DNA from: Sulfuricella sp.
GTDB taxonomy: Bacteria; Pseudomonadota; Gammaproteobacteria; Burkholderiales; Sulfuricellaceae
Reading direction: 5' to 3'
NCBI GenBank assembly: GCA_028714315.1
Contig: JAQTMN010000014.1
Location: 1 to 49,790, forward strand
Length of the DNA: 49,790 nt
A program made the translations under genes and the position numbers. Of the stretch, positions 1 to 49,790 are shown in pieces. Positions within the stretch are counted from its first letter, which is position 1, and every line of letters begins with the position of its first letter. The notes below the pieces were generated by a model. The model saw only the letters and a program-made list of their open reading frames with translations. It had not been told where the DNA came from and did not search any database.

Positions 1-2251
1 CCAGGCGGCGGATTTCGATGCCTTGCCAGGCCGCGCCGACCCTGATTTTCCAGGCTGACAGCTTTTTCGCGATGGCGTAGCCGTTCTGGGCGTAGAGTTC
101 GCCCTGGCGGCAGGCCTGCAAATAAAAGCGCGAGCCGTATTCGCCCACCATCCGGTTGGAGTTGAAGCGCGGCAAGAGGCTGGCGATGGAGCGCTTGGAG
201 CGTTTGACCCATTCCGCCGAGTAGCCCATTTTGCCGCGGTCGTAGTACTGGGCGACGACGCGGTCCTGCAGGATTTCGTAGAGCGTCTGGCTGTCTTCCT
301 TGTTGCGGCGGTAGTCGTCGAGGTAGGCCGGCGCCGGCTTGATCGCCCAGCCGTTGGTGCCGTCGTAGCCTTCGCCCCACCAGCCGTCGAGAACGGAGAG
401 GTTGATCGCGCCGTTGATCCCCGCCTTCATGCCGGAGGTGCCGCTGGCTTCGAGCGGATACACCGGGTTGTTGAGCCACACGTCCACGCCCGCCACCAGG
501 CGGCGCGCCAGGCCCATGTCGTAGCCTTCCACCAGCAGCACGTTGCCCTCGAATTCGGGCAGGTGGGAAATGTGCTGGATCTGCCGGATCAGGTCCTGGC
601 CGGGCCGGTCGGCGGGGTGCGCCTTGCCGGCGAAGATGAACAGCACCGGGCGGTCGGCTTCGGAAATGATCTGGCGCAGCCAGTCGAGGTCTTCGAAGAT
701 CAGCGCGGCGCGCTTGTAGGTGGCGAAGCGGCGGGCGAAGCCGATGGTGAGCACGTTGGGGTTGTAGGGATCGACGTGCTTCAAAAGGCGGTCGAGATGG
801 GCCTCCGAGCCGTGGTTGCGGAAATGCTGGCTGCTGATGCGGAAGCGCACCAGCTGGAGCATCTGCGACTTGAGCGACTGGCGCACGCTCCAGAACAGGT
901 GGTCGGGAATTTCGTCGATGCGCGACCAGTAGTTCAGGTCGGTGAGGCGGTGGCGCCATTCGTAGCCGAACACGTTGTCGAACATGTCGATCCATTCCTG
1001 CGCCAGGAAAGTCGGCACGTGCACGCCGTTGGTGACGTAGCTCATCGGGTTTTCCTCGGGCGCCACCTGCGGCCACTGGCTGGCGCAGATGCGCGAGGAC
1101 ACTTCGCCGTGGATGCGGCTGACGCCGTTGTGGAAGCGCGAGCCGCGCAGCGCGAGAGCGGTCATGTTGAAATCCGGCCCTTCCGGCGCGCGGCCCAGGG
1201 CGAGAAAGGTTTCGCAGCTGATTTTCAGCTCCTGGCACAAGGGCTGGAAATAATCGCAGATCATGCTTTCGGCGAAATGGTCGTGCCCCGCCGGCACCGG
1301 CGTGTGGGTGGTGAACACGGTGTTGCTGGCGGCCGCTTCCAGCGCGCTGGCGAAATTCAGCCCCTCGGCGACCATGTAGCGGGCGCGCTCCAGCACCAGG
1401 AACGCGGCGTGGCCTTCGTTGATGTGCCATGCCGTGGGCTTCAGCCCCAGCGCCATCAGGGCGCGCACGCCGCCGATGCCGAGAATGATCTCCTGCATGA
1501 TGCGCAGGTTGCTGTCGCCGCCATAGAGCTGGTGGGCGATATCGCGGTCGGTCGGGGTGTTTTCCTCGAGGTCGGTATCGAGCAGGTACAGGGTGACGTG
1601 GCCGATGCGGGCCTGCCACACCTTGACCGCCACCATCCGCCCCGGCAGCTCGACGGAAATCTGCACCTCGACGCCGTCCTCCCCCACCGCCGGGACGATC
1701 GGCAGATCCTCGAAATCCGAATCGCTGTAGGTGGCGATCTGGTTGCCGTCGCCGTCGATGATCTGGGAAAAATAGCCCTGGCGGTACAGCAGGCCGACCG
1801 CGACGAACGGCAGGCGCAGGTCGCTCGCCGATTTGCAGTGGTCGCCGGCGAGGATGCCGAGGCCGCCGGAATAGATCGGGAAGCTTTCGTGAAAACCGAA
1901 TTCGGCGCAGAAGTAGGCGATCAGCTCGCCTTCCTTGAACTGCTCGTGGCCGCTGCCGCGCCGCAGCGGTTCGTTGTGGTAGGTGTCGTAGGCCGACAGC
2001 ACGCGGTTCACGGTGGCGAGAAATACCTGGTCCTCCGCCGCCTCCGCCAGCCGTTTTTCGTCCACCCGGCGCAGGAACACCTTGGGGTTGTGGCCGACCG
2101 CGTCCCACAAACCGGGATGCAGGCGCGCGAACAGGGTTCGCGTCGGCTTGTCCCAGCCGTACCAGAGGTTGTTGGCCAGTTCCTCCAGGCGCATCAGTTT
2201 GCGCGGGATTTTCGGGTTGACTTCAAGAACGAAATTCGTGCCCTGCTTCAT
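1..2251 (-). CDS. glgP: Alpha-glucan (glycogen/maltodextrin) phosphorylase, 3' end beyond window
   Basis: About 750 N-terminal codons are visible on the minus strand; the gene runs off the window at position 1. The enzyme releases glucose-1-phosphate from alpha-1,4-glucans in the cytoplasm. The protein starts MKQGTNFVLEVNPKIP and has the N-terminal segment (ANNLWYGWD) typical of the shorter trehalose/alpha-glucan phosphorylase-type family (GT35, DUF3417 type) rather than the E. coli MalP type. Visible landmarks are IYSGGLGILAGDH, AWHINEGHAAF, TNGVHVPTF and the PLP-lysine region EASGTSGMK with Lys at about residue 609. The start at 2251 is the first ATG that keeps the conserved N-terminus. Identity is confident; whether it belongs to a glycogen operon cannot be told here. 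Confidence 0.95.
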   Translation of the reverse strand, partial: MKQGTNFVLEVNPKIPRKLMRLEELANNLWYGWDKPTRTLFARLHPGLWDAVGHNPKVFLRRVDEKRLAEAAEDQVFLATVNRVLSAYDTYHNEPLRRGSGHEQFKEGELIAYFCAEFGFHESFPIYSGGLGILAGDHCKSASDLRLPFVAVGLLYRQGYFSQIIDGDGNQIATYSDSDFEDLPIVPAVGEDGVEVQISVELPGRMVAVKVWQARIGHVTLYLLDTDLEENTPTDRDIAHQLYGGDSNLRIMQEIILGIGGVRALMALGLKPTAWHINEGHAAFLVLERARYMVAEGLNFASALEAAASNTVFTTHTPVPAGHDHFAESMICDYFQPLCQELKISCETFLALGRAPEGPDFNMTALALRGSRFHNGVSRIHGEVSSRICASQWPQVAPEENPMSYVTNGVHVPTFLAQEWIDMFDNVFGYEWRHRLTDLNYWSRIDEIPDHLFWSVRQSLKSQMLQLVRFRISSQHFRNHGSEAHLDRLLKHVDPYNPNVLTIGFARRFATYKRAALIFEDLDWLRQIISEADRPVLFIFAGKAHPADRPGQDLIRQIQHISHLPEFEGNVLLVEGYDMGLARRLVAGVDVWLNNPVYPLEASGTSGMKAGINGAINLSVLDGWWGEGYDGTNGWAIKPAPAYLDDYRRNKEDSQTLYEILQDRVVAQYYDRGKMGYSAEWVKRSKRSIASLLPRFNSNRMVGEYGSRFYLQACRQGELYAQNGYAIAKKLSAWKIRVGAAWQGIEIRRL

Positions 2252-2318
2252 GCAACTCCCTTAATTTCTGCGTTTTTTCGCTGTTTTTGTTAAGAGCCTC
2301 GGGAAAGCCGATATTACT

Positions 2319-2375
2319 GTAGGAGCGGCCTCCTGGCCGCGAACGATGGAATCGCGGCCGGGAGGCCGCTCCTAC
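2319..2375. repeat. 57-bp REP-like palindrome, GTAGGAGCGGCC family, copy 1
   Basis: Inverted repeat beginning GTAGGAGCGGCCTCCTGGCC and ending with its near-exact reverse complement (one mismatch in 23-bp arms, 11-bp loop). It lies between glgP and orn, which read in the same direction. The same 57-bp unit occurs at 7405-7461, and both are followed by a related AACATGGTAGCTAATCAGG-like tail (2384-2402 here). The remainder of the 2252-2438 gap shows nothing else clear. Confidence 0.85.
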
Positions 2376-2438
2376 GCTGCCGAACATGGTAGCTAATCAG
2401 GGAGTCGTTTGCGACTCGAGTGCATTTTTAGCCAGTCA

Positions 2439-2984
2439 TCATTCCCGAAGCAGGTTCGCCCTATAGTATTTTAGTTCATTGATGGATTCGTACACGTCGG
2501 CCAGCGCGGTATGGTTGTTTTCCTTCTTGAATCCGCCGTAAACCTGCGGTTTCCAGCGCTTGGCGAGTTCCTTCAGGGTGCTCACGTCGAGATTGCGGTA
2601 GTGGAACCAATCCTCCAGCGCGGGCATGTAGTTCGCCATGAAACGCCGGTCCTGGCAGATCGAGTTGCCGCACATCGGCGATTTCTTCGCCGGCACATGC
2701 TGCTTGAGGAAGGCGAGGAGCTGCGCCTCGACCTCCGCATCGCCCAGGGTCGAAGCCCGGACCTTGTCGATCAAACCGGACTTGCCGTGCGTCGCCTTGT
2801 TCCAGGCATCCATGGCGCCGAGCACCGCGTCGGACTGGCGGACGACCAGCACCGGCGCTTCGGCGACGGTATTCAGGTCGGAATCGGTGATCACCACGGC
2901 GATTTCGAGGATGCGGTCCCGCTCGGGAAACAGGCCGGACATCTCCATGTCGAGCCAGATGAGGCGATTGCTGTCTTGTGCCAT
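2439..2984 (-). CDS. orn: Oligoribonuclease
   Basis: 181 aa, the normal family length. Orn is a DEDD-type 3'-5' exonuclease that removes the last di- to penta-nucleotides of RNA decay and degrades the pGpG produced by EAL phosphodiesterases, two of which are encoded in this window. The first exonuclease motif is at the N-terminus ([10 protein letters not shown], acidic residues at about 12 and 14), the [13 protein letters not shown] segment follows, and the HTALADV segment near the C-terminus carries the last His and Asp. The ATG at 2984 puts the motif at the usual distance from the start. It is divergent from the M48 protease gene across a 118-bp gap that contains an inverted repeat. Confidence 0.97.
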
Positions 2985-3021
2985 AATGAGAACCTGTCAG
3001 TCAAAAGCAAACCATTTTAAG

Positions 3022-3088
3022 TTATCAGTTGTCAGTTGTCAGTTTTCAGTCAGGCACGTTGCTTCAGCTGACAACTGACAACTGATTA
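3022..3088. repeat. Inverted repeat of TCAGTTGTCAGTTGTCAG
   Basis: The left arm at 3022-3044 (TATCAGTTGTCAGTTGTCAG) and right arm at 3067-3088 (CTGACAACTGACAACTGATT) form a long hairpin between the divergent orn and M48 protease genes. Each arm is itself a direct repeat of TCAGTTG. No promoter could be separated from it by eye. Confidence 0.8.
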
Positions 3089-3102
3089 CTCAAAAACCCT
3101 CC

Positions 3103-4350
3103 ATGACATTCACGCTGATCTTCCTCGCCGCGCTCGCGCTTTCCGTCGTCATGCGCTACTGGCTCGCGCTGCGCCATATCCGCCACATCCGGGCGCACCG
3201 GGACAGCGTGCCGGCGGATTTCGCCGACCGCGTGAGCCTCGAATCGCACCGCAAGGCGGCGGACTACAGCATCGCCAAGACCCGCCTCGGCCAACTCGGC
3301 GTCCTGGTGGAGATCGCCCTGCTGCTCGCCTTCACCCTGGGCGGCGGGATCGAGGCGCTGGGCGGCTGGTGGGCCGGCCTGCTGGGGCGCGGGCTGTGGC
3401 AGGGCGCGGCGCTGATCCTGAGCGTATTCGCGCTGACCGCCGCGGTGGAGCTGCCGCTGGGCTACTACCGCGCCTTCGGCATTGACGCACGGTTTGGTTT
3501 CAACAAGATGACGGTGGCGCTGTTTTTCACCGACCTGGCCAAGCAGATGCTGCTCGGGCTGGCGGTCGGCATCCCGCTCCTGCTCGGCATCCTCTGGCTG
3601 ATGGAGCGGATGGGCACCTACTGGTGGCTCTACGTCTGGCTCGCCTGGATGGCGTTCAACCTGCTGGTGCTGGCGATCTACCCGACCTTCATCGCGCCGC
3701 TGTTCAACAAATTCACGCCGCTGGCGGATGCCACGCTCAGGGGTCAGATCGAACAGCTCCTGCAAAAATGCGGCTTCCGGGCGGAGGGTTTTTACGTGAT
3801 GGACGGCTCCAGGCGCAGCACCCACGGCAACGCCTATTTCACCGGCTTCGGCAAATCGCGCCGCATCGTATTCTTCGACACCCTGCTGGAGCGGCTCGAC
3901 CACGACGAGATCGTCGCGGTGCTGGCCCACGAGCTGGGCCATTTCAAGCGCCGCCACATCGTCAAGCGCATCGCCCTGATGGCCGCGATGAGCCTGGCCG
4001 GACTCGGCCTGCTCGGCTGGCTGATGGACAAGCCCTGGTTCTACCACGGCCTCGGCGTCGCCACGCCGGGCATCGCCGCCGGCCTGCTGCTGTTCCTGCT
4101 GGCGATGCCGGTGTTCACCTTCCTGCTGCAGCCCCTGATGAGCTTCTACTCGCGCCGGCACGAGTTCGAGGCCGACCGCTATGCCGCCGACCACGCCAGC
4201 GCGTCGGATTTGGTGCGGGCGCTGGTCAAGCTCTACAACGACAACGCCGCCACGCTCACGCCCGACCCGCTCCACTCGGCCTTCTACGACTCCCACCCGC
4301 CGGCGGCGATCCGCATCGCGCACTTGATGAGCGCCGGCCATGGCCGATGA
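3103..4350 (+). CDS. M48 family membrane metalloprotease (Ste24/CAAX protease-like)
   Basis: 415 aa, integral membrane zinc protease. An N-terminal membrane helix (residues 1-20) is followed by further hydrophobic segments at about 65-115, 145-170 and 175-200. The zinc site is HELGH (His276, Glu277, His280), inside AVLAHELGHFKRRH. The third ligand lies in HEFEADRYAA (Glu356, with Asp358). Two more hydrophobic segments separate these motifs, which is the Ste24p arrangement; HtpX is shorter, about 290 aa. In bacteria the substrates of Ste24-type enzymes are mostly unknown. Start ATG 3103 gives the usual N-terminal helix. The small cytochrome c gene follows 72 bp downstream in the same direction. 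Confidence 0.92.
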   Translation: MTFTLIFLAALALSVVMRYWLALRHIRHIRAHRDSVPADFADRVSLESHRKAADYSIAKTRLGQLGVLVEIALLLAFTLGGGIEALGGWWAGLLGRGLWQGAALILSVFALTAAVELPLGYYRAFGIDARFGFNKMTVALFFTDLAKQMLLGLAVGIPLLLGILWLMERMGTYWWLYVWLAWMAFNLLVLAIYPTFIAPLFNKFTPLADATLRGQIEQLLQKCGFRAEGFYVMDGSRRSTHGNAYFTGFGKSRRIVFFDTLLERLDHDEIVAVLAHELGHFKRRHIVKRIALMAAMSLAGLGLLGWLMDKPWFYHGLGVATPGIAAGLLLFLLAMPVFTFLLQPLMSFYSRRHEFEADRYAADHASASDLVRALVKLYNDNAATLTPDPLHSAFYDSHPPAAIRIAHLMSAGHGR

Positions 4351-4422
4351 GCGTGGCCGAATCGCATTCAGCCAACAGCGGAGGAATGCTAAACTGAGAG
4401 CTCACGCCCCAAGGAGAGAAGA

Positions 4423-4728
4423 ATGCGCCTGCTAACCCTGTTGTTGGCCCTGTTGGCTACGGCGCCCACCCTCGCCAATCCGTTCCCCGCGGGCGACCCC
4501 AAGGTCGGCAAGACGCTGCACGACAAATCCTGCGTCAGCTGCCATGTATCCATGGTCGGCGGCGACGGCTCCGCCATCTATTCGCGGCTCGAACGCAAGG
4601 TGAAGACACCGCAGCAGCTGCTGGGGCGCATCCGCACCTGCAACGCCAATGCCGGTGCGAACTGGTTTCCCGAAGAGGAAAACCATGTGGCGGCCTACCT
4701 GAACCAGCAGTATTACCATTTCAAGTGA
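4423..4728 (+). CDS. Small periplasmic cytochrome c, single heme
   Basis: 101 aa. A signal peptide (MRLLTLLLALLATAPTLA) precedes one heme-binding motif, CVSCH, at about residues 36-40. A conserved-looking C-terminal half follows (TCNANAGANWFPEEENHVAAYLN), where Met or His could supply the distal ligand. A good ribosome site (AAGGAGAG, about 4410) precedes the ATG. The stop lies 15 bp before the pterin dehydratase gene, so the two are probably co-transcribed. It resembles small cytochromes of unknown electron partners found beside phhB-like genes in betaproteobacteria; that comparison is from memory and the partner is not evident here. Confidence 0.88.
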   Translation: MRLLTLLLALLATAPTLANPFPAGDPKVGKTLHDKSCVSCHVSMVGGDGSAIYSRLERKVKTPQQLLGRIRTCNANAGANWFPEEENHVAAYLNQQYYHFK

Positions 4729-4743
4729 GCGGAGGAGATAGCC

Positions 4744-5088
4744 ATGGCCAATGAAATCGCCTGCGATCTGTCCACCAAAAGCTGCAAGCCCTGCGAAGGC
4801 GGCGTGCCGCCCCTGTCCGCCGAGGAAGTCGAACGGCTGCTGGCGCAGATCAGCGGCTGGGAATGCGCCGACGGGCAAATCGCCAAGACCTACCGTTTCA
4901 AGGACTATTACCAGACCATGGCCTTCGTCAACGCCACCGCCTGGGTATCCCACCACGAAGACCACCACCCCGACCTGGAAGTGGGCTACAACCAGTGCCG
5001 CGTGCGCTACCACACCCACGCCATCAATGGGCTGTCCGAAAACGACTTCATCTGCGCGGCCAAGATCGATGCGCTCCTCAACGGTTAG
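4744..5088 (+). CDS. phhB: Pterin-4a-carbinolamine dehydratase (PCD/DCoH)
   Basis: 114 aa. The enzyme dehydrates 4a-hydroxytetrahydrobiopterin during recycling of the pterin cofactor of aromatic amino-acid hydroxylases; many bacteria carry it with no hydroxylase, where it may act in molybdopterin or folate chemistry. The family signature is complete: SHHEDHHPDLEVGYNQCRVR followed by the HAINGLSENDF segment. An extra Cys-containing N-terminal tail (CDLSTKSCKPCEGG) precedes the usual fold, a feature seen in other proteobacterial members. A strong ribosome site (GGAGGAGAT) sits just before ATG 4744. Confidence 0.93.
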   Translation: MANEIACDLSTKSCKPCEGGVPPLSAEEVERLLAQISGWECADGQIAKTYRFKDYYQTMAFVNATAWVSHHEDHHPDLEVGYNQCRVRYHTHAINGLSENDFICAAKIDALLNG

Positions 5089-5104
5089 CAAAAAAAAACG
5101 ATTG

Positions 5105-5227
5105 AACCGCAAAGGCGCGAAGGCGCAAAGGGAAATCATTGTGTTATCACATTTCGTCATCACCTCACGGGTGATAGCCAGAGGGCACAACTGAATGTTT
5201 TCTTTGCGCCTTTGCGCCTTCGCGGTT
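5105..5227. repeat. Inverted repeat, AACCGCAAAGGCGCGAAGG family
   Basis: The left arm 5105-5130 (AACCGCAAAGGCGCGAAGG...) and right arm 5202-5227 (its near reverse complement ending CTTCGCGGTT) enclose about 70 bp that hold a short palindrome, CACCTCACGGGTGA. The element fills the gap between phhB and rsgA. The same arm sequence recurs at 7300-7325 and inverted at 7527-7551. Confidence 0.82.
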
Positions 5228-5247
5228 AATGAATTGCGGTTTCCAGC

Positions 5248-6114
5248 TTGAAGGCTGAAGCACTTTCCGGCCAGGTGGTCGCCGCTTTCGGCAGGCACTA
5301 CGATGTGGAAACCGCGGACAGCGGCATCGTCTCCTGCGTCACCCGCGGCAAAAAAAGCGGCGTAGCCTGCGGCGACCGCCTCCGTTTCGTGCCGACCGGG
5401 CCGGACCAGGGCGTGATCGAAGCCATCGACCCGCGCGCCTCGCTGCTGTTCCGCTCCGACCAGTTCCGCGAAAAAATCATCGCCGCCAACGCCACCCAGC
5501 TCATCGTCGTAGTGGCGGCGGAGCCCAGTTTCTACGACGATCTGGTCAGCCGCTGCCTGCTGGCGGCCGAAGCCGCCGCGCTCAAGGTGCTGATCGTGCT
5601 CAACAAGTGCGACCTGGAACAAGCCGCGTCGGCCGCCCTGGAAAAATTACGGCACTACCGCGATCTCGGCTACCCGCTGCTGACCCTGTCCGCCAAGCGG
5701 GACATCGGCCCGCTGCGGCCCTATCTCCAGGGCGAAACCAGCGTGCTGGTGGGGCAGTCCGGCATGGGCAAGTCGAGCATCATCAACGCCCTGCTGCCCG
5801 ATGCGCGGGCGCACACGCGCGAGATTTCCCAGGCGCTGAATTCCGGCAAGCACACCACGACCTACGCGCGCCTCTACCATCTCGACGCAAACAGCCACAT
5901 CATCGACTCGCCCGGCTTGCAGGAATTCGGTCTGGCCCATCTGAACGAGCAGGACATCGCCCACGCCTTCGTCGAATTCCGGCCCTATCTCGGCCAATGC
6001 CGCTTCAGCAACTGCCGCCACCGGGTCGAACCCGGCTGCGCCGTGCTGGAAGCCGCCGCCGCGGGAAAAATCGGCGCGCAACGGCTGGAAACCTATCACA
6101 AGCTGGTCAGATGA
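5248..6114 (+). CDS. rsgA: Ribosome small-subunit-dependent GTPase A
   Basis: 288 aa. A circularly permuted GTPase that checks late 30S maturation. After an OB-fold (residues 1-70) the G motifs come in permuted order: NKCD (about 118-121), then the P-loop GQSGMGKSS (about 168-176), then DSPG. A C-terminal zinc knuckle follows (CRFSNCRHRVEPGC). The start is TTG at 5248: an in-frame TGA at 5230-5232 blocks any longer reading and the next codons align with the family N-terminus (GQVVAAFGRHYDVE). The upstream region is a palindromic repeat, so the ribosome site is weak (GCTTGAAGG lies around the start). Confidence 0.95.
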   Translation: MKAEALSGQVVAAFGRHYDVETADSGIVSCVTRGKKSGVACGDRLRFVPTGPDQGVIEAIDPRASLLFRSDQFREKIIAANATQLIVVVAAEPSFYDDLVSRCLLAAEAAALKVLIVLNKCDLEQAASAALEKLRHYRDLGYPLLTLSAKRDIGPLRPYLQGETSVLVGQSGMGKSSIINALLPDARAHTREISQALNSGKHTTTYARLYHLDANSHIIDSPGLQEFGLAHLNEQDIAHAFVEFRPYLGQCRFSNCRHRVEPGCAVLEAAAAGKIGAQRLETYHKLVR

Positions 6115-6121
6115 ACCTAAT

Positions 6122-6208
6122 GCTCATGGCAAATCGCCACCCTGATAATGAAACAGCGAATTTGTGGGTCAGGCTTCAGCCTGACTGTACGGCTGAAGCC
6201 TGACCCAC
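6122..6208. repeat. CATGGCGAATCGCC / GTGGGTCAGGCTTCAGCC element, copy 1
   Basis: The element begins CTCATGGCAAATCGCCACCC and ends in a perfect 18-bp hairpin: GTGGGTCAGGCTTCAGCC at 6164-6181, 9-bp loop, reverse complement at 6191-6208. Related copies are at 18292-18384 and 44957-45066; hairpin-only relatives are at 30609-30726 and 31835-31880. Confidence 0.88.
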
Positions 6209-6233
6209 AATTGGTTCAAATGAGGTTTTCAGG

Positions 6234-6620
6234 ATGAATATCCAATGCCCCTGCGGCCTGCCCCGCGCCTATGCGGACTGCTGCGGGCGCCATGTCGGCG
6301 GCGAAACGCCGGCCGCCGACGCCGAAGCCTTGATGCGCTCGCGCTACACGGCCTACACGCTGGGCGACGAGCCCTACCTGCTCGCTACCTGGCATCCCTC
6401 GACCCGGCCCGCCGCGCTGCAACTAGACGTCGAACCGCGGCCCAAATGGCTCGGCCTTCAAGTCAAAACCCGTCGACAAATCGACGAAAACCACGCCGAA
6501 GTGGAGTTTGTGGCGCGCTGCAAAATCGGCGGACGCGCCCACCGGCTGCACGAAACCAGCCGCTTCGCGCGGGAAGATGGGCGATGGTACTACCTGGATG
6601 GGGATTTGACGGAAGAGTGA
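6234..6620 (+). CDS. ychJ: YchJ family protein with SEC-C-type zinc motif
   Basis: 128 aa. The N-terminus has a Cys-rich knuckle (CPCGLPRAYADCCGR, residues 5-19) followed by the conserved LMRSRYTAYTLGDEPYLLATWHPSTRP segment and a cystatin-like beta domain (NTF2-like) to the end. This is the UPF0225/YchJ family, function not established. ATG 6234 follows the repeat with an AGG-containing leader (TTTTCAGG) as the only ribosome-site candidate. It stands alone: repeat elements lie on both sides. Confidence 0.9.
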   Translation: MNIQCPCGLPRAYADCCGRHVGGETPAADAEALMRSRYTAYTLGDEPYLLATWHPSTRPAALQLDVEPRPKWLGLQVKTRRQIDENHAEVEFVARCKIGGRAHRLHETSRFAREDGRWYYLDGDLTEE

Positions 6621-6632
6621 TGAGATCGCCCC

Positions 6633-6860
6633 GTGGGTGCTGATTCATTCGCACAGCAACCATTGATCCTGAAAACCGCATTTGAACCACGGGGAACACG
6701 GAGAAAAATCCAGGCACTGCATAGAGCTTGCGTTTTACCCATTGGGTGAATGCGGATATTGCTCGAATGCTTCGTTTTACTCCGTGGCCTCCGTGATCTC
6801 CGTGGTTCAATCGAGGTTTTTTAGGTTTATAGGTTGCTGTGCGAATGAATTCGCGCCCAC
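6633..6860. repeat. Composite repeat bounded by GAATTCATTCGCAC ends
   Basis: The outer ends are GTGGGTGCTGATTCATTCGCAC (6633-6654) and its degenerate inverse at 6839-6860. Inside, TTGAACCACGGGGAACACGG (6681 onward) pairs loosely with CCGTGATCTCCGTGGTTCAA (ending about 6810). A similar inner pair is at 21189-21306. Short reading frames crossing this segment are judged not to be genes. The 6861-6959 stretch shows nothing else. Confidence 0.75.
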
Positions 6861-6959
6861 AGCGGCGGGAATTATTCTGTCAATCAAGAAGACAGGCCGC
6901 GGAAAGGCACAAAAAGCGCAATAATCAGGGCTCGTTGTTGCCTTTCTACGGTCGGAAAA

Positions 6960-7196
6960 TCAATGGTGCCGATGGTTGCGGACTGGCTTTGCCTTGCGCT
7001 TGTGCTTGACGGCTTTTTTGGCTTTTACCGTTTTCTTCGCCGTTACCGCCTTCCCGTTTTTTTTGTGTTTTTGCACGTCCTGGGCGACCGGCTCCGCCGG
7101 AAACACGTCGAGTTCGTCGTCCGTTGCTGAAATGGCGGGGGATGCAGCTGCGGCGGCAAACATCGCGGCCGCCAGGATGATCAGGAATTTTTTCAT
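6960..7196 (-). CDS. Small lysine-rich protein with signal peptide
   Basis: 78 aa, not recognised. A clear signal peptide (MKKFLIILAAAMFAAAAASPAISA) precedes a short acidic stretch (TDDELDVFPAEP) and then a strongly basic tail rich in Lys, ending KPVRNHRHH. The shape fits a small exported basic protein of the kind often found in betaproteobacteria. A purine-rich stretch GAGCGAGATCGAAA precedes the ATG at 7196 and could serve as a weak ribosome site. Repeat elements lie on both sides, so no operon partner can be named. It may bind nucleic acid or envelope polymers, but nothing here proves that. Confidence 0.55.
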   Translation of the reverse strand: MKKFLIILAAAMFAAAAASPAISATDDELDVFPAEPVAQDVQKHKKNGKAVTAKKTVKAKKAVKHKRKAKPVRNHRHH

Positions 7197-7276
7197 TTTC
7201 GATCTCGCTCGATGTTCGAAGTGGGCGGAATTATGCCAGAACGGGCGGGGCCGGGGTAAGGTACACCCGCGGTCAA

Positions 7277-7572
7277 TTGAGAGGTTGTGAAAAATTCAAA
7301 ATTCACCGCAAAGGCGCGAAGGCGCAAAGAAAGCGCAAAGGAAATATTTTCCTGATTAGCCACCAGCCTCAGCTGAAGGATGGATCGTGTCGAAACACTG
7401 CAACGTAGGAGCGGCCTCCTGGCCGCGATGCCGTTGTTCGCGGCCGGGAGGCCGCTCCTACATGTTCTGCTGAACATTGTGGCTAATCAGGAATATTGTT
7501 GATTTTCTTTGGTTTTCTTCGCGGGTCCTCGGCGCCTTCGCGCCTTTGCGGTGAGGTTTCGGCTTTTTCACA
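7277..7572. repeat. Nested palindrome: GGCGCGAAGGCGC arms around a GTAGGAGCGGCC REP
   Basis: Three inverted pairs are nested. Outermost: GTTGTGAAAAA (about 7284) with TTTTTCACAGGC (about 7564), adjoining CACCGCAAAGGCGCGAAGG (about 7304) with GCCTTCGCGCCTTTGCGGTG (about 7532). Middle: CCTGATTAGCCA (7351) with TGGCTAATCAGG (7480). Inner: the 57-bp REP at 7405-7461, nearly identical to 2319-2375. The pattern suggests insertion of one element into another. This fills the 387-bp gap between the 78-aa gene and the response regulator gene; no gene is seen in it. Confidence 0.8.
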
Positions 7573-7583
7573 GGCTCTGAGGT

Positions 7584-8039
7584 TCAATCCTTTTTCGGCA
7601 GGCGGGTCAGCGTGAACCAGTAGTTGCCGAGCTGGCGGACGGCGTCGATGAACTGCTCCATATCCACCGGCTTGGTGATGTAGCCGGCGGCGCCCAGTTT
7701 GTAGGCGATCACCACGTCGCGCTCGACGTCCGACGTGGTCAGCACCACCACCGGAATGGCACGTAGCAGGGCGTCGGCCTTGACGGCGGAGAGAAACTCG
7801 CGGCCGTTCATGCGCGGCATGTTGAGGTCGAGCAGGATCAGGTCGGGCCGCGGCGCGTCGTGGTAGGTTTCGCCTTCGCGGCGCAGGAAATCCAGCCCCT
7901 CGACGCCGTCCGTCACATGGTGCAGATGACAATAGACTTTTCCCTCCCGGAGCGCGGCGCGCACCAGGTTGGCATCCGCCGGCTCGTCCTCCACCAGCAG
8001 GATATCGAAAGGAAAAGGATTCTCGTGAAGCATGGTCAT
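7584..8039 (-). CDS. Single-domain response regulator (Rcp1-like)
   Basis: 151 aa, receiver domain only. The acidic pair Glu17/Asp18 (ILLVEDEPAD), the phospho-acceptor Asp71 (DLILLDLNMP), the switch Thr (VVVLTTSD) and the conserved Lys (GYITKP) are all present. The N-terminal ILLVEDEPADANLVRAAL and the inserted FLRREG segment are typical of Rcp1-type regulators that partner with phytochrome-like kinases. Its ATG overlaps the stop codon of the upstream kinase gene by 4 nt (ATGA at 8036-8039), so that kinase is very likely its cognate partner. With no output domain it probably relays phosphate or controls another protein by contact. Confidence 0.93.
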   Translation of the reverse strand: MTMLHENPFPFDILLVEDEPADANLVRAALREGKVYCHLHHVTDGVEGLDFLRREGETYHDAPRPDLILLDLNMPRMNGREFLSAVKADALLRAIPVVVLTTSDVERDVVIAYKLGAAGYITKPVDMEQFIDAVRQLGNYWFTLTRLPKKD

Positions 8040-9436
8040 TCTCCATCGGGCAGTTCGAACGCCACCACGGCGCCTCCCTGCGGCAGGTTTTCAATCCAGA
8101 TTTTGCCGCCGCGGCTTTCGACGATGCGCCGGGCGATGGACAGGCCGATGCCGGTGCCGCCTTCGCCGCCGCTCAGGCGTTCGAAAATCTCGAAAATCCG
8201 CTCGCGATATTTCTCCGGAATGCCGGGGCCATTGTCGCCGACGCGGTAGCGGCTCAGCGTTCCATCCCGTTCGCCGCTGACGCGGATTTGCGGCGGCACC
8301 GCGGGATCGACCGGCCGGCCGTGGCTGAGGGCATTATCCAACAGCAGCTCGAACAAATCCATCAGGCGCGGCCGGTCGAGCACGGCGGCGGGCAGCGGCT
8401 CGGCGGCGAGGACCGCGCCCGTGGCCGTCATGCGCGGCGCCAAGCGCTGCCTCACTTCCGCCAGCGCGGCATTGACGTCTTCCGCCCGCACCTCGGCGCG
8501 CGGCTCGCCCGCCGCCAGGTAGAGCTGGATATCGCGCACCAGGCCGCGCAGGCGGGCCGCATCCCGTTCGAGATAGCCGAGCGATTCGCACACCTCGGCG
8601 TCCTTGCTCGGTTCCGGCAGCGCGGCCAGGCGGGTGCGCAGGCGCTGGGTATAGCTGGTGAAGCGCCGCGTCGGCTCCATCAGATGGTGCGCGGAGACTT
8701 CGGCGAAGCGGGTGAGATCGGCGTTGGCCTGGCGCAGCTGCTCCTGCGCGGCCCTGGACGCCGCCGCCATGCGGTTGAAGGAGGCGATCAGATGGCGCAG
8801 CTCCGGGCTGCCCTCGATCGCCAGGCGGGTATCCAGGGCGCCGCCGGCGATGGCGTCGGCGCCCTCCTCCAGCCGTTTGAGCGGCGCCAGGCCGGCGCGC
8901 AGCGCCAGCCAGATGCCCAGAAAATCCAGCACGATGGCGAGCAGCAGGATGGCGAGATGATCCAGCAGGCGCAGCCAGGCGCGGTTGGCGATGCCCTGCG
9001 CGGTCAGGGCGATGGCGATGGCGCCGTAGCCCCGGCCGCCCACCTTGATCGTGGCCTGGCCGGCAACGTCCCCGAAGCCGAATTCCCGGAAGAACCAGCC
9101 CGGCGCCACGGCGGGCAGCGGTTTGTCGGCGCTCTGCAGGGCTTTGCCGGAAACGTCGATGAACCGGACGCTGGCCACCCGCGGCCGCAAGGCATAGCGG
9201 TCGAGGGCCTGCTGCAGGCTGGCGAAATCGCCGGTCACCGCCAGCTCGGCCAGCGCCGCGGGCAGGGCCTCCAGCTCCTGGGCCAGCTCGACTTCCAGGT
9301 CGGCGCGGGCGCCGCTCGCCTCCTCGCGGGCGGAAACGAACAGCATGGCCGCCGCCGCCACCAGCAGCGCGAAACTCGCGATCGCCAGCAGGCGCGCGAC
9401 GAACGGCAGTCGATTCCAGAAAACATCGAGAAACAT
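8036..9436 (-). CDS. Membrane sensor histidine kinase (HAMP, phytochrome-type HisKA)
   Basis: 466 aa. Membrane helix at about 15-35, a periplasmic sensor of about 120 residues, second helix at about 160-180, HAMP to about 235, then the dimerisation domain. The acceptor is probably His250 in SAHHLMEPTRRF, a variant of the HDLxEP box of phytochrome-like kinases. The ATPase domain has N (LLDNALSH), G1 (DNGPGIPE) and G2 (GGTGIGLSIARRI). The gene overlaps the Rcp1-like regulator by 4 nt. The periplasmic sensor is not recognised. A 164-bp gap with a 9-bp-stem hairpin separates it from the kinase gene upstream. Confidence 0.93.
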   Translation of the reverse strand: MFLDVFWNRLPFVARLLAIASFALLVAAAAMLFVSAREEASGARADLEVELAQELEALPAALAELAVTGDFASLQQALDRYALRPRVASVRFIDVSGKALQSADKPLPAVAPGWFFREFGFGDVAGQATIKVGGRGYGAIAIALTAQGIANRAWLRLLDHLAILLLAIVLDFLGIWLALRAGLAPLKRLEEGADAIAGGALDTRLAIEGSPELRHLIASFNRMAAASRAAQEQLRQANADLTRFAEVSAHHLMEPTRRFTSYTQRLRTRLAALPEPSKDAEVCESLGYLERDAARLRGLVRDIQLYLAAGEPRAEVRAEDVNAALAEVRQRLAPRMTATGAVLAAEPLPAAVLDRPRLMDLFELLLDNALSHGRPVDPAVPPQIRVSGERDGTLSRYRVGDNGPGIPEKYRERIFEIFERLSGGEGGTGIGLSIARRIVESRGGKIWIENLPQGGAVVAFELPDGE

Positions 9437-9507
9437 GGCGATACGTTAATCCTAAACAGCAGTGAAACGCAAAGAATCCCAAATGCCGCGGCTCCGTAGC
9501 TCCGCAG

Positions 9508-9536
9508 GGCGGGTTAGCCGCAAGGCGTAACCCGCC
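9508..9536. repeat. Hairpin GGCGGGTTA...TAACCCGCC in kinase-kinase gap
   Basis: Perfect 9-bp stem with an 11-nt loop (GCCGCAAGGCG) between the two kinase genes. It has no T-run, so it is probably a repeat rather than a terminator. The same gap ends with AAGCTACAAGCTACA (9597-9612, running into the stop of the next gene), which recurs inside the inverted repeat at 46361-46420. Confidence 0.6.
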
Positions 9537-9600
9537 GGATGTCTGCCCAAAATCATGCGGCGCAATGCGCTTCGCTTATTGGCGCCCTATAAGCCACAAG

Positions 9601-11508
9601 CTACAAGCTACACTCTTCGTCGGCCCGCACCGGCATTTCGAAAACAAAGTCGCTGCCCTGCCCGATCCCCGCCGATTCCACCCAGATGCGGCCGGCGTGA
9701 TGCTCGACGATCCGGCGGCACAGGGCCAGGCCCATGCCGGTGCCTTCGAACCGGGCGCGCGATTGCAGGCGGCTGAAGAACTGGAACAGACGGTCGATCT
9801 GGCGCGGGTCGATGCCGATACCGTGGTCGCGCACGCTCACGCGCCAGCGGCCGTCCGCCACGGCGGAATCCACCGCGACTCGCGGCGGCCGCTCCGGCTC
9901 GTGATATTTGACGGCATTGCCGACCAGGTTCTGGAACAGGCGCACCAGCTCGTCGCGGCTGGCGAACACCTGCGGCCACTCGCCGCTCACGTCCACCGCC
10001 GCGCCAGCTTCCGCGATGACCGGGGCGAGAAAACCGAGCGCCTCGTCGAGCGGTTCGCGGCTTGCCAGCCAGGCCTTGGACTCGGTCTTGCGCCCGACCC
10101 GCGAGTATTCGAGCAGGGAGACGATCATCGCGTCCATGCGCTGGGCACCGTCCAGCGCGAAAGCCATGTTCTCGCGGTCGTCGTCGCCCAGCCTGCCCTT
10201 GAGGGCTTTTTCCAGCAGCCGCAGGTGGCCGCTCACCGCGCGCAGGGGCTGGCGCATGTCGTGCGAGACGCTGTAGGCGAACTGTTCGAGGTCGGCGTTG
10301 GAGCGCTGCAGGGCTTCGGAATTGGCCCGCAGCGCCTCCTCGGCCAACTTGCGTTCGGTGATGTCCCGATCGCTGACGCGGCGCCCCAGGTACTCCCCGC
10401 CCAGCCCGTGAACCGGCTGGCAGCCGTGGGCGATCCAGCGGATTTTGCCGTCGCGCCGCACGATGCGGAAACTCACTTCCATCTCGTTGTGGAAGGCATC
10501 ATTTTCAAGATGCGAATCCAGTATGGCGCGGTCTTCCGGATGGACGATATCCTGCAGCAACCCGGGGTCGGCGACGAACGCCGCCGGCGCGTACCCGGTA
10601 ATCCGTTCGCACGACGGCGAGATGTAGAGAATTTCCTGGCGCGGGCCGATCCAGTACTCCCAGTCGTAGGCGTAGTCCGCCACGGTGTGGAATTTCGCCT
10701 CCTCCCGCTCCAGGTGGTCGTGGGCGGCGCGCAGCGCCTCTTTGCGGGTTTCCAGTGCCGCCATCATGCTGTTGAAGGCATGCGCCATGTCCGAGATGTC
10801 GCGCGGTCCCTTGACCTCGGCGCGCACATTCGGCTGGCCGAGCTCGGCCAGCGCCATGCGCTCCGACAGGTCCGCCAGCGGCCGGGTCAGGCGCCCGGTC
10901 AAAAGGCCGAGAATGACGATGAACACCAGCGCGAAGAACAGCGAGATGCCCAGGTTGACCGCGAACACGTCGCGCTCCAGTCGGCTCAGCGCCGCCTTGG
11001 TTTGCACCACCCGGACGAAGCCGAGGGTTTCGGCGGCGTGTTCATCCATTTCGAATGGTGAAGACGAAGGATTGCCGGCGACGACCGGCGCGACGAAACG
11101 CCATTCCCCGGACGTTTCCTGTTCCAGCAGGGACTGGCTCCCGCCGAACTCCGGCGCGAAGGCGGGAAACTTCCTGGGCGGGTAGCCCGGCCGGGCTTTC
11201 GCGGCGAGGAGCTTGCCCTGCGCAGTGCGCACTTCCACCGCCGCCACGTCCGGATAGGCCAGGGTCGAGGCCACCACTTCGGCGACATCGTCCGGCGAAG
11301 CGTAGAGCAGCGCCAGGACGCTGTGCTTCGCCAGGTTTTCGGCGACATGCCGGCCCTGTTCCACCTGGTTGTCATGAATTTGCCCGCTGACGCGCCACGA
11401 AGTCGCCAGCGAGGAAAGCAGCGCCAGGCACAATATCCCCAGCGCGACGGTAGCCGTCAGCTGCCACCGGAACGAGGCGGATCGAATGGAGTGCGGAAAA
11501 TTTAGCAT
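9601..11508 (-). CDS. Membrane sensor histidine kinase with HAMP and PAS domains
   Basis: 635 aa. First membrane helix at about 17-37, a periplasmic domain of about 130 residues, second helix at about 188-208 (ISLFFALVFIVILGLL), HAMP to about 260 and a short coiled coil. A PAS domain with PAC end follows (about 270-395, ending RRVSDRDITERK). The HisKA acceptor is His416 in SVSHDMRQPLRAV. The ATPase domain shows LVGNAVKYH, RDHGIGIDP and EGTGMGLALCRRI. The kinase core is complete. The sensor domain resembles CHASE8-type regions (QIHDNQVEQGRHVAENLA...), but this is uncertain. The ABC-type binding protein gene lies 218 bp upstream in the same direction and could deliver the signal. Confidence 0.92.
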   Translation of the reverse strand: MLNFPHSIRSASFRWQLTATVALGILCLALLSSLATSWRVSGQIHDNQVEQGRHVAENLAKHSVLALLYASPDDVAEVVASTLAYPDVAAVEVRTAQGKLLAAKARPGYPPRKFPAFAPEFGGSQSLLEQETSGEWRFVAPVVAGNPSSSPFEMDEHAAETLGFVRVVQTKAALSRLERDVFAVNLGISLFFALVFIVILGLLTGRLTRPLADLSERMALAELGQPNVRAEVKGPRDISDMAHAFNSMMAALETRKEALRAAHDHLEREEAKFHTVADYAYDWEYWIGPRQEILYISPSCERITGYAPAAFVADPGLLQDIVHPEDRAILDSHLENDAFHNEMEVSFRIVRRDGKIRWIAHGCQPVHGLGGEYLGRRVSDRDITERKLAEEALRANSEALQRSNADLEQFAYSVSHDMRQPLRAVSGHLRLLEKALKGRLGDDDRENMAFALDGAQRMDAMIVSLLEYSRVGRKTESKAWLASREPLDEALGFLAPVIAEAGAAVDVSGEWPQVFASRDELVRLFQNLVGNAVKYHEPERPPRVAVDSAVADGRWRVSVRDHGIGIDPRQIDRLFQFFSRLQSRARFEGTGMGLALCRRIVEHHAGRIWVESAGIGQGSDFVFEMPVRADEECSL

Positions 11509-11726
11509 GGCTGGCCGATTATCCTAACCGCAAAGACGGAAAAAACAAATCGCATAGCCGAGAAAAGGCGCAAAAAAGCGCAAGAAAAAACCACTTTTAT
11601 CTCCGTGAGGGGTGAGCGGGGAGCGGTGTAGGTCGGGCACCCTACCCTGCATGGCCGATGAGAGGGGTGGGTGGGGAGTCGAGCTCAAAAAGGGAAGGGT
11701 TTTACGCCTCACGCCTCACGGCTTCT
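11509..11726. other. Intergenic gap with degenerate repeat fragments
   Basis: The segment at 11525-11592 carries AACCGCAAAGACGG and GAAAAGGCGCAAAAAAGCGC, decayed versions of the CCGCAAAGG and CCGCGAAAAGGCAC families. At 11600-11735 there are loosely inverted CCGTGAGGGGTGAG and CTCACGCCTCACGG. I see no gene, terminator or clear promoter. Confidence 0.5.
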
Positions 11727-12725
11727 TCACGGCTCCGGGAAAATCAGGTCGAAGTTCTGCCGCCGCGACGTCAGATCGAGGCCCAGGTGGCTGGCGGTGC
11801 GGACATTGACCGCGGCCAGAACTTCTCTCAGCGGCACGATGCCGCGCACGCCGGCAACGCCGTTCGACAAATAGCCCTGCGCGACATTGCCGAGGTTGCG
11901 CCCCAGTTCGACGTTATCCGGGTAGAGCGAAAACAGCGCGCCGCGTTTGACATGGGAAACGCTGCTGGAAAACACCGGCAGCCCGCGGTTCCACGACTCC
12001 TGCAGGACCATGGGCAGAATCGAGGTTTCGTCCACGGTGGTGGAATCCTGCGGCAACCACACGGCATCGCGCCTGGGGTCGGCGGAAGCGAGCAGTTCGC
12101 GGTAACGGACCGCGGCGGTTTTCAGGTCGTCGGCTTCGTAGGTCAGCAATTCGATGTCGTAAGTCCTGGCGGCCTGGCGCGCCAGCCTGATCAGCCATCC
12201 GCTCTGGCGCGGATCGTATACCACGTGGACGCGCCTGGTCCCCGGCAGCAGGTTTTTCAGCCGCGCGAACAGCAGCGCCGGGTCGGGCGACAGGCTGAAG
12301 ACCGGGGTGGCGCGGGCTTCGGCCTCGGGCACCGAAAGCACCCCGGCAGCGACGACGCCGACATTCCTGTCGAGCCCGGCCGCGGCCAGGAGCCCGTGCC
12401 GGCCGAGCGCGATGACCACTTTGATGTCCTGGCGCCGAAGCTCGGCGGCCAAATCCTGGGTGTTGACGCTCATGCCGACAGGAATGCTCACCACGCGGGA
12501 TTTGGCGGTGTCCTCGACCCCCTCGATAATCCGGGTGAAAACGCTGCGGTAAGGCTCGCCGATGTCGGGGTAGATCACGGCGATGGCATGCGCGGAATTC
12601 GCGGCGGACCTGGCGACCACGGGCGGACTGGCGGGTGCGCCACTGGCCGCGCCGTCCGCCAGCAACGCGGCCAGGGCGACGGCGACAGGCGCGCAGCGCC
12701 GCAGCAGACGCAGGAACCCGGTCAT
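11727..12725 (-). CDS. ABC-type substrate-binding protein (ABC_sub_bind-like), exported
   Basis: 332 aa. The open frame continues upstream inside the neighbouring gene, but the real start is the ATG at 12725, which overlaps the stop of the ThDP enzyme gene by 4 nt (ATGA). From there a signal peptide is read (MTGFLRLLRRCAPVAVALAA), then a periplasmic-binding-protein fold: AIAVIYPDIGEPYRSVFTRI, VVIALGRHGLL, RRVHVVYDPRQSGWLIR, DAVWLPQDSTTVDETSI, GALFSLYPDNVELGRNLG. This is the family in which solo binding proteins often sit beside TonB receptors and sensor kinases rather than beside permeases. No permease or ATPase gene is present here. A role in signal sensing for the downstream kinase is inference. 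Confidence 0.85.
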   Translation of the reverse strand: MTGFLRLLRRCAPVAVALAALLADGAASGAPASPPVVARSAANSAHAIAVIYPDIGEPYRSVFTRIIEGVEDTAKSRVVSIPVGMSVNTQDLAAELRRQDIKVVIALGRHGLLAAAGLDRNVGVVAAGVLSVPEAEARATPVFSLSPDPALLFARLKNLLPGTRRVHVVYDPRQSGWLIRLARQAARTYDIELLTYEADDLKTAAVRYRELLASADPRRDAVWLPQDSTTVDETSILPMVLQESWNRGLPVFSSSVSHVKRGALFSLYPDNVELGRNLGNVAQGYLSNGVAGVRGIVPLREVLAAVNVRTASHLGLDLTSRRQNFDLIFPEP

Positions 12726-14524
12726 TTCGCGGTTCCCAGCGCCTTCAGGCGCATGCCGATCGGCGGCACCTCCTCGCCGTCGATGCGCACGTCGAGCACG
12801 AACGGGCCGGACCGGCGCAGCACCGCCTCCATGTCCAGCCCGTCGAAATCGGCCGGCGAACGGATGATGCAACCGGGGATGCCCATGGCCTCGGCGAAGC
12901 GGACGAAGTCCACTTCCGGCAGGCGGAAGGCGACGGGCTCGGCGCCGGCGAGCCGCTGGCCGTGCTTCACCATGCCCAGCGCGCTGTCGTTGAGGATCAC
13001 GAAGACGACGGTCAAGCCTTCCTGCGCGGCGACGGTGATCTCCTGGCCGTTCATCAGGAAACTGCCGTCCCCGGTGAGGCAGACCACCGGGCTGCCGGAA
13101 CCGCCCCGAGCCATGCCGACGGCGGCGCCGATGGCCCAGCCCATGGGAGCGAAATCCATCGTCACGCCGAGCCAGCTGCGGCGCTTGGCGGGCAGGTGGC
13201 GGCGGGCGACGCGCCGGTCCTGCACGTCGAGGTAATGGATCGCCCAGGCGGCGCTGTTGCCGGCGTCGGCGACAAAGCGGACGGTGGCGGGAAAACGCCG
13301 CCCCAGCTCGCGCATCAGCCGCTGCGGCTTGATCGGGACGGCATCGGAGAGGAACTTTGCCGGCTCCAGCAGCATGTCCTCCATCCGGCAAGGCGCCGTT
13401 GTCCCGCTCGCATCGCCGGCGATGCCGTCCGGCTGCCCGTCGCGCAGCTGCGCGATCGCCCGGTCGCAGACCGCGCGGATGCGTCCGCGCACGTGCAGGC
13501 GCGCCATCGGCGAGCGCATCAGGTGGTCTTCGGCGGCATCCACATGCACCAGCCGCTGGTTCAGGATCGTGCCGCACCAGCCGCCGCTGGTCCATTCGCC
13601 CAGGCTGGCGCCGAAGGCGACGATGAGGTCGGGTTGTTCGCGCAGCACGTCGCTCGCCGTGCGGTGGCCGGCAAAGCCGAAAACCCCGCAGTAGGCCGGG
13701 TGCCGCGGGTTGAGGTAGCCCTTGCCGTCCGGCGTGGCGATCAGCAGCGCCCGCACCATGCGGGCCAATTCGAGAATGCCGTCAATGGCCTCGCCGCAGC
13801 CGCCGCCGACGAGGAACACCGCCCGCCGTGCCCGGCGCAGTTCGGCACAGAGCGCCCGTACGGCGCCTTCGTCCAGCAGGGACGGGGGTTGCAGCAGGGA
13901 GCGCAGGTCGTAGGCGGGGCCGGCGTCCAGCGGGCTGCGCAGGATGTCCACCGGAAACGTCAGGTGCGCCGCGCCCTGCGGGGTTTGATGGGCACTGACC
14001 AGGGCGTTGACCAGCTTGGTTTCCACCTGGTCCCGGTGGGAAACCAGCGAGTTGTAGCGGGTACAGTGGCCCAGCATGCCGAACGTGTCGGTGGCGCCGC
14101 TGCCGGATTCCTGCAAGGCCCGCTTGCCGAGGGAGGGCATCGCCGACTGGCCGGTGATCGCCAGCAAGGGGACCCGGTTTTCCGTCGCGCACGCCACGCC
14201 GGTGATCAGGTTGGTGGTGCCCGGCCCGGAAGTGGCGCAGCAGACGCCGAGGCGCCCGGTTTCGCGGGCATAACCGTCGGCCATGAACGCGGCGCCGGAC
14301 TCGTGCCGCGCCAGCACGTGGCGCAGCCCGCCGCGGCGGGCGCTCCTGGCGAGCGCATTGTAGAACGGCTCGATCGCGCCGCCGGGGACGCCGAACACGT
14401 ATTCGACGCCGATCTGCTCGAGATAGGCCACCAGCAGGTCGGCCACCTCCAGCGTCGTCGCCGGGGCCTTGCGGTCCGCGCGCCGCGGCGGATGGGCGCC
14501 GGCGAATGCCGCCGAGCCGCTCAT
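12722..14524 (-). CDS. Thiamine-diphosphate enzyme of the acetolactate synthase family
   Basis: 600 aa from ATG 14524, chosen because GGGGAG stands 8-9 nt upstream and the conserved N-terminus starts soon after; an upstream ATG at 14617 would add an unlike, Arg-rich extension. Domains: Pyr domain with VEYVFGVPGGAIEPFYNAL and the cofactor-activating Glu in RHESGAAFMADGYAR, central domain, and PP domain with the ThDP motif GDGSFLMN...ILND. This fold serves acetolactate synthase, sulfoacetaldehyde acetyltransferase, oxalyl-CoA decarboxylase and others; the sequence alone does not name the substrate. There is no ilvN regulatory subunit beside it. It is flanked by a sulfotransferase gene and an overlapping binding protein gene. 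Confidence 0.88.
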   Translation of the reverse strand: MSGSAAFAGAHPPRRADRKAPATTLEVADLLVAYLEQIGVEYVFGVPGGAIEPFYNALARSARRGGLRHVLARHESGAAFMADGYARETGRLGVCCATSGPGTTNLITGVACATENRVPLLAITGQSAMPSLGKRALQESGSGATDTFGMLGHCTRYNSLVSHRDQVETKLVNALVSAHQTPQGAAHLTFPVDILRSPLDAGPAYDLRSLLQPPSLLDEGAVRALCAELRRARRAVFLVGGGCGEAIDGILELARMVRALLIATPDGKGYLNPRHPAYCGVFGFAGHRTASDVLREQPDLIVAFGASLGEWTSGGWCGTILNQRLVHVDAAEDHLMRSPMARLHVRGRIRAVCDRAIAQLRDGQPDGIAGDASGTTAPCRMEDMLLEPAKFLSDAVPIKPQRLMRELGRRFPATVRFVADAGNSAAWAIHYLDVQDRRVARRHLPAKRRSWLGVTMDFAPMGWAIGAAVGMARGGSGSPVVCLTGDGSFLMNGQEITVAAQEGLTVVFVILNDSALGMVKHGQRLAGAEPVAFRLPEVDFVRFAEAMGIPGCIIRSPADFDGLDMEAVLRRSGPFVLDVRIDGEEVPPIGMRLKALGTAK

Positions 14525-14630
14525 GCCGGCCACTCCCCGCGGGTGAATTCGAGACTCCCGCCCGCCCCCGCGAATCCGCCTCGATCCCCCCGTTCCCAAG
14601 GGGGAGGCAACAACCAAACGCCAACCGTAC

Positions 14631-15896
14631 TCACGCTTTTTTGCCCTCGTAGGGGATCGCGTAGCGCTCCCGATAGAACTTCATGCGGGCCTCGACTTCG
14701 TCCCGCGTCGTGCCGAATTCTTCGAGCGCGTAGCGGTGGCCGGCGTGGCGCGCCTCGCGTTCGCTGTCGGCAAGCCAGGCGTCCATGGCGTCCTCCGCCC
14801 CGGCCGTGAATTCCATGCCGGCGAAATCGTAGATGCGCCGCATCGCTGCCCGCCAGTCGCGGTTCATGTCTTCGTAATGGACATCGAGCTGCTGCGCCGC
14901 GGGAATGGTCTCGCGCGCCTCTATGCAGCGGCGCGCCGCCTGTTCGCAAAAGTCCAGCCACACCTCCCGGATTTGGCCGCGGCAGGGCATGTCCGTGTGC
15001 TGCACCGCGAACCGCCACATCAGCGACATCACCGAGCCCACCGTCTTGAGCGGATCGCGGTGCGTGAACACCACCCTGGCGTCGGGAAAGGTTTTCAGGA
15101 GCGTGCCGAGATCGAGCATGTGCTGGGGGTTCTTCAAGATCCAGCGCTGGTCCTCGGGGTCGCCGCTCGACCAGGAAATCAGCCTCAGCTGGTCCGCCAT
15201 GTCGCGGTAGGCGCCGGTCTTGTCGGCGTCGAGGAACCAGCGGTAGTAGCTCGGGATGTTGTACAGGCCGAGCGCGGAAAAGCTGCAAAAGGAATGGTTC
15301 AGCAGCAGCATCTCTTCCTCCGGCCAATCCGCGTCCATCGGATGCACCATCGATGCGCCCGGATACATGCGATGCCGCATTTCCAGCGTTTTCCGGGCTT
15401 CTTCGTGGCGCGCCGCCCGGCCCGCTTCCGGCCAGCCCATCCGCGGCGCCGGGTTGAGCCCCTCCCAGGTTTTCAGGTACCGCCAGCGCGCGTCGGCGGC
15501 CAGCATGCGCTGCAGGCGGGTGGTGCCGGAGCGGTGGGGGCCGACGATGACGACGGGCGCGACGATCTTGCGCTGCCGGATTTCCGGGTGCGCCTCGAAA
15601 CAGGCGTTGGCCCACAACCGGTTCCTGAGGGAACCCAGGGTACGCGCACGGGCGATGTAGCGGCCGAACGGATTGAGACTGGCCTCCGACTCTACCGCGT
15701 CGAGCAGCACCCTCAGGGCCGGCAGGAAGCCTTCGTCGCCGAACCGTTCCAGGCCGGTCTGCTTCCGCGCTTCGGCGAGAAGAGCCTGTTCCGACAGGTC
15801 GATCCGCGCCAGGCCGAGCGCATTCCGGGCGCGCGCCGCCAGATTGAACAGCTTGACCGGCAAGGGGTGGTAGCGAGTGCTAGGTTTCGTATCCAT
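14631..15896 (-). CDS. PAPS-dependent sulfotransferase family protein
   Basis: 421 aa from ATG 15896. A longer frame to 16037 exists, but it reads through a repeat element and is rejected. The PAPS 5'-phosphosulfate loop is GPHRSGTTRLQRML and the 3'-phosphate region is VVFTHRDPLKTVGSVMS. An N-terminal domain of about 110 residues (LLDAVESEASLNPFGR) matches the large sulfotransferase type common in proteobacteria and actinobacteria. The acceptor molecule is unknown. It lies 106 bp upstream of the ThDP enzyme gene in the same direction; the stretch between holds a GC-rich region with CCCCCGTTCCCAAGGGGGAGG and no gene. Confidence 0.87.
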   Translation of the reverse strand: MDTKPSTRYHPLPVKLFNLAARARNALGLARIDLSEQALLAEARKQTGLERFGDEGFLPALRVLLDAVESEASLNPFGRYIARARTLGSLRNRLWANACFEAHPEIRQRKIVAPVVIVGPHRSGTTRLQRMLAADARWRYLKTWEGLNPAPRMGWPEAGRAARHEEARKTLEMRHRMYPGASMVHPMDADWPEEEMLLLNHSFCSFSALGLYNIPSYYRWFLDADKTGAYRDMADQLRLISWSSGDPEDQRWILKNPQHMLDLGTLLKTFPDARVVFTHRDPLKTVGSVMSLMWRFAVQHTDMPCRGQIREVWLDFCEQAARRCIEARETIPAAQQLDVHYEDMNRDWRAAMRRIYDFAGMEFTAGAEDAMDAWLADSEREARHAGHRYALEEFGTTRDEVEARMKFYRERYAIPYEGKKA

Positions 15897-15918
15897 TGCC
15901 CTAAATACCGCTATTCCA

Positions 15919-16087
15919 TGGCCGCGAAAAGGCACAAAAAACACAAAAGAGAAATGTTGCGACCATGTTAACTTTCCCTGGCTATAAAGATTCCCCCCTT
16001 GAAAAAAGGGGAGGCGGCTGCATAGGCTGCTGGACATAGGGCTATCTGAGGTACATTTTTGTGCTTTTTGCGCCTTTTTGCGGCCAA
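15919..16087. repeat. Inverted repeat, TGGCCGCGAAAAGGCAC family, copy 1
   Basis: The left end TGGCCGCGAAAAGGCACAAA (15919 onward) and the right end GCGCCTTTTTGCGGCCA (to about 16086) face each other around 110 bp that include CCCCCCTTGAAAAAAGGGGAGG. The arrangement is repeated at 43343-43514. It fills the gap between the sulfotransferase gene and the TonB receptor gene. Confidence 0.8.
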
Positions 16088-16103
16088 TGGCTTGACCGCA
16101 TCG

Positions 16104-18131
16104 CTACAGCCCATGACTCAGCTGCACCCAGGCCGACCGCCCGGCCTGGGGCAGATCGCCAGGGATCTGGACCGGGAACAGGCTGGGCTCCAGCACTTGG
16201 GCGTCGAACAGGTTGCGCACCGAAACCGCGATATCCCACCGATCGGGCTTTTTGGCCGCGGTGCGCAGGGTGACGTCCATCGTCCGGTAATCGGGCACAG
16301 GCGGGCGCGCGTCGCCGGGCGCGCGCGCCCGGTCCGCCACCCAGTTGAGCTGGCCGTGCGCCGACCAGTCCGGCGAGAAGCGCCAGTCGGCGCGCAGGTA
16401 GCCGTGATGGCGCGGCGCGTAGCCGGCGTCCTGGCCGGTGGCTTCGTCGATGGATTTCTGGTACGAATAGTTGCCGGTCAGGCGCAAGTTCCGGCTGGCG
16501 TCCCACACCGCTTCCAGCTCCATGCCGCCGCCATGCTGGGCGGCGGCATTGGCCCACGAGGTCCCGACCAGGCGGATCATGTTCTTCGCCTGGTAGCTGA
16601 ACAGGCTCAGGTTGACTTGGGTGTCCTTGCGCGCCTGCCAGGACAGCGCGGCCTCCAGCGTATTGATGGTTTCCGGGCGCAGGCCGGGGTCGCCGTTGGC
16701 GACCGGGTTGTTGCCGTACAGCTCGTTGAACGAGGGCGCGCGGAAGGCGCGACCGTAGAGCAGCTTGGCGGTGAGGTCGTAGGCGGCCTCCCACACCAGC
16801 GCCAGGCGCGGATTGGTGGTGCCGCCGAAGTCCGAGTAATTGTCGCGGCGCAGCCCGGCGGTGAGCGTCCAGTCGCGGGCGAAGCGCCATTCGTCCTGCG
16901 CGTAGAGATAATCGACCCTGCGCTGGTGCGGCCGGATATGGGGGTCGGTGTCCGAATAGTCGGCCACCGGCCCGACGACGGTCGGCACGCCCGCGACGAA
17001 AATGTAATTCTTGTAGGTCTTGGCCTTGTAAAGATCCAGATCGTCGTGGCCCAGGCCGAGGCGCAGGCTGTGTCCGGCGAAACCGGTGTAGGTGGCGTTG
17101 CCCGACAGCCGGAGCTGCCTTTCCCATTGATTCGGGCCGCCGATCAGGCCGTCCGGCGGTTTGACCGAAGGCGGCAGCAGCACCACATTGGTCGGGTAGG
17201 TAAAGGCGTAATACAGGTAGGCGGCGCTGGCGCCGACCGCCCAGTCGCGCGCAAACGCCGGGTCGGTCCAGGACAGGTCGCCGGCGACCTCTTCGGCCCG
17301 GCCGAAGCTGTCGGGGTCCAGCGCGGACGAAATGCCCGCCCCGGTCTGCAGCCTGTCGCGCAATTTGTAATTGGCGCGGAAGCGCCATTTGTCGAGGGAC
17401 AGATTGAGGCTGCCGTCGACCGCGTCGTAGCCGGTGTTGAGCGGCCCCGGCGCCGGCACCGTCTTGGTGCCGATGGTCTCCTTGATGCCGTCGGTGCTGC
17501 CTACCCGCAGGTAGGCCGCCACATCCGCCGCCCCCCACTTGCCGCCGTGCCGCACCCAGGCGTCCTGCGTATCGAACGAGCCGGCGCGCACGCCGGCCGT
17601 GGTGCCCGGCGCATCCCCCGCCGTCCTGGTGATGACGTTGATCACGCCGGCATAGGCGTCGGCGCCGTACAGCGCCGAGCCGGGACCGCGGATGACCTCG
17701 ATGCGGGCGACGTTTTCCAGCGGAACGCCGGTCCAGGCCGAACCCCGGTCGCCGTTGTACATGGTGGTCACGGGGATGCCGTTTTGCAGCATCAGCACCT
17801 GGGGATTGGTCTGCCCGCCGCCGCCGATGCCGCGGATGACGAACAGCGGCGTGTAGCGGATCGAGGCGCGCGAGACGTGCATCCCCGGCACGGTTTCCAG
17901 CACTTCGGCCAGAGTGGTGGCACCGATCGCGGCGATATCCTCGGCGGTGATCACCGACGCCACGGCCGGGGCGCGACGCAGCGGCTGGGAAGCGCCGGTG
18001 GCGATGCTGACGGTCGAGTTGTCGCCATATATCAGCGCCAGCTCTTCCTCTTCCGTGCCCTGCGCCGCCGCCGACGCGGCCCAGGCGAGCGCGGCGAGGG
18101 CGAAAAGCGTTTTGGGGAATATCAGCGCCAT
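16104..18131 (-). CDS. TonB-dependent outer-membrane receptor
   Basis: 675 aa from ATG 18131, which gives a clean signal peptide (MALIFPKTLFALAALAWAASAAA). The longer frame to 18302 reads through repeats. Plug domain: APAVASVITAEDIAAIGATTLAEVLETVPGM, VLMLQNGIPV, and the conserved end IEVIRGPGSALYGADAYAGVINVITRTAGD. A 22-strand barrel follows, with RAFRAPSFNELYG and a C-terminal aromatic-type end (WVQLSHGL). It takes up a ligand using TonB energy; the substrate is not evident. A possible TonB box lies near the mature N-terminus (STVSIAT). Receptors of this size recur beside solo ABC binding proteins and PAS/GGDEF sensors, as here. Confidence 0.92.
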   Translation of the reverse strand: MALIFPKTLFALAALAWAASAAAQGTEEEELALIYGDNSTVSIATGASQPLRRAPAVASVITAEDIAAIGATTLAEVLETVPGMHVSRASIRYTPLFVIRGIGGGGQTNPQVLMLQNGIPVTTMYNGDRGSAWTGVPLENVARIEVIRGPGSALYGADAYAGVINVITRTAGDAPGTTAGVRAGSFDTQDAWVRHGGKWGAADVAAYLRVGSTDGIKETIGTKTVPAPGPLNTGYDAVDGSLNLSLDKWRFRANYKLRDRLQTGAGISSALDPDSFGRAEEVAGDLSWTDPAFARDWAVGASAAYLYYAFTYPTNVVLLPPSVKPPDGLIGGPNQWERQLRLSGNATYTGFAGHSLRLGLGHDDLDLYKAKTYKNYIFVAGVPTVVGPVADYSDTDPHIRPHQRRVDYLYAQDEWRFARDWTLTAGLRRDNYSDFGGTTNPRLALVWEAAYDLTAKLLYGRAFRAPSFNELYGNNPVANGDPGLRPETINTLEAALSWQARKDTQVNLSLFSYQAKNMIRLVGTSWANAAAQHGGGMELEAVWDASRNLRLTGNYSYQKSIDEATGQDAGYAPRHHGYLRADWRFSPDWSAHGQLNWVADRARAPGDARPPVPDYRTMDVTLRTAAKKPDRWDIAVSVRNLFDAQVLEPSLFPVQIPGDLPQAGRSAWVQLSHGL

Positions 18132-18177
18132 GGAGCGGTCTTCCAATTTACGGTTATCCTTAAAACCTCGGTTCATC

Positions 18178-18237
18178 CCAGATAATCCATTAGGACGCGA
18201 GATGATGGCGAGGCGTTTTGCGAGACAGTTTCGTTGA
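18178..18237. repeat. Solo end of the 179-bp MITE-like element
   Basis: Sixty bp beginning CCCAGATAATCCATTAGGAC and ending CAGTTTCGTTG match 20995-21054 with a single mismatch. Only the left end is present; after TTCGTTG the sequences part. It sits in the leader of the TonB receptor gene, about 45 bp before its start. Confidence 0.9.
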
Positions 18238-18291
18238 ATGTTAGTGGGCACGGCTCTTGTGCCCTTTAGGGCGCAGCCGGGCCTGTCAGGG

Positions 18292-18384
18292 CTAACGGTC
18301 ATGGCGAATCGCCGCCCCGAATCATGAAACAGCGACCGGTGGGTCAGGCTTCAGCCTGACTTGTACGGATGAAGCCGTACCCAC
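18292..18384. repeat. CATGGCGAATCGCC / GTGGGTCAGGC element, copy 2
   Basis: It begins CTAACGGTCATGGCGAATCG, identical over about 39 bp to 44957-44995. It ends in a weaker hairpin at 18339-18384 in which the right arm has drifted (GATGAAGCCGTACCCAC). An inverted piece of the TTAACGTGAAAC family (CGAGTTTCACGTTAA, 18390-18404) follows and overlaps the end of the next gene. Confidence 0.85.
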
Positions 18385-18395
18385 AACAGCGAGTT

Positions 18396-20894
18396 TCACG
18401 TTAAAGCCCGACCCACGGGTTCCACTCCCTCATCCAGCCGCGCCAGCCACGTCTCGACCGGCACCGGCCGGCCGAACAGGTAGCCCTGGTGAATGACTTC
18501 GCCGCGGGCGTTGAGAAATTCGGCCTGGGCCCGTGTCTCCACACCTTCCGCCACTACCTGCAAGTGCAAGTGCTTGGCGACGGCGAGGATGGTTTCCACC
18601 AGCGCGCCGTCGTTGGGATCGGTGGGGGCGTCCTGGATGAAGCTCTTGTCGATCTTGAGTTCGTGGATCGGCAGCCGTTTGAGATAGGCCAGGCTGGAAT
18701 AGCCGGTGCCGAAGTCGTCCATCGAAAAGTGGATGCCGAGCGCGGTCAGCGCCGTCATCTTGGCGACCACGTCGGCGAAATTGCCGATCACCAGCCCCTC
18801 GGTCACCTCCAGCACCAGATGGTTCGGGTCGGCGCCGCTGGCCGCCAGCAAGCGCTGGATTTCCGCGACGAAATCGTTCTTCTGGAAATGGCGCGGGCTG
18901 ATGTTGACCGATATCCGCAGCGTGCGTCCCTCGGCATCCAGCCGCGCCAGCAGGCGGCAGACTTCGGCCAGCATCCAGCGATCCAGCGCGACGATCAGGT
19001 CTGACGATTCCGCCAGCGGGATGAACACGCCGGGCGGCACCAGGCCGCGCACCGGGTGCTGCCAGCGCACCAGCGCTTCGGCGCCGACCTGCCGTCCTCC
19101 CGCGTCCACTTGCGGCTGCAGGAAGGTCCGCAGCTGGCCGGTATCGATGGCCAGGCGCAGTTCCTGTTCCAGGCGATAGCGGTCCCTGACGGTTTCGCCC
19201 ATCGCCGCCTCGAAAAAAACGGCGCGGCCGCCGCCTTCCGCCTTGGCCTGATGCATCGCCAGGTCGGCCTGGCGCAGCACGTCGGACGCGGTTTCCCGTG
19301 GCGACTCCGGGAACAGGGCGATGCCGATGCTGACGTTGAGATGGATGCTCTCGCCTTCCAGTTCGATCGCGTCCAGCAGCGCGGCGCGCAGCCGTTCCGC
19401 CACCGCCAGCGCCTTGTGGCCGGCGGCCTCGCGGTCGGCCTGCAGGCGCGGCAGCAGTACGGCGAACTCGTCGGAATCCAGCCGCGCCAGCACATCGTCC
19501 GCCTGCAGGGTCTGCCTGAGGCGGCCGGCCACGGCCACCAGCAGGGCGTCGCCGATGGCGAGCCCGCGGGCTTCGTTGATGTCCTTGAAACGGTCGAGAT
19601 CGAGCAGCAGCACGTCGGCAAAGCGCTCCTCGCGCTGTGCGTCGGCCAGCGTCTGCTGCAGCTGCCGGAGGAACAGCGCGCGGTTGGCGAGGCCGGTCAA
19701 CGGGTCGCGCCAGGACAGATGCTCGGCCGTTTCCTGGGCGCGACGTATCTCGCTCAGGTCGGCGAACACGGCGACGAACTGCGTCAGCTCTCCCGCCGCG
19801 TTCCTGACGGCGCTCGCGGTCAGCCATTCGGGAAAAATCTCGCCATTCTTGCGCCGGTTCCAGATTTCGCCGGCCCATTCGCCGCGGGTGAGCAAGGCGT
19901 GCCACATACCATGGAAAAAGGCCTTGTCGTGGCGGCCGGAATTGAACATGCGCGGATTCTTGCCCAGCACTTCCGCTTCGGTGTAGCCGGTAATCCGGCT
20001 GAAGGCGGGGTTGACCGCGACGATGTTGGCTTCGGCGTCGGTCACCAGGATCGCCTCGCCCGTGGTTTCGAGCACCCGCGCGGCGAGGCGCTGGCGCGCT
20101 TCGGCCTGTTTGCGCTCGGTGATGTCGCGCCCCACCACCACCAGCCCCTTGCGCCGGCCGTCTTCGTGGAACAGCGGCACCTTGACGACATCGAACACCA
20201 GCGGCAGCGCGTCCGGGCGGGAGATGGTCTGTTCCTCCTGGCTCGCGCCGCCGGCCCGCCAGGCCGCCTCGTCGCTCGCTTCGCAGGCGAGAAAGGTCTC
20301 CCGGTGAAAATCCTGGTAGGCAGCCAGCTCCGAGTCCTTCTTGCCGCGGTAGTCCACACCCTCGAGCTGGAACAGCTTGAGGTCGAAATCGTTGGCTTCC
20401 AGCCAGCGCCCTTCCCCATCCTTGAAACAGATGATGTCGGGCATGGCGTTGATCAGGGTGAGCAAGTGCGTCCCGGTCTCGGCCAGGCGCTGTTCCAGGC
20501 GGCCCCGGCTGATGGCGTAGCGGATGGCGCGAATCAGGTCGTCGGCATCGAAGCGCCCCTTGACCAGGTAGTCCTGGGCGCCGGCTTCGAGCGTCTGAAG
20601 CGCAAAGCCGGCGTCGTCGTGGCCGGTGAGCACGATCAGCGGCAGCACGCCCGCCGCATGGTGGCCCGAACGCACGGTATCGAGCCCGTCTGAATCGGGC
20701 AGTGACAAGTCCAGCAGGAGCACGTCGGGCGGGTTGTCGGACAGCTGCTGCCGCGCCTCGGCGAGAGTGGTCACCCACACCACGTCGAAACGGGATTCGC
20801 CGCCGGCGCGCAGCGCCTGGCGCACCAGGTGGGCGTCGCCCGGATCGTCTTCCACCAGGAGCACGCGGCAGGTCGAAAGGATAGGTTCGTTCAT
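18396..20894 (-). CDS. Receiver-PAS-PAS-GGDEF(degenerate)-EAL protein
   Basis: 832 aa, no membrane helix. Receiver domain 10-125 with Asp62 as acceptor (VLLLDLSLPD) and the Lys in YLVKGRF. PAS 1 spans about 145-265 and PAS 2 about 275-395, each ending in a PAC-like segment (VVGRDITERK, VAVFADLSEIRR). The cyclase domain has DSDEF at 473-477 in place of GGDEF and QADD in place of the RxxD inhibitory site, so cyclase activity is unlikely. The EAL domain keeps EALVRWQHP, the NISPRHF segment, DDFGTGYSS, KIDKSF and EGVE, so it should hydrolyse c-di-GMP to pGpG. The degenerate GGDEF may bind GTP to tune the EAL domain, as in known cases; that is inference. Confidence 0.93.
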   Translation of the reverse strand: MNEPILSTCRVLLVEDDPGDAHLVRQALRAGGESRFDVVWVTTLAEARQQLSDNPPDVLLLDLSLPDSDGLDTVRSGHHAAGVLPLIVLTGHDDAGFALQTLEAGAQDYLVKGRFDADDLIRAIRYAISRGRLEQRLAETGTHLLTLINAMPDIICFKDGEGRWLEANDFDLKLFQLEGVDYRGKKDSELAAYQDFHRETFLACEASDEAAWRAGGASQEEQTISRPDALPLVFDVVKVPLFHEDGRRKGLVVVGRDITERKQAEARQRLAARVLETTGEAILVTDAEANIVAVNPAFSRITGYTEAEVLGKNPRMFNSGRHDKAFFHGMWHALLTRGEWAGEIWNRRKNGEIFPEWLTASAVRNAAGELTQFVAVFADLSEIRRAQETAEHLSWRDPLTGLANRALFLRQLQQTLADAQREERFADVLLLDLDRFKDINEARGLAIGDALLVAVAGRLRQTLQADDVLARLDSDEFAVLLPRLQADREAAGHKALAVAERLRAALLDAIELEGESIHLNVSIGIALFPESPRETASDVLRQADLAMHQAKAEGGGRAVFFEAAMGETVRDRYRLEQELRLAIDTGQLRTFLQPQVDAGGRQVGAEALVRWQHPVRGLVPPGVFIPLAESSDLIVALDRWMLAEVCRLLARLDAEGRTLRISVNISPRHFQKNDFVAEIQRLLAASGADPNHLVLEVTEGLVIGNFADVVAKMTALTALGIHFSMDDFGTGYSSLAYLKRLPIHELKIDKSFIQDAPTDPNDGALVETILAVAKHLHLQVVAEGVETRAQAEFLNARGEVIHQGYLFGRPVPVETWLARLDEGVEPVGRALT

Positions 20895-20992
20895 AATTTC
20901 GAAATCATGCCAGATTTTGGGGCAGGGGAGAACGTGACCATACCGGGAAACATAAACAAACCACGGGGAGCACGAGGAACGGCGTGGGATTC

Positions 20993-21171
20993 AACCCAGA
21001 TAATCCATTAGGACGCGAGATGATGGCGAGGCGTTTTGCGAAACAGTTTCGTTGCTTGGGAGGAGTCCCATGGTTGTTCCATGGGCGACGACCAAGCGGC
21101 GAAAATGTCCGCAAAAACGGCCGCCAGCACTCGCGTAGGCCCAAAGGGCCGCCTAATGGATTATCTGGGTT
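20993..21171. mobile_element. 179-bp MITE-like element with 20-bp perfect terminal inverted repeats
   Basis: Left end AACCCAGATAATCCATTAGG (20993-21012) is exactly the reverse complement of the right end at 21152-21171. Inside is a hairpin CCCATGG-TTGTT-CCATGGG (about 21068-21086) flanked by GCTTGGGAG and CCAAGC. It encodes no transposase. A solo left end lies at 18178-18237. It occupies the gap between the GGDEF-EAL gene and nifA. No target-site duplication is obvious. Confidence 0.82.
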
Positions 21172-21188
21172 CAACCTTAAAATCTCAT

Positions 21189-21306
21189 TTGAACCACGGA
21201 GAACATGGAGAACACAAAACCTTCGAGAAATATCGAGCACTCACCGATGGGTGAAAACACAAGCTCCTATGCAATGCCTTGATTTTTCTCCGTACTCTCG
21301 TTGTTA
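21189..21306. repeat. GAACCACGGAGAACA-type repeat, copy 2
   Basis: It begins GAACCACGGAGAACATGGAG, contains ATCGAGCACTCACCGATGGG and TGCAATGCCTTGATTTTTCT, and resembles the inner part of 6681-6812. A third trace (ATCTCCGTGGTTCGAATGGG) lies at 45091-45110. No gene is seen in it. Confidence 0.65.
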
Positions 21307-21325
21307 GGAGGTGCCCCTCGCCACG

Positions 21326-22933
<1,608 letters not shown>

Positions 22934-22972
22934 GTGCCCGTATGCCTGTCAGTTTCGATTTGCACGACAACA

Positions 22973-22988
22973 TGCAAATCCCGTGCCG
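22973..22988 (-). promoter_or_regulatory. Sigma-54-type -24/-12 promoter of nifA
   Basis: Read on the minus strand: CGGCACGGGATTTGCA. The GG (-24) and GC (-12) doublets are 10 bp apart, and only the first base differs from TGGCACG-N4-TTGCA. It would start transcription about 30 bp before the nifA ATG. I found no good TGT-N10-ACA NifA site or GCACC-N5-GGTGC NtrC site close upstream, so the activator is open. Confidence 0.7.
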
Positions 22989-23206
22989 ACATGCCGGAGC
23001 AGCACGGATTATGGAGCCCCGGCAAGGCGTTGCCGGCGGATTTCCGACCTTCGCCGGACAAGCGCCCAGCGATCGAGGCTCCAAAACGGTGCCATCGGGC
23101 CAAGGCGGTGCGCCGGAAATTGGTGCGACGCAGGAACCACGGCCTGTCATCGCGCTGCAATATTGAACCGGCAAACTGATCCGCGTTTACTTTCCTGGAG
23201 AGCGCC

Positions 23207-23299
23207 ATGTGGGAACAGCTGACTTTTCCAACCTGGATTTTCCTGTTCGGCAACGCCTTTGTCCTGGCCTACCTCGCTCGCACGGGCGGGAAAGCCTGA
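23207..23299 (+). CDS. 30-aa single-helix membrane peptide, divergent from nifA
   Basis: The ORF reads MWEQLTFPTWIFLFGN followed by AFVLAYLARTGGKA and stops at TGA 23297-23299. A good ribosome site (CTGGAG, about 23195) stands 6-7 nt before the ATG. One hydrophobic helix covers residues 6-23, with positive charges at the C-terminal side, so it would sit in the inner membrane with the N-terminus outward or in. It resembles the shape of small subunits such as CydX or CcoQ but no sequence match is claimed. Position beside nifA hints at a link with nitrogen fixation or respiration; this is inference. Confidence 0.5.
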   Translation: MWEQLTFPTWIFLFGNAFVLAYLARTGGKA

Positions 23300-23356
23300 C
23301 CCAAAGGTTCACTGCGCGGCCGACTTTCATAAAAAGCTTGCAAAGCAAATTTGAAT

Positions 23357-23398
23357 ATTAGATAATTCTAATAACTTGAATTGCTCAATCCCCTTGAG
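23357..23398. other. Two short palindromes in an AT-rich island
   Basis: ATTAGA-TAAT-TCTAAT (23357-23372) and CTCAA-TCCCC-TTGAG (about 23384-23398) lie in an AT-rich patch (23330-23390) that stands out from the GC-rich surroundings, between the 30-aa ORF and the terminator. They could be an operator or part of a small RNA leader. Nothing else is seen in 23300-23442. Confidence 0.3.
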
Positions 23399-23442
23399 TG
23401 TTCCGGTGTTGTCTCCTCCATCCTCCTTTATTGGCGGATTTT

Positions 23443-23476
23443 GAAGCGCGGTCATATTTGAACCGCGCTTTTTTTT
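23443..23476 (+). terminator. Rho-independent terminator
   Basis: Stem AAGCGCGGT with ACCGCGCTT around a TCATATTTGA-type loop, followed by a run of eight T (to about 23475). Orientation is plus strand. It would end a transcript starting between 23170 and 23400, possibly that of the 30-aa ORF, about 50 bp before the cupin gene. Confidence 0.85.
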
Positions 23477-23524
23477 CGCCTGCCGGAGTTCGGGTATCAT
23501 GGCGCCTTCCAACTCTAGCCGGAT

Positions 23525-23998
23525 ATGACCATGCCGCAATTCATCGACCGCGCCTTGCTCGACCACGTCTCGGCGCAGGCGCGGACCTCGCCGCGCCGGC
23601 GCAAAAACCACAATTTCCACGCCGCCGAGTCGGATGCGAGCCATCGCCTGCTCAACGCGGTGGAGCCCGATTCCTACATCCAGCCGCACTGCCATGCGGA
23701 TGCGGCCAAGGACGAGACCATCGTCGCCTTGCATGGACGTTTCGGGATAGTGTTTTTCGATGCGACGGGGACGGTAACCGAAACGGCGGTCATCGAGCCC
23801 AACGGCGATGCCGTGGCGGTGAACATTCCCCACGGCGTTTTCCACGGCATCGTGGCGCTTGCGCCCGGCAGCGTTTTTTTCGAGGCCAAGGCGGGTCCGT
23901 ACCAGCCGCTCGAAGCGGAAGAGAAGGCAGCCTTCGCGCCGGCCGAGGGCGAGCCGGGAGCGGCGGCCTACCTTGAATTTCTCAGGACGCTGTTTTAA
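23525..23998 (+). CDS. WbuC-type cupin metalloprotein
   Basis: 157 aa. A single cupin barrel with the WbuC signatures: RKNHNFH near residue 27, SYIQPHCHADAAKDETIVALHGRFGIVFFD (metal-binding His residues and Glu) and the C-terminal AKAGPYQPL. WbuC proteins are found with O-antigen loci and as free-standing genes; the reaction is not established. Start may be ATG 23525 or ATG 23531; the family N-terminus (PQFIDRALLDHV) fits either. It is preceded closely by a strong terminator, so its promoter must lie within the 50 bp between, or read-through occurs. Confidence 0.85.
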   Translation: MTMPQFIDRALLDHVSAQARTSPRRRKNHNFHAAESDASHRLLNAVEPDSYIQPHCHADAAKDETIVALHGRFGIVFFDATGTVTETAVIEPNGDAVAVNIPHGVFHGIVALAPGSVFFEAKAGPYQPLEAEEKAAFAPAEGEPGAAAYLEFLRTLF

Positions 23999-24012
23999 CC
24001 TAAAAAATCAGT

Positions 24013-24285
24013 TCAACCGCCGATAATTCATGGTGTTACCAAAGAGGTTCGGAAGTGCCCGCAAGGTAAGTCAGCGTCTACCCGCAACAGTTTGATTAAT
24101 CCGCGTTCATCGGTGTTTATCGGCGGTTAAATGAGGTTTCAAGGTTTAACGTAAAACTCGCGAAGCGAGACCTCGTTCCCCTCGCCCGTCTCGCCAGAGC
24201 GAGCGGCTTTACCGCCTCTCGGCGGGGACACTCCTTGCGGGTGCAGGGAGAAGGGAACGCCGGAAAAAGGCTGTCGGGCACGGGG
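24013..24285. repeat. Composite repeat region: AACCGCCGAT pair and TTAACGTAAAACTCGCG unit
   Basis: AACCGCCGAT (24015) and ATCGGCGGTT (about 24119) form an inverted pair around a stretch that includes TTAATCCGCGTTCATCGG. At 24148-24172 lies TTTAACGTAAAACTCGCGAAG, a family also at 30583 and, inverted, at 35607 and 18390. It is followed by CGCCTCTCGGCGGGGACACT and CTCCTTGCGGGTGCAGGG, which recur at 30650-30680. No gene is evident in the 24000-24297 gap. Confidence 0.7.
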
Positions 24286-24297
24286 CGCCGGACTACT

Positions 24298-24783
24298 TCA
24301 TTTGACGGCGGGCTGGATCTGGTAGATGCCGTGGCACGCCACGCATTTTTGCAGCAGCGCGTCCATTTGCTTCAAGGTGTGCTTGGGATCGCCGAGGCTT
24401 TCCGCGTCCAGCGCGATCTGGTCGAAATCGCTGTGCATGGCCATCCCCATCTGCTTGAACCCCATCGGCAGCTTGGCTTTGAGCGAAACAGGGACGCCGT
24501 GCATCACGTGCATGCCCAGTGGGCGCGCGGCGCTGGCGACGGCTTTCATGTCGTCGTTCGCCAGGCCGGCGACGACCGACTGGGTGCCGCCCAGCATGTC
24601 GCGCATTTCCTGCAGGACGATGGCGCGCTCCGCGGTGGTCAGCACGATCGCCGTGCGCTGGTCCTTGGCGGCTGCCGCCGGCGCGTGCATGCTCATGTCG
24701 TGCTGCATTTCCTGCGCCGTCGCCGGCGCCGCCAGCAAGGCCAGCAGCGCGCCGCATGCGAGGCAGTTCGATCGTTTGGCCAT
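24298..24783 (-). CDS. Cytochrome c'-like exported heme protein
   Basis: 161 aa. A signal peptide (about residues 1-23, ending APATAQ) is followed by a Met/His-rich stretch (EMQHDMSMHAPAAAA) and a helical body. A single heme motif, CVACH, stands close to the C-terminus. A C-terminal CxxCH after a helical bundle is the mark of cytochrome c'/c-556 proteins, which bind NO or carry electrons in the periplasm. The body has several Met/His-rich spans (GMHVMHG, QMGMAMHSD). A close alignment would be needed to separate c' from c-556. It is transcribed in the same direction as dnaE upstream (44 bp gap), with no clear ribosome site conflict. Confidence 0.78.
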   Translation of the reverse strand: MAKRSNCLACGALLALLAAPATAQEMQHDMSMHAPAAAAKDQRTAIVLTTAERAIVLQEMRDMLGGTQSVVAGLANDDMKAVASAARPLGMHVMHGVPVSLKAKLPMGFKQMGMAMHSDFDQIALDAESLGDPKHTLKQMDALLQKCVACHGIYQIQPAVK

Positions 24784-24826
24784 GGTTTTTATTCCTTTCA
24801 GGTAGGTCGGGCACCCCGTGCCGGCA

Positions 24827-27800
24827 TTAATATTGTATCGAGACGTTTTCCCGGCCGAGCCAGTCGGCCAGCGAAACCACCAGGTTGTCCGCCAGCTTCA
24901 CCCGCCAGCCTTCGCCCAGTTCCAGGTCGCAAGCCGCGGCATCGTTGCAAAAGGCGACGCGCACCCGGCATCCGGTCTCGTCCCGGTAGCCGGACAGGAT
25001 TTCGCCCAGTTTTTCGGTTTTGGCGGGCGCCGCGCACGACAGCCTCAGCTGCTTGGCGAAACGGGTGCGCGCGCCGGCCAAGTCGAGCAGGTTTTCCGCC
25101 ACCACGCGCAGCCCGCCGGAATAGTCGTCCTTGCTGACTTTGCCTTCGACGATGAGCAGCTGATCCTCTTTCAACAGATCGCGCTGGGCGTCGTACAACT
25201 CGCTGAACACCGACACTTCCACCCGCGCCGCACCGTCTTCCAGCGCGACGAAAGCCATCTTGCCGCGCCGCGTCATCTGGGTGCGCTGGGCGTAGACGAT
25301 GCCGGCGAGCCACACCGGCTGCTGCTGCGGCGCGAGGTCGCCGAGGCGGGTCTTGACGAAGCGCGCGAGTTCGTCGCGGTAGGCGTCGTAGGGATGGCCG
25401 CTGAAGTAGAAGCCCAGCGCCTTTTTCTCGTGCATCAGCTGTTCCGCCAGCGGCCAGGGCGGCACGTCCACCAGGGCGTCGGGGCGGCTTTGCGCGCCGC
25501 CGTCCATCATGTCGAACAGGCTGTTCTGGAGCGCGTCGCGGCTTTCCTGCTCGGCCGCCTCCATCGCCACGCCGACGCTCGCCAAGAGGCTCGCCCGGTT
25601 GGGATTGAGCGCATCGAAGGCGCCGGCCTTGACCAGCGATTCGATCACGCGGCGGTTGACGGTGCGCTTGTCCACCCGGCGGCAGAAATCGAACAGGCTC
25701 AAGAACGGCCCGTCTTTTTGCCGGGCGGCGTCGATGGCGATAATCGCCGCTTCGCCGGTGCCCTTGACCGCGCCGAGGCCGTAGCGGATTTCACCACAAG
25801 GGTACTCCGATCCGCTACGGGCTGAAGCCCGTGCGGAATCGTATGCGGTTCTCGACACCGGCTCGAAGCGGTAATTGGACAGGTTCACGTCCGGCGCCAG
25901 CACCTTGACCTTGTTGAACAGGGTGTCCTCGTAGAACACCTTGAGCTGGTCGGTGTTGTCCAGCTCGGACGACAGCGTGGCCGCCATGAAGGCTGCGGTG
26001 TGGTGGGCCTTGAGCCAGGCGGTCTGGTAGGAAACCACCGCGTAGGCGGCGGTGTGGGATTTGTTGAAGCCGTATTCGGCGAACTTCGCCATCAAATCGA
26101 ACAGGCCGTTCGCCAGCTTTTCCTCGTAGCCTTTTTTCAGCGCGCCCTCGACGAACAGGGCGCGGTGCATGTCCATTTCTTCCTGCTTTTTCTTGCCCAT
26201 CGCGCGCCGCAGCAGGTCCGCACCGCCCAGCGTATAGCCGCCGATGATCTGCGAGATCTGCATCACCTGTTCCTGGTAGACGATCACGCCGTAGGTCGGG
26301 GCGAGGCTGGCCTGCAGGTCGGGGTGGAAATAGTCGATCTTCTGCACGCCCTTCTTGCGCAGGATGAAGTCGTCCACCATGCCCGAGCCGAGCGGGCCGG
26401 GGCGGTAGAGCGCGAGCACGGCGATGATGTCCTCGAAGCGGTCGGGCTGGAGCTTGGCCAGCAGCTTTTTCATGCCCTCCGATTCGAGCTGGAACACCGC
26501 GGTGGTGTTGGCCTTCTTCAAAATCCCGTAGGCCGCCGGATCGTTGAAATACTGGGTGTCGAGCGGCTGGTCGAAACTCGGGTCGAGCTTCTTGATGTAC
26601 TTCACCGCCAGCTCGATGATGGTCAGGTTGCGCAGGCCGAGGAAGTCGAACTTGACCAGCCCGGCCGCCTCCACGTCGTCCTTGTCGAACTGGGACACCG
26701 GCACCGCGTCCGCGCCGGAGGCGACGTACAGCGGACAGAAATCGGTCAGCTTGCCCGGCGCGATCAGCACGCCGCCGGCGTGCATGCCGACGTTGCGGGT
26801 GATGCCTTCGAGCTTCCTGGCCAGTTCGAACAGCTCGCGCACCTCCTCCTCGCTGTCGTGGCGTTCCTTGAGCTGGGGTTCCATGTCCAGCGCCTCGTCG
26901 AGCGAATACTGCTTGCCCGGCGCGGCGGGAATCAGCTTGGATAGCTGGTCGCAAAAATTGTAGGGCAGGTCGAGCACCCGTCCGACGTCGCGCACCACCG
27001 CCTTGGCCGCCATGGTGCCGAAGGTGGCGATCTGCGACACCGCGTCGGTGCCGTAGCGTTCGCGCACGTACTCGATCACCTTGTAGCGGGTTTCCTGGCA
27101 GAAGTCGATGTCGAAGTCGGGCATCGACACCCGTTCCGGGTTGAGGAAGCGCTCGAACAGCAGGGCGTATTTCAGCGGGTCGAGGTCGGTGATGCCCATG
27201 CTGTAGGCCACCAGCGAACCGGCGCCGGAACCGCGCCCCGGCCCGACCGGCACGCCGTTGTGCTTGGCCCAGTTGATGAAGTCGGCGACGATCAGGAAAT
27301 AGCCGGGGAAGCCCATCTGGACAATGGTGTCGGTCTCGAACTTGAGCCGGTCGGTATAGATCGGGAACTGCTTCGCCCGCTCCGCCTCGTCCGGGTAGAG
27401 CGTCACCATGCGCTCGGCGAGGCCTTCCGCCGCCCGCGCACAGAGGTAATCGTCCGGGCTCAGCCCGCCCGGGATCGGGAACAGCGGCAGCTTGCTCTTG
27501 CCCAGCTCGACGGTAAGGTTGCAGCGCTTGGCGATCTCGACGCTGTTGGCGAGCGCGGCGGGAATATCGGCGAACAGCTCCGCCATCTCGGCCTGGGTCT
27601 TGAAATACTGCTGCTCGGTGAAGGCGCGCGGGCGGCGCCTGTCCGCCAGCATGTAGCCCTCGGAAATGCACACCCGCGCCTCATGCGCCTTGAAGTCGTC
27701 GGGCGAAAGGAATTCGATCGGGTGCGTCGCCACCACCGGCAGCTTCATTTCCGCCGCCAAACCCACCGCCTTGCGCACGTGCGCTTCGGCCTGGGGCAGG

Positions 27801-28345
27801 CCGGTGCGCTGCAATTCGAGGTAGAACGCGCCGGGAAACAACCGCTGCCAATCCGCCGCCAGCTCGCATGCCACCGCGCGCTTGTCCTGCAGCAAGGCCT
27901 GGCCGACGTCGCCCAGGTGCGCGCCGGACAGCGCGATCAGCCCGTCGCTGCCGCCGTTTTCGAACCATGCGCGCTGTAGTTCGGCGCGGCCACGGTGCTG
28001 GTTGGTGCGGTAAGCGCGGGTGAGCAAGTCGCACAAGCGCAAGTAGCCCAGGCGGTTGCGGCACAGCAGCAGCAAGCGATGCGGCTGGTCGCGGTTGGCC
28101 TCGTTGGTGATCCACACGTCGCAACCGATGATCGGCTTGATTCCCTTGCCGCGCGCCGCCTTGTAGAACTTCACCATGCCGAACAGGTTCGACAGGTCAG
28201 TCAGCGCCAGCGCCGGCATGGCGTCCGCTACGGCTTTCTCGACCGGCGGGCAGGAGTGATCCTTGCCGGCATCGAGGCGAACCATGCCATCGACGATGGA
28301 AAATTCACTGTGCAGGCGGAGATGGACGAAGGCGGGATCGGGCAT
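24827..28345 (-). CDS. dnaE: DNA polymerase III alpha subunit
   Basis: 1172 aa from ATG 28345 (a second ATG at 28363 would add six residues; the start PDPAFVHLRLHSEFSIVDG fits the family). The replicative polymerase: PHP domain (1-270), palm with the catalytic Asp pair in MPDFDIDFC and the third Asp in KFDFLGLRNL, thumb and fingers (GRGSGAGSLVAYSMGITDLDPL), tandem HhH region, and OB-fold near the C-terminus (ARTRFAKQLRL region). Residues about 830-852 (SRTAYDSARA to SGSEYPCG) lie between YRFEPV and IRYGLGAVKGTG, where most family members have only a few residues; the DNA there is a palindrome (separate entry). The rest of the protein looks intact, so it is probably functional. Confidence 0.96.
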   Translation of the reverse strand: MPDPAFVHLRLHSEFSIVDGMVRLDAGKDHSCPPVEKAVADAMPALALTDLSNLFGMVKFYKAARGKGIKPIIGCDVWITNEANRDQPHRLLLLCRNRLGYLRLCDLLTRAYRTNQHRGRAELQRAWFENGGSDGLIALSGAHLGDVGQALLQDKRAVACELAADWQRLFPGAFYLELQRTGLPQAEAHVRKAVGLAAEMKLPVVATHPIEFLSPDDFKAHEARVCISEGYMLADRRRPRAFTEQQYFKTQAEMAELFADIPAALANSVEIAKRCNLTVELGKSKLPLFPIPGGLSPDDYLCARAAEGLAERMVTLYPDEAERAKQFPIYTDRLKFETDTIVQMGFPGYFLIVADFINWAKHNGVPVGPGRGSGAGSLVAYSMGITDLDPLKYALLFERFLNPERVSMPDFDIDFCQETRYKVIEYVRERYGTDAVSQIATFGTMAAKAVVRDVGRVLDLPYNFCDQLSKLIPAAPGKQYSLDEALDMEPQLKERHDSEEEVRELFELARKLEGITRNVGMHAGGVLIAPGKLTDFCPLYVASGADAVPVSQFDKDDVEAAGLVKFDFLGLRNLTIIELAVKYIKKLDPSFDQPLDTQYFNDPAAYGILKKANTTAVFQLESEGMKKLLAKLQPDRFEDIIAVLALYRPGPLGSGMVDDFILRKKGVQKIDYFHPDLQASLAPTYGVIVYQEQVMQISQIIGGYTLGGADLLRRAMGKKKQEEMDMHRALFVEGALKKGYEEKLANGLFDLMAKFAEYGFNKSHTAAYAVVSYQTAWLKAHHTAAFMAATLSSELDNTDQLKVFYEDTLFNKVKVLAPDVNLSNYRFEPVSRTAYDSARASARSGSEYPCGEIRYGLGAVKGTGEAAIIAIDAARQKDGPFLSLFDFCRRVDKRTVNRRVIESLVKAGAFDALNPNRASLLASVGVAMEAAEQESRDALQNSLFDMMDGGAQSRPDALVDVPPWPLAEQLMHEKKALGFYFSGHPYDAYRDELARFVKTRLGDLAPQQQPVWLAGIVYAQRTQMTRRGKMAFVALEDGAARVEVSVFSELYDAQRDLLKEDQLLIVEGKVSKDDYSGGLRVVAENLLDLAGARTRFAKQLRLSCAAPAKTEKLGEILSGYRDETGCRVRVAFCNDAAACDLELGEGWRVKLADNLVVSLADWLGRENVSIQY
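25809..25840. repeat. Palindrome inside the dnaE coding region
   Basis: The sequence GATCCGCTACGGGC, then TGAA, then GCCCGTGCGGAATC is a near-perfect inverted repeat with core GGGCTGAAGCCC, like the GGCTTCAGCC core of the intergenic GTGGGTCAGGC family. It is translated in frame (about residues 836-847). The frame is kept on both sides. Confidence 0.75.
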
Positions 28346-28503
28346 GGTGCGCCATTTTACCATCGCAGCGTGAGCAAGGCGCTTAATCCTGCGGGTCCGA
28401 TTCGCATCTCATTAATTTTAAATTACAATGGCCGATTCAAAAAAATCCGGGATGATAACGAGGCGGGTTTGCCGCATTTCGCCCGCCCGACAAAACAACA
28501 GGC

Positions 28504-30564
28504 ATGCATTCAAAATTCGACCACGCCCGACGATTTCGCGCGGGCTCCCATGCCGCGGCGTGGGTTGCCTGCTGCCTGCTGTTCTGCCTGCTGCAGAACG
28601 GCGCGGTGCGGGCGGACGACCAGGCGCAAGCCGACGCGCCCGAACAGGAGTTCCTCTCCGAGCTGCCCCTGGTGCTGACGCCTTCGCGCATTCTCCAGCG
28701 CCTGAACGAGGCGCCGGCCGCCGTCACGGTCATCGACCGCGAGCTGATCCGGGCCAGCGGCTACCGCGATCTCGGCCGGCTGCTGCGGCTGGTGCCGGGC
28801 ATGCAGATCGGCCAGGAGCGGGGCAATTCGCAATGGGTTTCCTACCACGGCATGGGCAACGATTTCCCGTCGTGGATGCAGGTGCTGGTGGACGGCCGCT
28901 CGGTTTATTCGCCCGGCTCCTTCGGCGGCGTGGACTGGCCCGGCCTGCCGGTCACCCTCGACGAAATCGAGCGCATCGAGGTGGTGCGCGGCACCAATTC
29001 GGTGTCCTACGGCGCCAATGCTTTTCTCGGCGTGGTCAACATCATCACCCGCCACAGCGCCGACACCACGGACAACAAACTGTCCGCCGGCGCCGGCTCG
29101 GCGGACATCCGCGACGCGAACCTGGAACTGGCCGGGACCGCCGAGCAGGGCAGCGCGCGCCTGAACGCCGCGGTCAAGCACGACGACGGCTTCACCGGGC
29201 TGCACGACGGGCAGACTTTCAAGATCGCCTCGCTGCGCGCCGATACGCGCATCGGCGACCACGACGAACTGATGCTGCGGCTGGCCGCCAACAGCGGCAC
29301 ACGCGAACTGGGCTACCCCGATTCCATCTTCGGCAACAACGCCGAGCGCGGCTCGGACAGCCTCAACGCCACGCTGCACGTGCAGTGGCGGCACGCCCCC
29401 AACCCCGATGAGGAATGGCTGCTGCATTACTACCGCAACCAGGACCGGACCAGCGAGGAATGGACGGCTTTTGCGCCTCCCGCCTTTTACGTCCCGCTCG
29501 ACCGCAACCGCAGCAGCGTGCGCGACAACCTGGAACTGCAGCACCGCCAAACGCTGTCGCCGACGCTGCGCTCGCTGTGGGGGCTGGAACTGCGCGCCGA
29601 CGAGATCGACTCGCCGTTCCTATACTATGGCGCGGCCCATCAGGCCGCCCATCTGGCACGCCTGTTCGGCCAGCTCGACTGGGGTTTCCGGCCGGACTGG
29701 AACCTCAATGCCAGCATGCTGGCGGAAAAATTCAGCGGCGACGCGCCGCACCTGTCGCCGCGCCTGTTCGCCAACTGGCAGGTCGGCCCGCAGGACACCT
29801 TGCGCGCCGGTTTTGCCCGCGCCTGGCTCCAGCCCTCGCTGTTCGAGCGCTACGGCGATGTCCGCGCCTACTATAGCGGCATCCTGCTGGTGCAGCCCTT
29901 CCTGCCCAACCCGGATTTGCGCGCGCCGCGCATGGACAGCCTGGAACTGGGCTACCTGGGCCAGTTCCAGACCTGGAACACGCGACTCGACGTGCGCCTG
30001 TTCAACGAGCGCGTCACCGATTACATCACCCGCGTTTCCCATCCCGAATACCTGGTGCCGGCGCTGGCGGGGACGCTGCCTTCGGCGCGCTACGAGAACC
30101 TGGCCGCGCCCATCACCCTGCGCGGGGTGGAGTACCAGATCGACAGCCGTCCGCGCGCCGGCACCCGGCTGCTGTTCAGCCACAGCCTGATCGGCCGCTA
30201 CAGCAGCGACGAAGCCGCCACCCGGCTGACCGCGCCGTACACCGCCAGCCTGAGCTGGATTCAGGAGTGGAGCGGACAGTGGGCGAGCACCCTGACCTTG
30301 CTGCGGATGGGGCCGCTGGCGGGCGGCAGCGGCTTCGTGCCGCTCTACCAGTACACTTCCCGCCCCTACACCACGCTGGATGCGCGCCTGGCCCGTACCT
30401 TCAGGGTCGGAGACGTCCCGCTGGAAGTCGCGCTGACCGCCACCAACCTCGGCGGCCGCCACCAGGAAATCGCCGACCGTTCCGAACAATCCCTGCACGG
30501 CACCGATCCGGTCAACCAGACCTCGCCGATGGCCTGGCTGACCTTCACCCTCCAGCCCAGATAA
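28504..30564 (+). CDS. TonB-dependent outer-membrane receptor
   Basis: 686 aa. An Arg-containing N-terminus precedes a hydrophobic signal segment (WVACCLLFCLLQNGAVRA). The plug domain reads LTPSRILQRLNEAPAAVTVIDRELI, YRDLGRLLRLVPGMQI, MQVLVDGRSVYSP and IEVVRGTNSVSYGANAFLGVVNIITR. The barrel ends in TSPMAWLTFTLQPR, with a terminal aromatic-type strand. It is divergent from dnaE; the intergenic region (28346-28503) is AT-rich at 28400-28450, where promoters probably lie. Plug sequence is closest in type to receptors seen beside GGDEF/PAS sensors; ligand unknown. It differs clearly from the receptor at 16104-18131. Confidence 0.92.
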   Translation: MHSKFDHARRFRAGSHAAAWVACCLLFCLLQNGAVRADDQAQADAPEQEFLSELPLVLTPSRILQRLNEAPAAVTVIDRELIRASGYRDLGRLLRLVPGMQIGQERGNSQWVSYHGMGNDFPSWMQVLVDGRSVYSPGSFGGVDWPGLPVTLDEIERIEVVRGTNSVSYGANAFLGVVNIITRHSADTTDNKLSAGAGSADIRDANLELAGTAEQGSARLNAAVKHDDGFTGLHDGQTFKIASLRADTRIGDHDELMLRLAANSGTRELGYPDSIFGNNAERGSDSLNATLHVQWRHAPNPDEEWLLHYYRNQDRTSEEWTAFAPPAFYVPLDRNRSSVRDNLELQHRQTLSPTLRSLWGLELRADEIDSPFLYYGAAHQAAHLARLFGQLDWGFRPDWNLNASMLAEKFSGDAPHLSPRLFANWQVGPQDTLRAGFARAWLQPSLFERYGDVRAYYSGILLVQPFLPNPDLRAPRMDSLELGYLGQFQTWNTRLDVRLFNERVTDYITRVSHPEYLVPALAGTLPSARYENLAAPITLRGVEYQIDSRPRAGTRLLFSHSLIGRYSSDEAATRLTAPYTASLSWIQEWSGQWASTLTLLRMGPLAGGSGFVPLYQYTSRPYTTLDARLARTFRVGDVPLEVALTATNLGGRHQEIADRSEQSLHGTDPVNQTSPMAWLTFTLQPR

Positions 30565-30582
30565 ACGGGCGCCTTAACGTGA

Positions 30583-30726
30583 AATTCGCGAAGCAGGATG
30601 CGCGATCCGTGGGTCGGGCTTTCTCGCCCGTGCGAGCAGCTTGCTGCCGCTCGCGGCGGGAATGCTCCTTGCGGGTGCAGCCTGACTGTACGGCTGCGCC
30701 CTGAAGGGCACAAGAGCCGTACCCAC
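30583..30726. repeat. TTAACGTGAAATTCGCG unit plus long GTGGGTCGGGC hairpin
   Basis: The segment starts TTAACGTGAAATTCGCGAAG (30583 onward), then carries GTGGGTCGGGC (30609) and ends GCCGTACCCAC (30726). Inside are GCGAGCAGCTTGCTGCCGCT and CTCCTTGCGGGTGCAGCCTG. It fills most of the gap between the TonB receptor gene and the mdh promoter. Confidence 0.72.
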
Positions 30727-30746
30727 AACAGATCGCTGTGTCAAGG

Positions 30747-30775
30747 TTGATTCATGCGGTTGAATATCCTATCCT
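30747..30775 (+). promoter_or_regulatory. Candidate sigma-70 promoter for mdh
   Basis: TTGATT (30747-30752) and TATCCT (30770-30775) are separated by 17 bp, 44 bp before the mdh ATG. It lies just past the repeat element. Confidence 0.5.
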
Positions 30776-30818
30776 CTAGCCATTTTTGAAAGCACCGGCC
30801 GCGCGGCCGGACGGAAAT

Positions 30819-31772
30819 ATGGCAAGCGGCAACCACAAAGCGAAACTATCCATCATCGGCGCCGGCAACGTCGGCAGCCATGTCGCCGTGTACGCGGCGG
30901 GCAAGGATCTGGCCGACATCGTCCTGCTCGACCAGAACGCCGACAAGGCCAGGGGAACCGGGCTCGACATCACCCAGGCGATGGCGATGGCCAACATCGA
31001 CCGCGTGGTCACCGGCACCGGCGACTACGCGGCCACGGCCGGCTCGGACGTGGTGGTGATCACCGCCGGCCTGGCGCGCAAGCCGGGCATGTCGCGCGAC
31101 GATCTGCTGGAAGCGAACGCCGGCATCGTCCAGGCGGTGACCCGCGAGGCGGTCAGGCACTCCCCCGGCTGCATCCTGGTGGTGGTCACCAATCCGGTCA
31201 ACACCATGGCGCAGCTCGCCTACGAGGTCAGCGGGCTGCCGCGGGAAAGGGTCATCGGCGTATCCGGCGTGCTCGACAGCGCCCGCTTCAAGGCCTTCAT
31301 CGCCGAGGAATTGTCGGTCGGCGCGAGCCGGGTCGATGCCGTGGTGCTGGGCGACCATGGCGCGCAGATGGTGCCGCTGGTGGATCATTGCCAGGTCAAT
31401 GGCGTCCCCATCGGCAACCTGATGTCCCCGGAGCGGATCGCCGCCATCGTCGAACGGGTGCGGCACGGCGGCTCGGAGATCGTCAACCTGCTCAAGACCG
31501 GCTCGGCCTACTACGCCCCCGGCACGGCAACGGTGGAACTGCTCGAATGCATCCTGAAGGACCGCCAGGTGACGATACCTTGCGCGGTCTACCTCGAGGG
31601 CGAATACGGCGTGGACGGCCTCTACGTCGGCGTGCCGGCGCTGATCGGCGCGGCCGGCGTGGAGAAGGTGATCCAGCTCAATCTCAGCGCCACGGAGCAA
31701 AGGGATTTCGACCTGTCCGTGGTCCACATCCGCGAACGGCTCGACACGCTGAGGGCGAACACGCGGGCATGA
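30819..31772 (+). CDS. mdh: NAD-dependent malate dehydrogenase (LDH-like type)
   Basis: 317 aa from ATG 30819, preceded by ACGGA; an upstream TTG at 30786 is less likely. It interconverts malate and oxaloacetate. Rossmann motif LSIIGAGNVGSHVA, NAD-selecting Asp in IVLLDQN, substrate Arg loop GLARKPGMSRDDLLEANAG, VVVTNPVN, and catalytic His in VVLGDHGAQMVPL. The family is the LDH-like MDH (about 310 aa) found in many autotrophs and in rTCA organisms, rather than the cytosolic type. The korAB cluster starts 529 bp downstream on the same strand. Confidence 0.95.
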   Translation: MASGNHKAKLSIIGAGNVGSHVAVYAAGKDLADIVLLDQNADKARGTGLDITQAMAMANIDRVVTGTGDYAATAGSDVVVITAGLARKPGMSRDDLLEANAGIVQAVTREAVRHSPGCILVVVTNPVNTMAQLAYEVSGLPRERVIGVSGVLDSARFKAFIAEELSVGASRVDAVVLGDHGAQMVPLVDHCQVNGVPIGNLMSPERIAAIVERVRHGGSEIVNLLKTGSAYYAPGTATVELLECILKDRQVTIPCAVYLEGEYGVDGLYVGVPALIGAAGVEKVIQLNLSATEQRDFDLSVVHIRERLDTLRANTRA

Positions 31773-31795
31773 CGGGGCGCTGGGCGAACATGCCC

Positions 31796-31929
31796 GTGGG
31801 TGCGAATTCATTCGCACAAAGTGCAAGAGCTGTTGTGGGTACGGCTTGAGCCGTACATGTCAGGCTCAAGCCTGACCCACACCTCGAACTAAGCCGACAC
31901 GGTGGATGTGCGAATGAATTCGCACCTAC
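31796..31929. repeat. Three palindromes: GAATTCATTCGCAC pair around a GTGGGTACGGC hairpin
   Basis: GTGGGTGCGAATTCATTCGC (31796-31817) is inverted at 31908-31929 (GTGCGAATGAATTCGCACCT). Between them, 31835-31880 is a hairpin of the GTGGGTC family (GTGGGTACGGCTTGAGCC ... GGCTCAAGCCTGACCCAC). Another copy of the GAATTC pair is at 35635-35692. Confidence 0.82.
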
Positions 31930-31985
31930 AGCCGCCAGCCGAAGCCCGCCTGCATACTGCTGCGCCGCACTCCCCTTCCGGCTTA

Positions 31986-32014
31986 TTGAGCTTCCATAAG
32001 TAATCGATTATTAT
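31986..32014 (+). promoter_or_regulatory. Candidate sigma-70 promoter upstream of korA
   Basis: TTGAGC (31986-31991) and TATTAT (32009-32014) are 17 bp apart in the most AT-rich part of the 529-bp mdh-korA gap. The leader would be about 280 nt long; it contains GGGCGGACTCCGCCC (about 32163-32177), a short hairpin. No gene is seen in 31930-32301. Confidence 0.45.
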
Positions 32015-32301
32015 CCCGAAGTTTTCACCCTCCCCGGCCGGCTTTCCGAATCGCAGTGTTTTTTGGATCTCCGGCTGGCCGGCAAACCCACCTTGGTACG
32101 CGATGCAATCGACTCGCGCTGGGTTCCCTCCGCGACCGCATCGACCGGAGGGATGGGCGTAGGGCGGACTCCGCCCGCCGACAACCAGGCAACAAAGGGC
32201 GCCTGAATCTTGAACGTTTATGGGCAAGGACCCAAAACCGCGATTCCTCCGCGAGAGGGCCGCGCATTGGGCATGACCGCATCGAATAATAGAGGCCAGA
32301 A

Positions 32302-34017
32302 TTGAACAAGAACGATTTGATCATCCGCGTGGCGGGCGAAGGCGGAGAAGGCATCATCTCCACCGGCGACTTCATCACGCAGGCGTGCGCGCGCGCCGGT
32401 CTTGAGGTTTACACCTTCAAGACTTTCCCCGCCGAAATCAAGGGCGGCTACGCCATGTACCAGACCCGGGCCAGCGCCGCGCCGCTGTTCAACCAGGGCG
32501 ACACCTTCGACATCCTGTGCGCCTTCAACGGCGAGGCCTACGACCTGAACCGCAGCCGCCTGCGCCCCGGCACCGCCTTCGTCTACGACGGTCCGGGCGG
32601 CGATTTCGAGCCCGACGTACCGGAAGGCGTGCATGCCTACGCCATCCCGATGACCAAGACCGCCAAGGAAATGGGCAGCATCAAGGCGAAGAACATGGTG
32701 GCCCTGGGCGCCCTGTCCCAACTGTTCGACATACCGGAACAGCCGCTGCGCGAAATCATCGCCGCCAAGTTCACCAAAAAAGGCACCACGGTTCTCGAAA
32801 GCAACCTCAACGCCTTCACCCGCGGCCGCGAACTGGCGGCGGCGCTGCCCAAGACCGACTCGTGGCGGATGACCGCGCCGGCGGAAAAGCGCGATGTCGT
32901 CGTGCTCTCCGGCAACGATGCCATCGGTCTGGGCGCGCTGATCGCCGGCCTGGATTTCTTCGCCGCCTACCCGATCACCCCGGCCACGGAAATCGCCCGC
33001 TACGTGGCGCGGCATCTGCCCAAGCGCGGCGGCACCCTGATCCAGGCCGAGGACGAAATCGCCTCGCTGGCGCAGGTGCTCGGCGCATCCTTCGCCGGCA
33101 AGAAGGCGATGACCGCGACTTCCGGCCCCGGCCTCGCGCTGATGGGCGAAATGCTCGGCATGTCGTTCATGAGCGAAACCCCCTGCGTGGTGGTGGACGT
33201 GCAGCGCGGCGGCCCGTCCACCGGGCTGCCGACCAAGCATGAGCAGTCCGACCTGTTCATGGCGATCCACGGCTCCCACGGCGATTGCGGACGCATCGTG
33301 CTGTCGGTGGAAGGCGTTTCCGACTGCATCGCGCTAACGGTGGAAGCCTTCAACCTGGCCGAGAAGTACCAGTGTCCGGTGCTGCTCCTGTCCGACGGCT
33401 CCCTGGCGTTTTCCACCCAGACCGTGCCCTACCCCGAACCCGCCGATTACCCGATCGTGGCGCGCAAGGCCTGGGACGGCAAGGGCGAATACCAGCGCTA
33501 CGTCATCACCGACGACTATATTTCCCCGATGGCGGCGCCGGGCACGCCGGGCGGCATGCACATCGCCACTGGCCTGGAACACGACGAAATCGGCCAGCCC
33601 AACTACACCGGCGCCAACCACGAAGCCATGCAGGCCAAGCGCTTCCGCAAGCTCGACGGCGTGGTCAAGGATTTCGCGCCGGTGGAAGTGGACGGCGAAG
33701 GCGATGCCGAGCTGGGCATCATCGCCTGGGGCAGCACCATCGGCGTGGTGCGCGAAGGCATCGCGCGCCTGCGCGCCGAAGGCGTTTCGGTGAAGGGTTT
33801 CTATCCCAAGCTGTTGTGGCCGATGCCGGTCGAGCAATTCGAAGCTTTCGGCGCCACCTGCGGCAAGGTCGTGGTGGCCGAGGTGAACTACCTGGGGCAG
33901 CTGGCTCATTTCATCCGGGCCGAGACTAACCTGCGCCCGGAATCCTATACCATTTGCGGCGGCCTGCCTTTCACGCCCGCCATGATCGTCTCTAAAGTCA
34001 AGGAGATGCTGCGATGA
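32302..34017 (+). CDS. korA: 2-oxoacid:ferredoxin oxidoreductase, fused gamma-alpha subunit
   Basis: 571 aa. With KorB it interconverts 2-oxoglutarate and succinyl-CoA (or a related 2-oxoacid) using ferredoxin or another low-potential carrier. N-terminal gamma domain (about 1-190): IIRVAGEGGEGIISTGDFITQACARAG, TFPAEIKGGYAMYQ. Alpha domain from about 200: GNDAIGLGALIAGLDFFAAYPITPATEIARY, ATSGPGLALMGEMLG, VDVQRGGPSTGLPTKHEQSDL. C-terminal part with GSTIGVVREGI and NYLGQLAHFIRAE. The start is TTG 32302 (AGAGG upstream); the next codons match the family (NKNDLIIRVAGEGGEG). The stop overlaps the korB start by 4 nt. No delta (ferredoxin) subunit is present. Confidence 0.93.
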   Translation: MNKNDLIIRVAGEGGEGIISTGDFITQACARAGLEVYTFKTFPAEIKGGYAMYQTRASAAPLFNQGDTFDILCAFNGEAYDLNRSRLRPGTAFVYDGPGGDFEPDVPEGVHAYAIPMTKTAKEMGSIKAKNMVALGALSQLFDIPEQPLREIIAAKFTKKGTTVLESNLNAFTRGRELAAALPKTDSWRMTAPAEKRDVVVLSGNDAIGLGALIAGLDFFAAYPITPATEIARYVARHLPKRGGTLIQAEDEIASLAQVLGASFAGKKAMTATSGPGLALMGEMLGMSFMSETPCVVVDVQRGGPSTGLPTKHEQSDLFMAIHGSHGDCGRIVLSVEGVSDCIALTVEAFNLAEKYQCPVLLLSDGSLAFSTQTVPYPEPADYPIVARKAWDGKGEYQRYVITDDYISPMAAPGTPGGMHIATGLEHDEIGQPNYTGANHEAMQAKRFRKLDGVVKDFAPVEVDGEGDAELGIIAWGSTIGVVREGIARLRAEGVSVKGFYPKLLWPMPVEQFEAFGATCGKVVVAEVNYLGQLAHFIRAETNLRPESYTICGGLPFTPAMIVSKVKEMLR

Positions 34018-34901
34018 ATTGCGCTCAGACCCATCTGCACAAGGTCGAACTCGAAACCAAGGACTACAAGACCGACGCCAAGCCGTTCTGGTGTCCGGGC
34101 TGCGGCGACCACGGCGTGCTCACCGGCATGTACCGCGCCTTGGCCGAAATCGGCGTCGATCCCAACTACCTCGTGAACATTTCCGGCATCGGCTGCTCTT
34201 CGCGCCTGCCGTATTTCGTCCGTTCCTACAAGATGCACACCCTGCACGGCCGTGCGGGTCCGGTGGCGACCGGCGTGCAGCTGGCTCGTCCCGATCTGGC
34301 CATCCTGGTCAACGGCGGCGACGGCGACGGATTTTCCATCGGCGGCGGCCACATGCCGCACCTGGCGCGCAAGAACATCAACATGACCTACGTGCTGATG
34401 GACAACCGCGTCTACGGCCTGACCAAGGGCCAGGTCTCGCCCACCTCGCAGCGCCAGATGAAGGCCTACACCACGCCTTACGGCGGCGTCGAGGAGCCGC
34501 TCGACCCGGTGCTGTACATGCTGACCTACGGCGCGAGCTTCGTTGCCCAGACGCTGGCCACCAACGTGAAAATGACCGCGCAGCTCATCAAGGAGGGCAT
34601 GGAGCATCGCGGCTTTTCCTTCATCAGCGTGTTGAGCCAATGCCCCACTTTCAACACCATCGACGACGCGAAATCCTTCAAGGGTTCCTCTGAGGAGCTC
34701 CAGGACAATCACGACGTCAGCGACATCGACGCCGCCATGCACGCGGTGAACATGGCGCACAAAAACGGCAAGATCCCGGTCGGCCTGCTCTACCGCCAGG
34801 AACGCCCGACGCTCGACGAGCGCATGGCGGATCTGGTGAAACAGGCCGGCGGCCATCCGGGCTACGACCTGCGCAAGATCATCGACCTCTCCCGTCCATG
34901 A
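34014..34901 (+). CDS. korB: 2-oxoacid:ferredoxin oxidoreductase beta subunit (ThDP-binding)
   Basis: 295 aa. Carries ThDP and a 4Fe-4S cluster: PFWCPGCGDHGVLTG (two Cys), ISGIGCSSRLPYF (third), and the ThDP motif VNGGDGDGFSIGGGHMPHL with MDNRVYGLTKGQVSPTS. A further Cys in SVLSQCPTFN could give the fourth ligand. Family size and features fit 2-oxoglutarate synthase beta subunits (KorB). ATG 34014 overlaps korA; its stop overlaps the start of the next gene by 4 nt, so the three are translated together. Confidence 0.94.
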   Translation: MNCAQTHLHKVELETKDYKTDAKPFWCPGCGDHGVLTGMYRALAEIGVDPNYLVNISGIGCSSRLPYFVRSYKMHTLHGRAGPVATGVQLARPDLAILVNGGDGDGFSIGGGHMPHLARKNINMTYVLMDNRVYGLTKGQVSPTSQRQMKAYTTPYGGVEEPLDPVLYMLTYGASFVAQTLATNVKMTAQLIKEGMEHRGFSFISVLSQCPTFNTIDDAKSFKGSSEELQDNHDVSDIDAAMHAVNMAHKNGKIPVGLLYRQERPTLDERMADLVKQAGGHPGYDLRKIIDLSRP

Positions 34902-35542
34902 CCGACAGCGCCACTCCGGGCGGCGGCACCGTCGAACTGGTGATTGATGGCGTCGCGGTTCGCGCCGAGCCGCACATGACCATCGTCGAGGCGGCCTGGG
35001 CGGGCGGCGTACCGCGCGTCACCGGAGTGGGCTGCCTGGAGGGCGTGTGCGGATCGTGCCGGATCCTGCTGCGGCACGGCCCGGACGTCAGCGTCGCGCT
35101 GGCGTGCGAGACCTTCGCCGAGCAAGGCATCGAAGCGCTGTTCCTGCCCGCGCCGACCGCGGTTCGCCACCAGTACGAGCTGACCGATTTCACCGACGGC
35201 TGGGACATCCAGGCGCGCTTCAAGGAAATCTTCCCGGAAGCCAGCCGCTGCCGCCACTGCCACGGCTGCGTGCGCTCCTGCCCGAAGGGGATCGTGGTGG
35301 AGGAAGGCATCGCGCTGGCGGCGGCGGGCCGCTTCCGCGAAGCCGGCGAGGCTTTTCTCGAATGCGTCATGTGCGAGCTGTGCGACACCGCCTGCCCGGA
35401 ACAGATCGCCCCGGCCCACGTCGGCCTGTTCTGCCGCCGCATCACCGCTTTCTTCCACCTGCGCCCGCCCAACCTGATTCACCGGCTGGAAGAGCTCAGG
35501 CAAGAACCGTTCTCCAGCGCGGGAGAGAAGGAATCGTCGTGA
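34898..35542 (+). CDS. Iron-sulfur protein: 2Fe-2S ferredoxin domain plus two 4Fe-4S motifs (SdhB/FrdB-like)
   Basis: 214 aa. N-terminal plant-type 2Fe-2S domain with Cys46, 51, 54 and 70 (C-X4-C-X2-C-X15-C) in GVGCLEGVCGSC. A helical linker follows, then two 4Fe-4S motifs: Cys118/121/124/128 (CRHCHGCVRSCP) and Cys156/159/162/166 (CVMCELCDTACP). This is the plan of succinate dehydrogenase or fumarate reductase iron-sulfur subunits and of HdrC-like linkers, except that both C-terminal motifs keep all four Cys. It overlaps korB by 4 nt and could carry electrons between KorAB and the flavoprotein or NuoF. No membrane anchor is encoded nearby. A role as a ferredoxin-like hub is inference. Confidence 0.85.
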   Translation: MTDSATPGGGTVELVIDGVAVRAEPHMTIVEAAWAGGVPRVTGVGCLEGVCGSCRILLRHGPDVSVALACETFAEQGIEALFLPAPTAVRHQYELTDFTDGWDIQARFKEIFPEASRCRHCHGCVRSCPKGIVVEEGIALAAAGRFREAGEAFLECVMCELCDTACPEQIAPAHVGLFCRRITAFFHLRPPNLIHRLEELRQEPFSSAGEKESS

Positions 35543-35576
35543 ATAAAAAAATGGCAACCGTTCCCCTCTCCCCTAA

Positions 35577-35692
35577 CCCTCTCCCGCAAGCGGGAGAGGG
35601 GGACGTAGTCTCGCTTCGCGAGTTTCACGTTAACGTAGGTGCGAATTCATTCGCACAGCCAGCATCGATTGTGCGAATGAATTCGCACCTAC
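35577..35692. repeat. Hairpin plus perfect 23-bp inverted repeat between FeS and flavoprotein genes
   Basis: CCCTCTCCCG-CAAG-CGGGAGAGGG (35577-35600) is a perfect 10-bp stem. It is followed by CTCGCTTCGCGAGTTTCACG, the inverted TTAACGTGAAAC unit, and then by a perfect 23-bp inverted repeat starting GTAGGTGCGAATTCATTC (35635-35657) and its complement at 35670-35692. These lie in the 208-bp gap within the kor cluster and could act as mRNA stem-loops between its halves. Confidence 0.85.
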
Positions 35693-35750
35693 AGGCCGGC
35701 CGTCGCTCGTTTGCACCTATGAATATTTCGCGCCGGCCGCATTTCCCCGA

Positions 35751-37343
35751 ATGAAGCGCGGCCTTTCCCTCCAGGCCGCGCTCGCCGCCTATCGTCCCGA
35801 TGCCGAACTGGCGCCGCTGCCGGAGCAGATCGATCCGGACCGGCTGCTGAGCTTTTTCCATCCCGACCACCTGCGCGACAGCGTCACCACCCTCACCGTG
35901 GGGCCGAACGCGGGGGCGCACTGCCAGCGTGAGCTGGCCGATTTGCTCCAGGCGGAAGCGGTGATCGACGAAGTCGATCTGGCCGGCGTCCCGGTCACCG
36001 ACACCGACGTGCTGGTGATCGGCGGCGGCGGCGCGGGCTGCGCGGCCGCCCTCGCCGCCGCCGAACACGGCGCGCGGGTGCTGCTCGCCACCAAGCTGCG
36101 CCTTGGCGACAGCAACACGGTGATGGCCGAAGGCGGCATCCAGGCCGCCATCGAACCGGGCGACAGCGCGCAGAAACACATGCAGGACACCCTGCGCGCC
36201 GGCCATCACGCCGGCGACCCGGCGCTGGTGGCGGCCATGGTCGGCGACGGCCCCGAAGTGATCCACTGGCTGATCCGCCAGGGCATGCAGTTCGACCAGA
36301 CCGACAGCGGCGACCTGCATACGCGCCGGGCGGGCGGCACCAGCGCGCCGCGCATCGTGCATTGCCGCGACTACACCGGGCTCGAAATGATGCGCGTGCT
36401 GCGCGAGGCGGTGGCCCAGCATCGCGGCATCGAAGTGTGGGACCAACACCCCGCCGTCGAGCTGCTGTCCAACGAACGCGGCCAGAAATGCGTGGGCGCG
36501 GTGCTGTCCTCGCTCGCCGACCGGAGCCTGCGCATCGTGCGCACCCGCTCGGTGATCCTCGCCACCGGCGGCCTCGGACGGCTGCACCTGAACGGCTTCC
36601 CTACTTCCAACCATCTCGGCGCCACCGGCGACGGGCTGGTGCTGGCGTACCGGATGGGCGCCCGGCTGTGCGAGCTCGATTCGTTCCAGTACCACCCCAC
36701 CGGGCTGGTCAATCCGCCCTACCTGTCGGGCAAGCTGGTCACCGAAGGCATCCGCGCCGCCGGCGCGCTGCTGCTGAATGCACAGGGACAACGCTTCGTC
36801 GATGAATTGCAGCCGCGCGACATCGTCTGCGCCGCCATCATCCGCGAATGCCGCGAAGGCCGCGGCATCCACCCCGACGTCGGCGGCGTCGGCGTGTGGC
36901 TCGACACTCCACGCCTGGAGCGCAGCCAACCCGGCCTGCTCGAACGGCAGTTCCCCAAGCTGCTGGCGCGCACCCGCGTGGCCGGCATCGACCCGCGCAG
37001 CGAACCGATCCTGGTCTATCCGACCCTGCATTACCAGAACGGCGGCGCCGTGATCGATGTCGATGGCGCCACCACCGTCCCCGGCCTGTATGCGGCGGGC
37101 GAAGTCGCCGGCGGCATCCACGGCCGCAACCGCATCATGGGCAACGCGCTGCTGGAAATCATCGGCTTCGGCCGCCGCGCCGGCATTGCCGCCGCCCTGT
37201 CCGGCCACGACCGCGGCCCGAAGAAAATCACCCTGGAGCACGTCAACCGCGCCCGCCGCGCCCTGGCCCTGGCCGGCCTGCCGCTGGCACGGCGCGCGCC
37301 GCAGGTGCTGCCCCCCTATGCGGCGATGGGGAAAGATTCATGA
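35751..37343 (+). CDS. FAD flavoprotein of the SdhA/FrdA/NadB family with N-terminal extension
   Basis: 530 aa. The first 80 or so residues are an unrecognised extension (SLQAALAAYRPDAELAPLPE...). The FAD motif TDVLVIGGGGAGCAAALAAAEHG follows. The region holding the covalent-FAD His in SdhA/FrdA (RSHT) reads GDSNTVMAEGGIQ, with Asn, so FAD is probably not covalently bound. Substrate-domain landmarks are QYHPTGL, TEGIRAAGALLLN and LHYQNGGAVIDVDGA, and the C-terminus is GLYAAGEVAGGIHGRNRIMGN. It may be a fumarate reductase-like enzyme, an L-aspartate oxidase relative or an electron-transfer flavoprotein. The stop overlaps the NuoF-like start by 4 nt; a 12-codon frame (35719-35754) ends on its own start (ATGA). 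Confidence 0.85.
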   Translation: MKRGLSLQAALAAYRPDAELAPLPEQIDPDRLLSFFHPDHLRDSVTTLTVGPNAGAHCQRELADLLQAEAVIDEVDLAGVPVTDTDVLVIGGGGAGCAAALAAAEHGARVLLATKLRLGDSNTVMAEGGIQAAIEPGDSAQKHMQDTLRAGHHAGDPALVAAMVGDGPEVIHWLIRQGMQFDQTDSGDLHTRRAGGTSAPRIVHCRDYTGLEMMRVLREAVAQHRGIEVWDQHPAVELLSNERGQKCVGAVLSSLADRSLRIVRTRSVILATGGLGRLHLNGFPTSNHLGATGDGLVLAYRMGARLCELDSFQYHPTGLVNPPYLSGKLVTEGIRAAGALLLNAQGQRFVDELQPRDIVCAAIIRECREGRGIHPDVGGVGVWLDTPRLERSQPGLLERQFPKLLARTRVAGIDPRSEPILVYPTLHYQNGGAVIDVDGATTVPGLYAAGEVAGGIHGRNRIMGNALLEIIGFGRRAGIAAALSGHDRGPKKITLEHVNRARRALALAGLPLARRAPQVLPPYAAMGKDS

Positions 37344-38584
37344 GCCGCCTGAACGCCAATCTCCTCCACCCCTGCCAGCGGGTCGGCGACAACCTGGCGC
37401 GCTGGCGCGAGGCTGGCGGCGGCGAAGCGCTGCGCCTCGGCGCGGCTAACCCCGCGGCCATCCTCGCCGCCGTCAAGGACGCCGACCTGCGCGGCCTCGG
37501 CGGCAGCGGCTTCCCGGTCTGGCGCAAGTGGGAGGCGGTGGCGAGCGAAGCGCCGCGCCCCGACAAATACCTGGTGTGCAACGGCAACGAGGACGAGCCC
37601 GGCACCTTCAAGGACCGTCTGCTGCTCGAAGAAACGCCGCACCAGGTGATCGAGGGCGCGCTGCTCGCCGCGCTGGCGGTCGGCGCCAACCGCGTCGTGC
37701 TTTACGTCAACCCCGACCTGACGCGCTCCCTTGCCGCGCTGCAGGCGGCGCTCGCCCGGTGGCACAATACCGAATTCCTGCAACTGGCCGGCGATGCGCT
37801 GGGGCAGGCGATCACGGTGGAATTGGTGCCCAGCTCCGGCCATTACATCGGCGGCGAGGAAACCGCCGCGCTGGAGTGGATCGAAGGCAAGTTCCCGTTC
37901 CCGCGCGGCAAGCCGCCCTACCCGGCGCAATACGGCGTGCACGGCTGCCCGACCCTGATCAACAACGTCGAAACCCTGGCCAACATCCCCGCCATCGTGC
38001 GCCACGGCGCGGACTGGTTCCGCGCCCAAAGCACCGGGCGCGGCACCGGCAGCAAGCTCTATTCCCTCAGCGGCGACGTGCTGCACCCCGGCGTGTACGA
38101 ACTGCCGATGGGCACCACCCTGGGCGACCTGATTTTCGTCCATGGCGGCGGATTGCTCTCCGGCAAGCCGCTCAAGGCGGTATTCACCGGCGGCCCGTCC
38201 AACACCCTGCTGACTCCGGCCGACCTGGACGTCAGCCTCGACTTCGACTCCCTGCGCGAACGCGGCGCCGCCCTGGGCACCGGCGCCATGATCGTGGTGT
38301 CGGAAGGCACCGGCATGGTCAAGCGCGTCGCCGAATACGCGCGCTTCTTCGCCCACTCCTCCTGCGGCCAATGCATCTCCTGCAAGACCGGCACCGCCAC
38401 CATCAGCCGCCTGCTCGACCGCATCGACACCGGGCGCGGCACCGCGGCCGACCTGGCCACCCTGGAAAGCCTCTGCCGCATGCTTCCCGGCACCGGCCGC
38501 TGCCATCTGGTCAACGGCGTGGCGCAACTGCTCGACAGCTCGTTCCGGCATTTTCGACAGGAATATCGGCAGGCGTTGAAGTAA
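37340..38584 (+). CDS. NuoF-like NADH/FMN-binding and 4Fe-4S protein
   Basis: 414 aa. Equivalent to the flavin subunit of complex I and of soluble bifurcating enzymes. Landmarks: GLGGSGFPVWRKW (FMN/NADH region), NGNEDEPGTFKDR (NADH region), SGHYIGGEETAALEWIEGK (FMN), and a C-terminal 4Fe-4S motif with SSCGQCISCKTGT plus a distal Cys (LCRMLPGTGRCHL). It lacks the extra ferredoxin domain of HydB-type proteins and has no NuoE neighbour. It starts at ATG 37340, inside the end of the flavoprotein gene. Likely an NAD(P)H electron port for the kor/flavoprotein assembly; the coenzyme preference is not read from sequence. Confidence 0.9.
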   Translation: MSRLNANLLHPCQRVGDNLARWREAGGGEALRLGAANPAAILAAVKDADLRGLGGSGFPVWRKWEAVASEAPRPDKYLVCNGNEDEPGTFKDRLLLEETPHQVIEGALLAALAVGANRVVLYVNPDLTRSLAALQAALARWHNTEFLQLAGDALGQAITVELVPSSGHYIGGEETAALEWIEGKFPFPRGKPPYPAQYGVHGCPTLINNVETLANIPAIVRHGADWFRAQSTGRGTGSKLYSLSGDVLHPGVYELPMGTTLGDLIFVHGGGLLSGKPLKAVFTGGPSNTLLTPADLDVSLDFDSLRERGAALGTGAMIVVSEGTGMVKRVAEYARFFAHSSCGQCISCKTGTATISRLLDRIDTGRGTAADLATLESLCRMLPGTGRCHLVNGVAQLLDSSFRHFRQEYRQALK

Positions 38585-38662
38585 TCCACCTCCCAACATT
38601 CGATGGCGGCGAGATTCTTCAACGTCTTGACCAAACTCGATTTTCCGTATAAAAAACAAAAT

Positions 38663-39640
38663 ATGGAAAATACACGGAAAAATATCGGCCTGATCGACAT
38701 TGGAAACGATGCGCGGCGGCAATTCATCGATGCACAATCCGTGTTCACGGCCTGGGAAGGTGCCAGCAGAAGTGCGGCGGACGTGCGCGGCGGCATGTAC
38801 TGGAAGCATCAGGGGAAGACGGACTACCTCATCAGGACATCGCCGGATAATACCCAAAAAAGCCTCGGACCGAGGTCCGACGAAACCACGGCCATCCACG
38901 AAAAGTTCATCGCCCGGAAGGCGACGGCGGAAGCGCGAGTAGCGCAGCTCGCGGCGGAGCTTACCCGCCACCAGCGAATGAATCGGGCCTTGTTCGTCGG
39001 GCGCGCTCCGCAAATGCTGGTGGACATCCTGAACACGCTGTCGCGTGCCGGGATTTCGGAACATTTCACGGTCGTAGGGACCCATGCGCTATACGCTTAC
39101 GAGGCTGCGGCTGGCGTTCGTATCGGGAGTTCCGACGCTTTGGCGACCCAGGATGTGGATTTATTATGGGATACGCGCAAGAGAGTCGTTTTTGCGACCC
39201 AGATGAAGGTGCTTGGTTCATCCATGCTGGGATTGCTGCGGAAAGTCGATTCCACCTTTGAAATTCGGCAGGATCAGCGTTACACGGCGGTCAACGGCAA
39301 AGGCTTCGAAGTCGATATCATCCGCCGCGAAGCGTCTGAAGGCGATCCGCACCCGTTGCGCCTGACCGACCACGAGGACGACATCTGGGCCATTCAAGCA
39401 AAGAGGGCGGGAGCTCTTCTCAGCGGCCCGCGTTTTTCCAGCATGATCGTGTCATCCTCCGGCTATATGGCGAGAATTGAAACGATCTCGCCGCTGACGT
39501 TCGTCAAGTTCAAGCGATGGATGGCCGCCCAGCCCGACCGCGACTCCATGAAGACTTCGCGGGACGGTCTCCAGGCGGATATCGTTCAACAACTGATCGA
39601 CGAGTATTTGCCGCATCTTGGGCAAGGCGACGGTATATAA
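38663..39640 (+). CDS. GSU2403 family nucleotidyltransferase-fold protein
   Basis: 325 aa from ATG 38663 (ATG 38603 would add 20 residues). It matches the GSU2403/NTP_transf_8 type: N-terminal helical region with GGMYWKHQGKTDYLIRT and KSLGPRSDETTAIHEKF, then the transferase core FTVVGTHALYAYEAAAGVR and TQDVDLLWDTRK with acidic residues. The C-terminal part has AKRAGALLSGPRFSSMIV. Family members are near mobile or defence genes in some genomes; the function is not established. Near the start a possible -10 (TATAAA 38648-38653, with TTGACC 15 bp before) would put the transcript start only a few bases before the ATG, and there is no ribosome site, so the mRNA may be leaderless. It appears to be a stand-alone gene. 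Confidence 0.82.
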   Translation: MENTRKNIGLIDIGNDARRQFIDAQSVFTAWEGASRSAADVRGGMYWKHQGKTDYLIRTSPDNTQKSLGPRSDETTAIHEKFIARKATAEARVAQLAAELTRHQRMNRALFVGRAPQMLVDILNTLSRAGISEHFTVVGTHALYAYEAAAGVRIGSSDALATQDVDLLWDTRKRVVFATQMKVLGSSMLGLLRKVDSTFEIRQDQRYTAVNGKGFEVDIIRREASEGDPHPLRLTDHEDDIWAIQAKRAGALLSGPRFSSMIVSSSGYMARIETISPLTFVKFKRWMAAQPDRDSMKTSRDGLQADIVQQLIDEYLPHLGQGDGI

Positions 39641-39660
39641 CGCGTAAGCCAGACTCCATC

Positions 39661-39688
39661 TTGATTCGTATAGCCACACTCCCATAAT
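39661..39688 (+). promoter_or_regulatory. Candidate sigma-70 promoter for the GGDEF-EAL-CZB gene
   Basis: TTGATT (39661-39666) and CATAAT (39683-39688) are 16 bp apart, 56 bp before the ATG at 39745, which has GAGG 4 nt upstream. Confidence 0.45.
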
Positions 39689-39744
39689 TGCCTTTCCAAT
39701 ACCTCTTCAGTAAGATGTTCCCCACGAGCACATAACGAGGATCG

Positions 39745-42700
39745 ATGGGCCGCCGCCCTGGCGAACCCATAAAAAACATGCCTGATCTTCTGCATCTCGT
39801 TTTCTCTGCCCCCGACAGCAGCCTGTTGTATGCGGGACATTACGATCCGTTGCTGGTCGTGCTTTCCGTCGGCATCGCGATATTCGCTTCGCATGCGTCC
39901 TTCATGGTATCCCAGCACGTTGCCGCCGGCGGCGCGGCGATGACCAGGTACGGGTGGACCCTGGTGGGCGGATTCTGCATGGGCGCCGGCGTGTGGGCGA
40001 TGCATTTCACCGGCATGCTGGCGTTCAGCCTGCCTTGCGCCACCACCTACGACCCCGTCGTCACGCTGTTGTCGATGATCCCCGGCGTCCTGGCGAGCAC
40101 GCTCGCGGTGTGGATCGTCAGCCGTCGGGAAATTTCCTTCGCCCGCCTGGCGAGCGGCGGCCTGCTCCTCGGCGCGGGGATCGGCACCATGCACTACACG
40201 GGCATGGCGGCATATCGCATGAACGGCCTGATCCGCTACGACCTCAAGCTGTTTTTGCTGTCCCTTCTGGCGGCCGTGGTCCTGGCGACCCTGGCCCTCT
40301 GGATCAAGTTCCAACTGCAATCGTGGCAGGCGCGGTGGCGCGCTTTCGCCCCGGCCGTCGGCGCGGTCGTCATGGGCCTGGCGGTTTCGGCGATGCACTA
40401 CACCGCCATGACGGCGGCTTATTTCATCCGCGACGGGGATGCCTCCCTGCCGGAATCCCAGCTTGCCCCGGCGTTCATCGCCTCGGTGGTCCTGGTCATC
40501 ACCAGCGCGATCATCCTGATCACCCTAATCGCCATTTTCCTGGCCAGGCCGTCGGTCTTTTCCTTCGCCAGGATCTACCGGCCGGTCGGCGTCCTGATCC
40601 TGGGATGGGGTGCCGTGGCCTGGATGGGCGCGGGCTATTACGGCGCCCACCTGGCCGACCGGACCTACCGGGATGAACTGGCGCAAGCGCACCGAAGCAT
40701 GGACAGCGTCGGCGGCAATATCAGGGGTGCCCTCGCGACCTTGCGGGGCGTTCCCGAAGTCCTTGCCCACGAGGAAACGCTGCGCAAGGAGCTGGCGCGC
40801 TTCGGGCCGACACGGTCGCCGCTGGAAATCTCCGAACGTCGGCGCTTGTGGACGGACGACGCGGCGCTTTCCCGGCTGAATGCCTACCTCGCCATCATGG
40901 CTGGCGGATTCAACGCCGAAGCGGTATGGGTCGTCAACGCGGCGGGCGACTGCATCGCCGCCAGCAATGCAAGCACGCCAGGCAGCTTCGTCGGCACCAA
41001 CTACGACGACCGCCAGTATTTCCGTCAGGCTCGCGCGGGAGGGCAAAGCCACCAATATGCAATCGGCCGCGTGAGCAAGGCCCCCGGCCTGTTCTACTCC
41101 TATCCCGTATTCCTTCAGGGGCAGTTCGCCGGCGCGGTGGTGGCCAAGCGCGACATCGCCGGCTTCCTGCCCTGGATCAAACCGGCCAACGGCTTCATCG
41201 CCGATGCCAACGGCGTCATCGTCCTGGCTTTGGACAGGAATCTCGAATACCAGACCTTGCCGGGCGCCACCGTCATGGCGCTTCCGGAGCAGGAAAGAAC
41301 GCAGCGCTACCAGCGGGGCGACTTCAAGCCGCTTTCGATCGGCGCATGGAAAGACCACGGATTCGACGGCGTGGTGCGCTTCGGGCGCGACCCGCTGCCG
41401 CTGGCGCTGCTCTCCCAGCCCATCGCGGAGGGCGACATCAGGATATACGTGGCCCGTCCGCTTCCCGCCCTGGTGCGCATCGAAGACGAAAGGCCCTGGA
41501 TATTCCTGCTGGTCTTTATCGCCGGCGGCATGCTCATCGTCGCCGTGGCCGCCCTGACCCTCAATGTCCGGGCAACCCGCCAGGCCAAGGAGGCGGCGGA
41601 GGACGCCCTGGTCCACCTCAAGGAACACGAGCTGCAGCTGCAACACATCGCGAATTACGATGCCCTGACCGGCCTGCCCAACCGGCGGCTGCTGGCCGAC
41701 CGCCTGAACCAGGCCATGGCGCAGGCGATGCGCGAGGGCCATCTGATGGCCGTCTGCTACCTCGACCTGGACGGCTTCAAGCCGGTAAACGATGAGCTGG
41801 GCCACGAATACGGCGACCACTTGCTGATCGAAGTCGCCCGGCGCCTGGAGAACTGCGTGCGCGCCGGCGATACCGTGGCGCGCCTGGGCGGCGACGAGTT
41901 CGTGCTGGTGCTGACCGATTTCACCGGCATCGAGACATGCCACCAGATATTGCAGCGGGTGCTGAACGCGGTGTCCGCCCCGTTCACGCTCGAGGATTGC
42001 GGCGTCGCGCTCTCCGCCAGCATCGGCGCAAGCCTGTACCCCGACGACCGCGTCGATCCGGACACCTTGCTGCGTCATGCCGATCAGGCCATGTACATCG
42101 CCAAGGAAAACGGCAGAAACCGCTATCACCTGTTCGATCCCGAACTGGACCGGCAGGCGCGCGCCCACCGCGAATCGCTCGGACGGCTGGCCGAGGCGCT
42201 GGAAAACCGGGAATTCGTCCTCCATTACCAGCCCCAGGTCAACATGAAGAGCGGCGAACTGTTGGGCGCCGAGGCTCTGATCCGCTGGAACCATCCGGAG
42301 AAGGGACTGCTGGCGCCGGCCGCGTTTCTCGACGTCCTAAGCGGCTCGCCGCTGGAAATCGCCGTCGGCGAGTGGGTCATCGAAACCGCCCTGAGCCAGG
42401 CGGAGGCCTGGCGGACGGCCGGCCTGCGCCTGCCGGTCAGCGTCAACGTCTCATCGGAACAGCTGATGAATGCCGGCTTCTCCGACTGGCTGGCCCAGTC
42501 CCTGGCGCGCCACCCCGGCATTGGCAGCGCGGACCTGGAACTGGAAGTGCTGGAATCGAGCGCCATCGAGGATATCGGCCGCACCGAGGAAATCATCGAC
42601 GCCTGCCGCCTGCTCGGGGTGCGCTTCGCCCTGGACGATTTCGGCACCGGCTATTCCTCGCTCACGCATTTCCGCCGGCTGGGCATCGACACGCTCAAGA

Positions 42701-43329
42701 TCGACCAGAGCTTCATCCGCGACATGCTGCACGATCCGGAGGATCTGGCCATCGTCGAAAGCGTCGTCGGCCTGGCCCAGACCTTCAAGCGCCACGCCAT
42801 CGCCGAAGGCGTCGAGACGGCCGATCACGCCGCCATGCTGGTCCACCTCGGATGCAGCGACGGCCAGGGCTACGGCATCGCCCGGCCGATGCCGGCGGCG
42901 GCGCTTCCGGGCTGGCTGAAGGAATGGCGCGAGACCGGCTTCTGGCGCGGCCTCGCCCTGCCCGACGTCCCCAGCGACGGCGTCGGCCTGCTGGTGGCGC
43001 GGCAAGCCCACCTGGACTGGGCGGAAACCCTGGTCAGCCACATCCGGAACGGATCGCCGGACAGGCCGCCGGTGCTGGAGAGCCACCGATGCGGCTTCGG
43101 CCGCTGGCTGTACGGCCTGGGGCGACACCGGAGCGGGCCGCTGCCGGAATTCCGCGAAATCGAGGCGAAGCACGACCAGTTCCACGACCTGGCCCAGGAA
43201 ATCGTGGCGATCAAGGACACCGGCCGAGCGGCGGACGCCCGCACCCGGCTCGACGACCTGGCCGTCCTGGCCAACGCGCTTCAGACCAGCATCGACGGCC
43301 TGCAGGCCCGCATCAAGGTCGGCGCCTGA
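39745..43329 (+). CDS. MHYT-sensor-GGDEF-EAL-CZB membrane protein
   Basis: 1194 aa. A seven-helix MHYT domain comes first, with three motifs: MHFT at residue 86, MHYT at 149 and MHYT at 217; such domains are proposed to bind copper and sense O2, CO or NO. A further helix (about 277-300), a periplasmic dCache-like sensor (about 300-585) and a helix (about 590-610) follow. The cyclase domain has GGDEF at 715-719 with an RxxD inhibitory site (706-709). The EAL domain has EALIRWNHP and DDFGTGYSS. The C-terminus is a CZB zinc domain: His1089, Cys1116, His1143, His1147 (HLDW, HRCGFGRWL, KHDQFH). ATG 39745 follows GAGG; ATG 39778 is an alternative. Both catalytic motifs look intact. Confidence 0.9.
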   Translation: MGRRPGEPIKNMPDLLHLVFSAPDSSLLYAGHYDPLLVVLSVGIAIFASHASFMVSQHVAAGGAAMTRYGWTLVGGFCMGAGVWAMHFTGMLAFSLPCATTYDPVVTLLSMIPGVLASTLAVWIVSRREISFARLASGGLLLGAGIGTMHYTGMAAYRMNGLIRYDLKLFLLSLLAAVVLATLALWIKFQLQSWQARWRAFAPAVGAVVMGLAVSAMHYTAMTAAYFIRDGDASLPESQLAPAFIASVVLVITSAIILITLIAIFLARPSVFSFARIYRPVGVLILGWGAVAWMGAGYYGAHLADRTYRDELAQAHRSMDSVGGNIRGALATLRGVPEVLAHEETLRKELARFGPTRSPLEISERRRLWTDDAALSRLNAYLAIMAGGFNAEAVWVVNAAGDCIAASNASTPGSFVGTNYDDRQYFRQARAGGQSHQYAIGRVSKAPGLFYSYPVFLQGQFAGAVVAKRDIAGFLPWIKPANGFIADANGVIVLALDRNLEYQTLPGATVMALPEQERTQRYQRGDFKPLSIGAWKDHGFDGVVRFGRDPLPLALLSQPIAEGDIRIYVARPLPALVRIEDERPWIFLLVFIAGGMLIVAVAALTLNVRATRQAKEAAEDALVHLKEHELQLQHIANYDALTGLPNRRLLADRLNQAMAQAMREGHLMAVCYLDLDGFKPVNDELGHEYGDHLLIEVARRLENCVRAGDTVARLGGDEFVLVLTDFTGIETCHQILQRVLNAVSAPFTLEDCGVALSASIGASLYPDDRVDPDTLLRHADQAMYIAKENGRNRYHLFDPELDRQARAHRESLGRLAEALENREFVLHYQPQVNMKSGELLGAEALIRWNHPEKGLLAPAAFLDVLSGSPLEIAVGEWVIETALSQAEAWRTAGLRLPVSVNVSSEQLMNAGFSDWLAQSLARHPGIGSADLELEVLESSAIEDIGRTEEIIDACRLLGVRFALDDFGTGYSSLTHFRRLGIDTLKIDQSFIRDMLHDPEDLAIVESVVGLAQTFKRHAIAEGVETADHAAMLVHLGCSDGQGYGIARPMPAAALPGWLKEWRETGFWRGLALPDVPSDGVGLLVARQAHLDWAETLVSHIRNGSPDRPPVLESHRCGFGRWLYGLGRHRSGPLPEFREIEAKHDQFHDLAQEIVAIKDTGRAADARTRLDDLAVLANALQTSIDGLQARIKVGA

Positions 43330-43342
43330 GCGGGCAACGGTT

Positions 43343-43514
43343 GGCCGCGAAAAGGCACAAAAAGCACAAAAATAAAAACCTGGAGTTCATAGAACACAAA
43401 AAACTTACGACCATTACTCATTCTCCTTTGCATCCTTTGCGGTAAAACGCGGTTTTCCAGGAAAAAAACAGCGATGGGGTTCTCTTGTGCTTTTTTGAGC
43501 CTTTTCGCAGCCAT
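43343..43514. repeat. Inverted repeat, GGCCGCGAAAAGGCAC family, copy 2
   Basis: The left end GGCCGCGAAAAGGCACAAAA (43343 onward) and right end GAGCCTTTTCGCAGCCA (to 43514) surround AT-rich DNA with CTTTGCATCCTTTGCGG in the middle. The same plan is at 15919-16087. It fills most of the gap before trhP. Confidence 0.78.
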
Positions 43515-43609
43515 CGCCTTTGTTGTTTCCTTGCGCACCGCTCGCCATTCGTCCCCGCCCCGGCTATCATTCTCCTTGAATATTTTTCGGTTTTAACCCG
43601 CCCATCACC

Positions 43610-44959
43610 ATGCAAAAAGTCCCCGAACTGCTCCTCCCCGCCGGCTCTCTGGAAAAAATGCGCTATGCCTACGCCTATGGCGCGGACGCGGTGTACGCCG
43701 GCCAGCCGCGCTATTCCCTGCGCGCCCGCAACAACGAATTCGGCCTGCCGGAGCTGGCCACGGGCATCGCCGAAGCCCGCGCGCTGGGCAAGAAATTCTA
43801 CGTTGCCAGCAACCTCTCCCCGCACAACGCCAAGCTGAAAACCTATCTGGCGGACATGGCGCCGGTCATCGCCATGCGGCCAGACGCCCTGATCATGGCC
43901 GATCCCGGGCTGATCATGATGGTTCGCGAAGCTTGGCCTGAGATGCCGGTGCACCTGTCGGTGCAGGCCAACACGGTAAATCATGCCGCGGTGAAATTCT
44001 GGCAGTCGCTGGGCCTCACGCGGGTGATCCTGTCGCGCGAGTTGTCGCTCGACGAAATTGCCGAAATCCGCCAGCAATGCCCCGACATGGAACTCGAGGT
44101 ATTCGTCCACGGCGCCCTGTGCATCGCCTATTCCGGGCGCTGCCTGCTGTCCGGCTACTTCAACCACCGCGACGCCAACCAGGGCACCTGCACCAATTCC
44201 TGCCGCTGGGACTACAAGGTGCGTGAAGCGCGGGAAGACGCCGCAGGCGTGATCCGCGAAGTGGAATTCGATTTCAACGCGGCGATGGCCGAGTCCGCGC
44301 TCGCCTCGTGCGGCGATCAAGAGCGCCACCCGCTCGCCGACCGGGTATGGATGATCGAGGAAGGCCAGCGGCCGGGCGAGCTGATGCCGGTGCTGGAAGA
44401 CGAGCACGGCACTTACATCATGAATTCCAAGGATTTGCGCGCGGTCGAACACGTCGCCCGTCTAACCGAGATCGGCGTCGATTCGCTCAAGATCGAAGGC
44501 CGCACCAAGTCGGCCTACTACGTCGTTCGCACCGCCCAGGTCTACCGCCGGGCGATCGACGATGCCGCGACGGGCCGCGCCTTCGACCCGGCACATCTCG
44601 CGACGCTGGAAAATCTCGCCAACCGCGGCTATACCGACGGCTTCTACCAGCGCCACCATACCGTCGAATACCAGAACTACCTCACCGGCCAGTCGGAAAG
44701 CGCGCGCCAGATGTACGTCGGCGACATCGTGGCCTACGATGCCGCGAAGGGCCTGGCCGAGGTGGTGGTGAAAAACCGCTTCGCCGTCGGTGACCGGCTG
44801 GAGCTGATCCATCCCACCGGCAACCGCGAACTGGTCGTGGAGCGCATGTTCGACCTGGATGGCGCCGCCATCGCGGTGGCGCCGGGGAACGGCTGGGTCG
44901 TGCGCGTTCCCTTGGAAAGTGCCATGGAGCAGGGCATGCTGGCCAGATTTTTACCCTAA
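43610..44959 (+). CDS. trhP: tRNA 5-hydroxyuridine synthesis protein (peptidase U32 family)
   Basis: 449 aa. The prephenate-dependent tRNA U34 hydroxylation factor (formerly YegQ). Very clear signatures: ELLLPAGSLEKMRYAYAYGADAVYAGQPRYSLRARNNEF, LGKKFYVASN, HLSVQANTVN, HGALCIAYSGRCLLSGYFN, the Cys-rich GTCTNSCRW and EHGTYIMNSKDL. Length is as in E. coli. It occurs with U32 proteins that bind an iron-sulfur cluster (Cys in SGRC and GTCTNSC). ATG 43610 fits the family start; the leader is short after the repeat. The stop codon TAA (44957-44959) is part of a repeat element. Confidence 0.95.
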   Translation: MQKVPELLLPAGSLEKMRYAYAYGADAVYAGQPRYSLRARNNEFGLPELATGIAEARALGKKFYVASNLSPHNAKLKTYLADMAPVIAMRPDALIMADPGLIMMVREAWPEMPVHLSVQANTVNHAAVKFWQSLGLTRVILSRELSLDEIAEIRQQCPDMELEVFVHGALCIAYSGRCLLSGYFNHRDANQGTCTNSCRWDYKVREAREDAAGVIREVEFDFNAAMAESALASCGDQERHPLADRVWMIEEGQRPGELMPVLEDEHGTYIMNSKDLRAVEHVARLTEIGVDSLKIEGRTKSAYYVVRTAQVYRRAIDDAATGRAFDPAHLATLENLANRGYTDGFYQRHHTVEYQNYLTGQSESARQMYVGDIVAYDAAKGLAEVVVKNRFAVGDRLELIHPTGNRELVVERMFDLDGAAIAVAPGNGWVVRVPLESAMEQGMLARFLP

Positions 44960-45066
44960 CGGTCATGGCGAATCGCCGCCCCGAATCATGAAACGGCGAA
45001 TTTGTGGGTCAGGCTTCAGCCTGACTTATACGGCTGCACCCCAAAGGGCACAAGAGCTGCACCCAC
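44957..45066. repeat. CATGGCGAATCGCC / GTGGGTCAGGC element, copy 3
   Basis: Starts CTAACGGTCATGGCGAATCG right at the trhP stop; its first 39 bp equal those at 18292. The hairpin part starts GTGGGTCAGGCTTCAGCC (45004) and ends ACCCAC (45066), with extra GGGCACAAGAGC between. A trace of the CTCCGTGGTTCGAATGGG repeat follows to about 45120. Confidence 0.85.
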
Positions 45067-45129
45067 AGCCGCTCGAATCGGAGTTCTCTATGATCTCCGT
45101 GGTTCGAATGGGGTTTTTAGGTTTATGAC

Positions 45130-46341
45130 ATGATCAAGAAAATCGATGTGGCCCAGCTCAGGCCCGGCATGCACATCCACGACCTGAACTGCGGCTGGAT
45201 GGACCATCCGTTTCTGCGCGGCAGCTTCAAGGTCACGCGCGACAAGGACATCGAGAAGATCGTCGGCTACGGCATCCGCGAGGTCTACATCGACACCGAC
45301 AAGGGCTTCGATGCGCCGGAGGCCCGGGAAGAAAGCGAAGTCCGGGCCGACCTCGAACACCAGATGCGCGAAGTGGCGGTGAAGGCCAAACCCGCCCCAG
45401 CCGCCTCGCTGGGCGACGAATTGGGCAAGGCGCAAAAAGTGCACCGCGAGGCCAACAGGATCGTCCACAGCATCCTGCAGGACAGCCGCATCGGCAAACA
45501 GATCGAGCTGGAGCAGGTGGAGCCCGTCGTCGAGCAATTGACCGATTCGATCTTCCGCAACAAGGACGCCCTGCTCAGCCTGGCCAGGATCAAGCAGAAG
45601 GACGATTACACTTTCCTCCACTCGGTCAGCGTCGGCACCTTGCTGATCTCGTTCTGCCGCGCGCTCGAGCTCGACCGCGACACGATCAGGCTGGCCGGCA
45701 TCGGCGGCCTGCTGCACGACGTCGGCAAGATGAAAGTGCCGGATGCGATCCTGAACAAGCCCGGCAAACTCACCGAAGCGGAATTGCGCACCATGAAATC
45801 GCACGTGGTGCACAGCCGCGACATCCTGTCAGAGACGCCCGGCATCGCGCAGGCTTCGCTGGACGTGGCGGCGCAGCACCACGAGCGCCATGACGGCAGC
45901 GGCTACCCGCTCGGGCTGAAGGGTTCGGAGATGTCCGTTTATGGCCAGATGGCGGCCATCGTGGACGTGTACGACGCGATCACCTCGGAGCGCTGCTACC
46001 ACAAGGGCATGGAGCCGACGGTCGCGCTCAGGAAAATGTTCGAGTGGAGCAAGTTCCATTTCAACCCGGAACTGGTCCACGCTTTCGTTCGCACCATCGG
46101 CATTTACCCGGTCGGCACGCTGGTGATGCTGGAAAGCGGCAAGATCGGCATCGTCATCGAACAGCGCGAACAAAATCTGGTGCAGCCGCTGGTGCGGGTG
46201 GTGTTCAACGCCAGGAAAGGCTACTACGTGGAGCCGGAAGATATCGACCTGTCACGCCCGTTGGGGATGGGGGGAGGCGACCGGGTGGTAAGCCACGAAT
46301 CTCCCGCGAAATGGGGGATAGACGTTTACAGGTTCATGTAG
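45130..46341 (+). CDS. HD-GYP c-di-GMP phosphodiesterase with DUF3391 domain
   Basis: 403 aa. N-terminal DUF3391 (about 1-130: KKIDVAQLRPGMHIHDLNCGW, a typical start), a helical linker, and a HD-GYP domain. Metal and substrate residues: His196/Asp197 in LLHDVGKMKVP, HHERHDGSGYPLGLKG with GYP at 258-260, and the MAAIVDVYDAITSERCYHKGM segment. It should cleave c-di-GMP to GMP or pGpG; it is the third phosphodiesterase-type protein of this window. ATG 45130 fits; a possible ribosome site is weak (TTTAGG). Confidence 0.94.
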   Translation: MIKKIDVAQLRPGMHIHDLNCGWMDHPFLRGSFKVTRDKDIEKIVGYGIREVYIDTDKGFDAPEAREESEVRADLEHQMREVAVKAKPAPAASLGDELGKAQKVHREANRIVHSILQDSRIGKQIELEQVEPVVEQLTDSIFRNKDALLSLARIKQKDDYTFLHSVSVGTLLISFCRALELDRDTIRLAGIGGLLHDVGKMKVPDAILNKPGKLTEAELRTMKSHVVHSRDILSETPGIAQASLDVAAQHHERHDGSGYPLGLKGSEMSVYGQMAAIVDVYDAITSERCYHKGMEPTVALRKMFEWSKFHFNPELVHAFVRTIGIYPVGTLVMLESGKIGIVIEQREQNLVQPLVRVVFNARKGYYVEPEDIDLSRPLGMGGGDRVVSHESPAKWGIDVYRFM

Positions 46342-46360
46342 TACCGGAGCTTGCAGCGGA

Positions 46361-46420
46361 TAGCTGGTAGCTCGTAGCACCCGAACCGGCTACTCGCTAC
46401 AAGCTACAAGCTACCAGCTG
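46361..46420. repeat. Inverted repeat TAGCTGGTAGC / GCTACCAGCT between convergent genes
   Basis: Left arm TAGCTGGTAGCTCGTAGC (46361-46378) and right arm about 46395-46420 (GCTACAAGCTACAAGCTACC) form a hairpin between the convergent HD-GYP gene and amtB. There is no T-run; it may act as a repeat or a factor-independent end with low confidence. The same AAGCTACA units lie at 9597-9612. Confidence 0.65.
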
Positions 46421-46423
46421 ATT

Positions 46424-47620
46424 TCAAACTTCGCCTTCCGGCGTGGCGTAGATTTTGTGGATGCTGATATCCGCGCCGTTGAATTCCTCCTCGGCATCGA
46501 GGCGCAGGCCGATCAGCTTGCTGACCAGTCCATAGACCACGAAGCCGCCGGCCAGCGCGACTCCAATGCCCATCAGGGTGCCGATCAGCTGCGCCGCGAA
46601 GCTGACGTTGCCGACGCCGCCCAGGGCCTTGAGGCCGAACACGCCCGCGGCAATGCCGCCCCACGCGCCGCACAGGCCATGCAGCGGCCACACGCCGAGC
46701 ACGTCGTCGATTTTCCATTTGTTCTGGGTCAGCGTGAACATCCACACGAACAGCGCACCCGCCACCGCGCCGGTCACCAGCGCGCCCACCGGGTGCATCA
46801 GGTCGGAGCCGGCGCATACCGCCACCAAGCCGGCGAGCGGGCCGTTATGCACGAAGCCGGGGTCGTTCCTGCCCACTACCAGCGCGGCGAGGATGCCGCC
46901 CACCATCGCCATCAGCGAATTCACCGCCACCAGGCCGCTGACCGCGTCGATGGTCTGCGCCGACATGACATTGAAACCGAACCAGCCCACCGACAAGATC
47001 CAGGCGCCCAGGGCAAGGAACGGAATATTCGAAGGCGGATGCGCCGCGATCAAGCCGTCCTTGCTGTAGCGCCCGCGCCGTGCGCCGAGCAGCAACACCG
47101 CCGGCAAGGCGATCCAGCCGCCCATCGCATGCACCACGACGGAGCCGGCGAAATCATGGAATTCCGCGCCGAAGGTCCCTTTCAGCCAATCCTGCACACC
47201 GAAGTGATGGTTCCAGACGATGCCCTCGAAGAAGGGATAGACGAAGCCGACCAGGAGGAAAGTCGCCGCCAGTTGGGGGTTGAACCGGGCGCGCTCGGCG
47301 ATGCCGCCGGAGACGATCGCCGGGATCGCAGCGGCGAAAGTCAGCAGGAAGAAAAACTTGACCAGATCGTAGCCGCTTTTCTGCGCCAGCACCTCGGCGC
47401 CGGAAAAGAAATTCACGCCGTAGGCAATGCTGTAGCCGATGAAGAAGTAGGCGACGGTGGAAATGGCGAAGTCGGCCATGATCTTCACCAGCGCGTTCAC
47501 CTGGTTTTTCCGCCGCACCGTGCCGAGTTCGAGGAAAGCGAAACCCGCATGCATGGCCAGCACCATGATCGCGCCAAGAAGGATAAACAACACATCGCTG
47601 CTGGTCTTCAGATTTTCCAT
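46424..47620 (-). CDS. amtB: Ammonium transporter (Amt/MEP family)
   Basis: 398 aa, 11 membrane helices. It conducts NH4+/NH3 across the inner membrane. Twin-His pore: DFAGSVVVHAMGGW and PLHGLCGAWGGI; the phenylalanine and ammonium-binding region is at FFEGIVWNHHFGVQ. The N-terminus (MENLKTSSDVLFILLGAIMVLAMHAGFAFLE) starts directly in the first helix, without the signal peptide of E. coli AmtB. No glnK gene stands next to it, unlike the usual glnK-amtB pair. ATG 47620 follows CTGGAG. Control is by sigma-54, as shown by the sites upstream. Confidence 0.95.
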   Translation of the reverse strand: MENLKTSSDVLFILLGAIMVLAMHAGFAFLELGTVRRKNQVNALVKIMADFAISTVAYFFIGYSIAYGVNFFSGAEVLAQKSGYDLVKFFFLLTFAAAIPAIVSGGIAERARFNPQLAATFLLVGFVYPFFEGIVWNHHFGVQDWLKGTFGAEFHDFAGSVVVHAMGGWIALPAVLLLGARRGRYSKDGLIAAHPPSNIPFLALGAWILSVGWFGFNVMSAQTIDAVSGLVAVNSLMAMVGGILAALVVGRNDPGFVHNGPLAGLVAVCAGSDLMHPVGALVTGAVAGALFVWMFTLTQNKWKIDDVLGVWPLHGLCGAWGGIAAGVFGLKALGGVGNVSFAAQLIGTLMGIGVALAGGFVVYGLVSKLIGLRLDAEEEFNGADISIHKIYATPEGEV

Positions 47621-47652
47621 TGTTGCTCCAGAAATAAAGTTTCATCCCTGTT

Positions 47653-47668
47653 AGCAACAATCGGGCCA
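47653..47668 (-). promoter_or_regulatory. Sigma-54 -24/-12 promoter of amtB
   Basis: Read on the minus strand: TGGCCCGATTGTTGCT, one base away from TGGCACG-N4-TTGCT, with the GG and GC doublets 10 bp apart. The -12 end is about 33 bp upstream of the amtB ATG, giving a short leader. Confidence 0.85.
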
Positions 47669-47673
47669 GAAAT

Positions 47674-47716
47674 AAGCGCACTGTTTTGGAAGGAAATATT
47701 CCAAAACAGTGCGCTT
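47674..47716. promoter_or_regulatory. Perfect 18-bp palindrome upstream of the amtB promoter
   Basis: AAGCGCACTGTTTTGGAA (47674-47691), 7-nt loop, TTCCAAAACAGTGCGCTT (47699-47716), with no mismatch. It lies 6 bp upstream of the -24 box. Each half contains GCACTGTTTTGG, like half of an NtrC site. It could be an activator site, an operator or a transcript end for the hdr genes. Confidence 0.75.
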
Positions 47717-47721
47717 TATGC

Positions 47722-47766
47722 GCACCGATGCAGTGCGTAGATCAAATTGGCGCACCATTACGGCGC
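47722..47766. promoter_or_regulatory. Two NtrC-like enhancer sites
   Basis: GCACCGATGCAGTGC (47722-47736) and GCACCATTACGGCGC (47752-47766) each match GCACC-N5-GGTGC at nine of ten fixed positions. They are about 67 and 97 bp upstream of the -12 end of the amtB promoter, a good distance for a sigma-54 enhancer. Confidence 0.65.
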
Positions 47767-47791
47767 ACATGCCAACCTTTAATCATAGCCC

Positions 47792-48103
47792 TTAATCAAT
47801 ATCCAACCCAAACCGATGGGTGTGGTTGATGACATTGAGCAGCGCCTTGAACGGCACGGTGGGACCGAATTTCCGGATGATTTCCATGAAGGGCAGATCC
47901 GGGCCGTTCGGATCGAACTGATATTGCCCGGAAATCATGTCGTCGAACATTTTGCGCAAATCCCGGTCCATCGCATCCACCCACGGCAGGATCATCGCCT
48001 TGCGTTCTTCGTCGTCCTCGACGATGGCGCGCAGCTCGTCCACTTCGTAAACCGCCTGGTGCACCAGATCGATGTATTCGTCTACTGTTTTCGGATTTTT
48101 CAT
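47792..48103 (-). CDS. 103-aa conserved-looking protein downstream of hdrB
   Basis: 103 aa from ATG 48103, chosen because AAGGA stands 7 nt before it (about 48111-48115); ATG 48124 would add seven residues. It begins MKNPKTVDEYIDLVHQAVYE and ends HRFGLDID; it is acidic, has an alpha-helical look with no Cys, and no membrane helix or signal. Not recognised. It is the third gene of the hdrC-hdrB run, after a 94-bp gap with a hairpin. Placement next to Hdr proteins hints at a role in that complex or in sulfur carriage, but this is inference. Codon use looks the same as its neighbours. Confidence 0.75.
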   Translation of the reverse strand: MKNPKTVDEYIDLVHQAVYEVDELRAIVEDDEERKAMILPWVDAMDRDLRKMFDDMISGQYQFDPNGPDLPFMEIIRKFGPTVPFKALLNVINHTHRFGLDID

Positions 48104-48127
48104 GATGATTTCCTTATGCCACAAAAC

Positions 48128-48155
48128 AATTGGGGCGACCCGAAAGCCGCCCCCA
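48128..48155. terminator. Hairpin between hdrB and the 103-aa gene, possible attenuator
   Basis: On the minus strand TTGGGGGCGGC and GTCGCCCCAA can pair (with bulges), and TTGTTTTG follows, a weak T-rich tail. It could lower expression of the 103-aa gene compared with hdrB, rather than end transcription fully. Confidence 0.4.
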
Positions 48156-48197
48156 AGTTACTGCCGTAAAGATTCTTCTTCTTCACATGCTTTTTGG

Positions 48198-49094
48198 TTA
48201 CTTCTTGGCAATTTCCTCAAGCCGGGTGGCGCGGATGATCTGTCCGTCCAGCGCCGCTTCCTTCGCCGTGCCGCCGTAAGCGACGGTAATCAGCTGCGAG
48301 TAGTAAGTCACCGGGATATTGAACTTGGTGCCGTAGCGCTTGTTCACTTCGCCCTGGTAAATCTCGACGTTGGCTTGGCACAGCGGGCAGGGCGTGACGA
48401 TCATCTCGGCGCCGTGGTCGTAGGCGGATTCGATGATGTCCTTGATCTGCTTCTGGCTCTTTTCCGGCTCGGAGAAAGCCAGCGCGCCGCCGCAGCAAGT
48501 CACTTTCTGGTCGTACGTCACCGCTTCGCCGCCCATCGCTTCGACCAGGCGGTCGAGATACATCGGGTTCTCGAACGACTCGCCGGCGATGCCGAACGGA
48601 CGGTTGGTCTGGCAGCCGACGTAGCCGGCGAACTTGATGCCTTGCAGCGGGTTTTTCACGCCCTTTTTCAGTTCGTCGAAGCCGAAATCCTCGACCAGCA
48701 CTTCCGCCATGTGACGCGCGTTCTGCTTGCCTTCGTAGGCCAGGCCGGCTTCTTTCAGCGCTTCATTGGCGTCCGCCTTCATCTGGGTGCTATGGTCCAG
48801 GCGCTCCTTGGCCTCGCGGGTGGAGAGCCAGCAGGCGGCGCAGGTCGCCACCACGTCCATGCCGGGGTTGTTTTTCTCGGACAGCGCCAGGTTGCGCGCG
48901 GACAGCGTGATGCGCGGCAGTTCGCCGCCTTCGGCGTAGCCGATCGATGCGCCGCAGCAGTTCCAGTCCGGGATCTCTTTCAGCTCGATGTCCAGCAGCT
49001 TGCACATCGAATGGGTCGAGGTCAGGTAGTTGGACGACGACGCCTTGGACTGGGAAGAGCAGCCGGGGTAAAACGAAAAGGTCTTTTTAGCCAT
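48198..49094 (-). CDS. hdrB: HdrB-like subunit (two CCG domains)
   Basis: 298 aa from ATG 49094, which has AAGGAG 6 nt upstream; ATG 49112 is unlikely. Two CCG domains are complete: Cys12, Cys46/47, Cys85/88 (YPGC, DWNCCG, CAAC) and the second with YVGC, VTCCGG and CPLC. In HdrB these bind noncubane 4Fe-4S clusters that handle disulfides. It follows hdrC by 10 bp. In sulfur-oxidising bacteria a paired hdrC-hdrB is part of the sHdr complex (order C1-B1-A-hyp-C2-B2); here hdrA and lbpA are not visible, so the system is not proven. No transmembrane segment is seen. Confidence 0.9.
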   Translation of the reverse strand: MAKKTFSFYPGCSSQSKASSSNYLTSTHSMCKLLDIELKEIPDWNCCGASIGYAEGGELPRITLSARNLALSEKNNPGMDVVATCAACWLSTREAKERLDHSTQMKADANEALKEAGLAYEGKQNARHMAEVLVEDFGFDELKKGVKNPLQGIKFAGYVGCQTNRPFGIAGESFENPMYLDRLVEAMGGEAVTYDQKVTCCGGALAFSEPEKSQKQIKDIIESAYDHGAEMIVTPCPLCQANVEIYQGEVNKRYGTKFNIPVTYYSQLITVAYGGTAKEAALDGQIIRATRLEEIAKK

Positions 49095-49104
49095 GTTTGA
49101 CTCC

Positions 49105-49704
49105 TTAGGCAAGGTTCTTGCGGCGGTCTTCGATCTCGCGCGCTTTCTTCAACATCGCGTGGAACCCGCTCTTGTCCTTGACGCCGTGCGGCGCGAACAA
49201 TTCCATCGGGTTCAGGCGCTTCGCCTTCACCATGCCCAGACCGACGCTTTGCATCGCCATGGCGTTCTTGATGCCTTGCGAGAAGCCGTCCTTGAAGTAC
49301 ATGCCGAGAGACAGCTTGAGTTCGTTGACGCGGCCCGCCTGCGCCAGATTGTTCCAGAACATGCTGGCGAACTGCTGGGTCGGCTGCTTCTTCGGCGACA
49401 GGCCCAGACGATAGGCGTAGTTGGCGAGACCGTGCATGATGTGGGTGATCGGCAGCTTGCGCGGGCAGCGCACGATGCACTGGTAGCACGAGGTGCACAT
49501 CCACATCGAATCCGACGTGAGCACTTCCTCGCGCTTGCCGGCGCGGATCATCATGAAGATTTCCTGCGGCGGATGCGCCCAGTGCGGGCCGAACGGGCAG
49601 GAGCCGGCGCACACGCCGCACTGCATGCACATCTTGACCCAGTGGCCTTCCTCGACCTTGTCCTCGACTTCCCGGAGGAAATTATTGCGGTAGTTTTCGC
49701 TCAT
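49105..49704 (-). CDS. hdrC: HdrC-like subunit (two 4Fe-4S clusters)
   Basis: 199 aa. Two 4Fe-4S motifs: Cys26/29/32/36 (CMQCGVCAGSCP) and Cys70/73/76/80 (CTSCYQCIVRCP). A helical C-terminal half follows (YAYRLGLSPKKQPTQQFASM). It passes electrons between HdrA-type flavin and HdrB. The start ATG 49704 follows GGAG. It reads straight from the gene at 49715. No membrane segment, unlike the heme-linked HdrE/DsrM types. Confidence 0.9.
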   Translation of the reverse strand: MSENYRNNFLREVEDKVEEGHWVKMCMQCGVCAGSCPFGPHWAHPPQEIFMMIRAGKREEVLTSDSMWMCTSCYQCIVRCPRKLPITHIMHGLANYAYRLGLSPKKQPTQQFASMFWNNLAQAGRVNELKLSLGMYFKDGFSQGIKNAMAMQSVGLGMVKAKRLNPMELFAPHGVKDKSGFHAMLKKAREIEDRRKNLA

Positions 49705-49714
49705 ATGCCGTCTC

Positions 49715-49790
49715 CTAGAAGCCCTTCATCGGGCTCATGCCGATTTTCTGGATCAAAGCCGCGTAATCGTTGATCAATTGCGGCACGCGC
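49715..49790 (-). CDS. Unidentified gene, last 25 codons only
   Basis: The minus-strand frame ends at TAG 49715-49717, 10 bp before the hdrC start. The visible tail ends ALIQKIGMSPMKGF and starts RVPQLIND. Too short to name. By gene order in sHdr clusters it could be the hypothetical subunit that precedes hdrC2-hdrB2, or the end of hdrA. The tail has no Cys. Confidence 0.6.
   Translation of the reverse strand, partial: RVPQLINDYAALIQKIGMSPMKGF

Follow-up and report, generated by a model that had tools for sequence, protein, structure and literature searches.

The clusters of complex II (FrdAB) include a [4Fe-4S] and a [3Fe-4S] cluster, and the thiol:fumarate reductase TfrAB of methanogens is soluble and uses a non-quinone donor. 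Miura et al. reportedly described in 2008 an NADH-dependent fumarate reductase of Hydrogenobacter thermophilus that is soluble and has five subunits encoded at scattered loci. In tubeworm symbionts and Thioflavicoccus, PMC6315080 describes reductive TCA cycle clusters of the order tfrAB–korABCD–flxABCD–hdrABC, in which the NADH module is a proposed bifurcating Flx-Hdr complex and Kor has four subunits. Loci L046–L049 of the present analysis resemble this layout. PDB entry 6n2n is, as we understand it, the Magnetococcus-type 2-oxoglutarate:ferredoxin oxidoreductase and presumably a complete two-subunit enzyme (only chains A and B were matched in this analysis).

The window analysed here, the whole stretch of 49,790 nt of Sulfuricella sp. 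contig JAQTMN010000014.1 (GCA_028714315.1), carries a five-gene cassette at 32302–38584 with the order korA, korB, SdhB-like Fe-S protein (FeS), SdhA-like flavoprotein (FP) and NuoF-like protein (Table 1). The last three genes are referred to as the triad. Like the reported Hydrogenobacter enzyme, the triad is predicted to be soluble and NADH-dependent, without anchor and in a reductive TCA cycle, but it consists of three genes in a row beside korAB and has a NuoF-like module. The cassette shares with the clusters of PMC6315080 a tfr-like pair beside a 2-oxoglutarate:ferredoxin oxidoreductase and an NADH-oxidising module, whereas a single NuoF-like protein and a two-subunit KorAB stand in place of Flx-Hdr and the four-subunit Kor. 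A NuoF variant of the triad was not found described in the titles and abstract openings returned by a literature search that covered mostly papers outside subscription, and the main text of the Gallionellaceae pangenome paper PMC10734462 had no match for TCA, fumarate or oxoglutarate.

Table 1. Features of the cassette and its upstream neighbour in the window.
Feature	Position	Strand	Remarks
mdh, malate dehydrogenase	30786..31772	+	NCBIfam TIGR01763, 389 bits over cut-off
korA, gamma-alpha fused subunit, 2-oxoglutarate:ferredoxin oxidoreductase	32302..34017	+	571 aa, TIGR03710, 6n2n_A
korB, thiamine-diphosphate beta subunit	34014..34901	+	295 aa, TIGR02177, 6n2n_B
SdhB-like Fe-S protein	34898..35542	+	214 aa, Pfam dicluster domains
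Insert between FeS and FP, 208 nt	35543..35750	.	23-nt inverted repeat; absent in L050
FrdA/SdhA-like FP	35751..37343	+	530 aa, fumarate-site residues
NuoF-like NADH/FMN protein	37340..38584	+	414 aa, TIGR01959, PDB alignments

The cassette and its proteins

The five-gene order and the 4-nt overlaps claimed in an earlier sequence-only reading of this DNA agreed with the ORF coordinates; the overlaps of korA/korB, korB/FeS and FP/NuoF-like were exactly 4 nt, at 34014–34017, 34898–34901 and 37340–37343, respectively. Its gene identities (KorAB, SdhB-like, SdhA-like and NuoF-like) were likewise confirmed by profile and PDB matches. The three cassette neighbours scanned (TonB receptor, mdh and nucleotidyltransferase) included neither a membrane anchor nor a delta ferredoxin subunit, and no anchor was found among the flanking proteins scanned in relatives, which covered part of the flanking ORFs, so the proposed solubility is supported for the neighbours scanned. 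The neighbouring mdh is a possible pathway partner. The insert between FeS and FP contains a perfect inverted repeat at 35635–35657/35670–35692, the 22-nt core of which has 145 half-sites in the window genome at two or fewer mismatches. In L050, the nearest relative, with the five proteins 92–97% identical, all four junctions overlap, the FeS-FP junction by 4 nt as well, and the gap in the window therefore looks like a recent insertion.

KorA has a TTG start, and at its N-terminus the alignment to 6n2n begins at residue 1. KorA and KorB scored 632 and 280 bits over the cut-offs of TIGR03710 and TIGR02177, respectively, with 926 bits for 6n2n_A, the best PDB chain of KorA, and 404 bits for 6n2n_B. 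The KorA of locus L175 is identical to 6n2n_A across 573 aligned residues; the window KorA and KorB were 69.6% and 59.9% identical to the L175 proteins over 570/571 and 288/295 residues, respectively. Cysteines C27, C30, C61 and C210 of KorB, which we take to be cluster ligands, match C26, C29, C60 and C209 of the L175 protein. Judged by these alignments, the window KorAB is a 2-oxoglutarate:ferredoxin oxidoreductase of the 6n2n (Magnetococcus) type. Both are encoded beside an Fe-S/FP pair (KorA 70%, KorB 60% identical), but the Magnetococcus-type cluster contains SucCD and, by tblastn of the fetched stretches, no NuoF homologue.

The Fe-S protein has one [2Fe-2S] motif (C46, C51, C54, C70) and two full four-cysteine [4Fe-4S] motifs (C118/121/124/128 and C156/159/162/166), and all 12 cysteines were invariant in 31 aligned sequences. 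The SdhB-like [2Fe-2S] motif is shared with complex II, while the second [4Fe-4S] motif stands against the [3Fe-4S] cluster of that enzyme. A weak match to OorD (E 5e-4) lay far under the cut-off, and Foldseek matches of the structure model were weak (TM ~0.28). No match to the CCG (HdrB-like) domain of TfrB was found in the 214 residues.

The FP shares with complex II the FAD domain and the active-site residues. H315, E332, R335, R356, H427 and R461, which we take to be dicarboxylate-site residues, could be aligned to SdhA of E. coli and to further chains and were invariant in 107/107 relatives. It differs from complex II in its short C-terminus, in the absence of an anchor among the neighbours scanned and in the replacement of the FAD-linking His by Asn122 (Asn in 107/107), and the FAD is predicted to be non-covalent; the N-terminus is extended by about 80 residues. 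TfrA was the best NCBIfam match (339 bits), but this score is under the TfrA cut-off of 718, and the triad also differs from TfrAB in its Fe-S protein without CCG and its NuoF-like partner.

The start of the NuoF-like protein was taken at 37340; a longer mechanical ORF from 36848 overlaps FP. The protein contains FMN, SLBB and 4Fe-4S domains with four N3-type cysteines (C342, C345, C348, C388), and its 387 bits for TIGR01959 are below the equivalog cut-off of 559. Homology thus upholds the earlier view that NADH would enter through this protein. The best alignment, to the bifurcating 7t2r_B, covers only residues 144–524 of 597; this HydB/StnB-type chain extends beyond the NuoF core at both termini, and the 414-aa protein has no counterpart of these extensions. 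Confurcation onto NAD, also suggested earlier, is disfavoured because only the core module is present. No NuoE/HydC-type [2Fe-2S] partner was found in the cassette or the three neighbours scanned; characterised NuoF-type units presumably have a NuoE-like partner, and its absence counts against an NADH:fumarate reductase.

Gene order across loci and genomes

Among 80 named loci, korB was directly upstream of FeS in 36, and FP and NuoF followed in 35 of these; the remaining one, L089, is cut off by a contig edge. This gene order is far beyond chance. The 4-nt overlap of korA/korB was found in 33/33 loci and that of korB/FeS in 19/35, with mechanically chosen starts. With three candidates scored per genome, KorA of the window type (>1000 bits; next 383) was present in 7/399 genomes, the same seven that have KorB beside the triad. 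The genes were together in every Gallionellaceae/Sulfuricellaceae-type locus long enough to show order. Homologous triads occurred in MAGs of Gallionella and Sulfuricella and as far afield as Cupriavidus and tubeworm symbionts.

The named loci included 66 triads, 31 of them without korB directly upstream. One of the 31 (L090) begins at a contig edge, in five (L095, L102, L114, L115 and L117) a distant KorA homologue (31%) follows immediately downstream, and two have a close one (66%) 6–8 kb away. No KorA homologue was found at E 1e-40 in 20/38 genomes whose triad has no korB directly upstream. Occurrence of the triad apart from korAB, proposed earlier as an argument against a complex, gave a divided result, with separation in these loci and genomes and linkage in the 36 korB-linked loci.

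The order FeS-FP-sucC-sucD-korA was conserved in 20/20 distant Magnetococcus-type loci fetched, with korB in 19 and one contig ending first. In L168, mdh and fumarase are encoded upstream of this run. Five gamma loci contained FeS-FP without an adjoining NuoF-like gene, so that a NuoF partner is not a constant feature of the wider family.

A probable reductive branch and its alternatives

The cassette probably encodes two cooperating soluble enzymes, an NADH:fumarate reductase and KorAB, running a reductive C4-to-C5 branch of the TCA cycle. Electrons from NADH would pass to FMN and the [4Fe-4S] cluster of the NuoF-like protein, then to the [2Fe-2S] and two [4Fe-4S] clusters of the Fe-S protein, and finally to the FAD of FP, where fumarate would be reduced to succinate. 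KorAB, which is reversible in principle, would convert succinyl-CoA and CO2 to 2-oxoglutarate with ferredoxin as the likely donor, completing a route from oxaloacetate via malate, fumarate, succinate and succinyl-CoA to 2-oxoglutarate. The triad and KorAB may be co-transcribed because they supply the two lower-TCA steps for which the reductive direction calls for different enzymes. In favour of this reading are the invariant dicarboxylate-site residues and the Asn of FP, and the triads that stand without korB directly upstream. As a pathway, the fumarate reduction and succinyl-CoA carboxylation suggested in the sequence-only reading are supported, with a strong link seen in the window-type KorA, which always lay beside the triad, and in the order of the 20 distant loci.

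Besides the cassette, canonical sdhA (946 bits) and sucA are present in the window genome, as is citrate synthase, so that those steps are duplicated. Canonical sucA was over the cut-off in 15/17 and 19/22 genomes checked, and since the same genomes hold canonical SDH and OGDH, the cassette is dispensable for an oxidative cycle; the reductive branch would most likely sit beside normal oxidative enzymes. In the fetched stretches of the 36 Kor-linked named loci, mdh was present in five (L050, L053 at about 5 kb, L057, L068 and L069), fumarase in one (L072) and SucCD in none, and this rarity counts against a reductive branch. The stretch of L035 also has mdh. Triads without Kor also speak for a fumarate reductase: in all five f44 loci they adjoin a dicarboxylate-type transporter and a fumarase of class I. 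The Fe-S/FP pair of Ilyobacter belongs to a gene run with aspartate ammonia-lyase, a fumarate-forming enzyme, at its other end, about 7 kb away.

Alternatively, the triad could be a redox-balancing NADH:fumarate reductase, with KorAB working oxidatively to yield succinyl-CoA and reduced ferredoxin in a branched TCA cycle that reaches succinate from both sides. The setting would be fermentation, or respiration with fumarate when oxygen is low. Redox balancing fits the Kor-less f44 triads beside fumarase and transporter; and as most genomes checked have canonical sucA, Kor would be unneeded for the oxidative step in air, leaving anaerobic oxidative use possible. We consider this reading rather unlikely, given that Kor follows the order of the pathway together with SucCD and FeS-FP, joined in L168 by fumarase and mdh, and that the tfrAB and kor clusters of PMC6315080 also contain ATP citrate lyase, which fits the reductive direction. 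It is distinctly improbable that the five proteins assemble into a single soluble complex, with direct electron exchange between the KorB cluster and the Fe-S protein and with physical coupling of the NADH, fumarate and 2-oxoglutarate/succinyl-CoA chemistries. Such a complex would agree with the korB-FeS adjacency, the 4-nt overlaps, the seven shared genomes, the five triads with a distant KorA downstream, and the two [4Fe-4S] motifs, like those of Kor delta, together with the weak OorD match. However, SucCD lies between FP and KorAB in all 20 Magnetococcus-type loci, the best-matched Kor, 6n2n, is presumably complete with two subunits, and the many triads without upstream korB, often in genomes without a KorA homologue, leave the earlier suggestion of one five-part complex unsupported.

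Very little probability is given to FP being an L-aspartate oxidase or another 2-enoate reductase instead of a fumarate reductase. NadB was the second-best NCBIfam match (331 bits) and its four aligned rows likewise lack the FAD-linking His, and transporter and malonate-type neighbours in an f27 genome would suit another dicarboxylate. Nevertheless, position 194, presumably the active-site Glu of the NadB REGGHS motif, was Glu in 4/4 NadB rows but Ala/Gly/Pro in 107/107 relatives, long and fully supported branches set NadB apart in the tree, and the neighbours are TCA genes. In 15/17 genomes a second homologue at about 280–334 bits, presumably NadB, was found besides FP; the assembly of the window, which is incomplete, lacked one. 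The slimmest chance is left to a single five-protein enzyme in which the electrons of NADH are divided, one half going to fumarate and the other via the Fe-S protein to KorAB. The reaction would be 2 NADH + fumarate + succinyl-CoA + CO2 -> succinate + 2-oxoglutarate + CoA + 2 NAD+. With textbook potentials of -320 mV for NAD, +30 mV for fumarate and about -490 mV for succinyl-CoA/2-oxoglutarate, it would be downhill by about 35 kJ/mol. If true, CO2 fixation would be paid for by the reduction of fumarate, with no need for external ferredoxin, and the enzyme would correspond, in minimal form, to the Flx-Hdr-TfrAB-Kor clusters.

If the triad is a soluble NADH:fumarate reductase, the pairing of a NuoF-like NADH module with a core like TfrAB/FrdAB would offer a compact means of reversing the succinate step without a membrane. 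The hosts of the KorAB-linked triad are, as we understand them, Calvin-cycle iron and sulfur oxidisers, and the link to KorAB suggests that these organisms are able to run the lower TCA cycle backwards and still retain SDH and OGDH for the oxidative direction.

Gene order, junctions and repeats of the cassette

Calling of the open reading frames bore out the five genes and their positions as described in the sequence-only reading, namely korA, korB, an SdhB-like Fe-S protein gene (FeS), an SdhA-like flavoprotein gene (FP) and a NuoF-like gene. The 4-nt overlaps that it had reported at korA/korB, korB/FeS and FP/NuoF were also found in the coordinates, and the FP/NuoF junction was read directly as well. 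According to Pfam and NCBIfam, KorA carries the POR gamma and alpha domains, KorB is a TPP/PFO beta protein, FeS is a dicluster Fe-S protein, FP is a FAD_binding_2 flavoprotein and the NuoF-like protein has Complex1_51K, SLBB and NADH_4Fe-4S domains. In L050, the nearest relative (Sulfuricella sp.), 4-nt overlaps occur at all four junctions, and the ancestral arrangement was therefore probably a tightly packed five-gene run. The five-gene observation is correct and non-random.

The 208-nt gap between FeS and FP in the window contains a perfect 23-nt inverted repeat. REP-like inverted repeats were seen at three places in the window, with one pair lying between FeS and FP inside the operon and another upstream of korA. 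The 22-nt core of the repeat gave 145 half-sites in the window's genome (70 forward and 75 reverse) at two mismatches or fewer, and the reversed control pattern gave none at the same tolerance.

Positions of the cassette and of the REP-like repeats in the window
Feature	Position	Genes
Cassette	32302-38584	korA, korB, FeS, FP, NuoF-like gene
REP-like inverted repeat	6633-6860	
REP-like inverted repeat	31796-31929	
REP-like inverted repeat	35635-35692	

Distribution of the triad with and without Kor

At most three candidates per genome were scored in the flavoprotein, KorA and phylum-sample searches. Among 399 genomes of the same order, FP gave 20 matches above 440 bits in 19 genomes; the next score was 239 bits, and the group holding this and lower-scoring matches was taken for NadB. 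The 19 best loci were sorted by local tblastn into three layouts. KorB-FeS-FP-NuoF was present in seven, the window included. Nine carried the FeS-FP-NuoF triad with no KorAB in the stretches fetched; here a class I fumarase and a dicarboxylate-type transporter adjoined the triad in 5/5 loci of group f44, and a Mem_trans transporter did so in 4/4 of group f27. The remaining three had the order FeS-FP-HdrC-HdrB-KorA-KorB-KorG-HdrA (Hdr-Kor), one of them (L049) with a rubrerythrin gene after FP. A fourth Hdr-Kor locus belongs to G358; this genome, from the same genus as the window, also carries the KorAB-FeS-FP-NuoF cassette, and the two loci are L036 and L046. Each of the seven genomes with the first layout had a KorA scoring above 1000 bits, against 0/392 of the others, where the best score was 383 bits. 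In L032 and L034 (genomes G035 and G080), a dUTPase gene downstream of NuoF is followed, no more than a few kb from NuoF, by genes for a NiFe hydrogenase that includes a CCG/4Fe-4S subunit (identified by Pfam in L034 and by the same gene clusters in L032).

The five-gene order was also sought among named loci, by a contig scan with the Fe-S alignment, and the best 80 of 160 confirmed loci were inspected. korB was directly upstream of FeS in 36/80. FP and NuoF were present in 35 of these 36, L089 ending at a contig edge; by name they are mostly Sulfuricella, Gallionella, Ferrigenium, Rhodocyclaceae and other betaproteobacterial MAGs. Of the 44 other loci, 31 qualified as FeS-FP-NuoF triads under the script's rule; they come from alphaproteobacteria including LM-1, Thiomargarita, Sedimenticola, tubeworm symbionts, Cupriavidus, Paraburkholderia and Pseudomonas asuensis; L090, one of these, starts at a contig edge. 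The last 13 comprised four at contig edges (L096, L097, L104, L110), five with FP and no NuoF, and four with neither. FeS occurred without FP in L094, L100, L101 and L116. The gammaproteobacterial-type loci L105, L107, L109, L111 and L113 each have an Fe-S/flavoprotein pair that no NuoF-like gene adjoins; immediately upstream of the pair in L107 is an aconitase gene on the opposite strand.

Triad genes occurring apart from korAB had been named as the case against a complex, and this case was borne out in part. KorA was searched for in 38 genomes carrying a triad not immediately preceded by korB (the genome of L122 was left out), and 20 of them had no match at E 1e-40; at that threshold the triad can thus exist without a Kor superfamily member. 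The other 18 genomes had a KorA homologue, close (66-67%) in three (L103, L106, L108) and more distant in 15. A distant KorA (31%) lies just downstream of five of the 31 triads (L095, L102, L114, L115, L117) and a close one (66%) is 6-8 kb away in two (L103, L108). The five downstream copies and the contig-edge case leave the odds of the readings as they were, since they support a pathway link and do not alter the 20/38 result. An obligate tie of Kor to the triad was ruled out by the 31 triads without korB directly upstream and the 20/38 genomes without KorA.

A flavoprotein tree of 111 rows was built by a quick method, with a distant NadB root and with L096, L110 and L128 left out as too short. 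The NuoF-type rows and the SucCD-Kor, Hdr-Kor and Ilyobacter rows fell on opposite sides of one branch (SH-aLRT 100); the 20 SucCD-Kor rows formed one clade, as did the four Hdr-Kor rows. The NuoF-type side also took in L105, L107, L109, L111 and L113, which lack an adjacent NuoF. In this quick tree the KorAB-linked rows were not one clade, since two kinds of other rows were nested inside: four triads without korB upstream, namely L076, L087 and L088 (named alphaproteobacteria) and L086 (named Proteobacteria), and an Opitutia contig, L090, whose locus begins at the contig edge. The flavoproteins of L106 and L111 (Candidatus Polarisedimenticolaceae) and of L090 either closely resemble Sedimenticola flavoproteins or branch within Gallionellaceae; these contigs are possibly mislabelled or misbinned, or reflect recent transfer.

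Properties of the two halves

Fumarate-site His, Glu and Arg equivalents were invariant across 107 FP family members. Asn replaced the FAD-carrying His of complex II in 107/107, and the NadB Glu was found in 0/107 in the alignment; we take these alignment positions to be the fumarate-site residues, the FAD-linking His and the NadB Glu. Complex II membership was ruled out by the missing His and L-aspartate oxidase identity by the missing diagnostic Glu. In E. coli FrdA, replacement of the FAD-linking His reportedly abolishes succinate oxidation but not fumarate reduction; this would point towards the reductive direction. The Fe-S protein combines a [2Fe-2S] motif of the SdhB type with two complete [4Fe-4S] motifs (L094 was left out of its alignment because of a stop codon). 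In the NuoF-like protein the FMN/NADH core and the four cluster cysteines are conserved, and its score lies below the NCBIfam cut-off for complex I NuoF; it lacks the extra stretches of the bifurcating hydrogenase chain 7t2r_B, with which it aligns best. The flavoprotein fold model (pLDDT 75) matched SDH/FRD, flavocytochrome c3 and NadB chains at TM 0.55-0.66, and the Fe-S protein model (pLDDT 78) gave weak matches, TM about 0.28, to StnABC/Nfn, complex I and others.

The best PDB match of both KorA and KorB was the two-subunit Kor 6n2n (926 and 404 bits). In a 398-genome phylum sample, flavoprotein relatives of about 48-53% identity were found in 30 genomes besides that of the window, and 20 of these distant loci were fetched. 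FeS-FP-sucC-sucD-korA lay on one strand in 20/20, with korB also present in 19, the contig being cut in the twentieth; tblastn identified SucC and SucD in all 20, and Pfam agreed on both proteins of L175 and on the SucC of L168. KorA of L175 matches 6n2n at every one of 573 residues, and the window proteins share 69.6% (KorA) and 59.9% (KorB) identity with those of L175. In L168, mdh and a two-gene fumarase lie just upstream, and the gene order therefore follows the reaction order. On plasmid pILYOP01 of Ilyobacter polytropus (L130), the homologous Fe-S/FP pair stands at one end of a gene run whose annotations include HdrA, HdrB, 4Fe-4S and hydrogenase iron-sulfur proteins; we describe these as Hdr and Flx-like genes, the Flx label being our own. 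An aspartate ammonia-lyase gene, about 7 kb from the pair, closes the run on the opposite side. This run may be a bifurcating aspartate-to-succinate system.

Reading of the cassette and TCA enzymes elsewhere

Judged from its genes and their relatives, the cassette is best read as encoding two soluble enzymes, KorAB and a triad acting as NADH:fumarate reductase, both serving a TCA branch that runs reductively. The NADH-dependent fumarate reductase of Hydrogenobacter is reportedly a functional precedent for the triad. The sequence-only reading had favoured a single assembly. For Gallionellaceae/Sulfuricellaceae-type loci we regard one complex of all five proteins as unlikely, and bifurcation of NADH electrons by such a complex between fumarate and KorAB as highly improbable; nothing observed requires either.

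Tubeworm symbionts carry a tfrAB-korABCD-flxABCD-hdrABC cluster (Rubin-Blum et al. 2019, PMC6315080), across which a 2024 study described similar expression, tfrAB excepted (PMC11636981), and korAB and frdA were given as signs of the rTCA cycle in a 2016 Thiomargarita paper (PMC4914600). The relevant passages of these three papers do not contain the NuoF variant with two-subunit KorAB.

The window's genome has canonical sdhA, sucA, citrate synthase and class I fumarase. A first panel of 17 genomes held seven with Kor-linked triads, four with triads without Kor, two with Hdr-Kor and four from the same genus that lack the cassette. sucA and sdhA were each over the cut-off in 15/17, and in 19/22 of a second panel; class I fumarase was present in 16/17 and was not found in G365. 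In G331 and G358, which carry the cassette and are 87-89% complete, sucA gave no match and sdhA stayed under the cut-off, and no citrate synthase was found in G331; at that completeness, true loss is uncertain. In the second panel, sucA was not found in G409, G410 and G414, and sdhA was present only as fragments in G410, G414 and G417; the completeness figures are those of the first-panel genomes G331 and G358. With sucA and sdhA so widely present, a role of the cassette as a substitute for missing SDH or OGDH was mostly ruled out. In most genomes the cassette thus provides a second set of enzymes for the succinate and 2-oxoglutarate steps, as would be expected if its enzymes work in the other direction.
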